This document shows, one piece after another, positions 1 to 61,760 of a DNA stretch of 61,760 nucleotides. Position 1 is the first letter of the stretch. The number at the start of each line of letters is the position of its first letter. The DNA comes from Nitrospiria bacterium. GTDB taxonomy: Bacteria > Nitrospirota > UBA9217. The notes under the pieces are model-generated. The model worked only from the letters and a program-made list of their open reading frames with translations, was not told the origin of the DNA and searched no databases. The translations under genes and the position numbers were made by a program. Where the stretch lies: positions 1 through 61,760 of the forward strand of contig CAKKPG010000021.1 of the NCBI GenBank assembly GCA_919901555.1. Direction: 5' to 3'.

Positions 1-457
1 TGCCCTGGCCTTTGGGGTGAAAGGGCTGTCCGTTCTCGCGCTTGTGCACCAGGTTATACGACGGGACTGCCTCTATCTTTATGCCGAGGACCGTCTGCAC
101 ATCGCCGTTCTTCATGACCGTGCCGCCGGACAACTTCTCCACGCATTTCTCGGTCAGCACCACCGTTGTGTCCATGGTTCGGATGGCGCCTATGGCCGCG
201 GGATCGAGATGGTCCTGATGCTCATGGGTGATGAGGACCAGATCGGCCTTCGGCAGTTTCGTGTAATCGGCAAGCTTGCCGAAGGGATCGACATGGATGG
301 TCCTGCTGCCAAACTTCATCATGAGCGATCCGTGTCCAATGAAGGTGATCTCGAGATCGCCGGCGGATGTCTTGATCACGTCCTTTTCAAATGCTTCCTG
401 GGCGATCGCGGGAAGGGCAAGAAGCGCGAACATCATCAAGGGCAGGATGAATTTCAT
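1..457 (-). CDS. Metallo-beta-lactamase-fold hydrolase, secreted, 3' end outside window
   Basis: The first 152 residues are visible and the gene runs off the left edge. It starts with a signal peptide (MKFILPLMMFALLALPAIAQ), followed by a metallo-beta-lactamase fold of the UlaG-like type: the strand IGHGSLMMKFGSRTIHVDPF and the metal-binding motif HEHQDHLD at about residues 75-82. The start is fixed by an AGGAGG box just upstream of the ATG. The fold indicates a zinc- or manganese-dependent hydrolase acting in the periplasm. The substrate cannot be told from the sequence, and UlaG-like relatives are often annotated only as MBL-fold hydrolases. It is co-directional with groESL but separated from groEL by a terminator. 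Confidence 0.85.
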   Translation of the reverse strand, partial: MKFILPLMMFALLALPAIAQEAFEKDVIKTSAGDLEITFIGHGSLMMKFGSRTIHVDPFGKLADYTKLPKADLVLITHEHQDHLDPAAIGAIRTMDTTVVLTEKCVEKLSGGTVMKNGDVQTVLGIKIEAVPSYNLVHKRENGQPFHPKGQG

Positions 458-518
458 GGAAGACCTCCTCGGTAACAAATTCACGGGTTCAAGGATATAT
501 CCTGTGTGAGCGTACAGC

Positions 519-555
519 AAAAAAAGGCTGGCAGAGATGTCCCCCGCCAGCCTTT
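519..555 (-). terminator. Rho-independent terminator of groESL
   Basis: On the minus strand a 10-bp stem (AAAGGCTGGC / GCCAGCCTTT) closes a loop of about 13 bases and is followed by a T tract (plus-strand A run at 519-525). It lies 47 bases past the groEL stop codon. Confidence 0.8.
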
Positions 556-601
556 CCGATCAGTTTCTTTTGAGCTGATGTATCTTCAAGCTTCTTACCT
601 C

Positions 602-2272
<1,671 letters not shown>

Positions 2273-2330
2273 TCATCGTTCATGGTAGCCGAATACGCCG
2301 GGTACTCCCTGGGAAACGGGCGGGAAAACA

Positions 2331-2600
2331 TCAACCCGCCAGTATGCCCAAAATGTCTTCTTCTTTAATGATCAGGTATTCCACGTTGTCTATGTTGATC
2401 TTGGAGCCCGAGTAACGGTCGAAAAGGATCGTGTCGCCGACCTTGAGCTGCTTCACTTCATCACCGACGGCCTCCACCTTGCCGCTCTGCGGCTTCTCCT
2501 TTGCTGTTTCGGGGATGTAGAGCCCTCCCGCGGTCTTTTCCAGCTCCGCAGTGTAGCTCACGAACACCCTGTCCTTCAACGGCTTGAATTTGGTACCCAT
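2331..2600 (-). CDS. groES: Co-chaperonin GroES (10 kDa)
   Basis: 89 residues, slightly shorter than the common 94-97. The flexible mobile loop that docks onto GroEL is recognisable around residues 22-38 (KTAGGLYIPETAKEKPQSG), and the beta-barrel sequence KVGDTILFDRYSGSKI follows. An AAGGAG box precedes the ATG. It is the first gene of a groES-groEL operon whose promoter overlaps a perfect CIRCE operator 61 bases upstream, so heat-shock repression by HrcA is expected. No hrcA gene is present in this window. Confidence 0.97.
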   Translation of the reverse strand: MGTKFKPLKDRVFVSYTAELEKTAGGLYIPETAKEKPQSGKVEAVGDEVKQLKVGDTILFDRYSGSKINIDNVEYLIIKEEDILGILAG

Positions 2601-2660
2601 AGGTTCAACTCCTTTCTTGATAGATAGAGATAGTTTTGATGATTCTTATTTCAGCACAAG

Positions 2661-2687
2661 TTAGCACTCAAATAAGGCGAGTGCTAA
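2661..2687 (-). promoter_or_regulatory. CIRCE operator (HrcA binding site)
   Basis: Perfect match to the CIRCE consensus: TTAGCACTC (2661-2669), a 9-base spacer, and GAGTGCTAA (2679-2687). It sits between the groES -10 box and start codon and overlaps the -10 by two bases, the expected place for HrcA repression. Confidence 0.95.
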
Positions 2688-2714
2688 TATAGGGTTTGGC
2701 AGGGTAAATTGCAA
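2686..2714 (-). promoter_or_regulatory. Vegetative promoter of groESL
   Basis: On the minus strand a -35 box TTGCAA (2709-2714) and a -10 box TATATT (2686-2691) are separated by exactly 17 bases. The -10 touches the CIRCE element, so a bound repressor would block RNA polymerase directly. Confidence 0.7.
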
Positions 2715-2811
2715 ACCCTGATTTCCCCTTTTTTTGGCGTTCTTAAGAGATTTGAGTCTGAATTAACCGGAAATCTCGATAAAGCTGAGGTTTTAAGCAA
2801 TTTATAAAAAC

Positions 2812-2842
2812 AAAAAAGGCAGGGAATAAATCCCTGCCTTTT
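2812..2842 (-). terminator. Terminator downstream of ctpA
   Basis: A perfect 12-bp stem (AAAAGGCAGGGA / TCCCTGCCTTTT) with a 5-base loop, flanked by A and T runs on both sides, so it could work in both directions. On the minus strand it terminates the ftsE-ftsX-envC-ctpA run. It is now 230 bases from the ctpA stop because a 189-bp element lies in between. Confidence 0.8.
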
Positions 2843-2883
2843 CAAAATGTTACTGGATCGCCAAAAGCGGCTGAAGATTATTT

Positions 2884-3072
2884 GTAACTACTCAGGTCTG
2901 CCACTGAGCACAGGCGCAAAAAAGCGCGCCAAGACCGTCATGGCACCGCCGCTTCAGCCAAAACAGCGCATGCGCAGCGAAAGCGCTGCGGGTACGGGTA
3001 GCGACAGGGTGAAGGGCAATAGCGCGCCGGTGCGCCTTGCGCCGAAGCGAAGTGGGTGACCTGAGTAGTTAC
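2884..3072. mobile_element. Small non-coding transposable element (MITE-like), copy A
   Basis: A 189-bp segment bounded by perfect 15-bp terminal inverted repeats (GTAACTACTCAGGTC at 2884-2898 and its complement at 3058-3072). It is flanked by an exact 8-bp direct repeat GATTATTT (2876-2883 and 3073-3080), the signature of transposition. It encodes no protein. The right-hand duplication contains the ctpA stop codon, so the element landed exactly at the end of that gene without damaging it. The interior is G+C-rich and differs from copy B. Confidence 0.85.
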
Positions 3073-3074
3073 GA

Positions 3075-4409
3075 TTATTTTTCTTTTTTCCCTACCAGAG
3101 GGATATTTTTAAAAATGTTACCCGACTTCAGTATCTCGATGGCCTTCTGGAGCTGGATGTCGTCCTTGTCCTCCTTCGGCACCATTTCCATCATGAGCTC
3201 TTCACCGGAAGAACGCTCCTTTTTCTTCTCGTCCTTTGACGACTCGTTCTTCAAGTGCCGGTCGAGGTCCTTCTCGCGCACGACCACATGCACCGCTTCG
3301 CCGTCCTTGGGCTCCTTGACCGTGGGCAATTTCACTTCGATGTCCGGTGTGATGCCGACGTTCTGGATCGAGCGTCCGCTCGGCGTGTAGTACTTTGCCG
3401 TGGTAAGCCTCAGGCCCGTTCCGCCTTCCAGGGGGAACACGGTCTGGACCGATCCCTTGCCGAAGGTCTGCGTGCCCACGATCACGGCGCGTTTGGAATC
3501 CTGGAGCGCGCCCGCCACGATCTCCGACGCGCTGGCGCTCCCTGCGTTCACCAGCACCACCACAGGGTACTCCCGGTAGAGGGTGGAGCCGGTGCTCAGA
3601 TAGTCCTTGCGCTCCGACGCGTTCCGGCCCTGCAGGTAGACCACCAGTTTGTCCTTGGGCAGGAACATGCTGCTCACGTCAACCGATGAGTCGAGGAGGC
3701 CGCCCGGGTCGTTCCGGAGATCAAGGACAAGCTGTTTCATGCCCGTGTCCATGAGTTTTTTGAGGGCCTTCTCCATCTCCGCTCCCGTCAGCCCCTGGAA
3801 CTGAGTTATCTTGATATATCCGATCTCGCTGTCGAGCATCCGTGCTTTTACGCTCTGCACCTTGATCACGTCGCGGATGATCTTGAACTCCCGCGGCTTT
3901 TCCCATCCCTCGCGGTGAATGAGGAGCCGCACCGGGGTGCCCTTGGGGCCGCGCATCCTGTCGACGGCCTCTTCAATGGTCATGTCCTTGGTCCATTCGT
4001 CGTTGATCTTGAGGATCTTGTCCGCCGCCGCCAGCCCTGCCCGGTCCGCGGGCGTGTCCTCAATGGGAGCAATCACCGTCAGCTGGGAATTCTTGAGCCC
4101 GATCTGGATGCCGACTCCCTGGAACTCTCCCCGGATGTCCATGTCCATCTCTTTATACGCCCGCTCCGCCATGAATGACGAGTGCGGGTCGAGGCTCGAG
4201 ACCATCCCCCGGATCGCCCCCTGGATGATCTCCCTGGCATTCGGATCCTCAACGTAATTGCGCTTGATCAGTTCCAGCGCCTGGGTGAAGGCCTTGAGCT
4301 CGTCGTACGTGTCGGACTTCGCCTGCACCAGCCCCTGGCCGATCAGAATGCCCGACAAGATCAGCACGAGGGCCATAAATAAAAATTTCTTCTTGTTGAT
4401 CCGTATCAT
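3075..4409 (-). CDS. ctpA: Carboxy-terminal processing protease (S41 family)
   Basis: 444 residues from the chosen ATG, which has GGAGG eight bases upstream; an in-frame ATG nine codons earlier lacks one. It has an N-terminal signal/anchor (KKKFLFMALVLILSGILIG), a PDZ domain (about 90-170) for substrate binding, and the S41 peptidase core with the catalytic serine in GSASASEIVAG and lysine in TFGKGSVQ. The enzyme clips proteins from the C terminus in the periplasm; relatives act on peptidoglycan hydrolases or their regulators. It follows envC by 45 bases, consistent with a cell-wall remodelling operon ftsE-ftsX-envC-ctpA. A highly charged Lys/Glu tail ends the protein. Confidence 0.95.
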   Translation of the reverse strand: MIRINKKKFLFMALVLILSGILIGQGLVQAKSDTYDELKAFTQALELIKRNYVEDPNAREIIQGAIRGMVSSLDPHSSFMAERAYKEMDMDIRGEFQGVGIQIGLKNSQLTVIAPIEDTPADRAGLAAADKILKINDEWTKDMTIEEAVDRMRGPKGTPVRLLIHREGWEKPREFKIIRDVIKVQSVKARMLDSEIGYIKITQFQGLTGAEMEKALKKLMDTGMKQLVLDLRNDPGGLLDSSVDVSSMFLPKDKLVVYLQGRNASERKDYLSTGSTLYREYPVVVLVNAGSASASEIVAGALQDSKRAVIVGTQTFGKGSVQTVFPLEGGTGLRLTTAKYYTPSGRSIQNVGITPDIEVKLPTVKEPKDGEAVHVVVREKDLDRHLKNESSKDEKKKERSSGEELMMEMVPKEDKDDIQLQKAIEILKSGNIFKNIPLVGKKEK

Positions 4410-4454
4410 ATCCCCGTCCTCCGTATAGATCTGCATAGTGCGTCTCCAGTTTGC

Positions 4455-5669
4455 CTATCTCTTCGCCAGCCACTGGAGAGGGTCCTGCGCCTCGCCGTTG
4501 CGGCGTATTTCAAAATATAACCGCGGCCCTTTCATGCTGCCCGTATCGCCGGCAAGCCCGAGGACCTGCCCCCCGGCGACCCGGTCGCCCTTGTGCAGGT
4601 CGAGGCGGGACAGGTATCCGTACAGGGAGTAGAACCCCGATCCGTGCTCGAGGATCATGAGCTTTCCGTACCCCTTGTACCAGTCCGCCCATGCCACCTG
4701 CCCGTCGTCCACGGCCCGCACCTGCTCTCCGGGGCGCGCTTCGATCTCAATTCCCCGCCGGAACACCGTGGTCCCGAACTGCGGATGATGCTGCATGCCG
4801 AACCGGGAAACCACCTGTCCGTCCACCGGCCAGGGGAGCACCCCTCTTCCGGCAGCGGGCGCCGACCGCCGTGCTTCGGTCTTCGCGGTCTGTGCGCCCG
4901 CGCCCGATTTCGGCGATCTCCGGGCCCGGGCCGCCTTCTTCTTCTCCTGCTCGGCCTTCCTGATCATGGCCCACAGGGAGGCGGAAGATTCCTCGAGCTC
5001 GCGCAGGGTCTGCTCGTACAACCCTTTTTCCTTCCGCACGCTCGCGAGCAAGTCCGATCTTTTTTTCTTCTGGGACTCCAGGTCCTTTTTCTTGGCTTCT
5101 ATCGCCTGTTTGCGGCGGATGATCTCTTCTTTTCTGTTTGCCGCCTCCGTCTGCCGCGCGACAAGCCGGTCGAGGGTGTTCCGGTAGTCGGCGAGCAGCT
5201 CATGGTCCCGCCGAATGATGGCAGCCAGGTACTTTACCCGCTTCAGCGCGCCCGAAGCGTGTTCCGAGGTGAGCACGGCCGCCGCGTACCCGAGACGGCC
5301 TGTTTTATAGAGCGCCCGCACCCGCTCCCGATAGAGCCACTTCAGCCGCGACAGGTCTGCCCCTACCTGCGAATTATACTGCTCAACATCCTGAAGCGCC
5401 GCCTCGGCCTCCCGGAGCCGCCGCTGCTGGTCGGCAAGCTCCGAGTCCCCCGCCTGGATCGCGCGGTCGATCCGCTCCCTGTCCGCCAGGACCGAACGCT
5501 CCTTTCGGTCGGCCCGTTCGATCTCCCGCTTCTTTTCCTGCATCTCGCGCTTGATGCGCTGCAGTTCTTTTTTCTTGCCGGCAACCTCATCGGCGCCCGC
5601 TGCGGCAGGCATCGCGAAGCCGGCAACGAGCGCCAGGACGGCAAGAGTGCGTATGGCAGGACTGTTCAT
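4455..5669 (-). CDS. envC: EnvC-like murein hydrolase activator (degenerate M23/LytM)
   Basis: 404 residues: signal peptide (about 1-26), a long Lys/Glu/Arg-rich coiled coil (about 28-250), a short linker, and a C-terminal LytM domain. The zinc ligands of active M23 peptidases are replaced: the usual HxxxD region reads RRGIEIE, the HxH region reads RLYFE, and the Y-x-H-L segment reads YGYLS. This matches EnvC of enterobacteria, which does not cut peptidoglycan but activates amidases under FtsEX control. The position directly after ftsE and ftsX supports that role. The start has only a weak GGAAGAG box, so it could be a few codons off. Confidence 0.9.
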   Translation of the reverse strand: MNSPAIRTLAVLALVAGFAMPAAAGADEVAGKKKELQRIKREMQEKKREIERADRKERSVLADRERIDRAIQAGDSELADQQRRLREAEAALQDVEQYNSQVGADLSRLKWLYRERVRALYKTGRLGYAAAVLTSEHASGALKRVKYLAAIIRRDHELLADYRNTLDRLVARQTEAANRKEEIIRRKQAIEAKKKDLESQKKKRSDLLASVRKEKGLYEQTLRELEESSASLWAMIRKAEQEKKKAARARRSPKSGAGAQTAKTEARRSAPAAGRGVLPWPVDGQVVSRFGMQHHPQFGTTVFRRGIEIEARPGEQVRAVDDGQVAWADWYKGYGKLMILEHGSGFYSLYGYLSRLDLHKGDRVAGGQVLGLAGDTGSMKGPRLYFEIRRNGEAQDPLQWLAKR

Positions 5670-5822
5670 GCTCTTCCGGGATCACCATGGACCTGCAGGG
5701 ACTGCGTGAGAACCGCTGTTTTCTCCTGTCAGGTCGAACGTTCTGCTGGAACTCCACTGCAGGAAGCCCGGCCCGTTCTCTGGCGCTGCCCGGGTCCTGC
5801 GCCGCAACAGGCAAGCTCCCTC

Positions 5823-6710
5823 CTACTCCAGGAACCTGTCCACAGATACCTTGGCGCCCGAGAGACCGAGGAGCCCTCCGCCTGCAACCATATATGCTAC
5901 CACCGGAGGAGGAAGAAAGTCCAGACCGTTCGGACCGGAAAGGAACACGACGGCGATCTGCGGGAGTGAATAATAGATCCCCGCAAGCACCCCCACGGCG
6001 AGCGCGGCGCCGAACATGGCAAGGAGCATGCCCTCGATGAGGAACGGCCCCTGGATGAACCCCCGCGTGGCGCCGATCCACTGCATGAGCTCTATTTCCT
6101 GCCCCCGTGAGTAGAGCGCCAGGCGTACCGAGTTGGAGATGATGAACACCACCGTCACGCCGAGAAAGACCGCCAGCGCCGTGCCGCCGTACACGACGAG
6201 CCTGAGCAGGCCCGCGAGGGCCTCAACACCCTGCCTGCCGTAGGACACGTCTTCCACGCCGGGAAGGGTGGAGAACTTTTTCGCCATGGCCTCGAGCTTC
6301 GCTGCATCGGCATACTCCTGATCGATGCTTACCTCATAGGAGTCCGGGAGCGGGTTCTCTCCAAGCCCTTCAATAAGCGCCTCCTGGCCCTTCAGTTCCC
6401 GCTTAAACAGCTCCAGGGCCTGGGCCCTGGACAGATAGGACACTTTTTTCACGCCCCGCTCGGACTTGAGGATGGTAAGAAGGTATTCCCGTTCCTGCTG
6501 CGTGGTGCCGTCCCGCAGGTACACCGACATTTCAAGCCGTTCGCCCAGTGTGTTGACGGCCCCCCTGAGGTTAAAGAACGCGAGCAGGAACACCCCCACG
6601 ATGAGCATGGCCATGGTGATCGTTCCCAGGGCCAGCACGTTCACAACGCTGTTGGACCGCAGTCCCCGGAAGGCTTCCGCTATATAGTAGAAGAGACCGT
6701 AGCCCTTCAT
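5823..6710 (-). CDS. ftsX: Cell division protein FtsX (permease-like)
   Basis: 295 residues with the FtsX plan: a cytoplasmic N terminus, first membrane segment (about 20-45), a periplasmic loop (about 50-165), and three further membrane segments towards the C terminus (around 170-200, 220-250 and 265-290). FtsX is the membrane partner of the ATPase FtsE; it transmits ATP hydrolysis to the periplasmic coiled coil of EnvC to switch on cell-wall amidases at the septum. It starts 62 bases after the ftsE stop. The C terminus (SVDRFLE) is short and ordinary. Confidence 0.95.
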   Translation of the reverse strand: MKGYGLFYYIAEAFRGLRSNSVVNVLALGTITMAMLIVGVFLLAFFNLRGAVNTLGERLEMSVYLRDGTTQQEREYLLTILKSERGVKKVSYLSRAQALELFKRELKGQEALIEGLGENPLPDSYEVSIDQEYADAAKLEAMAKKFSTLPGVEDVSYGRQGVEALAGLLRLVVYGGTALAVFLGVTVVFIISNSVRLALYSRGQEIELMQWIGATRGFIQGPFLIEGMLLAMFGAALAVGVLAGIYYSLPQIAVVFLSGPNGLDFLPPPVVAYMVAGGGLLGLSGAKVSVDRFLE

Positions 6711-6772
6711 TGCCCTGTTCGAAACCTCGCATTCCTTTGGAATCGGCGCTCTGCGCCCGGAAATAATGCGGC

Positions 6773-7483
6773 CTACTTCGCCTTTGCTCCGGACAGGTCC
6801 GCCGGCGCCGGCGGCCGGCCGAAACGCTTCCCATCATCAGTGACCCTTCCCCGCTCCATCGTAATGATCCGCCGCTGCATTTTTTTCACCGTTTCCCAGT
6901 CGTGCGTGGCGACAAGAACGGTCGTGCCTTTCATATTGATGTCTTTGAACAGCCGGAAGATGTCGTGTCCGCTCTGCGGATCAAGGTTGCCCGTGGGCTC
7001 ATCGGCAAGGAGCACCTGGGGCTCGTTCACGAGAGCGCGGGCGATGGCCACCCGCTGCTGCTCGCCGCCGGACAGCTTGGGCGGGGTGAGGTGACGCTTG
7101 TTCTCCATGCCCACTTTTTTGAGGACCACGTAGGCCCGCCGCTCGATATCGCCGTAGGGCGCACCCACCACCTTGAGCGCAAGGGCGATATTGTCGAACA
7201 CGGTCTTGTGCGGGAGGAGCTTGTAGTCCTGGAATACGAACCCCATGTTCCGTCTGAGGTAGGGGATGCTGGAGGGATTAAGCCGGAAGATGTTCATGCC
7301 CTGGATGATGATCTGCCCCTCGTCCGCTCGTTCCGCGCAGTAGAGTATCTTGAGGAGCGTGGTCTTGCCCGCGCCGCTCATCCCGGTCACGAAGGCAAAT
7401 TCGCCCTTTTCAACGGTAAAACTGACGTCGCGCAGGGCAGGGACGCCTTCATAGTATTTTGTCACCCGGTGCAGTTGGATCAT
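6773..7483 (-). CDS. ftsE: Cell division ATP-binding protein FtsE
   Basis: 236 residues of a complete ABC ATPase: Walker A GMSGAGKTT (about 36-44), Q-loop FQDYKLLPHKT, signature LSGGEQQR, Walker B VLLADEPTGNLD and the H-loop in ATHDW. FtsE starts MIQLHRVTKYY as in most homologues. With FtsX it forms the complex that drives septal peptidoglycan hydrolysis through EnvC. It appears to be the first gene of the operon ftsE-ftsX-envC-ctpA. The 166 bases upstream, to the transketolase gene, hold no obvious promoter that I can name. Confidence 0.96.
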   Translation of the reverse strand: MIQLHRVTKYYEGVPALRDVSFTVEKGEFAFVTGMSGAGKTTLLKILYCAERADEGQIIIQGMNIFRLNPSSIPYLRRNMGFVFQDYKLLPHKTVFDNIALALKVVGAPYGDIERRAYVVLKKVGMENKRHLTPPKLSGGEQQRVAIARALVNEPQVLLADEPTGNLDPQSGHDIFRLFKDINMKGTTVLVATHDWETVKKMQRRIITMERGRVTDDGKRFGRPPAPADLSGAKAK

Positions 7484-7649
7484 CTTTTAGACAAACCCGA
7501 AATCTCGGAATCATGCGCGGACAAGCCGGGACCTGCAAGAGAACCGGACCGCCGGGCCGCACAGGCCGAAACGGCAGGCCTCTTCACGTAATCCTTCTTA
7601 GCGTCCATCGCGACTGTGCCGCAAAGCGATCCTCTGCGCCGGAAACGTC

Positions 7650-8594
7650 TCAGCGTTTCTTCTTTTTGATGACTTCCCTGACCGCCGCAGCGATGTCCCC
7701 GGCGGACAGACCGTAGTGCTTCATGAGCCCGTCGCAGTCTCCGGAGCTGCCGAAAACGTCCTTGATGCCTACACGCACGAGAGGCGCGGGGGCGGACTCG
7801 GAGAGCGCCTCGGCCACGGCGCCGCCCAGGCCGCCGATGATGGAATGCTCCTCCGCGGTGACAATGGCGCCGCACCGCCTGGCCGCTTCAAGGACCGCCC
7901 CGGTATCGAGGGGCTTGATCGTGGACATGTTGATCACCCCCGCGTCGATCCCCTCGGCCTTCAGGATGTCGCGCGCCTTGAGGGCCTCGGCCGTCATAAT
8001 GCCCGCGGCGATGATGGCCGCGTCCTTTCCTTCATGGAAAACGTGGGCCTTCCCGATCTTGAATGCGTAGTCGGGGCCGAAGAGCGTCGGGACCTTGTTC
8101 CTGCCGGTCCGCACGTAGCACGGGCCTTTATGCTCGGCCACGGCCTCGATGGCTTGTGTCGTCTCCACGCCGTCAGCCGGGACGATCACGGTCATGTGCG
8201 GGAGCACCCGCATCACCGCGATGTCCTCGACCGACTGATGAGAGCCGCCGTCCTCGCCCACCGTGACCCCGGCGTGGCTGGCCACGATCTTCACGTTCAG
8301 GTTGGGATAGCAGATGGACTGCCGGATCTGCTCCCATGCCCGTCCGGTGGCGAAGACCGCGAAGGTGCTCGCGAACGGGAGCTTCCCGCCCACCGCGAGC
8401 CCCGCGGCCGTCCCCATCATGTCCTGCTCGGCTATCCCGATGTTAAAGAACCTCTCGGGGAACGCCTTCGCAAATTTCGACGTCTTCGTCGATCCCGACA
8501 GGTCCGCGTCCAGCACCACCACGTCGTTCCGCTTCTTTCCCAGGTTCACCAGCGCGTCCCCGTATGCGTCTCTCGTAGCAACGTTCAGCGTCAC
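7650..8594 (-). CDS. Transketolase, C-terminal subunit
   Basis: 314 residues. It corresponds to the pyrimidine-binding and C-terminal domains of transketolase, with the thiamine-diphosphate-activating glutamate in GIAEQDMMGTAAGL and the phosphate-loop sequence SHAGVTVGEDGGSHQS. It pairs with the separate N-terminal subunit 96 bases upstream to make one enzyme of the non-oxidative pentose phosphate pathway. The start is a GTG with GGAGG four bases upstream, which excludes the longer open frame beginning at 8639. Split transketolases are common in many anaerobes and archaea. A DXS-like role is less likely given the paired neighbour. Confidence 0.92.
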   Translation of the reverse strand: MTLNVATRDAYGDALVNLGKKRNDVVVLDADLSGSTKTSKFAKAFPERFFNIGIAEQDMMGTAAGLAVGGKLPFASTFAVFATGRAWEQIRQSICYPNLNVKIVASHAGVTVGEDGGSHQSVEDIAVMRVLPHMTVIVPADGVETTQAIEAVAEHKGPCYVRTGRNKVPTLFGPDYAFKIGKAHVFHEGKDAAIIAAGIMTAEALKARDILKAEGIDAGVINMSTIKPLDTGAVLEAARRCGAIVTAEEHSIIGGLGGAVAEALSESAPAPLVRVGIKDVFGSSGDCDGLMKHYGLSAGDIAAAVREVIKKKKR

Positions 8595-8690
8595 GATTCC
8601 TCCCGTATTTAAGCGCAGAGCGCATGGAGCATGGCGCATAGCGTAAAATCTTTTACACTTGGCCCTCTGCGCTATGCCCTCTGCGTTTTC

Positions 8691-9530
8691 TTACTTACAC
8701 ACTGCTTCATCAAGCTCCTTCATGGCGACCGCGAGCTCTTCCTTGGACGGCGCGGCGCCGTGGTACTCAACCTTGCCCTCGAAGAGGGAGACGCCTTTGC
8801 CTTTCACCGTGCGGCAGACGATTGCCGTGGGCTTTCCCTTTACGGCGTCCGCCTTATCGAGCGCGGCAACGATCTGTCCCATGTCGTGGCCGTCGATGTC
8901 GAACACCTCCCAGCCGAAGGAACGCCACTTGTCCGTGATCGGCTCCACACCCATCACCTTGGCTACCGGGCCGTCGATCTGGAGGCCGTTGTTGTCGATG
9001 AGGGCGCAAAGGTTATCGAGCTTGTAATGCGCCGCGGTCATGGCCGCTTCCCACACCTGGCCTTCCTGGAGCTCGCCGTCGCCGAGGACGGCGTACACGC
9101 GGTTCGGGGCTTTGTCGAGCCTGTGCGCCAGGGCGAGGCCGTTCGCCACGGACAGGCCCTGGCCGAGGGACCCCGTCGAGATCTCCACTCCCGGCAGGTG
9201 TTTGCTGTCCGGATGGCCCTGCAGGCGGGACCCGAGGCGCCTGAGCGTGCACAACTCGGCCGGATCGAAAAACCCGGCGTGGGCCAGCACGGTATACAGG
9301 AGCGGCGCTGCGTGGCCTTTGGACAGGATGAAATTATCTCTTCCCTTCCAGTCCGGCTTTTTGGGGTCATACTTCATCTTATAAAAGTAGAGCGCGGCGA
9401 CCATGTCGGCGGCCGACAGGCTCCCGCCGGTGTGGCCTGAACCGCACCCGGACAGCGCTTTCAGGATGTCGATCCGCATCCGCCTCGCCCTGTCTTTGAG
9501 CGCCTGTAACTGCTCCTGCGTAATTCCCAT
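8691..9530 (-). CDS. Transketolase, N-terminal subunit
   Basis: 279 residues. It is the diphosphate-binding domain of transketolase: the thiamine-diphosphate motif GDGELQEGQVWEA running to LCALIDNNGLQ (GDG...N), and conserved substrate-site histidines in SCGSGHTGGSLS and LSKGHAAP. Together with the following gene it makes sedoheptulose-7-phosphate and other sugar phosphates by two-carbon transfer. The start ATG has GGAGG seven bases upstream, so the seven codons before it are not translated. The 96-base gap to the C-terminal subunit fits co-transcription. Confidence 0.94.
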   Translation of the reverse strand: MGITQEQLQALKDRARRMRIDILKALSGCGSGHTGGSLSAADMVAALYFYKMKYDPKKPDWKGRDNFILSKGHAAPLLYTVLAHAGFFDPAELCTLRRLGSRLQGHPDSKHLPGVEISTGSLGQGLSVANGLALAHRLDKAPNRVYAVLGDGELQEGQVWEAAMTAAHYKLDNLCALIDNNGLQIDGPVAKVMGVEPITDKWRSFGWEVFDIDGHDMGQIVAALDKADAVKGKPTAIVCRTVKGKGVSLFEGKVEYHGAAPSKEELAVAMKELDEAVCK

Positions 9531-9656
9531 GCAGCGACCTCCGTACGACACATACTATCAGCCGCGAAATCTCACGAACGGACACGAACAGGAGTCCACG
9601 TGCCTTGATTTTTTCCTTCGTGAACATTCGCGTCAATTCGCGGCAAAATGGTTGCC

Positions 9657-10100
9657 TTATTTCTTCTGGCCCCGCGCCTTCTCTTCCTGCGCCAGAAAGT
9701 CGAGAATGATCTCGTCAAGGCTCTTCTCGTCAGCCGGCCCCCCTTTCGGGGCCTGCGGTTTGACCGCCTGGACAGGAGGCGCTTGTTCCTTCATCGGGGC
9801 CGGCCTTGGCGCCGACAGGGGCTCGGGTGCGGCCTGGAGCGGCGCCTTCTGGACCTCGAGCTTGTTCTGCATGAGGTCACGGATCATCTGCTTGTGCTGC
9901 TCGACCATGAGCTCGCGCACCACTTCATCGAGGCAGTCTGCCTTGATGATGTCGGTATAGCTGGTCTTGCGCGAGGCCAGGATCGCCCCCTGGTGATAGA
10001 GCAGAGAAGTGATATAAGGACTGTTGGCGCCCCCGTCTTCCGTCTGTACGTGATAGACCTTGCCCTGAAACTTAAAGTCGGTATTGTAGCCCGTAAGCAT
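9657..10100 (-). CDS. Conserved hypothetical protein with VYHVQTED motif
   Basis: 147 residues. The N-terminal 75 residues form a small conserved domain (MLTGYNTDFKFQGKVYHVQT, then EDGGANSPYITSLLYHQGAI) that I have seen in uncharacterised proteins of Nitrospirota, Desulfobacterota and Acidobacteriota. The middle is helical, and the tail is a Pro/Ala-rich linker ending in a charged helix (DEIILDFLAQEEKARGQKK). No signal peptide or membrane segment. The longer frame upstream to 10238 is rejected because conservation begins at this Met. Function unknown. It is probably a small cytosolic protein and lies between the transketolase and mobB genes. Confidence 0.75.
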   Translation of the reverse strand: MLTGYNTDFKFQGKVYHVQTEDGGANSPYITSLLYHQGAILASRKTSYTDIIKADCLDEVVRELMVEQHKQMIRDLMQNKLEVQKAPLQAAPEPLSAPRPAPMKEQAPPVQAVKPQAPKGGPADEKSLDEIILDFLAQEEKARGQKK

Positions 10101-10264
10101 ATCAGAGCTATTATACAAAGCCGGGCATGAAGATGCAACTCCAAAATGGCACGGCTTCGGGCCGGGGAGTACCGGCCTCTCCGGGGGGAAGGCAGGAACA
10201 CGCGGGGAAATCACGAACAGGAAATCATCGCCGCCCACGGTATAAAACGCGATGCCCGCGGCGG

Positions 10265-10765
10265 TCAGCGGCGCGACAGACCGGTCTTTTGAACGATGAA
10301 ATCAGCTACTCCCTCGGCGTCATTCAGGTCGAACCGTGGAATGGCGACACTGAACGGCTGGTCGCTGACGAGTGCAAGATAGGAGCCGTCGTCCAGGCAG
10401 AGCGGCCGGTCCCCTGATGCGCCCCGGCGGAACACTTCGATCCTGTTCGTCCCGGCCTTCTTGAAGCCTTCGTGAATGACGATATCAACGTCTGCGGCAA
10501 ACAGGTCAAGGTCATCCAGGGAGGGCGTCTCGTCGAGCTTTTTGATGAGCGCCATCCTGTCCGGTCCGAGGAGGATGACCGTATGCGCCCCGGCCTGCTG
10601 AAACCTCCATGAGTCCTTGCCCGGCTGGTCCAGGTCGAAGCCTTTCGAGGCGTGTTTTATCACGGCCACGCGCAGGCCCCGGGCCGTAAGTATCCTTACC
10701 ACTTTCTCGATGAGCGTGGTCTTGCCGCTGTTGGACGACGCTGCGACGAAGGAGAATATCCGCAT
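10265..10765 (-). CDS. mobB: Molybdopterin-guanine dinucleotide biosynthesis protein B
   Basis: 166 residues with the MobB P-loop (FVAASSNSGKTTLIEKVV, about 4-21), the KHASKGFDLDQPGKDSWRF segment and the IVIHEGFKKAGTNRIEVFR block typical of the family. MobB binds GTP and helps MobA convert molybdopterin to the bis-MGD cofactor of enzymes such as formate dehydrogenase and nitrate reductase; no MobA or molybdoenzyme gene is present here. It follows tatC by 35 bases, which makes sense because many molybdoenzymes are Tat substrates. An alternative ATG lies six codons earlier. Confidence 0.93.
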   Translation of the reverse strand: MRIFSFVAASSNSGKTTLIEKVVRILTARGLRVAVIKHASKGFDLDQPGKDSWRFQQAGAHTVILLGPDRMALIKKLDETPSLDDLDLFAADVDIVIHEGFKKAGTNRIEVFRRGASGDRPLCLDDGSYLALVSDQPFSVAIPRFDLNDAEGVADFIVQKTGLSRR

Positions 10766-10800
10766 TGATTTTTCATTCCCCATTCCGCAATCCGAAATAG

Positions 10801-11613
10801 TTACGTCTCCGTGAGGTCCGTGGACTCCGGGTCCTTCTTCCTTCCGAACATCCGGACGCCGAGAATGCCGATCTCGTAGAGCAGGTAAATGGGAATGGAC
10901 ATCATGGCCATGTTGAACACATCGGGCGTGGGCGTGATGATGGCGCCGAGAATGAAGGAAATAAGGAAAGCATACTTTCGGAATTTTGCGAGCGCTGCGT
11001 AGCCGATGATCCCCATGCGGCCCAGGAGGACCAGGACGAGGGGGAGTTCGAAGACCGCCCCGGCGCCGAGCAGGAATTTGAGGGTGAAGTCGATATACTC
11101 GCCGATCTTGATGATAGCCGTCAGGTGTTCGGTCTTGTAGCCGATGAGAAAGGGAACGGCGAACGGCAGGAGAAGAAAATAACAGAACAGAACGCCCGTC
11201 GCGAAAAACAGCGTGGAAAAGAACACGAACTGTCCGGCATACTTGCGCTCCCGCGGCAGGAGGCCGGGTGAAATGAATTTCCACACCTGATAGAGAAGCG
11301 CAGGAATAACCAAGATCAGACCGGCCACGAAGGCGATCTTCAGATGGGACATAAAGGGCTCGGTAAGCGTGGAAAAGTAGAGCTGCTGCGTGACCTCGTT
11401 GGGCGTAAAATATATATAAGGAAAGCTCCCGTGGAAGCCCACCTTCATGTTCATGGGCTTCATGAGGAGCTCGAGGATGTCCTCGGAATAGTTGAAGCAG
11501 GCCCCGAACCCGATCGCCAGGGCGATGAGGGAATACACGATCCGCTTTCTGAGCTCCTCCAGATGTCCCCAGAAGGACATCCGGTCCTCTCCGTTAGGCG
11601 TTTCCGTCGCCAT
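10801..11613 (-). CDS. tatC: Sec-independent translocase subunit TatC
   Basis: 270 residues with six predicted membrane helices and the N-terminal motif [14 protein letters not shown] that recognises twin-arginine signal peptides. The first periplasmic loop is longer than in E. coli TatC. With TatA it exports folded cofactor-containing proteins. Its first 20 bases overlap the end of tatA, so translation is probably coupled. The C-terminal tail is short and charged. mobB follows on the same strand, linking cofactor assembly and export. Confidence 0.96.
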
Positions 11614-11872
11614 CTGTTTCCTTCTTCTCCGCCTGTTCTTTGTTTTCCTTCTCCGTGCCCTCTACGTTCTGCCTGATCTTCTCCACATCGATGGAACGCT
11701 CGGCGCTCCGGACCTCCGACTCGATGGATTCCTTGACGTCCTGCGTCGCACGCTTGAACTCGGCGAGGCCGCGGCCCAGCGCCTTGCCCAGGTCGGGCAG
11801 CTTCTTCGGGCCGAAGACGATGAGGGCGATGACGAAAATGACGACCAGCTCCGGGATTCCAAGACCGAACAT
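11594..11872 (-). CDS. tatA: Sec-independent translocase subunit TatA/TatB
   Basis: 92 residues: one N-terminal membrane helix ([20 protein letters not shown]), the [17 protein letters not shown] hinge and amphipathic helix, then a charged coiled tail rich in Lys and Glu. This is the TatA/TatB plan; a single bifunctional TatA is likely since no second copy is visible. It overlaps the start of tatC by 20 bases. The 129 bases upstream contain short repeats of the GGGGATTTTGGATT and ATTCCGC kinds. Confidence 0.94.
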
Positions 11873-12001
11873 GATTTACTCCAATTTTGGATTGGGGATT
11901 TTGGATTGGGGATTGGGAACCCAAAATTTATCATTCCGCATTCCGCCTGCACCCGCGTTATCGCAAGAGCGGGGTGCAATCCGCATTCCGCAATCGAGTT
12001 A

Positions 12002-13072
12002 TCACTGCTGCTGCTTCTGTTCCGGCATCAACTCCACAACGACTTTGATCTCCACGGGCTTGCCCTGGCGCAGGACCTTGAGGGTCACCGTCTTGCCGAT
12101 GTGGCCGAAAGCAATCATCCGGGGAAGTTCGGCGGGTTCGAGTATCTTCTTACCGTCAAGTTCGACGATCACGTCGCCGCGAAGCAGGCCTGCCTTGGCT
12201 GCGGGGCTCCCCTTTGCCACAGACTTGATGATGGCGCCGATCTGTTCGGGGAAGCCGAGTGCCTCAGCGATATCCTGTGTCACCGGCCGCGCATCCACAC
12301 CCAGCCATCCCAGGTCGGGCCTGCCTTTGGCCTTGATGGACGGCAATATTTCTTTCACCATGTTGATGGGAACGGCAAATCCCAGGTTTTGGCCCTTCGC
12401 GAGAATCATCGTGTTGATCCCCACCACCTCGCCCTTCGTGTTGAACAGGGGGCCGCCGCTGTTCCCGGGGTTGATGGCAGCATCGGTCTGGATCAGGTCG
12501 TCGTAGGGCCCCGCGCCGATGACGCGGCCTTTTGCGGACACTATCCCCGCTGTCACCGTCTGTGACAAGCCGAAGGGGTTCCCTATGGCCACGACCCAGT
12601 CACCGACATCGAGGGCATTGGAATCCCCCAGCGTCACCGCAGGAAGGTCTGTTGCATTTACCTTGATCAGGGCAATGTCGATCTCCTCCGCCTTGCCGAT
12701 GAGTTTGGCATCGAGCACCCGGCCCTCGGCAAAGGCGACTTTTATGTCTGAGGCCTGCCCTACCACGTGATTGTTCGTCAGGATATAGCCGTCGCTACTG
12801 ATAATGAAACCGGACCCGAGGCTCTGCCGCACCTGCTCGCGCTGGGGCGCGTTGCCGAAGAAGCGGTTGAAGAACTGGTCCATCTGGGGGTCTCCGAAGG
12901 GAGACTGCTGCCGCACCTTCACCACCTGCCGGGTGGAAATGTTCACCACCGACGGCGTCTCTTTCTTGACGAGCGGCGCGAATGACTCGGGAGCGGGCTG
13001 GGCCTGTGCGGAAACCGGTACGACGAATAAGGACAGAAGTGCGATTTGCAACACCTTTGGCATGATCTTCAT
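12002..13072 (-). CDS. HtrA/DegP-family periplasmic serine protease, one PDZ domain
   Basis: 356 residues from the ATG preceded by GGGAGG. Signal peptide (about 1-26), trypsin-like protease domain with the triad His (LTNNHVVG), Asp (DIALIKV) and Ser (GNSGGPLFN), then one PDZ domain (about 255-345). DegP/DegQ have two PDZ domains and a longer Q-linker. One PDZ is more like DegS or HhoA-type proteins, but there is a cleavable signal peptide rather than a clear anchor. It degrades or refolds damaged envelope proteins. The frame extends 24 codons further upstream without a ribosome binding site. Confidence 0.93.
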   Translation of the reverse strand: MKIMPKVLQIALLSLFVVPVSAQAQPAPESFAPLVKKETPSVVNISTRQVVKVRQQSPFGDPQMDQFFNRFFGNAPQREQVRQSLGSGFIISSDGYILTNNHVVGQASDIKVAFAEGRVLDAKLIGKAEEIDIALIKVNATDLPAVTLGDSNALDVGDWVVAIGNPFGLSQTVTAGIVSAKGRVIGAGPYDDLIQTDAAINPGNSGGPLFNTKGEVVGINTMILAKGQNLGFAVPINMVKEILPSIKAKGRPDLGWLGVDARPVTQDIAEALGFPEQIGAIIKSVAKGSPAAKAGLLRGDVIVELDGKKILEPAELPRMIAFGHIGKTVTLKVLRQGKPVEIKVVVELMPEQKQQQ

Positions 13073-13255
13073 TGCGATCCTCCCTGGCAGCGATTGCTCG
13101 ATGAACGGACGCTCATTCATATCACGGAGGCATGGATTAGTCAAGGGCTTTCCGCGGCGTCCCGGCTCGTCGTACCTGCGGCGGGACCGGTCCTTCTCAG
13201 GGGCCGCCGGGAGAGGGCGGGGAAGGGTCCTTTTGGCCCGGAAACGTGCCGGAGG

Positions 13256-13615
13256 CTAAAGGGTGACGCGGATGACGGTCTTTACATTTCCCCGCGCGTT
13301 GAAATCGCCCACCACCTCAAGGCGCCGGGGGCCGAGGTTCTTCTTCAACGCGTCGAAGATGACGTTCGTCACCGCCTCGTGTGAGATGCTCTGGTCCCGG
13401 AAGCCGTTCAGGTAGAGCTTCAGGCTCTTGAGCTCCACCACCTTTTTGTCGGGAACGTAGGTTATCTTGATGGTGGCGAAATCGGGATACCCCGAGCGCG
13501 GGCAGAGACAGGTGAACTCGGGAAAGGAGATGTCGATGACATAGTCCCTGTCGGGACAGGCGTTCTCCCAGAGCTCAAGCTCCGCCTCTTTTATCGCCTT
13601 CTCGCCGTACTTCAT
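13256..13615 (-). CDS. queF: NADPH-dependent 7-cyano-7-deazaguanine reductase (type I)
   Basis: 119 residues, the size of the short (type I) QueF enzymes. The catalytic cysteine and acid are in [16 protein letters not shown], and the substrate motif [21 protein letters not shown] is intact. It reduces preQ0 to preQ1 in queuosine tRNA biosynthesis. No other que genes are in the window. Its start codon lies about 114 bases from the divergent gene at 13729, so the spacer probably carries both promoters. Confidence 0.95.
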
Positions 13616-13728
13616 GGGAGGGATAGTAACAGGTTCGGCACGCCCCTGTAAAGAGAAAATGCAATTTAAGTTGTTTTTTGGGCTTGATGAATATATAATA
13701 AAAAATCCATTGGGGAAGGAACAAAACC

Positions 13729-14778
13729 ATGACCATTGACTTCAACTGCATCGCCACCGGCATCGGCAGCCTGCCGATCACGGACCCTGATGCGGCGGCG
13801 GAACTGTCGCTGAGGTATATTCCCGAAGCGCCCATCTGGCCGCAGCTCCCGCAGAAGGATTTCCGGGAGCACATGGACGGCCAGTACACTGAGTCCCTGC
13901 CCGGTCTGAAGGTCGACGGCGTGAAGAAGCGCTTTTACTTCGACACGTCGCGGGACCTCACGCCGGAATTGGAGAAATTTTTTGAGCGGTACCTCGAGAA
14001 GGACTATGCCTTCTTCAGGATATCGGAAGAGTATGCCGCCGGATTCTACGGATTCCTGCGCGCTCTGAAGAAGGGCCTTCCGCCCCGCGCGCGGTTCCTC
14101 AAGGGCCACATCACCGGCCCCCTCACCTACGGCACCTCGGTGCGCGATGAGACCGGCAAGGACATTATTCACAACGACGTGATGTTCGACGCCGTGGTGA
14201 AGGGCCTTGCCATGAAGGCGGCGTGGCAGATCGAGACGCTGAAGCCCTTCGGCAAACCCGTCATCATCTTCATCGACGAGCCCGCCATGGAGTCCCTGGG
14301 CTCCGCCTTCTCGGCCGCGTCTCCGGCGCTGGTGGCGGAAAAACTGGACGAGATCATCGACACGGTCCATGAGCTCGGCGGCATCGCCGGCATCCACTGC
14401 TGCGGCAACGCCGACTGGCCCATGATCTTCAACACGAAGGCGGACATCGTGAACTTCGACGCCTTCGGGTACCTGGAGAAGGTCCTGCTCTACCCCGGAG
14501 ACATCAGAAAGTTCTACGACCGCGGCGGGGCCCTGGCCTGGGGCATCGTTCCCACGAGCGCATTCACCGTCGGCGAGACCGCGGAGGGGCTCATCGCCAG
14601 GCTCGAAACAGGCATGAAGCGCCTTGAGAAGGAAGGCGTGGACAGAACGACGGTGCTCCGCCAGTGCCTGATCACGCCGTCCTGCGGCATGGGCAGCCTC
14701 ACGCCGGAAAAGGCCGAGGCGATCCTGAAGCTCCTCAGGGACGTGTCGGACAGGATGCAAGGACTTATTGCAAAATGA
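13729..14778 (+). CDS. MetE/uroporphyrinogen-decarboxylase-like methyltransferase
   Basis: 349 residues, related to the barrel shared by cobalamin-independent methionine synthase and UROD-type corrinoid methyltransferases. The N terminus [12 protein letters not shown] resembles the MetE C-terminal barrel. The zinc ligands can be traced as His and Cys in GIHCCGN and a distal Cys in [10 protein letters not shown], matching the H-x-C...C set of MetE. It is much shorter than full MetE and lacks the N-terminal half, like archaeal MesA-type core enzymes that use a methylcorrinoid. The methyl donor and acceptor cannot be decided from the sequence. Confidence 0.8.
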
Positions 14779-14898
14779 AAAATGCACGTTTCAAATTTTA
14801 AAACCGGAAGTTAAGGGTTTCCTTTGCGGCCTTTGCGCGCTTTGCGAGAGACGCTTTTGACTTTGCTTTTGCTTTCTGCATTTTGAAATCATAATCTC

Positions 14899-15639
14899 AT
14901 GCCCCGGCATTTACAGTTCACGATATCCCTGCTCCTCTCCATCGCCTTCCACGCGCTGGTGATCGCGACCGCTTTTTTCCTGGCGCCGTCCGCGGAAACG
15001 CCGCTTCCGGCGGCGACCCCGGTGCGCATCGTGAACCTGCCGCCGGAAACGCTCAAGAGGCTGCCGCCGGTAGCGCGGCCGCTTCCCCAGCCCGAGAGGA
15101 GCGTCCCAACGCCCGGGAAATTCGGCGGGAGCGACGAGGTAAGGCTTCCCCGGACCCTTCCGGGACTGGGACGGCCCGAGGGGCAGGACCGGGGAAAGAC
15201 GGACAAGGGAACGACGAAGAAGGAACAGGGTCCGCTCCCCTTCCTGACCCAGCGGGACATCGATGAACTCGCCCGGAAAGGCATGCCGGGGAAACGGCCG
15301 GGAGATGAATCGGTAACGCTCGATACGGACGAGTTCAAGTTCATCTCCTATAACCGGTGGCTCAAGGTCAAAGTTGAGAGCACCCTGCGCTACCCTGAGC
15401 TTGCGGCCCTGTCAGGGCTCCAGGGCGTGCTCTACATACGGTTCGACATCATGAAGGACGGCTCACTCGGCGCCCTGGAACTCCTGAAATCCTCGGGCTA
15501 CAAGATCCTCGACGACGAGGCGCTCCGCTCCATCCGGGCCTCGGCGCCCTTTCAGCCGCTCCCCGACGAATGGCGCATGGACCGGTACTCCATCAGGGCG
15601 GCGGTCCTCTTTTATCTGAGCGAGGTATATGTGAGATGA
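14899..15639 (+). CDS. TonB-family protein
   Basis: 246 residues: short cytoplasmic N terminus, one membrane anchor (about 10-30), a Pro-rich periplasmic linker (about 35-110), and a C-terminal TonB domain (about 150-240) with YPELAALSGLQGVLYIRFDI and DDEALRSIRASAPFQPLP. TonB proteins carry proton-motive energy to outer-membrane receptors; no exbB/exbD or receptor gene is nearby. Some proteins with this domain act as general envelope anchors. Its stop codon overlaps the start of the DUF401 permease gene (ATGA), an unusual pairing. Confidence 0.82.
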   Translation: MPRHLQFTISLLLSIAFHALVIATAFFLAPSAETPLPAATPVRIVNLPPETLKRLPPVARPLPQPERSVPTPGKFGGSDEVRLPRTLPGLGRPEGQDRGKTDKGTTKKEQGPLPFLTQRDIDELARKGMPGKRPGDESVTLDTDEFKFISYNRWLKVKVESTLRYPELAALSGLQGVLYIRFDIMKDGSLGALELLKSSGYKILDDEALRSIRASAPFQPLPDEWRMDRYSIRAAVLFYLSEVYVR

Positions 15640-16832
15640 TCGATCTGCTCAAGATCGGCGCGGCCTTCGGGCTCATCGTTCTCCTCCTGCGCAGGCGCTG
15701 GAACCTGGGGCTCGTGATGCTCTGCGGCGCGGTCCTGCTCGGCTCGCTTTACCGCATGGGACCGGTCCAGCAGATCCGGGTCGCGTTCGCATCCACGATG
15801 GACATGGTGACCATCGGCCTTATCACGGCGCTTGCGCTCATCATGGTCCTGGAGAACATCATCAGGAAGCGGGGCGTGCTCAAGCGCATGACGGAGTCGC
15901 TCAATATCGTCGTCCGCGACCGGCGCGTGTCCATGGCCGTGCTCCCCGGCGTGATCGGGCTGCTGCCGTCGGCCGGCGGCGCCGCCTTCTCGGCCCCCAT
16001 GGTGCAGGAAGTGGCCGGCCGATCCTCCATCACGCCCGAACGCAAGGCCTTCATCAACTACTGGTTCCGGCACATCTGGGAGTACGTCTCGCCGCTCTAC
16101 CCCGGCGTCGTCCTTGCCGCGGCTGTCACCAGGCTGCCGCTCAACTCGCTCCTGTTATCGCAGCTTCCGCTGCCCCTTGCGGTCATCGGCGTCGGCGCGC
16201 TCCTCGGCTTTCAAGGCGTGCCGAAGGAAGCGGTCCCCGGCAAACGGGACATGGCCGCCGTAAAGACCCTCTTCGTGTCTCTTCTGCCCATTACAGCGTC
16301 TCTCGTCATGGTCATTGTGTTCAAGATCAATCTTGCCGTCGCGATGACGTCCATCGTGGCCGCCCTGTTCCTTATCTACCGATACTCATTCCGGGAGATT
16401 GCGGTCACGCTCCGTGAAAGCCTTTCCATCAACGTCATCCTGATGGTGATCGGCATCATGGTCTTCAAGGGCATGCTGGAGGCCTCGGGAGCCATCGACG
16501 CCCTGCCCGCTTTTTTCACCCGGAGCGGCCTCCCGCCCGCGGTCATCCTCTTCGCCCTGCCGTTTACGGTCGGGCTCCTCACGGGCCTCACCGTGGGCTT
16601 TGTAGGCTCCACGTTTCCCATCATTGCGGCCATGATGGGCGGGAGCCCTGATCCGGCCGCCGTCACCTTTGCCTTTGCCAGCGGTTTTGCGGGGGTGATG
16701 CTCTCGCCCACGCACCTCTGCCTGCTGTTGACGGTGCGGTACTTCAACGCCGACATGGCAGGGACCTACCGTCTGATGTACGCTCCGGTCTTTCTGGTCT
16801 TTCTGGCGGGACTCGTCAGGCTCCTGGCTTAG
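15636..16832 (+). CDS. DUF401 family membrane protein (putative permease)
   Basis: 398 residues with about ten membrane helices. It carries the DUF401 hallmark GVIGLLPSAGGAAFSAPMVQ (about residues 105-125) and a second half-repeat GLTVGFVGSTFPIIAAMMGG, arranged like the two inverted halves of ion-transporter-superfamily permeases. The start is the ATG overlapping the TonB stop codon by four bases, so it is probably translated by coupling. The 22 codons upstream in frame are ignored. Substrate unknown; gluconate/citrate-type permeases are the nearest general comparison. Confidence 0.85.
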   Translation: MIDLLKIGAAFGLIVLLLRRRWNLGLVMLCGAVLLGSLYRMGPVQQIRVAFASTMDMVTIGLITALALIMVLENIIRKRGVLKRMTESLNIVVRDRRVSMAVLPGVIGLLPSAGGAAFSAPMVQEVAGRSSITPERKAFINYWFRHIWEYVSPLYPGVVLAAAVTRLPLNSLLLSQLPLPLAVIGVGALLGFQGVPKEAVPGKRDMAAVKTLFVSLLPITASLVMVIVFKINLAVAMTSIVAALFLIYRYSFREIAVTLRESLSINVILMVIGIMVFKGMLEASGAIDALPAFFTRSGLPPAVILFALPFTVGLLTGLTVGFVGSTFPIIAAMMGGSPDPAAVTFAFASGFAGVMLSPTHLCLLLTVRYFNADMAGTYRLMYAPVFLVFLAGLVRLLA

Positions 16833-16909
16833 GCTCCGGGTTTGGACTTGACTCCCGGCGCACCCTCCGAGTATAATCCAATCCACCGTCAGTGAAAGGC
16901 AGAGACCGC

Positions 16910-17521
16910 ATGGACCACATCGTCAAAAAGTATGGGAAATTTCTCAGGGCGTCCAGCGAGCTCTTTGCCGATGCGGCGAGAAAGCACGAGGTAACGTGCA
17001 AGCGCGGATGCCATGAGTGCTGCTCAGTGGGCTTCTTCGACATCACGCTCATGGACGCGCTCTATCTTCGCTCGGCGGTCAAGAAGCTGTCCGCGCCGGT
17101 CAGGGAGCGCATTCTGAAGCGCTGTGAGGAACAGCTCGATGTTCTGGAGAAGAAGAAGGCCTTTTCCCGCAAAGACCCCATCCTGAGGACGGGCGAATCG
17201 ATCGATGTCGTTTCCCGGCGTTCGGCGAAGGTCCTCTGCCCCGCCCTGGAGAACGGCGTCTGCCTGATCTACGACCACCGCCCCCATATCTGCCGCATCT
17301 TCGGCCCCACCATCCGCGGCAAAAGGCGCGCCGTTCATCTCGAGGGATGCGGCTATTTCAAGAAAGACATCCCCGAGGCGGACCTTCCCATCCTCGACAA
17401 TTACGAGGAAGAGGACAAGATCCTTCTGGAGCTGTACCGGGCCGCGGGCCGCAGGAAAATCAGGGAAGTGGACACCATCATCCCCGCGGCGTTGACGATG
17501 GACATGAAGAAGTGGCTGTGA
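16910..17521 (+). CDS. YkgJ-family cysteine cluster protein
   Basis: 203 residues. Two groups of cysteines (CKRGCHECC at about 24-32; CPALENGVCLIYDHRPHIC at about 109-127) match the YkgJ / UPF0153 pattern, thought to bind a zinc ion or Fe-S cluster. Otherwise it is an alpha-helical, soluble protein without a signal peptide. An in-frame GTG lies six codons upstream. Function unknown; members have been suggested to act on metal handling or proteins, but there is no proof. A second, shorter member of the same kind occurs at 43683-44081. Confidence 0.82.
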   Translation: MDHIVKKYGKFLRASSELFADAARKHEVTCKRGCHECCSVGFFDITLMDALYLRSAVKKLSAPVRERILKRCEEQLDVLEKKKAFSRKDPILRTGESIDVVSRRSAKVLCPALENGVCLIYDHRPHICRIFGPTIRGKRRAVHLEGCGYFKKDIPEADLPILDNYEEEDKILLELYRAAGRRKIREVDTIIPAALTMDMKKWL

Positions 17522-17598
17522 ACGGCATTGCGGAGTGCCTGCCTGTTGTGCGCTGCACGCAGACAGGCGGAATGGGGAGTGCGGAATAAGCTTCTCTC

Positions 17599-18147
17599 AT
17601 GGAAATCATCAAAAAAGAAACGGTCTGGAAAGGCAGCTTCATGAGCGCCGTCAGGATCACCTACCGCGACGCTCATGAGAAGGTGCGCACCTGGGAGGCC
17701 GTGGAGCGCGTGGGCATCGGCGGCATCGTGGTGATGGTCGCCGTCACGCCCGGGCAATCGGTGCTGCTCGAAAGACAGTTCAGGCCCCCCCTGGGGCGGC
17801 AGGTGATCGAACTCCCCGCGGGGCTGGTTGATCCCGGCGAGTCCATGGAAGAAGCGGCAAAGCGGGAGCTTATCGAGGAGACGGGTTGGGCGGCGAAGGA
17901 GCTCTCGTTCCTCGCAGAAGGGCCGATCTCCACGGGCGCGTCAACGGAGATACTCCGGGCGTACCTCTGTACGGGGCTGGACCGTGTGGGCAAGGCCGGA
18001 GGAGACGACAACGAGATTATCGAGGTGACCGAGGTCCCCCTGGGGGAAGTAGGCGAGTTCCTGCGGAAGGCGCAGGCGGAAGGCATCCTCGTCGACCTGA
18101 AGGTCTACGGCCTTATCGAACTGGCGCGAAAAGCGCTGAAGCTCTGA
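17599..18147 (+). CDS. Nudix hydrolase, ADP-ribose pyrophosphatase type
   Basis: 182 residues with a full Nudix box (GLVDPGESMEEAAKRELIEE followed by TGW; G-x5-E-x7-REUxEExGU) at about residues 74-96. Length and the downstream segment LSFLAEGPISTGASTEILRAYL are typical of ADP-ribose pyrophosphatases, which clear free ADP-ribose to AMP and ribose-5-phosphate. It starts 77 bases after the YkgJ-like gene on the same strand. The ribosome binding site is weak. Other nucleoside-diphosphate-X substrates remain possible. Confidence 0.9.
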   Translation: MEIIKKETVWKGSFMSAVRITYRDAHEKVRTWEAVERVGIGGIVVMVAVTPGQSVLLERQFRPPLGRQVIELPAGLVDPGESMEEAAKRELIEETGWAAKELSFLAEGPISTGASTEILRAYLCTGLDRVGKAGGDDNEIIEVTEVPLGEVGEFLRKAQAEGILVDLKVYGLIELARKALKL

Positions 18148-18227
18148 GTTTCAAATCATAAGCGCTTTTGGAGTTTTGAATTTGATTATTGAAATTTATT
18201 TGGGATTTGTGATTTGGGATTTGGAGT

Positions 18228-18806
18228 TTAAAGCACAAGCACCTTTCCCGCTTCATACGCCTCGTTCAATGCGGTGGGATGCTCTTTGATCGCTCCCTTT
18301 GCATCCACGGAATCGTAGAAGAGCGTCGCGTGCTCCGGGACGCTGATGGTCCTGAAAAAGGCGCTGACCGTGACTTCGGCGCACTCAAACCCCCGGTTCT
18401 TCTCGTTCAGCTTCATTCCTCCCACCAGAAGCAGCAGCCCCTTTCGGCCGAAGGCGCCGGGCTGGAGCGGTTTTTTATGTACATACTTTTGCGCCCAGAA
18501 GGCCTGGCAGCGGTCTATCACGATCTTGGTCTGGGCGCTGACGCTGAAGAAGAATATGGGCGAGGCGACGATGATCCTGTCGGCGACCCTGATGTCCCGG
18601 TGAATGGCCTGCATATCGTCGCGGAGCACGCAGCGGCCCGTGTCGTCGCAGGAGCCGCAGTTCTGACAGGGCCTGAGGTTCAGCTCGTTCAGGGTATAGA
18701 CCGTCACCTCGGCGCCCGTCTCGCGCGCCCCTCGAACGGCCTCCTGTAAGAGCAGCTGCGTATTGCCGCCTTTCCGGGGGCTTCCGTTAAATGCGATCAC
18801 CTTCAC
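18228..18806 (-). CDS. Flavodoxin-like NAD(P)H-dependent oxidoreductase with Cys cluster
   Basis: 192 residues. The FMN-binding loop is GSPRKGGNTQLL near the N terminus, and ASPIFFFSVSAQTKIVIDRC holds the flavin-contacting region. A CxxCxxC-type cluster (RPCQNCGSCDDTGRCV) suggests an iron-sulfur flavoprotein or related multimeric flavodoxin. Translation starts at a GTG with GGGGAGG seven bases upstream. These proteins move electrons from ferredoxin or NAD(P)H to unknown acceptors in anaerobes. It is a single gene between converging neighbours. Confidence 0.88.
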   Translation of the reverse strand: MKVIAFNGSPRKGGNTQLLLQEAVRGARETGAEVTVYTLNELNLRPCQNCGSCDDTGRCVLRDDMQAIHRDIRVADRIIVASPIFFFSVSAQTKIVIDRCQAFWAQKYVHKKPLQPGAFGRKGLLLLVGGMKLNEKNRGFECAEVTVSAFFRTISVPEHATLFYDSVDAKGAIKEHPTALNEAYEAGKVLVL

Positions 18807-18853
18807 GAGAGATCCTCCCCGCATTCACGGTGTATCTCCGAAGTCGTTTTCAT

Positions 18854-19390
18854 TCACTCTTTCCTCAACAGGGCAAAGCGGGTAAAGAACCGGTCACGCC
18901 GCTCTTCCCTCTTCATGCCCTGACGTTCAAACAATGCCACCGTCCGCTCCATCATCCGCCTGCTTACCTCAACGGTTGGTTCGTAGACGGCAAGGATGCC
19001 TTTCGGCTTTATGGCCCGCGCTATATGTTCGGCCGCTCCCTCGGGATCGTTCATTTCATGGAACGCATAATAGAGGAAGCCGACGTCAACCGTGCCGTCC
19101 GCCACATCGATGGCGGCGATGTCGCCGGTCAGGATCTTCACCTTGTGGCTGCCGGGATTTCCGCTCAGCCGCTTCCTCAGTTTTTGCGCCATTTGCTCCT
19201 GGAGCTCCACGGCGTATACAAGCCGCGCGCTCCCGGCGAGCGCCTCGGTGAAAAAACCATTGCCCGCGCCTACCTCGAGCACGACGGAACTTTCTCGAAT
19301 ACAGGACTCGCGCAGGACGGCAAGCCTGTCTGTAAAGGCCTTTCGTACGGGGTTGTAGAGAATACCGGATAACCAGTGAGGGCAGACCAT
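18854..19390 (-). CDS. Class I SAM-dependent methyltransferase
   Basis: 178 residues with motif I VVLEVGAGNGFFTEAL (about 35-50), the acidic residue after strand 2 (VYAVELQEQM), and motif post-I ILTGDIAAIDV. Small size and layout match UbiE/Methyltransf_11-type enzymes. The chosen ATG has AAAGGAG eight bases upstream, which excludes 19 further in-frame codons. The substrate is not identifiable. Confidence 0.88.
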   Translation of the reverse strand: MVCPHWLSGILYNPVRKAFTDRLAVLRESCIRESSVVLEVGAGNGFFTEALAGSARLVYAVELQEQMAQKLRKRLSGNPGSHKVKILTGDIAAIDVADGTVDVGFLYYAFHEMNDPEGAAEHIARAIKPKGILAVYEPTVEVSRRMMERTVALFERQGMKREERRDRFFTRFALLRKE

Positions 19391-19596
19391 AGAGAGGACT
19401 CCTTTGTCATTTATATAAGGAACAGCAGGCATTGTCAAGGCAAACAATTCCGATGTTCCGCGAAAATCGCGGGTAACCGGTGACGCGGTCCCGGGGCGAG
19501 GCGGGCCGCCTGCATATCACGGGCTGGGGAAAATGGGCCGGTTCTTCCGGTCAGGGAGATGCTTATTGAAATGTAGACTTGTTTCTGTTATCTTTA

Positions 19597-19666
19597 CTCC
19601 GTTGGAGAAGGCCGTCGGATTCTGAGGGGGTGTACCCCGTTGGAGAACTCGAACTCTCTAACGGAG
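19597..19666. repeat. 70-bp imperfect palindromic repeat element
   Basis: Ends are CTCCGTTGGAGA (19597-19608) and TCTCTAACGGAG (19655-19666), inverted with one mismatch. A third copy of the unit (CCGTTGGAGA) and a small hairpin GGGGGTGTACCCC lie inside. No coding potential. Part of a 470-base intergenic region. Confidence 0.6.
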
Positions 19667-19700
19667 CGCTCTACCTGAATACCTGATTAGCAGATTGTTC

Positions 19701-19823
19701 GTAACTACTCAGGTCAGCCGCAAAAAGACGCAGAAGTCACAAAAGGTTGTAGCGTCGGGGTTTATCCCCGACGATTAGTCGCCCTCAGTAAATGAGGGCG
19801 CTACAGGGGACCTGGGTAGTTAC
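19701..19823. mobile_element. Small non-coding transposable element (MITE-like), copy B
   Basis: 123 bp bounded by the same 15-bp ends as copy A (GTAACTACTCAGGTC at 19701-19715; complement with one mismatch at 19809-19823). It is flanked by an exact 8-bp duplication GATTGTTC (19693-19700 and 19824-19831). The interior is different from copy A and is built of two hairpins (TCGGGGTTTATCCCCGA and CGCCCTCAGTAAATGAGGGCG). It sits just ahead of the glgP ribosome binding site, so it may affect that gene's leader. Confidence 0.85.
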
Positions 19824-19860
19824 GATTGTTCCAGTTTCGCAGCAAGAGGGAGAACGCTCG

Positions 19861-21579
19861 ATGAACCAGTTGCACGAATTCACCTCAGAGCCGATGATCG
19901 CCTATTTCTCCATGGAGATCGGCATCAAGACCGACATCCCGACGTACAGCGGCGGCCTCGGGGTCCTGGCGGGAGACACCATCAAGTCCGCGGCGGACCT
20001 CAAACTCCCCATGGTAGGCGTGACGCTGTTGAGCCGGAAGGGCTACTTCAACCAGGAGATCGACGCCAACGGATGGCAGCTGGAAAAACCGGTGGCCTGG
20101 GACCCCGCACGGTATATGACCCTTCTGCCCGAAAAGGTCAAAGTGCCCATCGAGGGCCGGCACGTGTATATCCAGGCATGGGTGTATCCGGTCATAAGCC
20201 CCACGGGCGGCAAAGTTCCCATCCTCTTCCTGGATACGGACCTTCCGGAGAATGCTCCCGCGGACCGGGGCATCACCGATTACCTCTACGGCGGCGACCT
20301 GAACTACCGGATCAAGCAGGAGGTCGTCCTCGGCATGGGCGGCGTACGGATGCTCCACGCCCTTGAGTTCCATATCAAGAAATACCATATGAACGAGGGG
20401 CACGCCGCCTTTCTCGCTCTCGAACTGCTTCTCCGGTTCAAACGCGACATCGAGAGTGTATGGGACGAACGGTCGGTCTGGGACGTGGCACGCGTGCGCG
20501 ACCTTTGCGTCTTCACCACTCACACGCCGGTGGAGGCAGGCCATGATAAGTTCCCCTATCCCCTCGTGAAGCAGGTGCTCGGTGAGCTCATCCCCATCGA
20601 GGTGCTCAGGGACATCGCAGGCAAGGACCATCTGAACATGACCCTCCTCGCCCTCAACCTGAGCAAGTACATCAACGGCGTGGCAAAAAAGCACGGCGAG
20701 GTTTCGCAGCACATGTTCCCCGGCTACCACATCCACGCCATCACGAACGGCGTGCATACCTTCACCTGGACCTGCGAGGACATGGCAAAGCTTTTCGATA
20801 AGTACATCCCGGGCTGGGCAAACGAGCCTGAGCTTTTTGTCCGGAGCGGCAACATTCCGGAGCTGGAACTGTGGGAGGCGCACCGCGAGGCAAAGAGAAA
20901 ACTGTTCGACTACGTGCATCAGACAACAGGCATCGCCATGGACCTGAATGTCCTTACCTTCGGCTTCGCGCGGCGCGCCACGGCATATAAGCGGCCGCAC
21001 CTCCTTTTTTCCGATATCGAAAGGCTGCTGAAGATCAACGAAAAAGGAAGGCTCCAGATCATCTATGCCGGCAAGGCGCACCCCCACGACGACCCGGGGA
21101 AAAAGCTGATCCAGGGCATCTACCGGTACCGTGAGCAGCTCAGGGGGAAGGTGGAGATCGCCTTTCTTCCGGGGTACAACATGGACATTGCGCTCAAGCT
21201 CGTCTCCGGCGTTGACGTGTGGCTCAACACCCCCCTGCGGCCCCTTGAGGCTTCGGGCACAAGCGGCATGAAGGCCGCGCATAACGGCGTGCCGAATTTC
21301 AGCGTCCTCGACGGCTGGTGGATCGAAGGACACATCGAAGGGTTCACGGGATGGTCCATCGGCGCCCTGTCCTCTGAAACGGGAAACCTGGCGGCCTCGG
21401 ACGCGGAAGACGCGGCGGACCTCTACAACAAGCTCGAGAACCTGGTCATTCCCAAGTACTACGACCCCAACAAGGCGGGCTGGAGCCGCATGATGAGGAA
21501 CGCCATCAGCAAGAACGCCTACTATTTCAACAGCCACCGCATGATGCGGCGGTATGTGACGGAAGCGTATATACGATAG
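19861..21579 (+). CDS. glgP: Alpha-glucan phosphorylase
   Basis: 572 residues, the short form of bacterial glycogen/starch phosphorylases. The pyridoxal-phosphate lysine is in EASGTSGMKAAHNG, and the early part IAYFSMEIGIKTDIPTYSGG with LGVLAGDTIKSAADL is diagnostic. It releases glucose-1-phosphate from storage or dietary alpha-glucans. The start has GAGGGAG eight bases upstream, excluding 23 earlier in-frame codons that run into the inserted element. The small gene at 21586 follows after 6 bases. Confidence 0.96.
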   Translation: MNQLHEFTSEPMIAYFSMEIGIKTDIPTYSGGLGVLAGDTIKSAADLKLPMVGVTLLSRKGYFNQEIDANGWQLEKPVAWDPARYMTLLPEKVKVPIEGRHVYIQAWVYPVISPTGGKVPILFLDTDLPENAPADRGITDYLYGGDLNYRIKQEVVLGMGGVRMLHALEFHIKKYHMNEGHAAFLALELLLRFKRDIESVWDERSVWDVARVRDLCVFTTHTPVEAGHDKFPYPLVKQVLGELIPIEVLRDIAGKDHLNMTLLALNLSKYINGVAKKHGEVSQHMFPGYHIHAITNGVHTFTWTCEDMAKLFDKYIPGWANEPELFVRSGNIPELELWEAHREAKRKLFDYVHQTTGIAMDLNVLTFGFARRATAYKRPHLLFSDIERLLKINEKGRLQIIYAGKAHPHDDPGKKLIQGIYRYREQLRGKVEIAFLPGYNMDIALKLVSGVDVWLNTPLRPLEASGTSGMKAAHNGVPNFSVLDGWWIEGHIEGFTGWSIGALSSETGNLAASDAEDAADLYNKLENLVIPKYYDPNKAGWSRMMRNAISKNAYYFNSHRMMRRYVTEAYIR

Positions 21580-21585
21580 TCTTTT

Positions 21586-21864
21586 ATGCCAATCGAAAAA
21601 GACAAGAAAAGCATCATCCTCCGCTGCGTGCTCAGGCTCGTGAGAAAAAACTCAAATTCCTTTCACCTCATGGGATCGGCGCTCAAGGGCCTCTTCACGG
21701 GGAATTTCAGCAAGCAGATCGTCTCGAAGGTCTTTGATTTCGACCCGAAGAGTAAGCTTCCCGCCGAGGACCTCGTGGCCGAAGCTCTGCTCAACGGGCT
21801 TGAAGACGAGGATATCGAGGAAATATTCAGACGCTACGCGCAGCGCAAGGGATTGGAGTTTTAG
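21586..21864 (+). CDS. Small hypothetical protein following glgP
   Basis: 92 residues (MPIEKDKKSIILRCVLRLVR to the tail RRYAQRKGLEF). Basic N-terminal half, acidic helical C-terminal half (ELxxEALLNGLEDEDIEEIF-like). No signal peptide, membrane segment or known motif. It begins 6 bases after the glgP stop codon, so it is almost certainly co-transcribed and translationally coupled. I do not recognise the family. A role tied to glycogen use would be a guess from position only. Confidence 0.6.
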   Translation: MPIEKDKKSIILRCVLRLVRKNSNSFHLMGSALKGLFTGNFSKQIVSKVFDFDPKSKLPAEDLVAEALLNGLEDEDIEEIFRRYAQRKGLEF

Positions 21865-21903
21865 CATCCCGATTCCGCATTTCGAATTCCGCATTCCGCA
21901 TTT
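21864..21903. repeat. ATTCCGC short-unit degenerate repeat
   Basis: Spacer between converging glgP-operon and the PilB-like gene filled with variations of ATTCCGCATTTCG / ATTCCGCATTCCGC. Similar runs occur at 10780-10798, 11932-11998 and 41575-41604, always between genes. Confidence 0.5.
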
Positions 21904-21906
21904 GAT

Positions 21907-23676
21907 TCATATTCCTTCCGTTTCCTGGGTCACCCTGAGCACTTCCTCCACGGTCGTAATTCCGTGCGCGGCCTTGATCAACCCCTCCTGGCGGAGCGTC
22001 CTGAACCCGGCCTGGGCAGCAACGGATTTTATACTGTTGCTCGACGCCTTGGCAACGATCATGCCCCTGATCGCGTCGTTCAGCTCCATAAGCTCGAACA
22101 GGCCCACCCGGCCCTGGTAGCCGGTGTTCCTGCAGGCCGGACAGCCTTCTGCCCGGTAGAAGTCCATCGGCCCCGACGCGATGCCGAGGCTCCGCAGCAG
22201 CTCGGGACCGGCGGCATAGGGCTTCTTGCAGCGCTCACAGATCTTCCGGACCAGGCGCTGGGCCACGATCCCGATGGCGGATGAGGCAATGAGGAAGGGC
22301 TCGATTCCCATATCAATGAGCCTCGTTGCCGCCCCTGCCGCGTCGTTGGTATGGAGCGTGGAGAAAACGAGATGGCCGGTGAGCGCCGCGTGAATGGCGA
22401 TCTCGGCCGTCTCGCGGTCGCGGATTTCGCCCACCATGATGACGTCCGGGTCCTGACGGAGGATCGAGCGGAGGCCGCTCGCAAAGGTCACGCCGGCCTT
22501 GGGGTTCACCTGCACCTGGTTCACCCCCATGATCTGGTATTCGACAGGATCTTCCACCGTCACGATGTTGCTCGCCTTCCGGTCCAGGGCGCTGACGCTT
22601 GCATAGAGCGTCGTTGATTTTCCGCTCCCCGTGGGCCCCGTCACGAGGACCATGCCGTAGGGCCTCGTGATCAGTTTTCGATATCGCTCGAGCAGCTCCG
22701 CCGTGAAATTGAGCCCCTCAAGGTTCTGGATGACCTGCGTCCGGTCCAGGAGGCGCATGACCACGGTCTCTCCCTGGATCACGGGCAGTGTCGAGACGCG
22801 GATATCCACCGTGGTATCGCCGTCCATCCGGAGGGCGTTCCGCTCGCGGAAGACCGCCGTGACCACCGGCCCGGCATCGGTGTGGGTCACCCGTGCCTGG
22901 AACCGTCCGTCCTGGGGCATCCGCTTCTCGGCAATGTCCATGTTCGCCATGATTTTAATGCGCGATACGATGGGCGCATGCATCTCGCGGGGCAGGGACT
23001 TCACTTCCGCGAGCACGCCGTCGATGCGGAAGCGCACCTTGATGAACTTGCCCTCGGGGTCGATATGGATGTCGCTCGCGCGGTCCATGATGGCCTGGGC
23101 GATAAGCATGCTCACCATTTTGATCACGGGAGCGTCCTCGGCGGCAACACCGGGGATCATCTCCGCTTCTCCGATCGCGGCCGGCGCCGCCGGAGCGCCC
23201 GCGAAGTCCATGGCAGCCGCCTCCATAGCGGGGGTCACGCCGTAGTACCGGTCGATGGCCTTCAGGATGTCGCTCCGCGTCGCCACCACCTGACGGACCA
23301 ACCTGCATGTGGCCTTCGTAATATCATCGATGCAGAAAATGTTAAGCGGATCAGCGGCAGCTACAACCACGGCGTCTCCGTCTTTGTACAGAGGGATAGC
23401 AACAAGCCGCCGGGCCATGGCCGCGGGGATGAGCCGCACCGTCTCCGTGTCCACGAGCTGCTTTTCAATCTCGATGTACGGGATATTAAGCTGTCTGCCG
23501 AGGAACGAGGCCAGGTTGATCTCGGTGATGAATCCGAGGTCAACGAGGACCTCTCCTACCTTTCCTCCCCGCTTCTTCTGCTCCTCCAGCGCCTTCTTGA
23601 GCTGCTCGTCCTTGATAAGTCCGGCTGCAACGAGCATTTCTCCCAGCATCTTCCTCTTGGTATCCACGACGGCCAT
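21907..23676 (-). CDS. GspE/PulE/PilB-type assembly ATPase
   Basis: 589 residues. The N-terminal region has two MshEN-like repeats (MLGEMLVAAGLIKDEQLKKA; GEVLVDLGFITEINLASFLG then RQLNIPYIE), a fold that binds cyclic di-GMP in some relatives. The motor domain has Walker A GPTGSGKST, Asp box and Walker B (DPDVIMVGEIRDRETA), and a four-cysteine zinc site (CERCKKPY ... CPACRNTG). The start has GGAGG upstream. Such ATPases power type II secretion or type IV pilus extension; no pilin, PilC or secretin gene is in the window, so the system it serves lies elsewhere. Confidence 0.93.
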   Translation of the reverse strand: MAVVDTKRKMLGEMLVAAGLIKDEQLKKALEEQKKRGGKVGEVLVDLGFITEINLASFLGRQLNIPYIEIEKQLVDTETVRLIPAAMARRLVAIPLYKDGDAVVVAAADPLNIFCIDDITKATCRLVRQVVATRSDILKAIDRYYGVTPAMEAAAMDFAGAPAAPAAIGEAEMIPGVAAEDAPVIKMVSMLIAQAIMDRASDIHIDPEGKFIKVRFRIDGVLAEVKSLPREMHAPIVSRIKIMANMDIAEKRMPQDGRFQARVTHTDAGPVVTAVFRERNALRMDGDTTVDIRVSTLPVIQGETVVMRLLDRTQVIQNLEGLNFTAELLERYRKLITRPYGMVLVTGPTGSGKSTTLYASVSALDRKASNIVTVEDPVEYQIMGVNQVQVNPKAGVTFASGLRSILRQDPDVIMVGEIRDRETAEIAIHAALTGHLVFSTLHTNDAAGAATRLIDMGIEPFLIASSAIGIVAQRLVRKICERCKKPYAAGPELLRSLGIASGPMDFYRAEGCPACRNTGYQGRVGLFELMELNDAIRGMIVAKASSNSIKSVAAQAGFRTLRQEGLIKAAHGITTVEEVLRVTQETEGI

Positions 23677-23882
23677 GGTCCCTTTTCCTCCAAATACCAT
23701 TGAAAAAACAGGGCAAAAAATGAGTTCTGAAACTGATTATACCAGAAAAAGCGCGCCTGCGGAGAAAGAATCCTGCATTGTTGCCACGCCTCCTTGACGG
23801 GCCTCATATTGTATGATAAGTTTTGAGCTATGCGACATACGATGTCCCGGATTTCCTGTAGCCGCCGTGATCGGAGCCATGC

Positions 23883-26381
23883 ATGCCGTGGATGATCCCT
23901 GCTGTAGCCGCCACCCTCTTCGACACGCTCGTACTCGTATTCGTATATTTCTATCTCTTCAGCCAGTATCGCGAGCGGTCCGTCGGCCTCTGGACCCTGA
24001 GTTGGACGTTGTACGCGCTCAGGCTTCTCTTCGAGCTCTGGACGCTTCTCTCGGGAGAGTCGGCGTACCGTATGATCGGGATCCAGACCGCTTCTCTTCT
24101 GAGCGGGCTGCTGCTCCTCGGGGGCGCCTATGCCTTTCAGGAAAAAACGCTTTCAAAATGGTGGATATACGGTTCTGCAGCCGGGGTCCTCTGGATCGTC
24201 GGCGCCGTGCTCTCCGGCGTTCCGTTCACGCTCCTCACACTGCCCACGTTCCTCTTTCTCGGCGCCATCTATGTGTTGACGGGGTCGGCATTTCTGGGCA
24301 TGCGGAAGCTCCGGGGCGCGGGCAGGACCATCACCGGCTGGGCCTTCATCCTCTGGGGCATGCACAAAGTGAACTATCCTTTTCTGCGGCCTATTGAGTG
24401 GCTTGCTCCCTGGGGGTACCTCTTCTCCTCCGTACTGGGAATCACGGTCGCCGTCGGCATCGTGCTCGTGTACTTCCAAAAAACGCGGCAAGACCTTTCT
24501 GAAAGTGAAGAACGGTACCGCAGTCTCTTCGCAAACAACCACGCGGTGATGCTTCTGGTCGACCCGCAAACGGGAGGCATTGTGGACGCCAACCCGGCCG
24601 CCTGCGCGTTCTACGGCTACACCAGAGAGGGCATTCTGTCCATGACGATCACGGACATCAACACCATCTCTCCGGAGCAGGTGTTCCAGGAAATGGACCG
24701 CGCCAGGCTGGAACGGCGCCACCTCTTCTACTTCCGCCACCGCCTGGCGAACGGCGAGGTGCGGGACGTTGAGGTGTACAGCGGTCCCATCAGAATAGAG
24801 GGAAAGACGCTGCTCTATTCCATCGTCCATGACATCGCCGCAAGGAGGCAAGCCGAGGAAAAGCTCCGGACGGCGACGTCCCAACTTGCCATCCTGATCG
24901 AGCACATGCGCGACGGCATCCTGTTCGAGGACGGGTCGCGCAGGATCGCCCTCGCAAACCGGGCTTTCTGTTCGCTCTTTGAGATCGCCGCCTCTCCGGA
25001 AGCCCTTGCGAGTGCGGACTGCAGGGCGGCCGCGCAAAAGGCGAGCCTGCTCTTCCCCGAGCCCCGGCAGTTCGTGGAACGCATCGATGACATAATCGAC
25101 AACGGGAATATCGTCACCAACGAGACTCTCCTGCTCGCCGATGGACGAGCTTTTGAGCGGGATTACATCCCCATTGTCAGGCGGGGATCCGGTCCGGGAC
25201 ATCTCTGGCAGTACCGCGATATCACCGAGCGCAGGAGACTGGAAGGCCAGCTCCGCCATGCCCAGAAGATGGACGCCATCGGGCAGCTCGCCGGAGGCGT
25301 GGCCCACGACTTCAACAACGTCCTCACCGCCATCATCGGCTACGGGAACCTTCTGCTCCTGAAGATGAAGGGCGACGATCCCCTGAGGACCCATGTGGAC
25401 CAGATCCTTGCCTCATCGGATCGGGCGGCGGGACTCACGCAGAGCCTCCTCTCCTTCAGTCGGAAAAAGGACCTTGCCCTGAGGCCGGTGAGCCTGAACG
25501 AGATCGCCATTCGGGTGGAAAAGCTGCTCCACCGGCTTATCGGCGAGGACATTGAACTGAAAACGACTGTTCCCGGCGAAGACGTGAGGATCATGGGCGA
25601 CTCGGGGCAGATAGAGCAGGTCCTGATCAATCTGGCAACGAACGCCCGGGATGCCATGACCGGCGGCGGAATGCTTACCATCGAGCTTGATCGTAAGGAG
25701 TTGGACGTCGATTTCAAAAAAACGTACGGGTACGGAAAGCCGGGAGCTTATGCCCTCATAACCATAACGGACACCGGCATCGGCATGGACGAGGAGACAA
25801 GGGAGCGGATCTTCGAGCCTTTCTTCACGACCAAGGAGCCCGGCAAGGGCACCGGGCTCGGCCTCTCCATCGTCTACGGCATCGTGAAGCAGCACAACGG
25901 CTATATCAATGTTGCGAGCACGCCGGGAAACGGCACGACGTTCAGCGTATATCTGCCGCTCACAACAGCCGACGCTGTGCGGCCGGAACAAAGCAACGCC
26001 GTACCTCCGGACAGGGGCACGGAAACCATCCTCCTGGCGGAGGACGACGCCGAGGTAAGGAGCCTCGCGAAATCGATCCTCGAGGAATTCGGCTACCGGG
26101 TCATTGAAAGCGTTGACGGCGAGGACGCCGTAAAAAAATTCAGGCAAAACCACGACAGCGTTCACCTGCTGATCCTCGATGTCGTCATGCCGAAGAAGAG
26201 CGGCAAGGAAGCATACGAGGCGATACGTGCGATCCATCCAGGCATCAAAGTGCTGTTTACGAGCGGGTATGACTCGGACGTCGTCCGGAAGAAAGGCGTC
26301 CTCGAGCAGGGAACGAACTTCATCATGAAGCCCCTTTCCCCCAGGGAGTTTCTGAAAAAAGTACGGGAGGCGCTGGGCTGA
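23883..26381 (+). CDS. Membrane PAS hybrid histidine kinase with receiver domain
   Basis: 832 residues. About seven membrane helices fill residues 1-200. A PAS domain follows (about 215-325, [20 protein letters not shown]), then a second PAS-like segment (about 330-450), a His kinase dimerisation domain with the phosphoacceptor in [16 protein letters not shown], an ATPase domain ([32 protein letters not shown]) and a C-terminal receiver domain whose Asp is in [13 protein letters not shown]. It senses an unknown signal at the membrane. The HD-GYP response regulator gene downstream is a natural candidate partner. Confidence 0.93.
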
Positions 26382-26603
26382 TGAAAGAATATTTTCACCA
26401 CCAGACATAAAATCCGGTGAATGCAAAATGCAGGGTGCAAAATGTAAACGTTGTAATGAAGGAATATAAACCGCGGCCTGAGGCCACACCGTCATTTTGT
26501 AATTTGCAATTTGCGTGGTAAATTTCGGTCCGGCCTGTCCCGCTCAGAGGGGCTGGTCCGGGTCAGGATATTAAGGAAACCCGTCATGAAGGAGCGGCAA
26601 ACA

Positions 26604-27689
26604 ATGAGCCAGCAATCAGGTACACCGAACCCCCAATCCACCGTCCTCGTCGTTGACGACGACCCCTATGTCCTCGAATCCGTCTCATCCCTTCTCAAGG
26701 GATTCGGGTATGCCGTCATGACCACTCAGCACCCGAAGGAGGCCGCCGAGCTGGCCCGGGTGTCGGGGCTCGACGTCATCCTCACCGACATCAGGATGCC
26801 CGGGATGACGGGGATCGAGCTCCTGGAGAAGATCCACGCGCAGAACCAGCAGATGCCGGTGATCCTCATGACGGCCTATGCGGAACTGGATATCGCGGTG
26901 GACGCCGTCAAGAAAGGGGCCTTCGACTTCATCACCAAGCCCTACAAGCCCGAATATCTCCTCCACACCATCGAGAAGGCGATCAAGTATACGCGGCTCA
27001 TGCAGATGGAGAAGGATTACAAGGTCACCCTCGAGGACACCGTGCGCAAAAGGACCCAGGAGCTGTCGGACGCCCTGGAAATGGTCAGGAGCACGAGCAA
27101 CGAGCTCATCCGGCGGCTCACGGTGGTGGCGGAATACCGCGACACGGACACGGGAGCCCACATTTCCCGGATCGGCATGTATTCGAACAGGGTCGCCCGG
27201 GCCATGGGCCTCTCCCCGGCGTTCATTGAGACCCTGACCTTCGCCAGTTCCATGCACGACATCGGGAAGATCGGGATTCCCGACAACATTCTCCTCAAGC
27301 CCGGTCCCCTTACGAAAGAGGAATTCGAGATCATGAAGACCCATACCAACAAGGGCGAACAGATCCTTGCGAGGTCCACGTACCCCACCATCGAGCTTGC
27401 CGCGTCCGTCGCGCTGAACCACCATGAGCGGTGGGACGGCTTCGGGTATCCGAGGGGCCTCAAAGGCGAGGCCATCCCCATCGAGGGGAGGATCGTCATG
27501 CTCGTTGACCAGTACGATGCCCTCCGGAGCAAGCGGCCCTATAAAAAAGCCTTCACCCACGAGGAAGCGCGCCAGATCATCACCGAGGGGGACGGCCGGA
27601 CCATGCCGTCCCACTTCGACCCCCGGGTCCTGAAAACGTTCAAGGACGTAGCGCCGGAATTCGCGGAAATCTTCGACAGCCACCAGTGA
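26604..27689 (+). CDS. HD-GYP response regulator (cyclic di-GMP phosphodiesterase type)
   Basis: 361 residues. Receiver domain (about 12-125) with acidic pocket VVDDDP, phospho-Asp in [13 protein letters not shown] and Lys in FITKPYKP, a coiled linker, then an HD-GYP domain (about 185-355) with [30 protein letters not shown]. All catalytic signatures including the GYP triplet are intact, so it should hydrolyse cyclic di-GMP when phosphorylated or released. The start has AAGGAG nine bases upstream, which excludes 31 earlier codons. It follows the hybrid kinase by 222 bases. Confidence 0.94.
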
Positions 27690-27701
27690 AGGATAACGGA
27701 C

Positions 27702-27893
27702 ATGCGTATTTTTTTTAAGCTTCTCCTTTCCCTATTCGCCGTAGAAACCGGCATCAAGGCCCTTTTTACGAGCGGCTATACCGCGGACATCGTCCATAAA
27801 AAAGGCATCCTCGAAGAAGGGACGGATTTCATCACAAAGCCTATCATACCTCAGGAGCTGATTTTGAAAGTGAGGGAGATCCTGAGCAGGTAA
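27702..27893 (+). pseudogene. Receiver-domain fragment (remnant)
   Basis: 63 codons. Residues 17-63 (GIKALFTSGYTADIVHKKGI to KVREILSR) match the last third of a receiver domain and closely resemble the C terminus of the hybrid kinase at 23883-26381. The phospho-acceptor half is absent, and the first 15 residues (MRIFFKLLLSLFAVE) are unrelated. It looks like the tail of a lost hybrid kinase, possibly still translated. It starts 12 bases after the HD-GYP gene. Confidence 0.65.
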
Positions 27894-28057
27894 AAAAGAC
27901 CGATTCATCCCGCAGAAGCGTGCGGCCCTCCCGCACTCCTTGTTCCTGCACGGGACGTAAACCCCTTCGCCTCAGCCCCGATAAGAACTCATCATACAGC
28001 CCTTCTCCCCCATGCGTTCCCTCTTGCCTTCCGGCGCATTTTATATTATAGTTTCCC

Positions 28058-28537
28058 ATGCTCAATAAAATAAAGAACGTGCAGGAACTGCGCCCGCTCC
28101 TGGAAATCCTGCGGGCCGCGGGCAAGAAGATCGTTTTCACCAACGGCTGCTTCGACATCATTCACACCGGGCATACGCGCTATCTTGCCACGGCCAGGTC
28201 CTTCGGTGATGTCCTCATCGTGGCGGCCAACAGCGACTCATCGGTGTGCATGATCAAGGGAGAAAAACGGCCCATCAACCCCCAGGCGGAGCGGGCGGAG
28301 GTGCTCGCCGCACTGGAATCGGTGGATTTTGTCACCATCTTCGACGAGCCTGATCCCTACCGGGTCATTGCGGAGCTTCAACCGGACGTGCTGGTCAAGG
28401 GAGGCGACTGGCCCATTGAAAAGATCATCGGAAGAGACATCGTGGAAGCCCGGGGCGGCAGGGTGATAAATGTTCCCTATGTAGAAGGCGCTTCGACCAC
28501 GGGGATCATTGAAAAGATCGTGAAGACGTACTCGTGA
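28058..28537 (+). CDS. rfaE2: D-glycero-beta-D-manno-heptose 1-phosphate adenylyltransferase
   Basis: 159 residues, a stand-alone version of the C-terminal half of HldE. The nucleotidyltransferase signature FTNGCFDIIHTGHTRYL (HxGH) and the block KRPINPQAERAEVLAALESV are intact. It makes ADP-heptose for the inner core of lipopolysaccharide, which supports a Gram-negative cell. No kinase half (HldE-N / RfaE1) is in the window. Confidence 0.94.
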   Translation: MLNKIKNVQELRPLLEILRAAGKKIVFTNGCFDIIHTGHTRYLATARSFGDVLIVAANSDSSVCMIKGEKRPINPQAERAEVLAALESVDFVTIFDEPDPYRVIAELQPDVLVKGGDWPIEKIIGRDIVEARGGRVINVPYVEGASTTGIIEKIVKTYS

Positions 28538-28560
28538 CTCTTTTGTTTAAACACAAATCA

Positions 28561-28590
28561 TAACTGCCCAGGCCTGCCGCTGAGCAGTTA
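28561..28590. repeat. Hairpin relic of the GTAACTACTCAGGTC element
   Basis: TAACTGCCCAG and CTGAGCAGTTA face each other across 8 bases, one mismatch. The arms resemble the terminal repeats of copies A and B with no interior left and no target duplication visible. It lies just after rfaE2 and could act as a terminator-like stem. Confidence 0.55.
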
Positions 28591-28616
28591 CCTTGCCTTC
28601 CTATCTTCATACGTTC

Positions 28617-29006
28617 TCATGTTCGCCGTTTTTTCCTTCTCTTATTCGCTTCAATCCGGTACAGATCGTCATCATCGAACCCGAAATAGTGTCCGAGCTC
28701 ATGTATCACGACCTCGGCCACCGTTTTCTCGATATCCTCGGGCGATGAGGCGGATTCCTCGATGGGTCGCTGATAGATGACGATCCGGTCCGGCAGCACG
28801 TTGCCGTATCCCCAGCCCCGCTCCGTGAGCGGCACGCCGTGGTACTGTCCCAGGAGCGTACCCGAGTTTATTCCCATTTCCCGGAGCGTCTCCGGAGACG
28901 GCGCGTCCTCGATCTGAACGGAAATGTTCTCGAGCTTTGCGGCGAATTCACGGGGAAGCCGCCGGAGGGCCCGGGAGACCAGCTTTTCAAAGGAAATTCT
29001 ATCCAT
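28617..29006 (-). CDS. Zincin-like metallopeptidase family protein (DUF1025 type)
   Basis: 129 residues. The zinc motif HELGH with a following Asp-rich stretch (VVIHELGHYFGFDDDDLYRI) places it in the PF06262 zincin-like family of small intracellular proteins of unknown substrate. No signal peptide is present from the chosen ATG (MDRISFEKLVSRALRRLP). A longer frame upstream reads through a terminator and is rejected. It is a single gene after the terminator of the MNT-HEPN unit. Confidence 0.85.
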   Translation of the reverse strand: MDRISFEKLVSRALRRLPREFAAKLENISVQIEDAPSPETLREMGINSGTLLGQYHGVPLTERGWGYGNVLPDRIVIYQRPIEESASSPEDIEKTVAEVVIHELGHYFGFDDDDLYRIEANKRRKKRRT

Positions 29007-29065
29007 AGGACAAGAATGCGCGCAGTAATCATGCCGGCATGGGCTGCCGTGCACGGATATCGATA

Positions 29066-29100
29066 GGAAAAACAAAACCACGAAGATTTCCTTCGTGGTT
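29066..29100 (-). terminator. Terminator of the MNT-HEPN-lysine peptide unit
   Basis: Perfect 10-bp stem AACCACGAAG / CTTCGTGGTT with a 5-base loop, followed on the minus strand by a T-rich run (TTTTGTTTTTCC). A second small stem (GATAGCC / GGCTATA) lies just before it. It closes the transcription unit that starts near 30524. Confidence 0.8.
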
Positions 29101-29144
29101 ATAGCCCGAGGCTATCGGACAACATCAGAAGCATCGTTTTCAGG

Positions 29145-29204
29145 TTATTTCTTTTTCGTGGTCTTTTTGGCTTTCTTTGCAGGAGCCTTCTTTTTTACCG
29201 GCAT
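29145..29204 (-). CDS. Lysine-rich micropeptide 2 (19 aa)
   Basis: Codes for MPVKKKAPAKKAKKTTKKK, a peptide of Lys, Ala, Thr and Pro like the tails of histone H1 and bacterial H1-like proteins. The ATG is preceded by the leader GAAAGGGGGTG, which is identical to the one before micropeptide 1, so the reading frame looks genuinely translated. It is the last gene before the terminator at 29066-29100. A peptide with this charge would be expected to bind nucleic acid or acidic proteins; this is inference. Short lysine-rich frames can arise by chance from A-rich DNA, but the region here is not generally A-rich. Confidence 0.55.
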   Translation of the reverse strand: MPVKKKAPAKKAKKTTKKK

Positions 29205-29299
29205 GGTATGTTCACCCCCTTTCACGATACGCACTTTCAGACGGTGAGAGCGCCTCTTTCAACCTGTTCCATGCACTTATTGAGAGATGATTCCAAATT

Positions 29300-29325
29300 C
29301 GCCGGGGGCGTCGATGCCCCCGGCG
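29300..29325 (-). repeat. Strong G+C hairpin between the two lysine micropeptides
   Basis: Perfect 10-bp stem CGCCGGGGGC / GCCCCCGGCG with a 6-base loop, in the 154-base gap between the micropeptide genes. There is no T tract after it, so it is not a standard terminator. It could slow decay or reduce read-through to the second peptide. Confidence 0.6.
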
Positions 29326-29358
29326 GGTCCCATTGGAGGGACACTGTATAAATGAGAA

Positions 29359-29415
29359 CTACTTCTTCTTCGCTTTTTTCTTGGCCTTTTTCTTCGCTTT
29401 CTTCTTGGCTGCCAT
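29359..29415 (-). CDS. Lysine-rich micropeptide 1 (18 aa)
   Basis: Codes for MAAKKKAKKKAKKKAKKK, a Met-Ala start followed by four exact AKKK units. It begins 45 bases after the HEPN-like gene on the same strand, with the leader GAAAGGGGGTG ahead of the ATG, shared with micropeptide 2. Codons alternate AAG and AAA and GCC/GCG, so it is not a simple DNA repeat: the protein repeat is better conserved than the DNA. This argues for selection on the peptide. I know of no named family. The charge suggests binding to RNA, DNA or polyanions. Confidence 0.55.
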   Translation of the reverse strand: MAAKKKAKKKAKKKAKKK

Positions 29416-29460
29416 CTACTCTCCACCCCCTTTCGGTGACCGCGTGTGCCTTCAGCGGCA

Positions 29461-29946
29461 TTATCTTGAAGCAGACTGCGTAACGTCGTTGAGCAACGAC
29501 ATCTGTGAGTACTTTTCCCGGATCCGGCCGTTGACGAGGGCAAGAAATTCTTCCGCGTCCCTGATCGCCTGCCCTGCTTCGTACCGTGATATGACCCTGC
29601 CGGCCTCTTCCATAAAGTTCTGGTATTTTCTCCTCATTCGGTCGAACTTGTTGATGAGGCTCTTGTACTGATCGCCCAGAATGACGCCCGTAGCCGTCAC
29701 GATGGTCTTCTGCATGTCCCTGCTTCTCCCGCCTTTGGGCCTGAATCCCTCGGACATGATGAGCGCCCTGGCTGAGCGTGACATGGCCTGGTACGCCGCT
29801 GCGAAGGCCCACTCTTCATCTTTATCCTGAAGCAGTTTGCCCGTCGCCAGATCGCGTTCCGCCCTCGTCATGAGACTGATAACCTCCGCCGTCTCGGTTG
29901 TCCGCTCTTCGAGGATGCCCATATCCCTGAGTGCATCATAGATCAT
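29461..29946 (-). CDS. HEPN-like helical protein lacking the RNase motif
   Basis: 161 residues, all helical. The central block WAFAAAYQAMSRSARALIMS then EGFRPKG is the HEPN core seen in HEPN-MNT pairs. The nuclease signature Rx4-6H cannot be formed: there is not one histidine in the protein, and the expected place reads RPKGGRSRDM. Its start overlaps the MNT-like gene by 11 bases, so translation is coupled. Partner role in a toxin-antitoxin-like complex is plausible by family; RNase activity of the usual kind is not. The two lysine micropeptides follow. Confidence 0.75.
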   Translation of the reverse strand: MIYDALRDMGILEERTTETAEVISLMTRAERDLATGKLLQDKDEEWAFAAAYQAMSRSARALIMSEGFRPKGGRSRDMQKTIVTATGVILGDQYKSLINKFDRMRRKYQNFMEEAGRVISRYEAGQAIRDAEEFLALVNGRIREKYSQMSLLNDVTQSASR

Positions 29947-30502
29947 CTTCCTTACCCGCCAGGAAAATCTTCTTACCTTTCACCACTTCCCGGATGAAGG
30001 GGTCTTTAGAATCCTTGCGCTTCCGATACTCCTGTTCATCAAAGACCAGATAATCAATCTCCCGCTTCAGTTTTTCCTCCAGGCCCATCACCATGTCGTT
30101 CAGTTCTGTTATGTTCACCTGGCCTATGACCATGATGTTGATGTTGCTGTCCTCTTTTTCGGCCCCCTTTGCGAAGGAACCGTAGATGAATGCAGCCTGA
30201 ACGCCTTTCAACCTCGACAGGGTGGCCTTGATGGAGCCCTGGACCCCCGTGGTCTTGAATATCAATCCCTTCATCTCGGAGAAAATCGGGGAGTTCCTGT
30301 TTGCGAAGTAGTATTTCTGAACGCCCCGCTTCTCCCTGGCCACAATTCCGATCTTTACCAGGTTGTCCAGTTCCCGCTTGATGCCTGCCGCATCCTTTCC
30401 GATGTGACGGGCGATCTCCCGGAGATAGAACTTGTCGTCAGAGTTATTAAAGAACAGGCCTAAAAGTTCAGCTCTCGTGGAGGAGAAGAGTTTTGTCAGC
30501 AA
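29936..30502 (-). CDS. MNT-fold nucleotidyltransferase-like protein with N-terminal HTH, catalytic Asp pair replaced
   Basis: 188 residues. A winged-helix region (about 1-75, YLREIARHIGKDAAGIKREL) is followed by a minimal nucleotidyltransferase domain (about 95-170). The signature GSx10DxD reads GSFAKGAEKEDSNIN: both catalytic aspartates are asparagine. Starts at TTG with GAGGTG seven bases before. In ordinary HEPN-MNT systems the MNT antitoxin adds AMP to the HEPN toxin; this copy should not be able to. The HTH suggests it binds DNA, possibly its own promoter, where a 14-bp motif is repeated. Confidence 0.8.
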   Translation of the reverse strand: MLTKLFSSTRAELLGLFFNNSDDKFYLREIARHIGKDAAGIKRELDNLVKIGIVAREKRGVQKYYFANRNSPIFSEMKGLIFKTTGVQGSIKATLSRLKGVQAAFIYGSFAKGAEKEDSNINIMVIGQVNITELNDMVMGLEEKLKREIDYLVFDEQEYRKRKDSKDPFIREVVKGKKIFLAGKEDDL

Positions 30503-30523
30503 CTTCGTTCACCTCGTAGACAA

Positions 30524-30553
30524 ATATACAACAAGAGTGTATGTTTTGTCAAC
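30524..30553 (-). promoter_or_regulatory. Promoter of the MNT-HEPN-micropeptide unit
   Basis: Minus-strand -35 TTGACA (30548-30553), 18-base spacer, -10 TATATT (30524-30529), about 22 bases before the TTG start. The -35 lies within one of two copies of ATGTTTTGTCAACA / ACGTTTTATCAACA (30542-30555; 30590-30603), a candidate operator. Confidence 0.65.
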
Positions 30554-30942
30554 AGGAAAGTTAAAAAATTTATTTTCCATGGGGTTAGACGTTTTATCAA
30601 CACCAGGATACTCACCAATAAAATTTGGTACAGAAATTTACTGTATTTTGCCTAAATAAACAACTTTTACTTGTGAAGAGAGAAGCGCTCCGCCCTTACG
30701 GAGAACGCCGTCAAAATGGCTGCGCTTCGGGATTTCTTTTTATACAGCGCAAATTCTCTAAATATTCCCTTTAAACACACGGATTTTTTGCGGTCCCTCA
30801 AGGCGTCTCTCACGCGCGTGGTGATTTCCCATTGCGCGCGCCGCCGTCTCTTGCCGTAAAAGCCGGAAAAGGGCCGCGCACAAGGACCGTGTTTTCGTCA
30901 ATACTCCCTTGCCGCGCCCGGACAGCGGTCATAATTTATCGT
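30554..30942. other. Intergenic region between divergent MNT and helicase genes
   Basis: About 390 bases without a convincing gene. The left part is A+T-rich and carries the second copy of the candidate MNT operator. The right part has G+C-rich segments (GTGGTGATTTCCC, CGCGCGCCGCC) with no clear hairpin-terminator structure. Confidence 0.5.
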
Positions 30943-30970
30943 TTGCGAATGTCGCCACTTATGGTATACT
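30943..30970 (+). promoter_or_regulatory. Probable promoter of the DEAD-box helicase gene
   Basis: TTGCGA (30943-30948), 16-base spacer, TATACT (30965-30970) with an extended TG upstream (TATGGTATACT). It would give a leader of about 44 bases. Confidence 0.5.
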
Positions 30971-31020
30971 GTCTCAAATCAGAGCGTTGACAAAATGTCT
31001 TCAACAGGAATAATCGCTGA

Positions 31021-32280
31021 ATGAACTTCACTGAATTAGATCTTCCCTCCGAAGTGCAGCAGGGAATCGAACACGTCGGCTTCTTCACATGCACACCCGT
31101 CCAGGAAGCGGTAATCCCGCGGGCCGTGCGCGGGGAAGACATCGCTGCGCAGGCACAGACCGGCACGGGGAAAACCGCCGCGTTCCTCATCTCGCTCTTC
31201 ACGCGGATGATCAGAAACCCCGCGGCAGTGGCGGATCTCGGCAACTCTCCCCAGGCGCTGATCATATCCCCTACCCGGGAACTTGCCGACCAGATATTCC
31301 ACGAGGCCGAGCGGCTCGGGAAGTTCACGGGCTTTCGCCTTCTCGCCGTCTTCGGGGGCATCGACTACCAGAAGCAGATGGATACCCTGCACAAGGGAGT
31401 CGATGTGCTCATCGGAACGCCCGGCAGGCTCATCGATTACTACAAGCAGCATGTCTACAGCCTCAAGAAGACCCGCTACCTCGTAATCGACGAGGCCGAC
31501 CGCATGTTCGACATGGGCTTCATCGACGACCTGCGGTACCTCATCAAAAAACTGCCGCCCTACAGCAAGCGCCAGTCCATGCTCTTTTCGGCCACGCTCT
31601 CCTACCGCGTCATGGAACTGGCCTATGAGCACATGAACCTTCCGGAAAAGATCTCCATAACACCCGAGCAGGTCACGGTCGAGAGGGTGGAGCAGGTCCT
31701 CTACCACGTGGGAAAGCATGAAAAGCTCCCCCTCCTCCTCGGCATCCTCAATAAGGAATCGCCCCGCCGCGTTCTCATCTTCGTGAACACGCGCCGCGCC
31801 GCCGAGATGGTGGCGGAACGCCTGAACCGCAACAGCTGGAAGGCCCAGGCCATCACCGGCGAGATATTACAAAAGAAGAGGCTCCGGGTCCTCGAAGATT
31901 TCAAGGCCGGAAGGCTCGCCGTTCTCGTGGCAACGGACGTGGCAAGCCGAGGCCTCCATGTGGAGGACGTTACCCATGTGATCAATTACGACCTCCCCCA
32001 GGACGCCGAGGACTACGTGCACCGCATCGGCCGAACAGGCCGGGCAGGCGCCGCCGGAAAGGCCGTGAGCCTCGCCGACGAGGAGTACGTGTACTCCCTC
32101 GATGATATTGAGAAGTTCATCGGCCGGAAGATCCCCGTGGAATGGGCCGACGAGGGAATGTACGTTAAGGAGATCCGCCGGACCCATGAGGAGCGGCAGC
32201 GGAGCGAGCAGGAGCGGGTGTTGCGCCCGCCCCAGCCCGGCCGGCGCAACGCCTCAGATCGGCCCCGGACCCGCCGCTAA
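31021..32280 (+). CDS. DEAD-box RNA helicase
   Basis: 419 residues with all helicase motifs: Q motif (FFTCTPVQEAVIP), I (AQTGTGKT), Ia (SPTRELADQ), GG, II (VIDEADRMFDMGF), III (FSATL), IV (LIFVNTRR), V (ATDVASRGLHVEDVTHVIN) and VI (YVHRIGRTGRAG). The short basic tail (RRNASDRPRTRR) is like RhlB and other ATP-dependent RNA unwinding enzymes involved in mRNA decay or ribosome assembly. It stands alone. The start ATG lacks a strong ribosome binding site, but motif spacing to the N terminus is normal. Confidence 0.95.
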   Translation: MNFTELDLPSEVQQGIEHVGFFTCTPVQEAVIPRAVRGEDIAAQAQTGTGKTAAFLISLFTRMIRNPAAVADLGNSPQALIISPTRELADQIFHEAERLGKFTGFRLLAVFGGIDYQKQMDTLHKGVDVLIGTPGRLIDYYKQHVYSLKKTRYLVIDEADRMFDMGFIDDLRYLIKKLPPYSKRQSMLFSATLSYRVMELAYEHMNLPEKISITPEQVTVERVEQVLYHVGKHEKLPLLLGILNKESPRRVLIFVNTRRAAEMVAERLNRNSWKAQAITGEILQKKRLRVLEDFKAGRLAVLVATDVASRGLHVEDVTHVINYDLPQDAEDYVHRIGRTGRAGAAGKAVSLADEEYVYSLDDIEKFIGRKIPVEWADEGMYVKEIRRTHEERQRSEQERVLRPPQPGRRNASDRPRTRR

Positions 32281-32288
32281 ACCCTATT

Positions 32289-32503
32289 TGATAACGTTCA
32301 GGACATCGTTCACAAGAAAAATGCTCACAACATCGTGCAATCGCATATTCTAAACTGATTGACCAATTGCTCCTTGGATTAATCCTGGGCTGTATTTACG
32401 CAGCTCGTAAGAGATATTATCAAAGTTCATAACATTTCTATGCCCTTGTTTGTGAACGATGTCTTGGATGCTAATTTACTGAACGATGTCCTGAACGTTA
32501 TCA
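32289..32503. mobile_element. Second type of small non-coding transposable element (215 bp)
   Basis: Perfect 24-bp terminal inverted repeats (32289-32312 and 32480-32503; ends begin TGATAACGTTCAGGACATCG). Exact 6-bp target duplication CCTATT (32283-32288 and 32504-32509). A further partial copy of the end sequence (TGTGAACGATGTCTTG) lies inside at about 32448-32463. No protein coded. It begins 8 bases after the helicase stop codon. Terminal TG...CA and the size fit a MITE driven by an IS elsewhere in the genome; the family is not assigned. Confidence 0.88.
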
Positions 32504-32628
32504 CCTATTCCCCTCCGAAATATGTTATACTGTACTGTTATGAAGGGACAATGAAGGATTTATTAGGTCTTCATTGGCCGGCGGTGTGACGTTCCGTTCG
32601 CACCTTCAATCGGAAAAGGAGGCTTGCC

Positions 32629-34329
32629 ATGAAAACCGGCTTGAGAACCACCGACCGTCCGTGGGTGAAATTCTATGAGCGGGATGTGCCCGAAAGCCTG
32701 ACCTACCCGGACCTGACGCTGGGGAACGTACTTGGTCAAACCGCCTCGAAATACCCGGATAACACCGCGCTCGTCTTTTACGGGAGGAAAATATCCTATA
32801 CAGAGCTTGATGCTCTTGTGAACCGGTTCGCCCACGCTCTCACCGGTCTCGGGGTCAAAAAGGGAGATCGGGTCGCGCTCATGCTCCCCAACATCCCGCA
32901 GATGGTCATCGCCTATTACGGTACCTTGAGGCTGGGGGCCATTGCCGTTGCTACCAATCCCCTCTACAAGGCGCACGAGCTCGAGGTCCAGCTCAAGGAC
33001 AGCGGGGCGGAGACCCTCGTGGCCGTGGACATGTTCTACCCCGTGATCTCCCCGGTCCTGCCGAGAACAGCGGTCAAGCATCTCATACTCTGCGGCATCA
33101 AGGACTATCTGCCCTTCCCGCTGAACCTGCTTTATCCGATCAAGGCGAGGATCGAAAAGCAGTGGGTGCGCGTGAAGCGGGTGCCGCCGATCCATGATTT
33201 TTTGTCCCTGCTCAACGAGGCCCAGGCAACACCGGTCAACAGCCGTGTTTCTCCCGACGACACTGCTATTTTGCAGTATACCGGGGGCACGACCGGTACG
33301 CCCAAGGGTGCGGTCCTCACCCACCGAAACCTCGTTGCAAATGCCGTGCATAACAGGGTCTGGCTCACAAACGGGAAGGAGGGCGAGGAGAGGATCCTGG
33401 CCGTCATTCCCTTTTTCCATGTTTACGGCATGACCACGGCAATGAACCTCGGGGTGCTTCTCGGCGCTGAGCTGATCCTTCTCCCCAAGTTCCATACCAA
33501 AGAGGTGCTTCATTTCATCAACAAGTATCGTCCCACGATCTTCCCGGGCATCCAGGCCATGTACATGGCGATCGGCAACTACCCGAAGATCCATAAGTAC
33601 GACCTCACCTCGATCAAGGCGGCCATCAGCGGCGCGGGCCCGCTCATGCGCGAGGTGCAGGAACGGTTCGAGCAGCTGACCAAGGCGAGGATCGTAGAAG
33701 GCTACGGCCTGTCCGAGGCCTCCCCCGTCACCCACTGCAATCCCGTTTTCGGCAAACGGAAGCTGGGAAGCATCGGCTTGCCGTTCCCGGACATGGACGC
33801 AAAAATCGTGGACCTCGAGACCGGCGAGAAGGAACTGCCCGTGGGCGAGGCCGGCGAGCTCGTGGTCAAAGGCCCGCAAGTGATGAAAGGCTACTGGAAT
33901 AAGCCCGAAGAAACGGACCGCACCCTCCGCGGCGGATGGCTCCATACGGGCGACATCGCCACCAGGGACGAGGAAGGGTACTTTTTCATCGTGGACCGCA
34001 TCAAGGACATGATCAAGACCGTGGGCGAGAACGTCTATCCGCGGGAGGTGGAAGAGGTGCTGTTTACGCACCCCAAGGTAAAGGACGCCGTCGTCGTCGG
34101 GCTCCCCCACGAAGCGTTCATGGGCGAGAAGATCAAGGCCTACATCGTGCTCAAGGAAGGAGAGACCGCCACGGCCGAGGAGATCATCGGGTTCTGCCGT
34201 GAGCAGCTCTCGAAGTTCAAGGTGCCGAAGGAAATCGAGTTCCGCGACCAGCTCCCGAAGACCCTCGTGGGAAAGGTCTTGCGGCGGGTGCTGCGGGACG
34301 AGGAAATGAAGAAGAAAGAGGCAAAATGA
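32629..34329 (+). CDS. Long-chain fatty acid-CoA ligase (AMP-binding)
   Basis: 566 residues of the acyl-adenylate superfamily: P-loop ILQYTGGTTGTPKGAVLTHRN (about 219-239), the motif VEGYGLSEASPVTH, the hinge region GWLHTGDIATRDEEGYFFIVDRIKDMIK and the C-terminal catalytic lysine in PKTLVGKVLRR. It activates fatty acids with ATP and CoA for lipid synthesis or degradation. AAAAGGAGG box just upstream. Stands alone after the inserted 215-bp element. Chain length cannot be read from sequence. Confidence 0.93.
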   Translation: MKTGLRTTDRPWVKFYERDVPESLTYPDLTLGNVLGQTASKYPDNTALVFYGRKISYTELDALVNRFAHALTGLGVKKGDRVALMLPNIPQMVIAYYGTLRLGAIAVATNPLYKAHELEVQLKDSGAETLVAVDMFYPVISPVLPRTAVKHLILCGIKDYLPFPLNLLYPIKARIEKQWVRVKRVPPIHDFLSLLNEAQATPVNSRVSPDDTAILQYTGGTTGTPKGAVLTHRNLVANAVHNRVWLTNGKEGEERILAVIPFFHVYGMTTAMNLGVLLGAELILLPKFHTKEVLHFINKYRPTIFPGIQAMYMAIGNYPKIHKYDLTSIKAAISGAGPLMREVQERFEQLTKARIVEGYGLSEASPVTHCNPVFGKRKLGSIGLPFPDMDAKIVDLETGEKELPVGEAGELVVKGPQVMKGYWNKPEETDRTLRGGWLHTGDIATRDEEGYFFIVDRIKDMIKTVGENVYPREVEEVLFTHPKVKDAVVVGLPHEAFMGEKIKAYIVLKEGETATAEEIIGFCREQLSKFKVPKEIEFRDQLPKTLVGKVLRRVLRDEEMKKKEAK

Positions 34330-34511
34330 TCGGGACAGCGATCACCCCTTGGGTGAGTTTCTGTGATGAGATATTCGCTTAGTTTTATCGGCGGTTATCT
34401 GCGTCGGTCTGCGGCCAACTGCCGTTTTTAGGTTCCATGCACTGACGCGTCCTTCTTCCACTCGCTCCCCCTGCCCGCTATCGTGCGATGATGACCTTCG
34501 GCGCGTCCTTA

Positions 34512-35264
34512 TCAATCCGTCCCTCCGACGATGCCTGCGTCCCTCGTGGTCCTTCGGTAAAGGACCATCGCGCCGGCCAGCAGTAGCGTTTCACCGAGCG
34601 CAAAGGCTGACCAGGGAAAGTGACGAGGGACATACGATGCGAGCGCGGCCTGGAAGGCCTGGTCCCGCAGGAGGCGCCCGAAGTCTGCAAGAAATCCCCC
34701 CTCGATGATGATTTTCGAATAATCCCGGATAAACGCCAGAAATATGACGAACGCCCCCAGCCCCATCAGCGACCACGCTGCGGTTCCGATGCGGACCATG
34801 GCGTATTTCCGGTCCAGGCGCCCGACGAGCAGGCCAAGCCCTATCAGAGTCAGAGAAACCACGAGCGGAGCAAGCACCGGGCCGGTCCAGGCGACGGGGA
34901 TGAGAAACAATATGTCCCAGGTGAAGAGGGACGACGGCCAGTCCAGGAGGAGCTTCAGAGCAAGGTAGTAAAACAGGTCCCACATGCCGAAGGTGAACAC
35001 GAAGGAGGAGAACCGGAGGGGGAAGGTTTTCGTGACCGCTGCGGAAACCGCCGCAAGCATCACGATCGTACAGGATTCACGAAGCATCTCCATGAGGAGC
35101 ATCGTGTGTGGAACAGGCGTCATGGGAAACTGAAACCCGGCAGGATGGTACAGCTCGCGCAAATACACAACGACAATCGCCTCGAGCGCCCCCATTGCCG
35201 CGGCAAAAATCCCGAGCCAGACAAAACGCCGCACATGGTCGGTCTTTGTTTTTTCGGCGTTCAT
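34512..35264 (-). CDS. Hypothetical multi-spanning membrane protein
   Basis: 250 residues with about six membrane helices (for example WLGIFAAAMGALEAIVVVYL near the N terminus and FALGETLLLAGAMVLY near the C terminus) and a short basic tail. I do not recognise a family; the sequence MWDLFYYLALKLLLDWPSS is its most characteristic stretch. Single gene, with repeats on both sides. A transport or enzyme function would be guesswork. Confidence 0.7.
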   Translation of the reverse strand: MNAEKTKTDHVRRFVWLGIFAAAMGALEAIVVVYLRELYHPAGFQFPMTPVPHTMLLMEMLRESCTIVMLAAVSAAVTKTFPLRFSSFVFTFGMWDLFYYLALKLLLDWPSSLFTWDILFLIPVAWTGPVLAPLVVSLTLIGLGLLVGRLDRKYAMVRIGTAAWSLMGLGAFVIFLAFIRDYSKIIIEGGFLADFGRLLRDQAFQAALASYVPRHFPWSAFALGETLLLAGAMVLYRRTTRDAGIVGGTD

Positions 35265-35303
35265 ATCGACGGTATTAATCTACAAACGCAAAAATAAATG
35301 TTC

Positions 35304-35384
35304 AAATCTCCCCTAACCCCTCTTTTCCAAAGAGGGGGACAAAGAGGATGTCCCCCTTTGAAAAAGGGGGATGAAGGGGGATTT
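35304..35384. repeat. 81-bp imperfect palindrome of C/G runs
   Basis: Left arm AAATCTCCCCTAACCCCTC, right arm ending GGGGGATGAAGGGGGATTT. Central part AGAGGGGGACAAAGAGGATG. Such CCCCCTTT-rich palindromes are widespread between genes of many bacteria. No coding role. Confidence 0.65.
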
Positions 35385-35436
35385 AAAATGAATTGCAATC
35401 ATCAAAAGTGTATCAATAGTAAATGCGTTTGCTATA

Positions 35437-35474
35437 GCAGCTACTCAGGTCAGCCACCAGGCCTGAGCAGTTGC
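35437..35474. repeat. Hairpin relic of the GTAACTACTCAGGTC element
   Basis: GCAGCTACTCAGGTC (35437-35451) faces GGCCTGAGCAGTTGC (35460-35474), separated by 8 bases. Arms are diverged copies of the copy A/B ends; no interior and no target duplication remain. Confidence 0.6.
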
Positions 35475-35550
35475 CATGATCGTATCATTCCCCTGGCGGG
35501 ATATGATGAGAAAAGGGTTCCTGCCCCGACCGGGGCGTCCGTCAGGGCTT

Positions 35551-36327
35551 TCAGGTGTGACAGACGGTGACCGGCAGGTGGATGGATTCTGCGAAGATGT
35601 CCTTCGCTGCTTCCTTTTTATAATACGGGCACTTTTCTTCCCGGCACCCATGGGGGTGCCTCTCGCTCTGCCTGCAAACAAGGGACGCGTCCTTAACAGG
35701 CAGCACGATCCCGAACTTCTCGCCGAACTCCTGGACCGCAACAGAAATCGCCGAGCGCACATAGGCCTTGCAGCAGCTCGGGCCCGTGAGGTCCGCGATG
35801 GCCCCGGCTGTCTTTGTCACCGCTTCCATGGTGATCTTCTGTTCCCGGTCCGTGCCGCAGTGGGCCCCGAGGAAGATCGAAAAGCAAGCGCCGACAGCAG
35901 GCACGATGCCGCACACGCCCGTAAGTCCGCAGTAACCGCCTGCTGCCTGCCGTCCGATCCTGTCGAAGGCTTCCCGGATCTGCCCGGTGGTGATGTTCCC
36001 GTAGGGAGAGTTCCTGAGCGCGGCCAGAAGCGCCCCTGCTGCGACGTATGCGTGCTCGCACCCCAGCATGGGAAGGCCGGGGTGGCTCATCATGAGCTCG
36101 GCGATCTCGACAGGGTCTTTTAATTCCGTGGTGGAGGCGAGGTCTTCGATCGCCTTCATCGCGTCCTTGCTGTGACAGGCATCGCAGATGTAGTGGCCCT
36201 GCGAACATTGAATGTGGCCGGCCTCGCTCTTGGCGCAGTACGTACAGGTCACCGTCTTCGCTGTTTTGAAATACTCGAGCGTTGATCCGCAGACCATGCA
36301 GTGTTCGGTGCTTTTCGGCATTGCCAT
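35551..36327 (-). CDS. DUF5714-like cysteine-rich protein
   Basis: 258 residues with about 20 cysteines. The N terminus holds zinc-ribbon-like pairs (CMVCGSTL, CTYCAKSE, CSQGHYICDACHSKD). The C-terminal two thirds (DPVEIAELMMSHPGLPMLGC to the Cys-rich tail) match proteins annotated DUF5714, some of which are joined to SAM-dependent methyltransferases. Several later motifs (GGYCGLTGVCG, GPSCCKAYV) could bind an Fe-S cluster. Function unknown. Found in anaerobes, which fits the setting. Confidence 0.75.
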   Translation of the reverse strand: MAMPKSTEHCMVCGSTLEYFKTAKTVTCTYCAKSEAGHIQCSQGHYICDACHSKDAMKAIEDLASTTELKDPVEIAELMMSHPGLPMLGCEHAYVAAGALLAALRNSPYGNITTGQIREAFDRIGRQAAGGYCGLTGVCGIVPAVGACFSIFLGAHCGTDREQKITMEAVTKTAGAIADLTGPSCCKAYVRSAISVAVQEFGEKFGIVLPVKDASLVCRQSERHPHGCREEKCPYYKKEAAKDIFAESIHLPVTVCHT

Positions 36328-36630
36328 GCTTAAATTATACTCCTTCAGCAGAAGGGATACAATCAGGTTTTTCTAAACTATTTCACCACGGTTGTTCATC
36401 CAGCCAAAATCTTTTAAAGCAACTCTTAGGGGAGCTGCGCTTTATGATTGAACTTGGATGAGACAACGGTGTTTCGAGATAACTTCATATTGATTTTTCT
36501 ATGCCCCGCTTTCTGTCACGCGTACAATTATTATTCTGTTCTATGCAGGAACACCTGTCTCTTGATTAGTATCAACTATCGGCAATGCAACGTATGCAAC
36601 AACGTCACCCCCGCTTCAGAAGACTGCTTG
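36328..36630. other. Intergenic region left of the restriction-modification island
   Basis: About 300 A+T-rich bases between the DUF5714 gene and the end of the methyltransferase gene. I see no gene, terminator or repeat that I can support. Confidence 0.5.
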
Positions 36631-37872
36631 TTACTTCATTTTCGCGGTTACATCGTACTCATAAAGCTCCGCTTTTGAATTGCGCTTTCGGATTCTCACT
36701 ATTCGCACATCCTGAAACCCCGCATGTTCAAGCATCTTTTTGTAAATCTCCTCCACAGGAAGGAGCGTACCGTAGAAGGTAGAGTTTCCGACGATATAGT
36801 GCGTTTCGGCTTCGTCAATGAGCACTTTACGAACATCGCCAAAGTGCTGCCACATATCCTCGAAGTATTTGGCCACGTAGTTGGCGAGCAGGTCGCCATT
36901 CTTGTTATTGGGACTGGATATGTCGGTCAGCGCTTTTCTCAGTTGGCTTGGAACATATGCATCAGAAGAGGGCTTCCAATCCGACAACCGGCTTGTTGCG
37001 ATGCCCCAAGTCCCTCCCACCGCTTGCCAATCAAATTCACCGGCGTCGCGCCCATTTGTGAGATATTCCAGCCAGTACATATAGGGCCGCAGTTCGCGGA
37101 TGTAGGAAATCCGGTTCGGATAGGGGGGGGATGTGATCAAGATGTCATGCTTATCTTTTAAGTATCGAGATGGCGTTCTGGCGTCACCCATAACGATGTG
37201 TGGGCTGGTTGCAGGATTGTCGGCCGCTCCGGCGAGGACAAAAGCCAACTCCTCTTGAAACAAATCCGAATGATTGCATGGGAAATCTAAAAGACTCTGT
37301 GCGGTGTCACTAGTTTTAAACGACATCGACTGATGATTGAAGGCGGCGTTGGATAATTTGATGACCACTCTACAGAACGCAATTAGCAGAAGGTCTCTCT
37401 CCTCACTGTCAGCCGGGGCGTATTCGTGAATGCAGGCTTTGAGTCTGCAAAGAAAGTCGAGTTCAGCGCCGTCCCACCATCGGGAGATGTTATGTATCGG
37501 TGGAGGGGCCGTCTTCGGGCTATTGGGAGAGAAAGAGGAGACCGCAATGCTTGCGCCAAGTTCTCTTGTTCGCTGGATTACGGTGGGAGAAAATTGTTTT
37601 GCTTTGACGGAACTGAACCAAGCAAGAAAGGGATTGATCTCAAGGCCGGCGCCCTGTCGTCCCAGGTACGCGGCGCAGAGCGCCGTAGTTCCTGTTCCGG
37701 AAAAAGGATCGAATACCTTTATGGCGTTCTTTTTTTCTTCAAGGATATCCGTGACGAGTTTTACCGAGTACGCCGGCGTTAAGCGCAACCAGCCATGCCG
37801 TCCCATATGCCGGTTATGCTTGAAGGTCAAGTGAGCGTTCTGACGGTGCGCAATGGTAGATGATTTAGTCAT
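36631..37872 (-). CDS. DNA methyltransferase of a type II restriction system
   Basis: 413 residues. SAM-binding motif DPFSGTGTTALCAAYL (about 55-70) is followed about 185 residues later by the catalytic motif TSPPYPNR (about 247-254). This is the order of alpha-class amino-methyltransferases; TSPPY is frequent in N4-cytosine and N6-adenine enzymes. The start is set at the ATG 7 bases after the nuclease-like gene; an upstream in-frame extension only reads through that gene. The region is A+T-richer than its surroundings, which suggests a transferred unit. Confidence 0.85.
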   Translation of the reverse strand: MTKSSTIAHRQNAHLTFKHNRHMGRHGWLRLTPAYSVKLVTDILEEKKNAIKVFDPFSGTGTTALCAAYLGRQGAGLEINPFLAWFSSVKAKQFSPTVIQRTRELGASIAVSSFSPNSPKTAPPPIHNISRWWDGAELDFLCRLKACIHEYAPADSEERDLLLIAFCRVVIKLSNAAFNHQSMSFKTSDTAQSLLDFPCNHSDLFQEELAFVLAGAADNPATSPHIVMGDARTPSRYLKDKHDILITSPPYPNRISYIRELRPYMYWLEYLTNGRDAGEFDWQAVGGTWGIATSRLSDWKPSSDAYVPSQLRKALTDISSPNNKNGDLLANYVAKYFEDMWQHFGDVRKVLIDEAETHYIVGNSTFYGTLLPVEEIYKKMLEHAGFQDVRIVRIRKRNSKAELYEYDVTAKMK

Positions 37873-37879
37873 AAGTTTA

Positions 37880-38746
37880 TTAGTCGGCCGTAAGTAATTG
37901 CGTAAGCACGTTATTGACTTCCGCCTTGAGCACTTCGGAGTGCCGTTGGAAGAAATCCGCGAGATCGTATCCGATGATTTCCCGCATGAACGAATAGATT
38001 GATTTGTACGGCGTATTGCCGACAGTGCTGCCAGTGAGTAAAACCCATTTCTCATTGCGATATCGGAGGGCAATATCGTCATCGATCTGCAGGGACAAAA
38101 TGGCCGCACAAGGTAAATAGCCTTTGGTATAGGCGGTTGCGGCATTGGCAATGTCCGCATTCTGTCGTTTTGAGTCCTTGCTTTTGTATCCTTGACGCAC
38201 TTCAAAGACGATGCCCTGAAGCGACGCGGCTACGCGCTCGTTCACCTCAAGGTCTTCTGCGCTTTTCGCTATCCATGTCTGAATCCGGCGTTTCACTTTT
38301 GGGTCGGGCACGCTCTCGGTCGTAATTCGCGCATCAAGGGAGAGCGTCCTGGTCTTGCCGCGGCCTTTCTTTACGGTGTAAGACCACTTGACGTCCTCCT
38401 CCTTAAGATTTAGTGAATCCCGCAGTACCTCCCGGAACAGGTTTTCGCACCCGATTCCGATCTGCCTATAGATACTGGTCATGCCGCCCGCCGCCTTGTG
38501 CGCCGCGTACATGAGAGGATTGTCGAGGCCAATCCAATTGTAGAATGGGTCGCTCTGGTATATTTGCTGAAATTCCTTTAGACTGTATCCCCCTTTTGCG
38601 CCATGTCCAAGTTTTGGACGGTAATTGGCACAGACCCGAATCGCGTTCACGAGGTATGCAAGGTATTCCGTATCTTTTTCCCGGCGTGAATTCATTGTAT
38701 GACCATGGCGCATCTGACTCCGTTTATCAAGCTCTCGCTTCTTCAC
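37880..38746 (-). CDS. Restriction endonuclease-like protein of the same island
   Basis: 288 residues from a GTG, or 271 from the ATG at 38695. Located between the methyltransferase and the XamI-type gene, all on one strand. A possible PD-(D/E)xK core is SLDARITTE with GIVFEVRQGYKSKD. The C terminus (VLLTGSTVGNTPYKSIYSFM) resembles families of type II restriction enzymes; ApaLI-like is one possibility, at low confidence. It could also be a control or accessory subunit. Confidence 0.6.
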   Translation of the reverse strand: MKKRELDKRSQMRHGHTMNSRREKDTEYLAYLVNAIRVCANYRPKLGHGAKGGYSLKEFQQIYQSDPFYNWIGLDNPLMYAAHKAAGGMTSIYRQIGIGCENLFREVLRDSLNLKEEDVKWSYTVKKGRGKTRTLSLDARITTESVPDPKVKRRIQTWIAKSAEDLEVNERVAASLQGIVFEVRQGYKSKDSKRQNADIANAATAYTKGYLPCAAILSLQIDDDIALRYRNEKWVLLTGSTVGNTPYKSIYSFMREIIGYDLADFFQRHSEVLKAEVNNVLTQLLTAD

Positions 38747-38809
38747 CCGAGAATATGATTCTATGGTTTCTGTAGTTTATCAGACTTGGAGGGGGTTTGT
38801 AAACAGGAT

Positions 38810-39538
38810 TTACAATAACGCCGTGGCAGTAAAAGTCAGGTTTCGCTGCGTGACAGACACCAAATGATTCTTTATTTTTCGTTCTATTGCCTCCAGCTTC
38901 GTCGGGTCATACGTCTCAACTGTATCTTCGATTCCGTATGCTTTTCTTACCCCCGGCAAAAGACCTCTCAGATCATCCAGCCGATGCTCCCAAACCCAAT
39001 CGATCCCCTCAGCCGCCACGTATCCGAGATAGCCGGGGTCGAAGTAGCCGCAGAAGAGCAAAATGAATCCAATATTTTCCCCGTAACGTTCTTCGAGTTG
39101 CGTGAACTGCTGGGCTTCTTTTTTGCGCCATCTGCTGGTGGTTGTCGCGTTCCCAGATGATTTTATCTCAAGTACGAAAGGTTGGCCTCGCTTGCTGGTA
39201 CGAATCGGCTTCACCATGCAATCAATAGGGGCTTTAACGCGAGCTTTTTTCTGTCCTGCGGAGAGGGCGGGCAAAATTGTAAACGTGCCGTGCGACATTG
39301 CATCAAAATTACTGACTTCTTCGGAGGCTATTTGCTTGTATCCGTGTCGGAGAAGCCATCTCTTGAGCGCGGCAAGTTGTTTCTTTTCCAACTCACTGAG
39401 GAGGGGGTCATTCGTGCGGATGAAGCGCTGCTTGCGGTAGGTGTCGGGGGCAAAGCGGATAAACCAATCGCTATAGAAGTCGATTGATTGAGCGACATCC
39501 GCCTTCCATAAATGCAGTTTGTCCGCGTTTATCGGCAT
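38810..39538 (-). CDS. XamI-family restriction endonuclease
   Basis: 242 residues. The N terminus NADKLHLWKADVAQSIDFYS then DWFIRFAPDTYR is the typical start of XamI-type enzymes (XamI cuts GTCGAC). A nuclease core is seen in APIDCMVKPIRTSKRGQPFV followed by LEIKSSG (D...ExK). A GAGG box precedes the ATG. It is the first gene of the three-gene island; the methyltransferase at 36631-37872 is the probable protector. Recognition sequence inferred from the family, not proven here. Confidence 0.82.
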   Translation of the reverse strand: MPINADKLHLWKADVAQSIDFYSDWFIRFAPDTYRKQRFIRTNDPLLSELEKKQLAALKRWLLRHGYKQIASEEVSNFDAMSHGTFTILPALSAGQKKARVKAPIDCMVKPIRTSKRGQPFVLEIKSSGNATTTSRWRKKEAQQFTQLEERYGENIGFILLFCGYFDPGYLGYVAAEGIDWVWEHRLDDLRGLLPGVRKAYGIEDTVETYDPTKLEAIERKIKNHLVSVTQRNLTFTATALL

Positions 39539-39715
39539 CTTGTATCCTCAGTTACTTCCGGTCGTCATCCGATGATGAAAGAGAATACTATAACGAAGGG
39601 TAAATGGCAAGGGAAGAGTTTAAAGGCGAAAATAAACCCGACATTTTCAGCGAAATGTATGATATCATCGTCAAAGAACGGCTCGTGGTCCTGAATAAAA
39701 ACAAGGGGGAACTCT

Positions 39716-40429
39716 ATGAGATCTTTGCTGCAATGGATCGGCGTACTCTTTCTTCTTCTCGCTGTCCCTGCTTCTTCGTTTGCCGGAGAGGTAACATATC
39801 CGGCGAACCAGGTGGAAAGGCCGCTTACGCTGCCGCAGGGCCTGTGGGAATTGGGGGCGGGGATTGAGTCTTTCAACTGGGCCGGACGTTCCGACAGCGA
39901 CCTCTTTCCCGTGCTTTCTTTACGATACGGATTCACCGACAACGTAGAATTCTATCTCCTGGGAATCAAATACAGGATCATTCATAGTGACCCTTTCGAG
40001 CTCGTTGTCAAGGGGCGGGTGACGGGTTACGGATATTCCTCCATCGACGGAACGATTCTCCAGACGGAGATCGGGGCGGAAGCGAAGCACAGACTTCACG
40101 AAAGGTTCGCCCTCCTCTACAGTCTTGAAGATTATTATACCTATTTCTCGGATGCCCCTGACAGGACAGACCTGCGGCTTTCCGTCGGCGGCCTCTTTTC
40201 ACTTACGGGAAAATTGGCGCTGGAACTGAAGGGAACATATCGAAGACTGGAAAAGTTCAATGAATCAGAGGCCCGGGTGCTGTCCGTGGCATTCTTGTAC
40301 AATATCTCTCCCAAATTCGACATTCGTCTTGGCGCAGCATTCAGCGACTATTCCACTTCTGAAAACGATCGGTATTTTGCCGAAAGTTACAAGCAGGCTT
40401 ATGAAATCGCCGCATACTGGAGATTTTGA
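39716..40429 (+). CDS. Small outer-membrane beta-barrel protein
   Basis: 237 residues: signal peptide (MRSLLQWIGVLFLLLAVPAS, cut probably after SSFA), then alternating strands with aromatic belts (FYLLGIKYRIIHS, FALLYSLEDYYTYF) and a terminal Phe (YEIAAYWRF), the signal for BAM-mediated insertion. About 8-10 strands possible. GGGGGA box before the ATG. No family recognised. A similar but longer barrel is at 45539-46447. Confidence 0.78.
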   Translation: MRSLLQWIGVLFLLLAVPASSFAGEVTYPANQVERPLTLPQGLWELGAGIESFNWAGRSDSDLFPVLSLRYGFTDNVEFYLLGIKYRIIHSDPFELVVKGRVTGYGYSSIDGTILQTEIGAEAKHRLHERFALLYSLEDYYTYFSDAPDRTDLRLSVGGLFSLTGKLALELKGTYRRLEKFNESEARVLSVAFLYNISPKFDIRLGAAFSDYSTSENDRYFAESYKQAYEIAAYWRF

Positions 40430-40464
40430 ACCTGCGCCCGTGCAGCGCACGGGGGGATGCCGCT

Positions 40465-41529
40465 TCATCTCTTCCTTAAGAGAAACGCATGGGCCGAAAG
40501 TCCCGCCCCATAGGCGACCATGACGCACCAGTCGCCGGGCAGGACGCCGTTCTTTTCTATCTCGTCGAGGACGAACCATACCGTGGGCGAGGACATGTTC
40601 CCGTATTCGGAGAGGACCTTCCGCGTCGCCCACAGGCGCTCTTCGGGGATCCCGATCTCGTCCCGCACGGCGTTGATGATCTTCTCTCCTCCCGTGTGAA
40701 GGGCCCAATGCTTGACGTCGTCCACCGTGAGGGACTGCGATCCCAGGACATCCGCCACCACCTCGGCCGCTGCTTTCCTGACCAGGTTCGGGAGCTGGAG
40801 CGAAAGCTGGTTGTGCAGCCGGCCGCCCTTGTGCACGAAGCGTATGGTATCGCGCTGCTCAGGCACATAGCGGCCGGCGGAACGGACCAGCTCGAATCCC
40901 TCCGGCCTCGTCCAAAGCACCGCCGCTGCCGCGCCGTCGCCGAAAAGCGCGTTCGACAGGATGAGGCTCAGGTCATTGTCCATCTGGAAGGTGGTGGTGC
41001 AAATTTCCACCGATACGCTCACCACCACGCCTTCCCCGTTCGTTTTGAGCATGGACTCCGCGACCTGAAGGTTGGGGATGGCGCCGCCGCAGCCGCTGCC
41101 CACCATGTCGTAGGCGCGGACGCTTCGGGACAGCCCCAGCCTTTCTATCAGATAGGTCGAGATGCCGGGACAGATGTACCCGGTGCAGGTGTTCACCACC
41201 AGGCCTGTTACCGCGTCAACGCCCGCTCCTGCCTTTGAAAGCGCCTTGGTAATAGCCTGCGCCGAAAGTTCGAGAGACCAGTGGGTAAACCGGGCGATGC
41301 GCGCGTCGGGGGCCTCGTCTACAAGACAGTCGGGGTCATCCAGGGCAAAGTGTCTTTTTTGAATGCTCCGATGCTGGAAGGTCGTGCGAATGAGCCCGAG
41401 ACTGCGTGGGCTGAGCTTGCCGCCGTAGTGCCTGCGCATGAACTCTTCGGCAAAAGCCTGGTCCGCGCTGTAGGGCGGCACAGCCACGGCGAGGGAGGCG
41501 ATGTGGGGATTGACTTCCTGCTTTACCAT
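40465..41529 (-). CDS. Type III polyketide synthase (chalcone/resorcinol synthase family)
   Basis: 354 residues of the thiolase fold with the catalytic triad of type III PKS: Cys in DMVGSGCGGAIPNLQ, His in WALHTGGEKIINA and Asn in SEYGNMSSPTVWFVLD. These enzymes extend an acyl-CoA with malonyl-CoA and cyclise the product to pyrones, resorcinols or phloroglucinols. The start MVKQEV is preceded by GGAAAGG at a longer distance than usual. The B12-type radical SAM gene lies 81 bases upstream on the same strand, and an O-methyltransferase is nearby on the other strand, suggesting a small natural-product locus. The starter acyl group is not predictable. Confidence 0.92.
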   Translation of the reverse strand: MVKQEVNPHIASLAVAVPPYSADQAFAEEFMRRHYGGKLSPRSLGLIRTTFQHRSIQKRHFALDDPDCLVDEAPDARIARFTHWSLELSAQAITKALSKAGAGVDAVTGLVVNTCTGYICPGISTYLIERLGLSRSVRAYDMVGSGCGGAIPNLQVAESMLKTNGEGVVVSVSVEICTTTFQMDNDLSLILSNALFGDGAAAAVLWTRPEGFELVRSAGRYVPEQRDTIRFVHKGGRLHNQLSLQLPNLVRKAAAEVVADVLGSQSLTVDDVKHWALHTGGEKIINAVRDEIGIPEERLWATRKVLSEYGNMSSPTVWFVLDEIEKNGVLPGDWCVMVAYGAGLSAHAFLLRKR

Positions 41530-41610
41530 TTCGATAACATCCTTTCCGACAAATAAGATGCTGCCCCTCTTTACACTCCGCATTCCGGATTCCGCACTCC
41601 GCAATACCCT

Positions 41611-43038
41611 CTACACGTCCATCCCCACCAGCCGCAGGCCCCTCCGGATGAACCGCGTGTGCCGCCACAGGGGAGACCGCAGCCCCAGCCGGTAGGCGGC
41701 CCGATGGACCAACGGAAGAAACGAGAGGCCGATGGAATCGGAGCTGATGAAATTCATGTGGCCGGCCATCGATTTTCTGAGCTCCTTCGCTATCCATCCG
41801 GCATCGACATCGGGAGACACATAGAACACCGGGGCGAGCATTTTATCCCGAGGGACCGATAACGCTCCCTGGTTCCGCGCGATCGTTTCCAGCTCCGTCC
41901 CGGGATATACGCGGATCCCGATATTAAAGAACGCCACGTCCCGCGGCCCGATGCGGGTCTCGGCAAATCTGAGCGTCTCCCGCACCGTCTCCCCGGTCTC
42001 CCCCGGCCCGCCGAGCAGGAATATCCAGGCGCAGGGGATCCGATGGCGCCGGACCACCTCGGCTGCGCGATGCACCTCCCGGCTGGTGAACCCTTTCCGG
42101 AGCCCCTGCAGCACCCGGTCGGACGCGCTCTCTACGGTTATGCCCATGCCCACGAACCCGGACCGCTCCATCGCGGCAACCAGCGCGTCATCGAAGTATC
42201 GGGGATTCAGTTCCAGGCTCTGGAGCCGCGCCCCCTGTTTCGACCGCGCGAGCGCTTCGCAGACGGCCACGGCATGGTCATAGGGCGCGTTGAACACACT
42301 GTCCACGAACTCGATGTCCCGCTGCCCCGAAGACGCAAGCCGCGCCGCCGCGTCCGCAACGCTTGCGGGATCGGAGAGCCGGTACGTACTTCCTTCTATC
42401 TTTCGATATGTGCAGTACACACACTGGAACTGGCACCCCAGCTTGGTCTGAAGAGGCGCCGTGGCCATGTGGGACCGGTACGCGGAAATATTCACCCACC
42501 GGCGGTAGTCGGGAGCGGCGCAGTCGCTGGAGAATCCTGAAGTGACGCAGGGAGTTTTGTGGAACGCGCCGTTCTCACGGTACATGATGCCTTCCAGGCC
42601 GCCGACGGGTTTTCCCCGGGCAAGCACTTCGAGCAGGCCCGGGAAAACGACCTCGCCGTCCCCGAGCACTCCCAGGGAGGCGCCGGAAGAGCGAAGTATC
42701 TCCTCGGGCATGACCGAGAGCGCCGCGCCCCCGAGGATGATGGGGGCATCGGTCATCGCGCGCACGGCCTTGGTCAGCGCCGCCAGCTCGCTGATGAAAA
42801 AGACCGGCGACGCCATGTCGTTATTATCGATGTTCCGCACCGACAGGCCGATGACGTCGGGTTTCGAGGCTGCAATACCGGACCGCACAACGCGGAGCGC
42901 GTCCTTTTCGAACATAAGGTCCAGAAGCCGGACCCGGTGACCGGCCCGTTCCGCGGCCTCGGCGACCATGCAGGCGCCCATGGGCATGACGGGCATGGGG
43001 AGGGTGTTTCGGTTGGTGGCGATGATGAGGACGTTCAT
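41611..43038 (-). CDS. B12-binding domain radical SAM protein
   Basis: 475 residues. N-terminal cobalamin-binding Rossmann domain (about 1-130, MNVLIIATNRNTLPMPVMPM; ILGGAALSVMPEEIL), then a radical SAM barrel with the cluster motif CQFQCVYC (about 200-207; C-x3-C-x2-C) and a C-terminal helical extension. The corrinoid motif DxHxxG is absent, as in most of this family. Such enzymes methylate unactivated carbons or rearrange rings. Adjacent to the type III PKS, with 81 bases of ATTCCGC-type repeat between, so a joint pathway is inferred. Confidence 0.9.
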   Translation of the reverse strand: MNVLIIATNRNTLPMPVMPMGACMVAEAAERAGHRVRLLDLMFEKDALRVVRSGIAASKPDVIGLSVRNIDNNDMASPVFFISELAALTKAVRAMTDAPIILGGAALSVMPEEILRSSGASLGVLGDGEVVFPGLLEVLARGKPVGGLEGIMYRENGAFHKTPCVTSGFSSDCAAPDYRRWVNISAYRSHMATAPLQTKLGCQFQCVYCTYRKIEGSTYRLSDPASVADAAARLASSGQRDIEFVDSVFNAPYDHAVAVCEALARSKQGARLQSLELNPRYFDDALVAAMERSGFVGMGITVESASDRVLQGLRKGFTSREVHRAAEVVRRHRIPCAWIFLLGGPGETGETVRETLRFAETRIGPRDVAFFNIGIRVYPGTELETIARNQGALSVPRDKMLAPVFYVSPDVDAGWIAKELRKSMAGHMNFISSDSIGLSFLPLVHRAAYRLGLRSPLWRHTRFIRRGLRLVGMDV

Positions 43039-43335
43039 ACCGGCTTTTGTGAAACGACGGGAATGAAACCAGGGACCTGAACAGCAGGGAGAGAATTATG
43101 CGTCCCTGAGCTTCATCTATAATACAACATAATCCCGGCAAGTCAAGAAGCTTCCCCCGGTAAAGGCCTCGAACCCTATCGCCTCTCTCCTCCTCCGTCG
43201 TGATGCGGCTCCGGCGATTGCACGGTTGTACGTGCCGCGAAGACAGGACGTATATCCTTGTGCAGCCATTGCCCAATGTGCACGCTTGCGCGGCAGAGCG
43301 AAAGGGCTGCTGCCCCCGTAACTGGAGGATTATGG

Positions 43336-43369
43336 ATGATTCGCATCTTCACATGATTCGCATCTTCAC
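43336..43369. repeat. 17-bp tandem direct repeat next to a promoter
   Basis: ATGATTCGCATCTTCAC twice without gap (43336-43352 and 43353-43369), ending exactly at the -35 box that begins at 43370. A candidate activator or repressor site in the divergent region between the radical SAM gene and the 43479 gene. Confidence 0.65.
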
Positions 43370-43399
43370 TTGACTTTTCCGGTATTTTTGCGCTATTCT
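43370..43399 (+). promoter_or_regulatory. Probable promoter of the Cys-cluster / O-methyltransferase genes
   Basis: TTGACT (43370-43375), 18-base spacer, TATTCT (43394-43399), 80 bases before the first start. The 17-bp tandem repeat abuts the -35. Confidence 0.5.
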
Positions 43400-43478
43400 T
43401 TAACAGCAACGTTTCCATTCTCCAACTCCAGCGTCCTATTACTCTGAAGACTACGAAGCCCGTCCGAGGAGCCGCCCG

Positions 43479-43673
43479 GTGAGCAGATCACGTCTTATTG
43501 CCGTCTTCGCCGCCGCACTGTTGACGGCAAATATCGCCCAGGGACACGAAACCACGGCGTCCTCCGCTACGGAGAAGACTATGAACGCGCGGGCCTTCCG
43601 CCGCATAAACGGATTTATCTTCTTCATCATGGTTCTCATATCGGCCGACAGGTTCTTGCTGCGCTTTGCATAA
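43479..43673 (+). CDS. Possible small exported peptide
   Basis: 64 residues from a GTG preceded by GAGGAG. The N terminus MSRSRLIAVFAAALLTANIA is a good signal peptide or membrane anchor (cut possible after QG), and the C terminus holds a second hydrophobic stretch (INGFIFFIMVLISADRFLL). It is 9 bases ahead of the Cys-cluster gene. No family known. The 64-codon size and GTG start leave doubt. Confidence 0.4.
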   Translation: MSRSRLIAVFAAALLTANIAQGHETTASSATEKTMNARAFRRINGFIFFIMVLISADRFLLRFA

Positions 43674-43682
43674 CACCGTGCC

Positions 43683-44081
43683 ATGTCGCGAAATACTGTT
43701 GAAATCGCCGGGCAGTTGAAAGGGCTCCTGATCCGGGGCTCGCCGCTTATCGAAGAATACACAACGCAGACCTGTCCCGGGTGCGCTGATGTGTGTTGCA
43801 GGCAGAAGCACGGCCTGTTCCGCGAGCGTGACGCCGTCTATCTGACCGCGCTGGGAATCAACGTTCCGCCTCATGACGAAACGAGGCCGCCCGAAGGGCC
43901 CTGCGAATTTCTCGGCAATGAAGGATGCGCCCGGCCGCGGTGGCTCAGGCCCTTCAGGTGCACCTGGTATTTCTGCGATCCTCTCCTCAGGGCCATGAAC
44001 GACGGGCCCCGGAAAAAGGCGAGGGCGCTCTCTGCGCTCCTCCAGGAAATGATCGGGCTTTACGATGAACTGAAAGGATAA
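43683..44081 (+). CDS. Short YkgJ-like cysteine cluster protein
   Basis: 132 residues with two Cys groups (CPGCADVCC at about 31-39; CEFLGNEGC and CTWYFC further on) as in YkgJ-type proteins. No membrane or export signal. It ends 10 bases before the O-methyltransferase gene, so the two are probably one transcript. The metal or cluster bound and the role in the suspected pathway are unknown. Confidence 0.7.
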   Translation: MSRNTVEIAGQLKGLLIRGSPLIEEYTTQTCPGCADVCCRQKHGLFRERDAVYLTALGINVPPHDETRPPEGPCEFLGNEGCARPRWLRPFRCTWYFCDPLLRAMNDGPRKKARALSALLQEMIGLYDELKG

Positions 44082-44091
44082 ACGGATAACC

Positions 44092-45057
44092 ATGAATAAA
44101 ATAATCTTACAGCAGGCGCAGGAACTGGCGAAATTGTGGGGCGGGTTCCGGGCCAGCCGGGTCGTGCTCACCGCCAACAACTATGAAGTCTTCGAGCACC
44201 TCCGCTCGGGAAAGACTGCCGATGAGATCGCCGGCATCCTCGGCACGGACAACCGGGCCACGGAAATCCTGCTTGATGCGCTCACGGCGCTGGGACTGCT
44301 CAGGAAGACGGGCCCCCGGTACAGGAATGCTCCCGTCGCGAAGCGCTTCCTGGTCAAAGGCGGCCCCGCTTATCAGGGCGATATGCTTCGCCACGCCGAC
44401 ACGCTCTGGAAGAACTGGTCCGGCCTCGATGACGTGCTAAAAACCGGTTCGCCGAACCGTGCGGGCGGACGCAACCACGACGCCTTTATCAAGGCCATGC
44501 ATAATAATGCCGTATTGCGGGTGAAGGATGTCATCGATGCCGTCGACCTCAGAGGCGTAAAGAGGGCGCTCGACCTGGGCGGCGGTCCCGGCACGTACAC
44601 CGTGGAACTGGCCAAACGCGGTATTTCTGCTGCGCTCTTCGACCTCCCCAACACGATTGAGATAGCTCGAACAATGATCCGGCCGTCGATCGCTAAAAAG
44701 ATTCACTTCCGCGAGGGTGATTTTCACATCAATGACATCGGGAAGGGGTACGATCTCGTCTTTATCAGCCAGGTGTTCCATTCTTTCTCCGAGGACGAGA
44801 ACAGGATACTCCTGAAAAAGGTGCATGAAGCCTTAAATCCTAAAGGAAGGGTCGTGATCCATGAATTTTATCTTGACAAAAACCGTGCGTTCCCGCCGTT
44901 GGGGGCGTTGTTTTCGATCAACATGCTGGTGAACACATCATCGGGCAGGAGCTATGCGCCGCAGGAGATGAAACGATGGCTGTCGCAGACGGGATTCAAG
45001 AACACAAGGGAGAAGATGCTCAACGATACGGTGCTGGTAACGGGCGTGCGGAAATGA
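44092..45057 (+). CDS. SAM-dependent O-methyltransferase (Methyltransf_2 type)
   Basis: 321 residues. N-terminal winged-helix dimerisation domain (about 10-95), then a methyltransferase domain with motif I ALDLGGGPGTYTVELAKRG and the LFDLPNTIEIAR block typical of acetylserotonin/hydroxyneurosporene O-methyltransferases. These act on phenolic hydroxyls. Lying close to a type III PKS, it may methylate an aromatic polyketide (inference). AAAGGA box about a dozen bases before the ATG. Confidence 0.88.
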   Translation: MNKIILQQAQELAKLWGGFRASRVVLTANNYEVFEHLRSGKTADEIAGILGTDNRATEILLDALTALGLLRKTGPRYRNAPVAKRFLVKGGPAYQGDMLRHADTLWKNWSGLDDVLKTGSPNRAGGRNHDAFIKAMHNNAVLRVKDVIDAVDLRGVKRALDLGGGPGTYTVELAKRGISAALFDLPNTIEIARTMIRPSIAKKIHFREGDFHINDIGKGYDLVFISQVFHSFSEDENRILLKKVHEALNPKGRVVIHEFYLDKNRAFPPLGALFSINMLVNTSSGRSYAPQEMKRWLSQTGFKNTREKMLNDTVLVTGVRK

Positions 45058-45058
45058 A

Positions 45059-45107
45059 GGGCAGAGGGCAGAGGGCAGAGGGCAGAGGGCAGAGGGCAGA
45101 GGGCAGA
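45059..45107. repeat. 7-bp tandem repeat, seven units
   Basis: Seven exact GGGCAGA units directly after the O-methyltransferase stop codon, fading into GAGTAGGCAGTAGGCAGGAGG. The rest of the space to 45538 (about 430 bases) has no gene that I can support. Confidence 0.85.
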
Positions 45108-45538
45108 GAGTAGGCAGTAGGCAGGAGGCGTGGAGGCGTCTGACGGTTACGCTGCCGGTTTCGGACGTACCGCTCGTCAGTCGTCCAAGGGTTACGATGT
45201 CCGTATCGTCTATCGTCCGACGGCAACGTCCTAACCCGGACAAGCCGGAACTAAAAACTTTTTTGCCACAGGACGCCGAGTGGAGAGATCACAGAGGTAA
45301 AATATAAAGCCGAATCTTGTAGTTATGAAATTAGTTGATAATGTCGTGCAGAATTTAGCGGTTTAAGAAGATCAGCTTGTTGATTTATCGAAACTTTGAT
45401 TTTTAAACTGCGGAACTTGGGTTAACGGCGGGATGGCGGGCCGGCGGCAGAGATAGTGGGTACAGGCTTCCGTCGGAGGAAGGGCCGGTATGCCCGGGCC
45501 GGGTGGGGCAACTATAAATTCGGGAGATTGCGCTTATA

Positions 45539-46447
45539 TCAGTAATTGAGGCTCATCGTACCGACTAATCTCACCGTATCATCAACGCCTGCCTGCTCTT
45601 TGTTCAGGAATTGACCGCCCGCGGTGATATTGAAATGCTTTGTGACATATCGCAGCCCGGCCGAAACCGCCTGGTAGTTTCCTTCTCGGAGGGTCGGAAT
45701 GTCTTTTTTCGTCACCTGGTTATACTCGATCATAAATTGCAAATGATTGTTCTCGTTGAACGGGAAATGCAGCCCTGCATTGACCACACCGTACATTTCC
45801 TGCGTGGGAGGGGCGTTTCCGGCGATCTGGTCCACGAGCACTGCCTGTCCTTCAAAATGTATTCCTACGAACGAATCATCAAGCACGCGGTTCTCCGCCG
45901 AGGCGATGACCATGAATTTTAACCCCTGTTTTCTGACCTCCTCGAAGCCTTTTGCGCTGTCACCCGTCGGAATGATGCCGCCGATGCCGAGAGCGATCGC
46001 AGGTATGGTCCCTTCTTCGGACTGATTGCGGATCCGCCACTTGAGCGCCACCTCCGTGTCGCCGAAGCCCTGTCCCCGCGTTGATGAGCTCCCGAGGTCT
46101 GTGGCGATGAGCTTTCCTTTCGCGCCGAATTCGAGGTTGTCCGTAATGCCCATGGTGAGCGTAGCGACGCCCTGGACGATGCTGTAGTCGGGAGTGTCGC
46201 TGTTTTCTCCCAGCGCTGAAATGCCGAAGGCCATGTGGCCCGCCTTCTGCGAAAAGGCCGTGTTCATTATCATGAGACCCGTCAGACCCTGGATGTTCGG
46301 AGGCCGGCTGATGACTATAGACTCTTGAGAGTATCTGCCGCCCTGTCTGCCGTAGCTTCCATAACGTCCGTATTCCGAAGGAAACGCCGTTTCCGCCGTC
46401 AATAGCAAACAAATGGTCAGCGAGAAAATCCCGGGCAATCTCCTCAT
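45539..46447 (-). CDS. Outer-membrane beta-barrel protein
   Basis: 302 residues: signal peptide (MRRLPGIFSLTICLLLTAET), a short Gly/Tyr/Arg-rich stretch (EYGRYGSYGRQGGRYS), then about 12 amphipathic strands (GITDNLEFGAKGKLIATD; EMYGVVNAGLHFPFNENNHL) and a terminal aromatic (GTMSLNY). Family not recognised. It lies directly after the Wzz-like gene on the same strand, so it may belong to the polysaccharide locus, but a pore for other solutes is possible. Confidence 0.72.
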   Translation of the reverse strand: MRRLPGIFSLTICLLLTAETAFPSEYGRYGSYGRQGGRYSQESIVISRPPNIQGLTGLMIMNTAFSQKAGHMAFGISALGENSDTPDYSIVQGVATLTMGITDNLEFGAKGKLIATDLGSSSTRGQGFGDTEVALKWRIRNQSEEGTIPAIALGIGGIIPTGDSAKGFEEVRKQGLKFMVIASAENRVLDDSFVGIHFEGQAVLVDQIAGNAPPTQEMYGVVNAGLHFPFNENNHLQFMIEYNQVTKKDIPTLREGNYQAVSAGLRYVTKHFNITAGGQFLNKEQAGVDDTVRLVGTMSLNY

Positions 46448-46533
46448 TCCATCCCCTCCATTCTCAAAAAAAGTCCAACGTTCACCGTTTTATTATAGCA
46501 AACGCGGAAATAATTTTTACAAACCGCAGGATA

Positions 46534-46581
46534 ACCCTCACCCCATCCCTCTCCCCAGCGGGAAGAGGGCGAGGGTGAGAG
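46534..46581 (-). repeat. CCCTCACCC-type palindrome after the wzz gene
   Basis: Imperfect stem: CCCTCACCCCATCCCTCTCC paired with GGAAGAGGGCGAGGGTGAG. It begins a few bases past the stop codon of the Wzz-like gene, where it may act as a transcript end or stabilising stem. Similar elements are common between genes in many bacteria. Confidence 0.6.
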
Positions 46582-46583
46582 GC

Positions 46584-47303
46584 TCAATCTTTCGGTTGCG
46601 CGGCGCGGCTCTTCTCAAGATATTCGAGGAAAAATGCGAGAAAAACCCCGGCAAAGAGGCTCGTCACGCCGGCAAGGGCCATGTTGAGCTTGATCTTCGG
46701 CCTGGATCTTCTTTCAGCCGGAACAGCCCGGTCCACCACCTGGATCGTGACGTTGATCGCTTTCTCATTCAGAAAACTTGTGAGGGCAGTGACGTAAAAG
46801 TTCGCCATGTCCGCGGCAAGCTTCGGGTCTTTCCATTCAACGCTGATCGTAATGGCGCCCTCCTTGCTTTTGGTGAATTTCGCAACGCCGTTCGTGAGGA
46901 GCTTCACGGTGTCTTCCATCAGCGGCGGCTTGTCAGGTTTTTTCCATGCGCCTTTCAGCGGGTCCCACTGGTCTTCGTAAAAGACCCTCATGAGGTTAAA
47001 CCTCTGGATCACGGCCTCGGCCGTAGTCCTGCTTTTCAAGATCACCATGACCTTGTCTGCCGGGCCCTGGATGCCGGCAGCTCCGGCAAAGGCGCCGGCC
47101 AGCGGCAGCGCGGACAGCGCGGCGCCGAGACCGCCTGCGTCGGAACCGGTGGCGATGACCACGGTGTCGGATTTGTAGAATCTTGAAGACAACTTGCCGA
47201 TCACCAGGGCCATGACTACAGCGGTAATACATAAGGCGATCAGCATTTTTTTTCTGCGCCAGAGTACGTTCCAGTAGTCTAATAAATTAATCTCGTCTTC
47301 CAT
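46584..47303 (-). CDS. Wzz-like polysaccharide chain-length protein
   Basis: 239 residues from the ATG with ACGGAG five bases before. Topology of Wzz/Wzc N-domains: cytoplasmic start (MEDEINLLDYWNVLWRRKK), first membrane helix, a periplasmic domain of about 160 residues, and a second helix near the end (TSLFAGVFLAFFLEYLEKS). No kinase domain follows it, so it controls chain length or couples to the export protein without tyrosine phosphorylation, or a kinase is coded elsewhere. Confidence 0.88.
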   Translation of the reverse strand: MEDEINLLDYWNVLWRRKKMLIALCITAVVMALVIGKLSSRFYKSDTVVIATGSDAGGLGAALSALPLAGAFAGAAGIQGPADKVMVILKSRTTAEAVIQRFNLMRVFYEDQWDPLKGAWKKPDKPPLMEDTVKLLTNGVAKFTKSKEGAITISVEWKDPKLAADMANFYVTALTSFLNEKAINVTIQVVDRAVPAERRSRPKIKLNMALAGVTSLFAGVFLAFFLEYLEKSRAAQPKD

Positions 47304-47374
47304 GGATACTCCGTTTTTATCCATAGTTCATGGTTCGTGGTTAATACTATGAGCTATCAGCCAAGAGCTACGAG

Positions 47375-49684
47375 CTAAAAAATCACCGTAATCGTCGCCA
47401 GCACTACCGCCGTCTTGAACAGAATGTCTATGATGTCCTTAGTGAACCTCATGCCTGCGTACCGCTCTACTTTCTGCGGCACGAACACAGAATCTCCCGG
47501 GTTCAGCTTCACGTCTTCTATATCGCCGACCGTAGGCGAGTCCGCGCCAAAGGCGAAGCCGTTCGCCTGGATCACGAAGACCTCGTCCTTTTCCGCGTAC
47601 TTGGCGTAGCCTCCCGCGCGCTCGATGTAGTCCTTCACCGTCATCTCCGGCAGGTAGACCTGCGCCCCCGGGCTGTAGATCTCGCCCATCACGAGCACCT
47701 CCTGGGGCCGTTTGGGAATGTTGAGCGAGTCCCCGTCCTGGAAGAGGAGGTCGTCCTTCGATCCCGCCCACTCGTCGATGTTCCCGGTGATGTTGATCGC
47801 CACCCTCCCCTCCTGCTGCTCCTGCATGGCCTTGAGGTTCTCGAGGAGGCTCTGGTTCAGGTTCAATTCCGCCTTGGAAAGGGACGCTTCCTCGGCGCTC
47901 AGCGCCGTGGCCGCACCCTGCGCTGCCGACTGGAAGACCTGGGACTGGACGCGACTGATGAATGACTGAAGGTTCCGGGCCTGGCTCTCCTTCACGTTCC
48001 TGCGCCTGAACATCGTGCCGTACACGTACGCTTCGGGAGTAAAGCCTCCCACCCTCCGGAGCAGATCGCTCAACCGCTCGCCCTTGTATATCTCGTACGT
48101 CCCGGGCCGGACGACCTCTCCGGTCACGGTGATCTTTTCCGCATCGCGGAACGCGGTATAGACCCTGACAAGGTCCTGGGGCTGGAGGGCGACGTCCCCG
48201 GCGCGGTCGCCGTTCAGGAGCTTGTCAAGGTCAACGGCGATGACCTCGCGGTCCATGAAGTCCTTCTTCAACCGTATGACTTCCGCCCGCCGGAGGTCCG
48301 ATGTGGGCAGGAGCTGGCCCATGGCAATCAGGTCCGTCAGCTTCAGATCGGGCCGCCACTGGTAGTCGCCGGGGTGCCGCACGTGGCCGTTCAGGTTCAC
48401 CGTCTCCCAGACCTTGTCGTAAACCGGGAAAACCGTGACCGTATCCATGTTCTGGATCTTTTCTCTCAGCTCCGCGACCCGTTCGGGAGAGGCAGGTTCG
48501 GGATTGGACAGCTTGACGTCGAGGATAACTTTCTTCTGATTTTCGGCGAAGCGCGTGAGCTGGAGCCTGCTCCCCAGGGAGATGGGCATGATCCCGCCGG
48601 CCGTCCGGATAAGGTCACCGACCGTTTCTCCGCCTTTGAGCTCATAGATCGCCGGCCGGTACACCGTCCCGGACACGCCCGCCACGGGGCCGATGAGCGG
48701 CACGAAGACCGTGTCCTCGTGCTGGAGACGCATGTCCTGGCTGCGGTCGCCGCGGATGAGGAAGTCGTAGAGGTCCAGGGTCTTCACGACCTTGCCCGAT
48801 CGCAGGACTTGCACGGACCGCATCGTCCCTTTCTTGGTCGGCCCGCCGGCGGCGAACAGCGCGCCGTAAACCGTGGTAAGGGAGGGGAGCGAGTAGCTCC
48901 CAGGATTCGCCACCTCGCCCACCACGTAGACCGTGACGGTCTTGAGCTCTCCCATGGCCACGCTCAGGCTGAAGTTCGCATAGTACCGTGAAAGGTGTCT
49001 CTTGAGGGTCTTTTCGAGTTCTCCGAACCTGATCCCTGCTACCGGCACCACGCCCACCTTCGGAAGGGTGATGTTGCCCTCCCGGGTGACGGTGAAAGTA
49101 TAGATGCCCTCGGTGGTGCCCCACAGGGTGACGGTGAGCTGGTCGCCGGGGCCCATGATGTAATCGGGCCCCACCGGAAGGGTCCCCGACGGAGTGAAGG
49201 AGGCGGCGGTCCTGTTGAATGTGTCGTATCCGAATTGACTGAGGGAGGTGGAAAAATACGACGGGAAATCGCCGGAGAGGGTCATCTCGAACAGAGAAGG
49301 CCCTTGCCCTGCGGCGGCCGGCTTTTGTTTCTCGTTCTTTTTCTGAAAATCCCGAAGGATCTTTTGCGCCTTCTCAAACTCGCCCGCAGCGATCGCCCGG
49401 TTAAAATCTTCGGCCGTCCGGGGATCCGTGGACGTCAGATCCACGTCTTCGGTCTTTGTACGCGATTTCTGAAAGTCCTGGTATATTTTCTTCGCGGCCT
49501 GAAAGTCGCCTTTCTGGATCGCGCTGGAAAGTGCCTGCGCTGCCTGGGGATCGTTTTTTTGCATCTCCTGGACGGCATTGTTCGTCATGGCCTGGGCCGA
49601 AGCGTTCGGGAGGGTCTGGGCGAAAGCTGAGTGCGCCGGAACTATGATTGCGAGAACGAGAGCAAAAAAAAGAATGCGTCTCAC
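47375..49684 (-). CDS. Multi-SLBB polysaccharide export protein (Wza-like, large)
   Basis: 769 residues from a GTG (GGAGG upstream). Signal peptide (VRRILFFALVLAIIVPAHSA), a short repeat-like N-terminal region with AQALSSAIQKGDFQAAKKIY and EDFNRAIAAGEFEKAQKILR, the Poly_export domain (VGPDYIMGPGDQLTVTLWG), and several SLBB domains (EVANPGSYSLPS; VTGEVVRPGTYEIYKGERLS; VMGEIYSPGAQVYLPEMTV). About twice the length of Wza, so it carries more SLBB repeats. It forms the outer-membrane/periplasm conduit for the polymer. Next to wzz, consistent with a shared export complex. Confidence 0.92.
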   Translation of the reverse strand: MRRILFFALVLAIIVPAHSAFAQTLPNASAQAMTNNAVQEMQKNDPQAAQALSSAIQKGDFQAAKKIYQDFQKSRTKTEDVDLTSTDPRTAEDFNRAIAAGEFEKAQKILRDFQKKNEKQKPAAAGQGPSLFEMTLSGDFPSYFSTSLSQFGYDTFNRTAASFTPSGTLPVGPDYIMGPGDQLTVTLWGTTEGIYTFTVTREGNITLPKVGVVPVAGIRFGELEKTLKRHLSRYYANFSLSVAMGELKTVTVYVVGEVANPGSYSLPSLTTVYGALFAAGGPTKKGTMRSVQVLRSGKVVKTLDLYDFLIRGDRSQDMRLQHEDTVFVPLIGPVAGVSGTVYRPAIYELKGGETVGDLIRTAGGIMPISLGSRLQLTRFAENQKKVILDVKLSNPEPASPERVAELREKIQNMDTVTVFPVYDKVWETVNLNGHVRHPGDYQWRPDLKLTDLIAMGQLLPTSDLRRAEVIRLKKDFMDREVIAVDLDKLLNGDRAGDVALQPQDLVRVYTAFRDAEKITVTGEVVRPGTYEIYKGERLSDLLRRVGGFTPEAYVYGTMFRRRNVKESQARNLQSFISRVQSQVFQSAAQGAATALSAEEASLSKAELNLNQSLLENLKAMQEQQEGRVAINITGNIDEWAGSKDDLLFQDGDSLNIPKRPQEVLVMGEIYSPGAQVYLPEMTVKDYIERAGGYAKYAEKDEVFVIQANGFAFGADSPTVGDIEDVKLNPGDSVFVPQKVERYAGMRFTKDIIDILFKTAVVLATITVIF

Positions 49685-50104
49685 GGTATATGTAACCTCC
49701 ACCTTTAGCTCATGGTTCATAGCTCATGGTTCATAGCTCATAGCTCACGGCTCTGAAGAGCGCAAAACCCGCGCCTTCGAACGTTGAACAGAAAACATTG
49801 AACCTTGAACTGTTTGGGGGAATCATCCAGAGTATAGCAAAACCAGGGGGAACAATGCAAGCGGGAATATAGGTGTATTCGCTGATAGCTCATGGCTCAT
49901 GGCTACTAGGGACTATGAACCATGAACCTAAATTCGGCAGTTGAAAATCAAATTAGTCGTTGAAAAGCAATATATTATCGCCAGTTACGGCAACTGCGGA
50001 GCAGTTTAAATTGTCACCGAATGGGTGAACGAAAAAATGAAGCATCTTATTGATTTTGTAAGAAACCAGCGCGTCAACTGCCGTTTTTAGGATGAACTGT
50101 TTTA
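49685..50104. repeat. Spacer with AGCTCATGGTTCAT repeats
   Basis: AGCTCATGGTTCAT twice in tandem (49707-49734), then AGCTCATAGCTCACGG. A second set at about 49885-49930. The same words recur at 47325-47372, 51475-51540 and near 60770. A 17-base string CAACTGCCGTTTTTAGG at 50075-50091 is also found at 34416-34432. No gene seen. Confidence 0.6.
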
Positions 50105-51469
50105 CTACCTCGCCCCTTTCCCGAACAGCACCACCTTCACGGTTTTCATCAGGATATGGAAATCGAGAAGCGGAGAGAGGTTCTTTATGTAGAAGAGATC
50201 ATACCGGAGCCTTTCCAGGGAGTCTTCAACGTGTACACAGTGCCTGAAGTTCACCTGCGCCCAGCCGGTGATCCCCGGCCGAATGCAGTGCCGAAGAGAG
50301 AAGTACGGGATCTTTTGCTCGAATTCCCTCACCTCATCTTCGATCAGGGCCCGCGGGCCGATGAAGCTCATGTCTCCCTTGAGGACGTTCCACATCTGCG
50401 GAATCTCGTCGACCCTGAGCAGCCTCAAGATCATCCCGAGGCGCGTGATCCTCGGGTCGTCCTTCCTCCCGGCGAACCTCCTGTCACGCTCCGTGCCGAC
50501 CCTCATCGTCCTGAACTTCAGCAGACTGAAAGGCCTTCCGTTCAAGCCTATTCTCCGCTGCCTGAACAGGACAGGCCCCTTCGAGTCAAGCTTTATGGCC
50601 AGCGCAGCCACCGCGCAGAGCGGCAGCGAAACCAGCAGCCCCGTCAGGGACAGGAAAATGTCAAGCAGTTTTTTGACCCGCAGGGTGTACGTCCCTTTGC
50701 GCATCCCCTGGAAAGGCGCGTAGGCAATCCATCCGTCGCGCAGGCATTCAACAGGCAGTTTTCCCGTCAATTCCTCGTAAAAGGAAGGCATGTCGTAGAT
50801 TTGAACGCCGAACGATTTGGCCTCAAGCAGAGACGACAGCAGCTCCGCGTTCTTGTCTTTGGTTATCGCAACCACGGCGGTGTCGACTGCGCCGTTCTTT
50901 GCGAGCGTCGTCAACATTCTGCTCGTGCCGAGCACGGCATTAGGGCCGATTGTTTTGCTGACCTTTTCGGGACTGTCGTCAAGGAAGCCGACGATCCTGA
51001 ATCCGTTATACTCGATCTTCGACAATATGTCGTACACGGTCTTCCCGGAACGGCCGGCGCCGACGATGACGATGTTCCTGGTCTTCCGGGACGGGATAAA
51101 GTATGAATAGTACATGATGCGCCAGAAATAGAGGGAGAGGGCGTTGATAACGACGCTCAGGACAAAGACCGTCCGCGGCAATTGATACTGCGCGTTGAAA
51201 TAGGAAAGCATCGCCGTCAGAGACGAACCTACAGCCACGGCGATCAGGAGCCGTGCAAGGTACGGTCCGGCCGTAAAACGGTTGTGAATGTTATACAGGT
51301 CGAATATGTAGAAACTGACAAGATACGCAAATACCAAAACAGCCGCGGCCGCGGCGTGGATCGGCGCGAGGGCAAGGGCAAGGGCCGAGAGATAGAGAGA
51401 ACCAACGAATATAAGCAGATCTCCCATAAAGAGGAAAATCCAGTTCCTGAGAGCGTAGGCGGTCGGCAT
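50105..51469 (-). CDS. Undecaprenyl-phosphate sugar-1-phosphate transferase (WcaJ/WbaP type)
   Basis: 454 residues. Four N-terminal membrane helices, a central Rossmann-like CoA-binding-fold domain (IVIVGAGRSGKTVYDIL, about 135-250), a fifth helix, and the C-terminal catalytic domain of bacterial sugar transferases (GPVLFRQRRIGLNGRPFSLL; RLGMILRLLRVDEIPQMWNV; IRPGITGWAQVNFR). It starts a repeat unit on the lipid carrier. The sugar cannot be told; glucose or galactose phosphate transfer is typical. First of the glycan-assembly genes, on the same strand as wzz and the export gene. Confidence 0.93.
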   Translation of the reverse strand: MPTAYALRNWIFLFMGDLLIFVGSLYLSALALALAPIHAAAAAVLVFAYLVSFYIFDLYNIHNRFTAGPYLARLLIAVAVGSSLTAMLSYFNAQYQLPRTVFVLSVVINALSLYFWRIMYYSYFIPSRKTRNIVIVGAGRSGKTVYDILSKIEYNGFRIVGFLDDSPEKVSKTIGPNAVLGTSRMLTTLAKNGAVDTAVVAITKDKNAELLSSLLEAKSFGVQIYDMPSFYEELTGKLPVECLRDGWIAYAPFQGMRKGTYTLRVKKLLDIFLSLTGLLVSLPLCAVAALAIKLDSKGPVLFRQRRIGLNGRPFSLLKFRTMRVGTERDRRFAGRKDDPRITRLGMILRLLRVDEIPQMWNVLKGDMSFIGPRALIEDEVREFEQKIPYFSLRHCIRPGITGWAQVNFRHCVHVEDSLERLRYDLFYIKNLSPLLDFHILMKTVKVVLFGKGAR

Positions 51470-52098
51470 AGAATTATGGCTCGCAGCTCATGGTTGATGG
51501 CTCATTGTTTATAGTTCAATGCTCGATGTAATGAACCATCTCTATCATACAGAGGTTGTTTTCCGGTTACGGGATACGGCAAAATAAAGGTGGGCGAAAA
51601 ATTGGTTGACAGTCCCAGAATAGCTGATAGTCTGGAGTCTTATGCGGCTGAATAAAACGTCAAATGCCGCTACTGTTTCAACAATTCAACGTTGGAGCTG
51701 GATAGATGCCGTATCATACTTTCAACAATTCTATCAGCAGTAATAGTTCTATTATCAGCTTTTAGTTTCCGGTTTATCCGGGTTAGGTGCTTATCAAAAG
51801 CGATTTGTAATATTGCATGATAAAATGGAGTACGTCTCCTTTAAAGCGGATCTGTCTTCCGGAGTCAGCATAGCAATAAACTTCACTTCTTTCATGGTCT
51901 ATACTTCCTCCGGCGATCTTTTCTAACTCCTTAAAAGAATTAGAGTGAATATTCGAAAACATTGCAAGCACTTAAACTATCAGACTGCGAACCACGAGAC
52001 GTGAGGGTGTCGCGTTATCAACGCGAGGTAAAAACTAAGAACTGCGAACTTTGAACACTCCGCCTCTGCTCAAGCCTTCCCTACCTGCTGTATACTGT
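51470..52098. other. Gap with gene remnants before the epimerase relic
   Basis: About 630 A+T-rich bases. On the minus strand a short frame at 51794-51895 (MKEVKFIAMLTPEDRSALKE then TYSILSCNITNRF) has GGAGG before its ATG and looks like a truncated start of a longer protein, perhaps a transposase. Another frame nearby ends with DRIVESMIRHLSSSNVELLK after a stop. They are probably decayed fragments. No intact gene. Confidence 0.4.
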
Positions 52099-52454
52099 CT
52101 ACTTTTTGCCTTCTACTTTCTCCCCCATGTTTCTTATCATCCTCGACAATCCCTCTTTCAAGGAAACAGCCGGCCTGAAGCCGATGGATTCCAGGGCGCG
52201 GGTGGAGACAGTAGTATCGGCGCAGAACTTCTTTATGCGGATGCTGCTGATGGGAAATTTCATGCCGGTTAACCGCGACAATGCGTCAAAGGCATACCCC
52301 CCATCAAGCCTAAAGAATACGGCAGCCTGGGCAGCGATTTCGACATGCCAAGCTCTGACCTCACATGGTCAACCAGATCTTTGACAGACATATCCGGCTT
52401 GTCCGCATAGTTGAAAAGATGCTTTCCTTCGCCGAATTGCTTCATGAAAATCAA
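52099..52454 (-). pseudogene. NAD-dependent sugar epimerase/dehydratase, C-terminal remnant with frameshift
   Basis: Two overlapping minus-strand frames join to the last ~115 residues of a UDP-glucose 4-epimerase-type protein: KHLFNYADKPDMSVKDLVDH to YSLGLMGG, then in the next frame YAFDALSRLTGMKFPISSIR to the tail RMIRNMGEKVEGKK. The break is in a run of six G (plus-strand CCCCCC near 52296-52301), where one base is missing. The N-terminal NAD-binding two thirds are absent. A sequencing error could explain the shift but not the truncation. Confidence 0.75.
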
Positions 52455-52475
52455 ACATATAATAGGACAACATCT

Positions 52476-53186
52476 CTAAAACAAATATCTGAACATTTTA
52501 ATGCTATTTAGAAGCTTTTTAAGTCTATACAAACTCGGCTCCTTACACATTCTGTAAACACCTTCGAGACCTACATTCTGCAGAAATCTTGATGCTCTCC
52601 TGAATTGCCCCGAGACCATCTCAAACGTGCCTCCGCTGCCAACCGCCCATCTCACCCCGATATTTTTCAGAAGCTTTTTGTTATCTTCTATCCAAAATTC
52701 CTGTTTTTTCGCACCGAACCCTACGAAGAGTATATGGGGCCCGAAGCTTGAAAGCCTTTCGAGTATCCTTGCGTTATGCACAGCGTCAAAAGGATAAGGC
52801 CTGTGTTCTGGGGAAAAGCCTTCTATCTCTATGTCATATTCCTTCTTCAATCTCTCGACAGCCAATCTATTGCTATTAGTGTATCCTCCAAGAAGGAAAA
52901 CTCGTTTGACATGCTTTCTTGCAAACTCGCAGGCATCATATATGAAATCTGAACCAGATATCTTTTCGAAATAAGCGCCTCTGCATTTAAGCCTCGCGAG
53001 GAGGTAAGGCACCTGCCCGTCGAAGGTTGCGTAGTTGGCATTTATTAGCCTCTTAAACCTTTCATCCTCGTTGGCCAACACGATTAATTCAGCATTGACG
53101 GTGACTATGATTTTTAGGAAGCCCTCTTCCCTAAGGAGCACCTCTCTTGTTAGACCCTTAAACTCGAGGCCGGCAAACCTTATCAT
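52476..53186 (-). CDS. WecG/TagA/CpsF-family glycosyltransferase
   Basis: 236 residues with the WecG/TagA signatures VTVNAELIVLANED, NYATFDGQVPYLLARL and the GFGAKKQEFWIEDNKKLL block. It adds the second sugar to a lipid-linked acceptor on the cytoplasmic side. The start ATG overlaps the stop of the polymerase-like gene (ATGA) and has AAGGGGA upstream, so it is coupled. Last intact gene of the assembly group, followed by the epimerase relic. Confidence 0.92.
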   Translation of the reverse strand: MIRFAGLEFKGLTREVLLREEGFLKIIVTVNAELIVLANEDERFKRLINANYATFDGQVPYLLARLKCRGAYFEKISGSDFIYDACEFARKHVKRVFLLGGYTNSNRLAVERLKKEYDIEIEGFSPEHRPYPFDAVHNARILERLSSFGPHILFVGFGAKKQEFWIEDNKKLLKNIGVRWAVGSGGTFEMVSGQFRRASRFLQNVGLEGVYRMCKEPSLYRLKKLLNSIKMFRYLF

Positions 53187-54391
53187 GCTATTTCCCCTTC
53201 GAGAACGCAAACGTTGTGATTGTAATATACAAAAATGGCTAGTGTCGTTGTGTATACGCCCATGAGGTATGGAAGGGACGGAATCAGCGGCGATATAAGG
53301 ATGGTCATATAAACGTAGTCTCTGAGGGCCATGATGATTGCAGGCGTCTCATCGGCGGCATACCTATAGGAGTTCCTAATAAGAAGGATATAGATATAGG
53401 CGAACAATAAGGTACCTGTGATTCCGAACTCAAAAATTATTCCTAACCATCCAACATCAGAAGGCCAGAAATTCGAACCGTAAAGTGATCGAAAATTTAA
53501 GTCCTCAGTACCTAGGAGATTACCCACTCCGAACAGGACGTTCATCCAATTCTCCGACAGGACATGAATTATGGTCTCTATGGTGCCCATCCTCAGGATC
53601 ACCGAATGACTCAATATCTCGCCGTGAAAGTAATCTATTCTGAGGAACGAAAAAAGGATTGAACCCGCGAGGGACACAAACATCATAACGGTGACCGGTC
53701 TCCTCGTGAATGCCTTCGCTGAGATTAGAAGTAAAGTCAGAAATATTCCCAAGAGCTCGAACCTCTGCTTCCAGAATACCACAAGATAAAAAATAGCAGG
53801 AGCGAGGAACAAAACATAGATCAATCTCCTTTCTTCTATAAATCTCCTGTACAGGTAAAAGATGAGAATGACAATGAATACCACCGGGAGATTCAACCTG
53901 TATCCTCTTACGGTGTCATAGATGACGACCCTGCTTTCATCGGAAGACCAGCGGAACATATCAAAAAAAAGGTGAACGGAATAATAGACCGATAGAGACA
54001 CGATGCCGAGGATTATCAGCGAATAGGTGAGATCCTTACCGCCTACATGTAATTTTTTGAAGACCGTGAGGCTCAGAAAATAGAAAAAAATCGGCATGAG
54101 CTTTATCTGGGCTGCAACCCCTTGGAGGAATGGCTGACTGAAATTGATATAACTCATGAGTGCACTCAACGGAACAAGGAACAGAAATATCCCTGAAAGG
54201 AAGATGGAGTGCGGATAGGCGCTTCCTCTCAGCAAGAAACCCAGTGCAAGAAGATAAGAGATAAAGAGGGCCGAGGCAGGCAGAAGTATCTTCGAAAGGA
54301 CATAGAGGGGGAAGATGTCAATTGCATAATAGAATATCTGAAACGCAAAAAGAAACCAGAGGGCGAGAAGGGCTAACCTCAGAGTCCTCAT
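53183..54391 (-). CDS. wzy: Wzy-like O-antigen/exopolysaccharide polymerase
   Basis: 402 residues, hydrophobic, with about 11-12 membrane helices and a larger hydrophilic loop (about 245-310, GEILSHSVILRMGTIETIIH; GVGNLLGTEDLNFRSLYGSN). Sequence is poorly conserved, as normal for Wzy. Context decides: next to Wzx, WecG-type, GT2 and Wzz genes. 4-base overlaps with both neighbours. O-antigen ligase (WaaL) is the alternative since the folds are related. Confidence 0.75.
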   Translation of the reverse strand: MRTLRLALLALWFLFAFQIFYYAIDIFPLYVLSKILLPASALFISYLLALGFLLRGSAYPHSIFLSGIFLFLVPLSALMSYINFSQPFLQGVAAQIKLMPIFFYFLSLTVFKKLHVGGKDLTYSLIILGIVSLSVYYSVHLFFDMFRWSSDESRVVIYDTVRGYRLNLPVVFIVILIFYLYRRFIEERRLIYVLFLAPAIFYLVVFWKQRFELLGIFLTLLLISAKAFTRRPVTVMMFVSLAGSILFSFLRIDYFHGEILSHSVILRMGTIETIIHVLSENWMNVLFGVGNLLGTEDLNFRSLYGSNFWPSDVGWLGIIFEFGITGTLLFAYIYILLIRNSYRYAADETPAIIMALRDYVYMTILISPLIPSLPYLMGVYTTTLAIFVYYNHNVCVLEGEIA

Positions 54392-55380
54392 TTCCTGCCC
54401 CTGTAATAGGATACGATCCTGTTGAAAAGATCCAGGCCGAATTCCGCATTTACAAGGATGGCGATGAATACAAAGAGCCGGAAAACCTTGGTCTTGAATG
54501 ACACCTCACCCCTAACTAAGGCCGGGATGTGCATAAAGAAATCCGTGAGGGGCTTAAATAGCTTCTTGCTCTTCCTTCCAAGGTACAGGCTCCCCCTTAC
54601 AAAATAATAATTTTCATGCATGCGCGCCTTGATGCCGAACCGTTCCTTCAGATATATGTTGTAAGAGGAAATAAGCTCCATATCCTTTTTAATCTTATCT
54701 CCCGTCAATCTGCCGCTGTAAAGGTTCTTGCCATGAATCCTATAGTAGCCCAATGGCGCGTCTATGGACGCCAGTTTTGAGTTCAAAATTGCCATTGTCT
54801 GTAGATAATAATCTGCCCTCACCCTGAAGATGTCCTCGGGCACGTCGAGGATTCGCTCGAAGACTTCCCTTTTAAAACCACTGCCAGACGTGGGTGCCAG
54901 CGCGTAGTTCATGCTGAAGGCTCTGTTGAAATCGAGCCTTCCACTGGGGAGTCTCTGTTTCTTTAGAAGCCCTATTTCCTTTGAGTCCTCGTCCACCTCT
55001 ATCATGTTGTGCTGAACAAACCCGCAACCTTCATCCGCGAGGAATTGCTCCATACATAGGTCGATCTTCTTAGGCACCCAGTAGTCGTCCGCGTCGAGGA
55101 GGAATATGTATTCCCCTTTTGCGACGCGAAACCCGGCGTTTATGGCGGATGCCTGTCCGCCGTTATCCTTGAATACGGGGATTAAGGAATTTCCGAAGCT
55201 TTTTATGATCCCCTTTGAGTCGTCCATTGAGCCATCATCAACTACTATTACTTCCTTGTTCTTGTATGACTGGTCCAGAGCGCTCTCGATGGCGACGCGA
55301 AGAAATCTGCTGTAATTAAAATTATTTATAATTACGGAGACCTTAGGAGCTATGCCTATAGCGTGTTTCGAAGAATACAT
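54388..55380 (-). CDS. Glycosyltransferase family 2
   Basis: 330 residues. GT-A fold beginning VSVIINNFNYSRFLRVAIES, with VIVVDDGSMDDS and the nucleotide-sugar metal motif in YIFLLDADDYW. C-terminal region is helical and basic, probably on the membrane face. Overlaps the polymerase gene by 4 bases and the preceding transferase gene by 38 bases. Donor and acceptor sugars unknown. Confidence 0.92.
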   Translation of the reverse strand: MYSSKHAIGIAPKVSVIINNFNYSRFLRVAIESALDQSYKNKEVIVVDDGSMDDSKGIIKSFGNSLIPVFKDNGGQASAINAGFRVAKGEYIFLLDADDYWVPKKIDLCMEQFLADEGCGFVQHNMIEVDEDSKEIGLLKKQRLPSGRLDFNRAFSMNYALAPTSGSGFKREVFERILDVPEDIFRVRADYYLQTMAILNSKLASIDAPLGYYRIHGKNLYSGRLTGDKIKKDMELISSYNIYLKERFGIKARMHENYYFVRGSLYLGRKSKKLFKPLTDFFMHIPALVRGEVSFKTKVFRLFVFIAILVNAEFGLDLFNRIVSYYRGRK

Positions 55381-56413
55381 TTAAAAAGTCCTTAAGGGTT
55401 CCATAGTTCCTGAAAGATATTGATGCGAACAACTTGGCAAAAAAGAGCAACAGAAACCATAACCTCAAAAAAGCCTCGCCCACTAAACCTACGCCCCTGT
55501 ACCTCTTATAAAAATACATGGTGGACCTGAAAAGGTGCACTAACCCTGTGGCCCCTATGGACTGCCCCCACTTGTGGTAAAGCCTGATGCTTGGGACGTA
55601 ATATTCCGCCATGCCAAGGCCCTTCAATCTCTCCGACAATATGTCCTCTTCCATGTACAAGAAAGTGTTCTCGTCAAAACCGCCTATCTTCTCAAGAACC
55701 GTTGCCCTGAAGACAATGCAGCTTCCTGGAAGGGTGTAAACAGGGGCCGAGTCTTCGCCCGTGTACCAGAACATCCTGTAAAGCCAGGAGTCTGTTTTCA
55801 ATTTCCTCTTCAGCTTGAAGGCGACCGCCCTAGGTATAAGGAACTTAAGCGCCTGCTCCCTGACCGTCGGGCGCTGCCAGTCAGAAAGGTCCTGGTAGTC
55901 CAGTATCTTCGGCCCTATTATGGCCACATCTTTGGATAAACCCTGAAAGGCAGATGCCACATCATCTACAAACCTCCCTTCGACGACTGTATCGTTATTC
56001 AATACACATATGTATTCTGCTCCCATTTTAATGGCTATCCTTATGCCTACGTTATTGCCACTTCCGTATCCGAGGTTCGCCCCGGTTCGCGTAAGAATCA
56101 GCCTGTTGCCACATTCTGTAAGACCTTCTGTAACACCGGGGGCTACATGGTCATAACCGATGGGCTTTTCCATGGGCGGAAAGGTAAGATGCATCAGCGG
56201 TTGTCCAGGTCTGACCCATGGAGAGAGCCTGCCTTCGGCCCATGCCTTTATATGTCCAAGAGAGTTATCCGTCGATCCGTTGTCCACAACTATGACCCTA
56301 TAATCAGGGTAAGTGTTCCTGAGGATGCTTTCAAGGCATTCTATTGTATCCCCCCAGCCGTTGTAATTGAGTACGACTATCGCTACTGTTGGTTTCTCCA
56401 TATCATGGGTCAT
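55343..56413 (-). CDS. Glycosyltransferase family 2 (rhamnosyltransferase-like)
   Basis: 356 residues: VAIVVLNYNGWGDTIECLES, VIVVDNGSTDNS, YICVLNNDTVVEG (DxD-like) and the tail WFLLLFFAKLFASISFRNYG that may lie along the membrane. The combination is typical for dTDP-rhamnosyltransferases of O-antigen loci, but other sugars are possible. Start chosen at the ATG overlapping the previous stop (ATGA). Confidence 0.9.
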   Translation of the reverse strand: MTHDMEKPTVAIVVLNYNGWGDTIECLESILRNTYPDYRVIVVDNGSTDNSLGHIKAWAEGRLSPWVRPGQPLMHLTFPPMEKPIGYDHVAPGVTEGLTECGNRLILTRTGANLGYGSGNNVGIRIAIKMGAEYICVLNNDTVVEGRFVDDVASAFQGLSKDVAIIGPKILDYQDLSDWQRPTVREQALKFLIPRAVAFKLKRKLKTDSWLYRMFWYTGEDSAPVYTLPGSCIVFRATVLEKIGGFDENTFLYMEEDILSERLKGLGMAEYYVPSIRLYHKWGQSIGATGLVHLFRSTMYFYKRYRGVGLVGEAFLRLWFLLLFFAKLFASISFRNYGTLKDFLNVFFETRYRHSS

Positions 56414-57372
56414 CGGCTCAGCTGAGCCTGGAAATACAGCTGATAGCCCTTCCTTTTCCTGAAGAGTGGATAAAGGGCTGCCGCGGGGAGAAAGAAAAAA
56501 AGATTCCTTATCATCCGGAGAAGCTTATAGGAACGGCTGTCCAGGCCGCAAGGTACTGCCGAAGGTTTGGCATTGCTCGTTGAACGCTTAAGACCGTCTC
56601 TCAGCTTCCAAAGGCCGGAGTTCCTGATGACCCAGGCCTCCAAAACGGCTATCAGGTTTTCGATCTCAGCCACCGGGTATATCTCTATCTTGAAGAATCC
56701 TTCCCTCTCCAGAAATGACCTTAGCACATCGGCCGAGAACCATAGGAAATGGTGAGGGGGTAGGTCTCCGTAAAACTCCGGCGTCCTGTCAACAGAGGCG
56801 AAAAGCCTCTCCCTGTTGGGAACACTCCCGGCTATATAACCGCCTTCCTTAAGAAGGGACCTGATATCCCCCATAAAGCGGCGGGGATTGTCTTGATGTT
56901 CGAGGACCTCAAAGAAAGTGACTACGTCAAACTTCAATCCCTTACTCCCGGCGAAAGAGGCGAACTGCTCCAAGTTCATGCGGTAGACATTCTTCAGTCC
57001 TCTTCTTTCCACTGCAACTGCGACACTGTACGCGTCCAAGTCTATCCCGTAAGCCTCTGCCCATTCCCCGGCCTTTTCAAGAAAGACCCCGTCTCCGCAC
57101 CCTACGTCGAGGACCCTTCCCTTCGGCTCCTTAAAGTACCTGAAAAAAAGTCTGTGGTCAGCCGTCGGTTCCCTCCTTATACCAGAATGCATATCCAGGT
57201 AGAGGCCTTCCTTATTTTCCTCGTAGAATCCTTGGACCATCAAAAGCGGGTACCAGAACTCGATGTGGCAGACAGTACAGTGGTTGAGTTTGTACTCCTG
57301 GTCGTTGTACTGCGATAAATACAGGCTTTCCCTCTCCCAGCCGATGGGATTGTTACAGATAGGACACTGCAA
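56410..57372 (-). CDS. SAM-dependent methyltransferase with N-terminal zinc ribbon
   Basis: 320 residues. A CPICNNPIGW ... HCTVCHIEFWYP zinc-ribbon-like start, then motif I VLDVGCGDGVFLEKA and the block FDVVTFFEVLEHQDNPRRFM. This is the Methyltransf_23 layout common in polysaccharide loci, where the enzyme methylates or caps sugars. Overlaps the GT2 gene by 4 bases and follows the next methyltransferase gene by 2 bases. Confidence 0.88.
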   Translation of the reverse strand: MQCPICNNPIGWERESLYLSQYNDQEYKLNHCTVCHIEFWYPLLMVQGFYEENKEGLYLDMHSGIRREPTADHRLFFRYFKEPKGRVLDVGCGDGVFLEKAGEWAEAYGIDLDAYSVAVAVERRGLKNVYRMNLEQFASFAGSKGLKFDVVTFFEVLEHQDNPRRFMGDIRSLLKEGGYIAGSVPNRERLFASVDRTPEFYGDLPPHHFLWFSADVLRSFLEREGFFKIEIYPVAEIENLIAVLEAWVIRNSGLWKLRDGLKRSTSNAKPSAVPCGLDSRSYKLLRMIRNLFFFLPAAALYPLFRKRKGYQLYFQAQLSR

Positions 57373-57374
57373 AA

Positions 57375-58424
57375 CTACCCTCCTTCCTCGGAACTTCTGT
57401 CAGTTGCTATTAAAAGCACCTCTTCACCCACATGGGGCCGGAACCTCAAGAGGAGATGCTCAAAGAGCCAGAAAAACGTACCGCCTACCTCTAAAGTAAG
57501 CCGATATGAAGATCCGTTTTTTATATATCCACTTTCCTTCCAAATGTATCTAGCACTCCTGGACAACGTCTTAATGACCAGTTTCCTAAAGCCCGATTTC
57601 TCCACAATCTTCTCAATCATTTGAGGTGAAAAGACGTAAGAATGCCTCGGCACCTCCCACCCCCGCCAATTGATGCCAAAGTATTTCGCCCCCACGCTAT
57701 CGCTATTCGGCGTTACAATTACAAGCTTTCCTCCTTTCTTAAGGTACTTCCTGGATTCTTTTAGTGTTTGTAACGGGTCTTCAAGGTGCTCTATGACATG
57801 GATCAAGGTTATTACATCAAACGATTTTTCCGGAAATGACATCTCTTCCAATATGCCCTGGTAAACCTCCAGCCCCTTTGCTTTCGAGAGTCTGGCCCCC
57901 TTCAGGTCGAGGTCAATACCTACCGCGTCCCAGCCGAGCCTTTTCATCTGAAGTAGGAATTTTCCGCTACCGCACCCTATGTCAAGGATCCTTCCCTTCC
58001 CAGAGTTATCTATCCATTTAAGCGAATCCGCAATCATCTCACGAAAAATATCGAACCGTGAAAGCGCCTCTCCCAAGTAAAAAGCAGCCCCTCTCTTAGA
58101 GGGATATTCGATTCCAGAGGTCCCATATATGATCCCGTTTTTTATGTTTTCAAGGACCTGTGGCCGTGAAGCTTCGCATGTATCCACGTCTTCATGTAAG
58201 TAGTAGTTTCGGTAAGCCTTACCAAGGTCTTCTTTTATCGGCACAGGGTCGAGCCATATCAGGCCGCAATCGTGATTCGAGCATTTTTTCAGACTCCACT
58301 CGCCGGGAGTGCCGAAAATACAGTCTTTTACTTTTTCATAAAGCACCTCGCCAGGTATACCGCACAGATAGCAGTTCGGACAGGGACGGGTGCGAATTTT
58401 GCTATCGTTTTCTGTGTTTATCAT
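57375..58424 (-). CDS. SAM-dependent methyltransferase with N-terminal Cys pairs
   Basis: 349 residues. CPNCYLCG and CSNHDCGLIWLDP start, motif I ILDIGCGSGKFLLQMKRLG, then FDVITLIHVIEHLEDPLQTL. Same type as its neighbour and possibly a diverged duplicate, though the two are not near-identical. Overlaps the flippase gene by 4 bases. Sugar or acceptor methylation expected. Confidence 0.88.
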   Translation of the reverse strand: MINTENDSKIRTRPCPNCYLCGIPGEVLYEKVKDCIFGTPGEWSLKKCSNHDCGLIWLDPVPIKEDLGKAYRNYYLHEDVDTCEASRPQVLENIKNGIIYGTSGIEYPSKRGAAFYLGEALSRFDIFREMIADSLKWIDNSGKGRILDIGCGSGKFLLQMKRLGWDAVGIDLDLKGARLSKAKGLEVYQGILEEMSFPEKSFDVITLIHVIEHLEDPLQTLKESRKYLKKGGKLVIVTPNSDSVGAKYFGINWRGWEVPRHSYVFSPQMIEKIVEKSGFRKLVIKTLSRSARYIWKESGYIKNGSSYRLTLEVGGTFFWLFEHLLLRFRPHVGEEVLLIATDRSSEEGG

Positions 58425-59950
58425 GGCTTTATCGTTTCACTAAAGATACGAATTATTTTGAGGCGGTTTTGCACGTTCACACGTTCTTCCGGAGCCAAAA
58501 TCAGGAACCATGAAACCAGAGTAAACGAGAGCATCATCAGAAAAAGGAAAATGATTTTTATGGCAATGCCTGATAGTAAGGGAATAAGAAACAGAGTGAG
58601 TAAAGCAGCGGGTATGGCAAAGGCCACTGGTCGTCTACCAGCAGTGCTGTTTGGTAGAAATCGTTGAGCCATGCCGAACAGGAACGCTGTATCCACTGCC
58701 ACGCGCATCACCCAGACAATGGCCGCACCTTTTATGCCATAGTTGGAAATCAGCCACCAGACGGCGAGGAGATAAAAAGGCAATTCAATGATGTGGAGCT
58801 TGGCGGTAAGATCAGGACGGCCGGCGCCCTGGATCAACGCAAAAGGAATTTGTGCCAGGCTATTAATAAATACGCCAATACAGAGCCATTGCAGCACAAA
58901 AGCGCTGTTTTTGGCAAATTCTGCGCCGAGCCAGATATTGAGTCCTTCATGGGCCCACGTTACAATCAATAAGGTGAGGGGGAATAGAGCCAAAAAGATA
59001 TAGTTTACTCCTCGCCAAAAGAGCATCGTGGTGCGGCTACGGTCCTGCACGAGGCTTGCTGAGAAAGCGGGGAATAAGACACCAACCAATGCGCTTGGTA
59101 CGATAGTGAGTCTTGTTACTATTTCGTAGGGGGTGGCGTAATACGCGACGGCGGTAATAGATATCATGGCGCCGATTAAAAATCTATCTAAAGACACCAT
59201 GAGGGGGCCGATAATATTAGTTACAGTCATCCAACTGCCGAAACTAAGCAATGGGCGCATAGCCGCGCGATGTCGCGCAATGCCGAGACGCAGCGTTGGC
59301 ATAATGAGAAAACATAATGTCAAATGACCAGCCCACGCTATCACACGTCCCAATACCAAAACAGCTATCACAACAAAGAGGTTTTGGGAAAAAGGCAACA
59401 CTAATAAAGGACCTGCAAAGGTGAACACGCCCATCGGAATACGGACTGCATTGGTGAGATCGAAGCGTTGGTGCGCCTCCAGAATGCCGCGCAAGCCTGC
59501 GGTGCTGATTACGACAGGGATGGACAGGGCCAGCAGATAAAAAGCGTTGAGGGTTTCATTCTGTAAATGTTCGGGTATTTTCAGTACTCTATAAACAAGC
59601 AAGGGTGAAAGTCCCATAGCCACTGTCGTTCCAACAAACCCCAATACCCCCATCAGCGCCAACGCAGTCCATACTAAGGAGAAAAGTTCTTGCTCCTTCC
59701 CGCCCCCCAGCTTTTCCGCCACGAGTTTAGTCAGCGCCCGACCAAGCCCCAAATCAAAAAGGCTGAAATAGCCGATTACCATCCACGCTAAGGTCAACAC
59801 GCCAAAACGGTCAGTGCCGAGCCCTTTGATAAGCAACGGAATGGCAACAAGTGCAACCAGCATTGGTGACGCCTGGCCAACGAAGTTCCAAATTACATTG
59901 CGAACGAGGACGCGGCCGCTGGTTAATTTGTTTTTGTCTTGTTCAGTCAT
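58421..59950 (-). CDS. wzx: Wzx-type oligosaccharide flippase
   Basis: 509 residues from the ATG at 59950, with about 12-14 membrane helices (RNVIWNFVGQASPMLVALVA; LGLGRALTKLVAEKL). MOP-superfamily flippase that moves lipid-linked repeat units to the periplasm. First gene of the distal block; four-base overlap to the methyltransferase gene. An in-frame GTG 13 codons earlier lies at the edge of a G/T-rich repeat. Confidence 0.9.
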   Translation of the reverse strand: MTEQDKNKLTSGRVLVRNVIWNFVGQASPMLVALVAIPLLIKGLGTDRFGVLTLAWMVIGYFSLFDLGLGRALTKLVAEKLGGGKEQELFSLVWTALALMGVLGFVGTTVAMGLSPLLVYRVLKIPEHLQNETLNAFYLLALSIPVVISTAGLRGILEAHQRFDLTNAVRIPMGVFTFAGPLLVLPFSQNLFVVIAVLVLGRVIAWAGHLTLCFLIMPTLRLGIARHRAAMRPLLSFGSWMTVTNIIGPLMVSLDRFLIGAMISITAVAYYATPYEIVTRLTIVPSALVGVLFPAFSASLVQDRSRTTMLFWRGVNYIFLALFPLTLLIVTWAHEGLNIWLGAEFAKNSAFVLQWLCIGVFINSLAQIPFALIQGAGRPDLTAKLHIIELPFYLLAVWWLISNYGIKGAAIVWVMRVAVDTAFLFGMAQRFLPNSTAGRRPVAFAIPAALLTLFLIPLLSGIAIKIIFLFLMMLSFTLVSWFLILAPEERVNVQNRLKIIRIFSETIKP

Positions 59951-59984
59951 TGTTAGGAGACATCGGGTAGAGTTGCTGTTTTTG

Positions 59985-60130
59985 GTCACTTTGGTTCATT
60001 TAGTTATTTTGGCTCATCTGGTTTGTTTGGTTCATTTAGTTTATTTGGTTTCTTTGGTTTTACTTTGTTTGAAGGTTTTCTGGTTTCTCTGGTTATTCCG
60101 GTTTCTTTGGTTTCTCTGGTTTATTTTGTT
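59985..60130. repeat. G/T-rich degenerate repeat block 1
   Basis: Variations of TTTGGTTCATTTAGTTTATT and TGGTTTCTTTGGTTTCTC. Blocks of the same kind at about 60505-60600, 60790-60835 and 61548-61598. Frames through it give artificial LVxLV-type peptides. Part of it forms the tail of the four-helix-bundle gene. Confidence 0.75.
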
Positions 60131-60506
60131 TGAAGCGCTTCTGGTTATTCATCAAATATGTGATCAATCCGGAAATCATCTTCGATGTTTTTTCGGCTTG
60201 CGTATAAATGGCATCGAATACGTCCCTGGATATATATTGCTGATCATGGGCCACATACATATGAGACTGTAATTCGGCAGCGGACGATGCCGAGATGAAT
60301 AAGAATTGGGTAAATTCCCTGTTGGAACGTCTCACAAACCCCTCAGGAATATTGCCCATTACTGATACGGCGGCGCCGATGCTCTGATCCTTTAACCGCC
60401 TATCCTCCTGAAAACGCTTGCTGTTCTGAACAGCCTTGTAGACCATGTTTACCAGCTTTCTCGCTTCCTTCCAACACTCCAGGTCTTCGAAACGGTTAAT
60501 TTTCAT
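60093..60506 (-). CDS. Four-helix bundle protein (S23 / rRNA intervening-sequence type)
   Basis: 137 residues: FEDLECWKEARKLVNMVYKA, QDQSIGAAVSVMGNIPEGF-like core (observed KDQSIGAAVSVMGNIPEGF), then a long helix with ELQSHMYVAHDQQYIS. The family was first seen in 23S rRNA intervening sequences but is widespread as a stand-alone gene of unknown function. The last residues (KQNKPEKPKKPE) are coded by the neighbouring G/T repeat block. No ribosome binding site is visible because the upstream region is also repeat. Confidence 0.82.
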   Translation of the reverse strand: MKINRFEDLECWKEARKLVNMVYKAVQNSKRFQEDRRLKDQSIGAAVSVMGNIPEGFVRRSNREFTQFLFISASSAAELQSHMYVAHDQQYISRDVFDAIYTQAEKTSKMISGLITYLMNNQKRFKQNKPEKPKKPE

Positions 60507-60600
60507 TGGTCTGGTTTGTTTGGTTAATCTGGTTGATTTGGTTTATTTGGTTTGTCTGGTTATATGTTTGTTCGGTTTATTAACCGGAGAAACAAGACAA
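60505..60600. repeat. G/T-rich degenerate repeat block 2
   Basis: TTGGTTAATCTGGTTGATTT-type repeats on the upstream side of the four-helix-bundle gene, running on into AACCGGAGAAACAAGACAAA. Between 60601 and 60860 I see only the smaller block at 60790-60835. Confidence 0.65.
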
Positions 60601-60860
60601 ACCGGAGAAACTGAAGTAACGATTTACGGCTCTCTCACCATGTATCCCCGCTTGTGCCCCTCAGTGTCCGCCCGGTGCGCCGCGAGATCACCCAATAGGG
60701 CCAGGCTTGAATCTTGACATTACCTTTCATCGCAAAGGGCAGAGCGTGTGGAGCATGGCGCCAAAAAAGCTCATGGCTCGTTGTTGATGGTCAATATAGT
60801 TCATTTAGTTCATTTGGTTTCTCTGGTTTCTCTGTCAAGACCAATGACTCAAGGTTCTGT

Positions 60861-61268
60861 TCATGGCCTGCCGTTGTCTGGCTCATATACGGGACTCAAT
60901 GTTATTTCCTCGATATGTTTGAAATGTTTCCTATTGCGGGTAAGCAGCGGCAGTTTCTTTGACCATGCCGTGGCCGCAATGATAAAGTCTGCGATTGTTT
61001 CAGGCTTTTCACCATACTTGTTGACAAGGGTCGCATATTTCGATGCGATATCGTTATCTATTCTGAGTATCTTAACCCGCGCAAGAAGTTTTTCAATCCT
61101 TATCAATCCCGCATTGCTCAGGCCCTGCTTCGACAGCAGCTCCTTTTTGCTCAATATGGAACAGTAGAGATCGAATTCCCGGTGATTGAGCAATTCTTTC
61201 GCCGGCCTGATTCCCTTCAGCGCGTCGATGAGAATATCAGTATCGATCAGGAGCCTGATTTTTGCCAT
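60861..61268 (-). CDS. PIN-domain toxin (VapC type)
   Basis: 135 residues of a PIN ribonuclease: acidic residues in LLIDTDILIDAL, E after the second helix (SKKELL), and DFIIAATAW near the end. Upstream frame overlap of 22 bases with a small co-directional gene is typical of vapBC. The target RNA is not predictable. Confidence 0.85.
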   Translation of the reverse strand: MAKIRLLIDTDILIDALKGIRPAKELLNHREFDLYCSILSKKELLSKQGLSNAGLIRIEKLLARVKILRIDNDIASKYATLVNKYGEKPETIADFIIAATAWSKKLPLLTRNRKHFKHIEEITLSPVYEPDNGRP

Positions 61269-61495
61269 TTGATGATCTCATCGATGAATTTTTTTGAAGT
61301 CCTTGCCTTCTTCGCTTCCTTTTTCCTCAGTCTTTTTACATATTCCACGCTGTCTTCGCGCACCTGCATATAGGAAAAGCCTTCTGTTCTTGACTTCAAA
61401 AATTGCGCGAAGTCCGCCAACTCGGCAAGTTTTTCTTCCGGCAATGCCTTGGTCAAATTCAATATTTCTTTTTTGTAATCTATTGAAATTCCCAT
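61247..61495 (-). CDS. Small antitoxin-like partner of the PIN toxin
   Basis: 82 residues from the ATG with GGAGG five bases upstream. Sequence ALPEEKLAELADFAQFLKSR near the start, a charged C terminus (RLRKKEAKKARTSKKFIDEI). Resembles VapB-type/DUF2281-like small partners by size, charge and overlap. DNA-binding part not clearly identified. Confidence 0.72.
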   Translation of the reverse strand: MGISIDYKKEILNLTKALPEEKLAELADFAQFLKSRTEGFSYMQVREDSVEYVKRLRKKEAKKARTSKKFIDEIIKWQKSGS

Positions 61496-61760
61496 AACAA
61501 CCTCCACCTTCCGGGGTCTTGAATCTTGATGTTCCCCATGCTTCACATCTGGTTTATTGGGTTTCTATAGTTTATTTAGTTCATTTGGTTTATTGGTTTC
61601 CCTATCTCATCGCTGAAACCGCTGAGAACCGCTGAGGGTCAGGTCTTTCCGGCCTGTTGCTCAAATGACTTCCCGCGAACGGTCAAACGCCTTGATGCGA
61701 AAAGAGTCCTAAGCTAACGACGGGAAAATACCGGTTCTGTCTCAGGGGAATATGCAAACT
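61496..61760. other. Right-end spacer
   Basis: No gene recognised. Contains G/T-rich block 4 (61548-61598, TTTATTTAGTTCATTTGGTT) and then ordinary sequence up to the window edge. Confidence 0.5.

Follow-up and report, generated by a model that had tools for sequence, protein, structure and literature searches.

A putative ex-toxin-antitoxin regulator joined to histone-H1-tail-like Lys/Ala micropeptides in a Nitrospirota operon with signs of vertical inheritance

The window, i.e. the whole stretch of DNA that we analysed (61,760 nucleotides, 61.8 kb), comes from a Nitrospirota metagenome-assembled genome, called below its own genome (G000). It holds an operon of four co-directional frames whose features, from the promoter to the terminator, are the following:

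30523..30552, minus strand: sigma-70-type promoter, TTGACA-18-TATATT; the extended pattern is matched once in the own genome, here.
29936..30502, minus strand: protein of 188 aa, HTH (ArsR-like winged helix) plus minimal nucleotidyltransferase-like domain (MNT) with GSx10NxN (Pfam Polbeta, AF2, Foldseek).
29461..29946, minus strand: HEPN (PF05168) protein of 161 aa, without RX4H and without the acceptor tyrosine (Pfam, AF2, Foldseek, motif table).
29424..29433, minus strand: Shine-Dalgarno (SD) AAAGGGGGTG of peptide 1, a form conserved across families.
29359..29415, minus strand: micropeptide 1, MA(AKKK)4, MAAKKKAKKKAKKKAKKK; ATG start, purifying selection on the codons in family f1.
29300..29325, minus strand: G+C-rich hairpin separating the two peptide genes and lacking a T-run; nearly every family-f1 locus has a counterpart.
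29213..29222, minus strand: SD AAAGGGGGTG of peptide 2, from the sequence.
29145..29204, minus strand: micropeptide 2, MPVKKKAPAKKAKKTTKKK; ATG start, purifying selection in family f1.
29066..29100, minus strand: intrinsic terminator, stem 29100-29076 and T-rich tail to about 29066.

The four frames, the promoter and the terminator all lie where a preliminary description of this DNA had placed them. The HEPN gene overlaps the stop codon of the MNT gene, and the motif AAAGGGGGTG ahead of both peptides (18-19 aa) complements the usual 16S 3' end almost completely. Every family-f1 locus extending to this point likewise has the same stem with T-tail after the last peptide. Besides, the hairpin at 29300-29325 might be a partial terminator or a 3'-end stabiliser setting the ratio of the two peptides.

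Pfam assigns the HTH-MNT protein to Polbeta (E 8e-10), with NTP_transf_2 above its cut-off; its AlphaFold (AF2) model has a mean pLDDT of 87, and the best Foldseek matches include MntA (7bxo/8xeo) and ArsR-type repressors. The N-terminal HTH is that of the ArsR/SmtB-type repressors both by profile (hmmsearch match to 6j05, E 5e-4) and by winged-helix fold (Foldseek matches to SmtB, SqrR and CzrA); these are, however, free metal or redox sensors, whereas the operon HTH is fused to an apparently dead nucleotidyltransferase domain. The HTH part is more conserved than the nucleotidyltransferase part (0.76 versus 0.60). For the HEPN protein of the window, the Pfam match to PF05168 (E 1.3e-10) is joined by an AF2 model of mean pLDDT 87 and by Foldseek matches to 2hsb/1ufb.

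In type VII toxin-antitoxin (TA) systems the MNT carries GSx10DxD, and the HEPN either RX4HXY (class I) or a conserved acceptor tyrosine (class II); class II proteins of the PF05168 type are normally devoid of RX4H but possess the tyrosine (PMC7641770). The replacement of DxD by NxN, already noticed in the window, is found there at residues 120 and 122, while the third acidic residue, D150, is kept in family f1. The losses differ from one family to another: NxN with the third Asp in f1, other combinations of residues elsewhere, so that the site is broken in 89 of 89 aligned MNT rows, none having S, D1, D2 and D3 together. The lack of histidine in the HEPN protein of the window was also correctly seen, but it is not odd in itself since class II proteins usually do without RX4H. 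The telling loss seems rather to be that of the acceptor tyrosine: the 23 operon HEPNs all show E, V, A, D or K at that position, against Y in two paralogues, L043 and L044. By sequence, the MNT and the HEPN of the operon are enzymatically dead, and the normal HEPN-MNT chemistry, doubted from the window, is indeed very unlikely given the breaks in all the MNTs and the loss of the tyrosine in all the HEPNs.

The relatives that keep GSx10DxD form another set: they resemble TA pairs, the HEPN is present and no Lys-rich peptide accompanies them. Those sampled are on four proteobacterial plasmids and, in Nitrospirota, at the paralogous loci L043 (G027:C44) and L044 (G035:C94), where an intact HTH-MNT and HEPN pair, with its acceptor tyrosine, stands in a genome that holds a separate dead operon as well. 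The preliminary description had reasoned that normal motifs and absent micropeptides in close relatives would make this copy a decayed TA pair; we find the reverse, orthologues that have the micropeptides and no DxD, and intact motifs only in the separate TA-like relatives without peptides. Since these keep GSx10DxD and the tyrosine that the orthologues have lost, the operon is neither a decay product nor a type VII pair. In the maximum-likelihood tree the MNTs of the operon and the TA-like MNTs make a single split, with a support of only 63/80, and the long branches of the TA-like rows render the rooting uncertain.

An orthologue of the HTH-MNT protein occurs in 153 of 396 Nitrospirota genomes and in 97 of 170 genera, usually as a single copy. 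Among the 13 other genomes in the window's family, 11 have the protein at 81-88% identity, across genera, and the tree largely follows GTDB families. The neighbours depend on the family (lpxC, rfaE2, a DEAD-box helicase), lpxC adjoining the operon in 14 loci of several families. The phylum-wide and usually single-copy orthologue, the tree and the lpxC neighbourhood are thus signs of vertical inheritance across Nitrospirota. A phage or mobile origin was rejected: the collections searched gave one weak phage match and zero viral contigs, and the plasmid relatives that were sampled look like TA pairs whose motifs are intact.

The HEPN gene is an optional part. It lies between the MNT and the peptides only in families f1, f3, f6, f14 and f35; elsewhere among the families surveyed, the peptide begins about 35-170 nt past the MNT stop. 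The large group without HEPN is one clade (support 100/99), to which a separate absence in f40 must be added. The grouping of these loci in one well-supported clade suggests that HEPN came first and was lost afterwards. The unit is therefore not centred on an MNT-HEPN pair, as had been thought from the window, HEPN being dispensable and missing from most families: the invariant core of the operon is the HTH-pseudoMNT plus a Lys-rich peptide.

Indeed, Lys/Ala-rich peptide ORFs follow the MNT gene on its 3' side in 85 of 87 loci, belonging to 23 families, and the two others are at contig ends. These peptides, 111 in total and one to three per locus, range from 13 to 150 aa; they consist of 46% Lys, 30% Ala and 12% Thr, have a net charge of about +0.5 per residue and mostly end in KKK (86/111). 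Across the 87 loci almost all are preceded by a near-perfect SD. Beyond the two operon peptides, the 61.8-kb window contains no SD-preceded Lys-rich small ORF; a scan of 551 kb of related loci likewise gave none away from the operon, its single extra row being the operon peptide of L154 read from an alternative start. The Lys-rich frames are thus beyond chance, and we discard the idea of fortuitous frames. In 99 whole genomes, the strict pattern SD+ATG+xxKK falls nearly always in the operon, plus a handful of other genes, while the reversed control gives 0. In family f1 the two peptides show 347 and 365 synonymous codon differences, compared with 154 and 141 non-synonymous ones, and the third position changes 4-5 times as often as the first or second; these counts are taken over sequence pairs, so that the events are not independent, but the direction is clear. 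The peptide frames thus behave as genes under purifying selection. A programmed frameshift fusing the peptides finds no support, each having its own SD and start.

Several observations were made aside from the operon. The other KKKAKKK matches in the own genome are Lys-rich segments of longer proteins, not peptides. Two longer own-genome proteins with such segments were noted at L182:4550 (G000:C120:22550) and L183:3876 (G000:C128:8104): one is small and CxxC-containing with a long Lys/Ala tail, and one is Lys-rich ahead of a translation-factor-like domain. At L180 (G078:C6:43453-43485, gene start near L180:8972), in a Nitrospirota genome of family f9 where no HTH-MNT match was found, a gene for a Lys-rich peptide, MATKKAAKKKTAKKAAKKKK, stands by itself, equipped with an SD and a hairpin; this peptide gene without MNT indicates that the regulator is not strictly needed. 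Finally, a separate family of 20-aa micropeptides with strong SD, MTIKKxxxKxATTCKCKxSC, is present in several Nitrospirota genomes, at L076 (G019:C304:2416), L082 (G049:C37:29980) and L087 (G003:C159:10371); these could be metal-binding or precursor peptides.

Upstream of the operon, TTGACA is present in 89 of 89 orthologous regions, 17-18 bp from a -10 that usually has 5/6 matches to TATAAT. GTTnnnAAA half-sites spaced by 21 bp were counted 35 times and essentially never in shuffled sequence, and of the 19 tandem half-sites ending in the -35 that occur in 26 genomes, 17 belong to the operon, to which the pattern is thus all but confined in each genome, although the kinship of the sequences inflates these half-site counts. 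Such a pattern fits a dedicated autoregulation, with sites that would lie on one face of the helix; the conserved TTGACA itself may be promoter only, rather than operator.

How does this operon compare with known systems? Its likeness to the type VII HepT/MntA pair is, in the window, the MNT fold (7bxo, 8xeo) in tandem with a PF05168 HEPN. It differs by the broken GSx10DxD and third Asp, the lost acceptor tyrosine, the frequent absence of HEPN and the addition of Lys-rich peptides. Moreover, type VII pairs are patchy and mobile, unlike this phylum-wide, vertical and usually single-copy operon beside lpxC, and the juxtaposition of HEPN and MNT, which holds in the window, does not hold in most families. 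As motif, tyrosine, HEPN adjacency and distribution, the defining features tested, all diverge, the operon cannot be filed under type VII, in agreement with what had been proposed from the window. The accompanying term "defence-like" is not retained, the operon being usually single-copy, distributed in the tree by GTDB family and next to lpxC in many families.

The other comparison is with H1-like proteins: Hc1/Hc2 of Chlamydia, BpH1 of Bordetella and the AlgP/PhaF tails of Pseudomonas have in common with our peptides Lys/Ala/Thr/Pro repeats of variable copy number. The operon peptides differ in that they stand alone, go down to 13 aa, come up to three in a row and have a dedicated HTH-pseudoNTase. 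The Pfam HC2 model (PF07382, cut-off 40 bits) gives 46.7 for the 108-aa peptide of f20, 38.5 for the 150-aa one and 18.1 for a 66-aa one, the match being largely compositional; neither a 98-aa version nor the GTG-start 29-aa reading of peptide 2 has a Pfam match, in a search that takes sequences of 20 residues or more. The parts can be traced to known kinds or are similar to them (HEPN-MNT pairs, H1-like tails, winged-helix repressors), and the operon itself is not described in the open-licence literature searched.

We propose, with a probability of roughly 0.55, that the operon has been inherited vertically and that its regulator, once part of an HEPN-MNT pair and now catalytically dead, controls short Lys/Ala peptides like the tails of histone H1. 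The regulator of a toxin-antitoxin pair would have been domesticated into an HTH-pseudonucleotidyltransferase. We infer that this protein regulates its own operon, most likely by binding the promoter and repressing or tuning the output, that its dead nucleotidyltransferase domain would serve as a dimer or ligand-sensing module, and that HEPN would be a remnant, perhaps RNA-binding as proposed for MtlR (PMC3710099), or else an accessory part that binds RNA. The peptide would bind, neutralise and compact nucleic acid, nucleoid DNA and possibly RNA, in the manner of Hc1/Hc2 and AlgP tails: the charge, the likeness to the tails of Hc2, AlgP and BpH1 and the HC2 match of the 108-aa f20 peptide point to this activity. 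As the strong promoter bears tandem half-sites, the ribosome-binding sites are very strong and a terminator comes directly behind the peptides, the output of polycation would be high but switchable. In the cell, DNA binding by the shortest peptides (13-20 aa) may be weak except at very high abundance. It is more doubtful, yet conceivable, that the operon represents a new control module, where an antitoxin turned dedicated sensor-regulator, its dead domain sensing the level of nucleotide or of peptide, would balance the charge of nucleic acids phylum-wide by means of nucleoid-packing peptides (13-20 aa) shorter than any known.

The target of the peptides could be another polyanion than chromosomal DNA, polyphosphate granules or else ribosomes and RNA. 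Judged from composition, a Lys/Ala-rich peptide would suit polyphosphate, RNA or membrane equally with DNA; AlgP, which has a tail of KPAA repeats, is associated with polyP granules (PMC9239181), the affinity for RNA is higher for Hc2 than for Hc1 (PMC2848022), and the operon peptides are alike in composition. We nevertheless regard this as rather unlikely, for no gene of polyphosphate or ribosome metabolism points that way in the neighbourhood.

A lower probability goes to a new type of TA system, the Lys-rich peptide being a toxin that condenses nucleic acid or harms membranes and the HTH-pseudoMNT both antitoxin and autorepressor. Certainly the gene order and the operator-like promoter recall TA operons, and the regulator is kin to the HEPN-MNT lineage. 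On the other hand a toxin would not usually have so strong an SD and a consensus promoter, the operon is vertical, usually single-copy and with conserved neighbours, and the peptide gene of G078 lives without any MNT.

That the MNT, the HEPN and the peptides build one ribonucleoprotein or regulatory complex, as the preliminary description had it, appears improbable. Co-transcription is probable, MNT and HEPN overlap in the families that bear HEPN, and dead HEPN domains have been proposed as nucleic-acid binders, with MtlR as a regulator of its own operon (PMC3710099); but most families have the MNT and the peptide without HEPN, so that what is conserved is not a three-part complex.

Two readings hardly deserve credit. 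A type VII pair in decay followed by chance frames would account for the lost active-site residues, but it is ruled out by the conservation in the orthologue survey: the identity across genera, the purifying selection on the peptides, and one locus phylum-wide with the intact TA-like relatives apart. Small frames acting as attenuator leader peptides rather than as products would explain the hairpins found after each of them in many loci; this is rejected wherever nothing co-directional follows, since the f1 operon is closed by a terminator and, in many families, lpxC comes next in convergent orientation, leaving no co-directional gene to govern, and the length moreover varies from 13 to 150 aa.

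Returning to the domesticated regulator and its histone-tail-like peptides, the operon would illustrate a route from a mobile TA regulator to a core vertical gene: catalysis lost, cargo gained and the toxin-side gene shed. It also indicates that peptides below the usual limit of gene calling, about 30 aa, can be conserved genes phylum-wide, with strong promoters and ribosome-binding sites, tiny genes that most gene finders would miss. Should the peptides indeed compact nucleic acid, they would count as minimal histone-tail-like proteins that stand alone, and the minimum sequence needed for a nucleoid protein would become a directly testable question.
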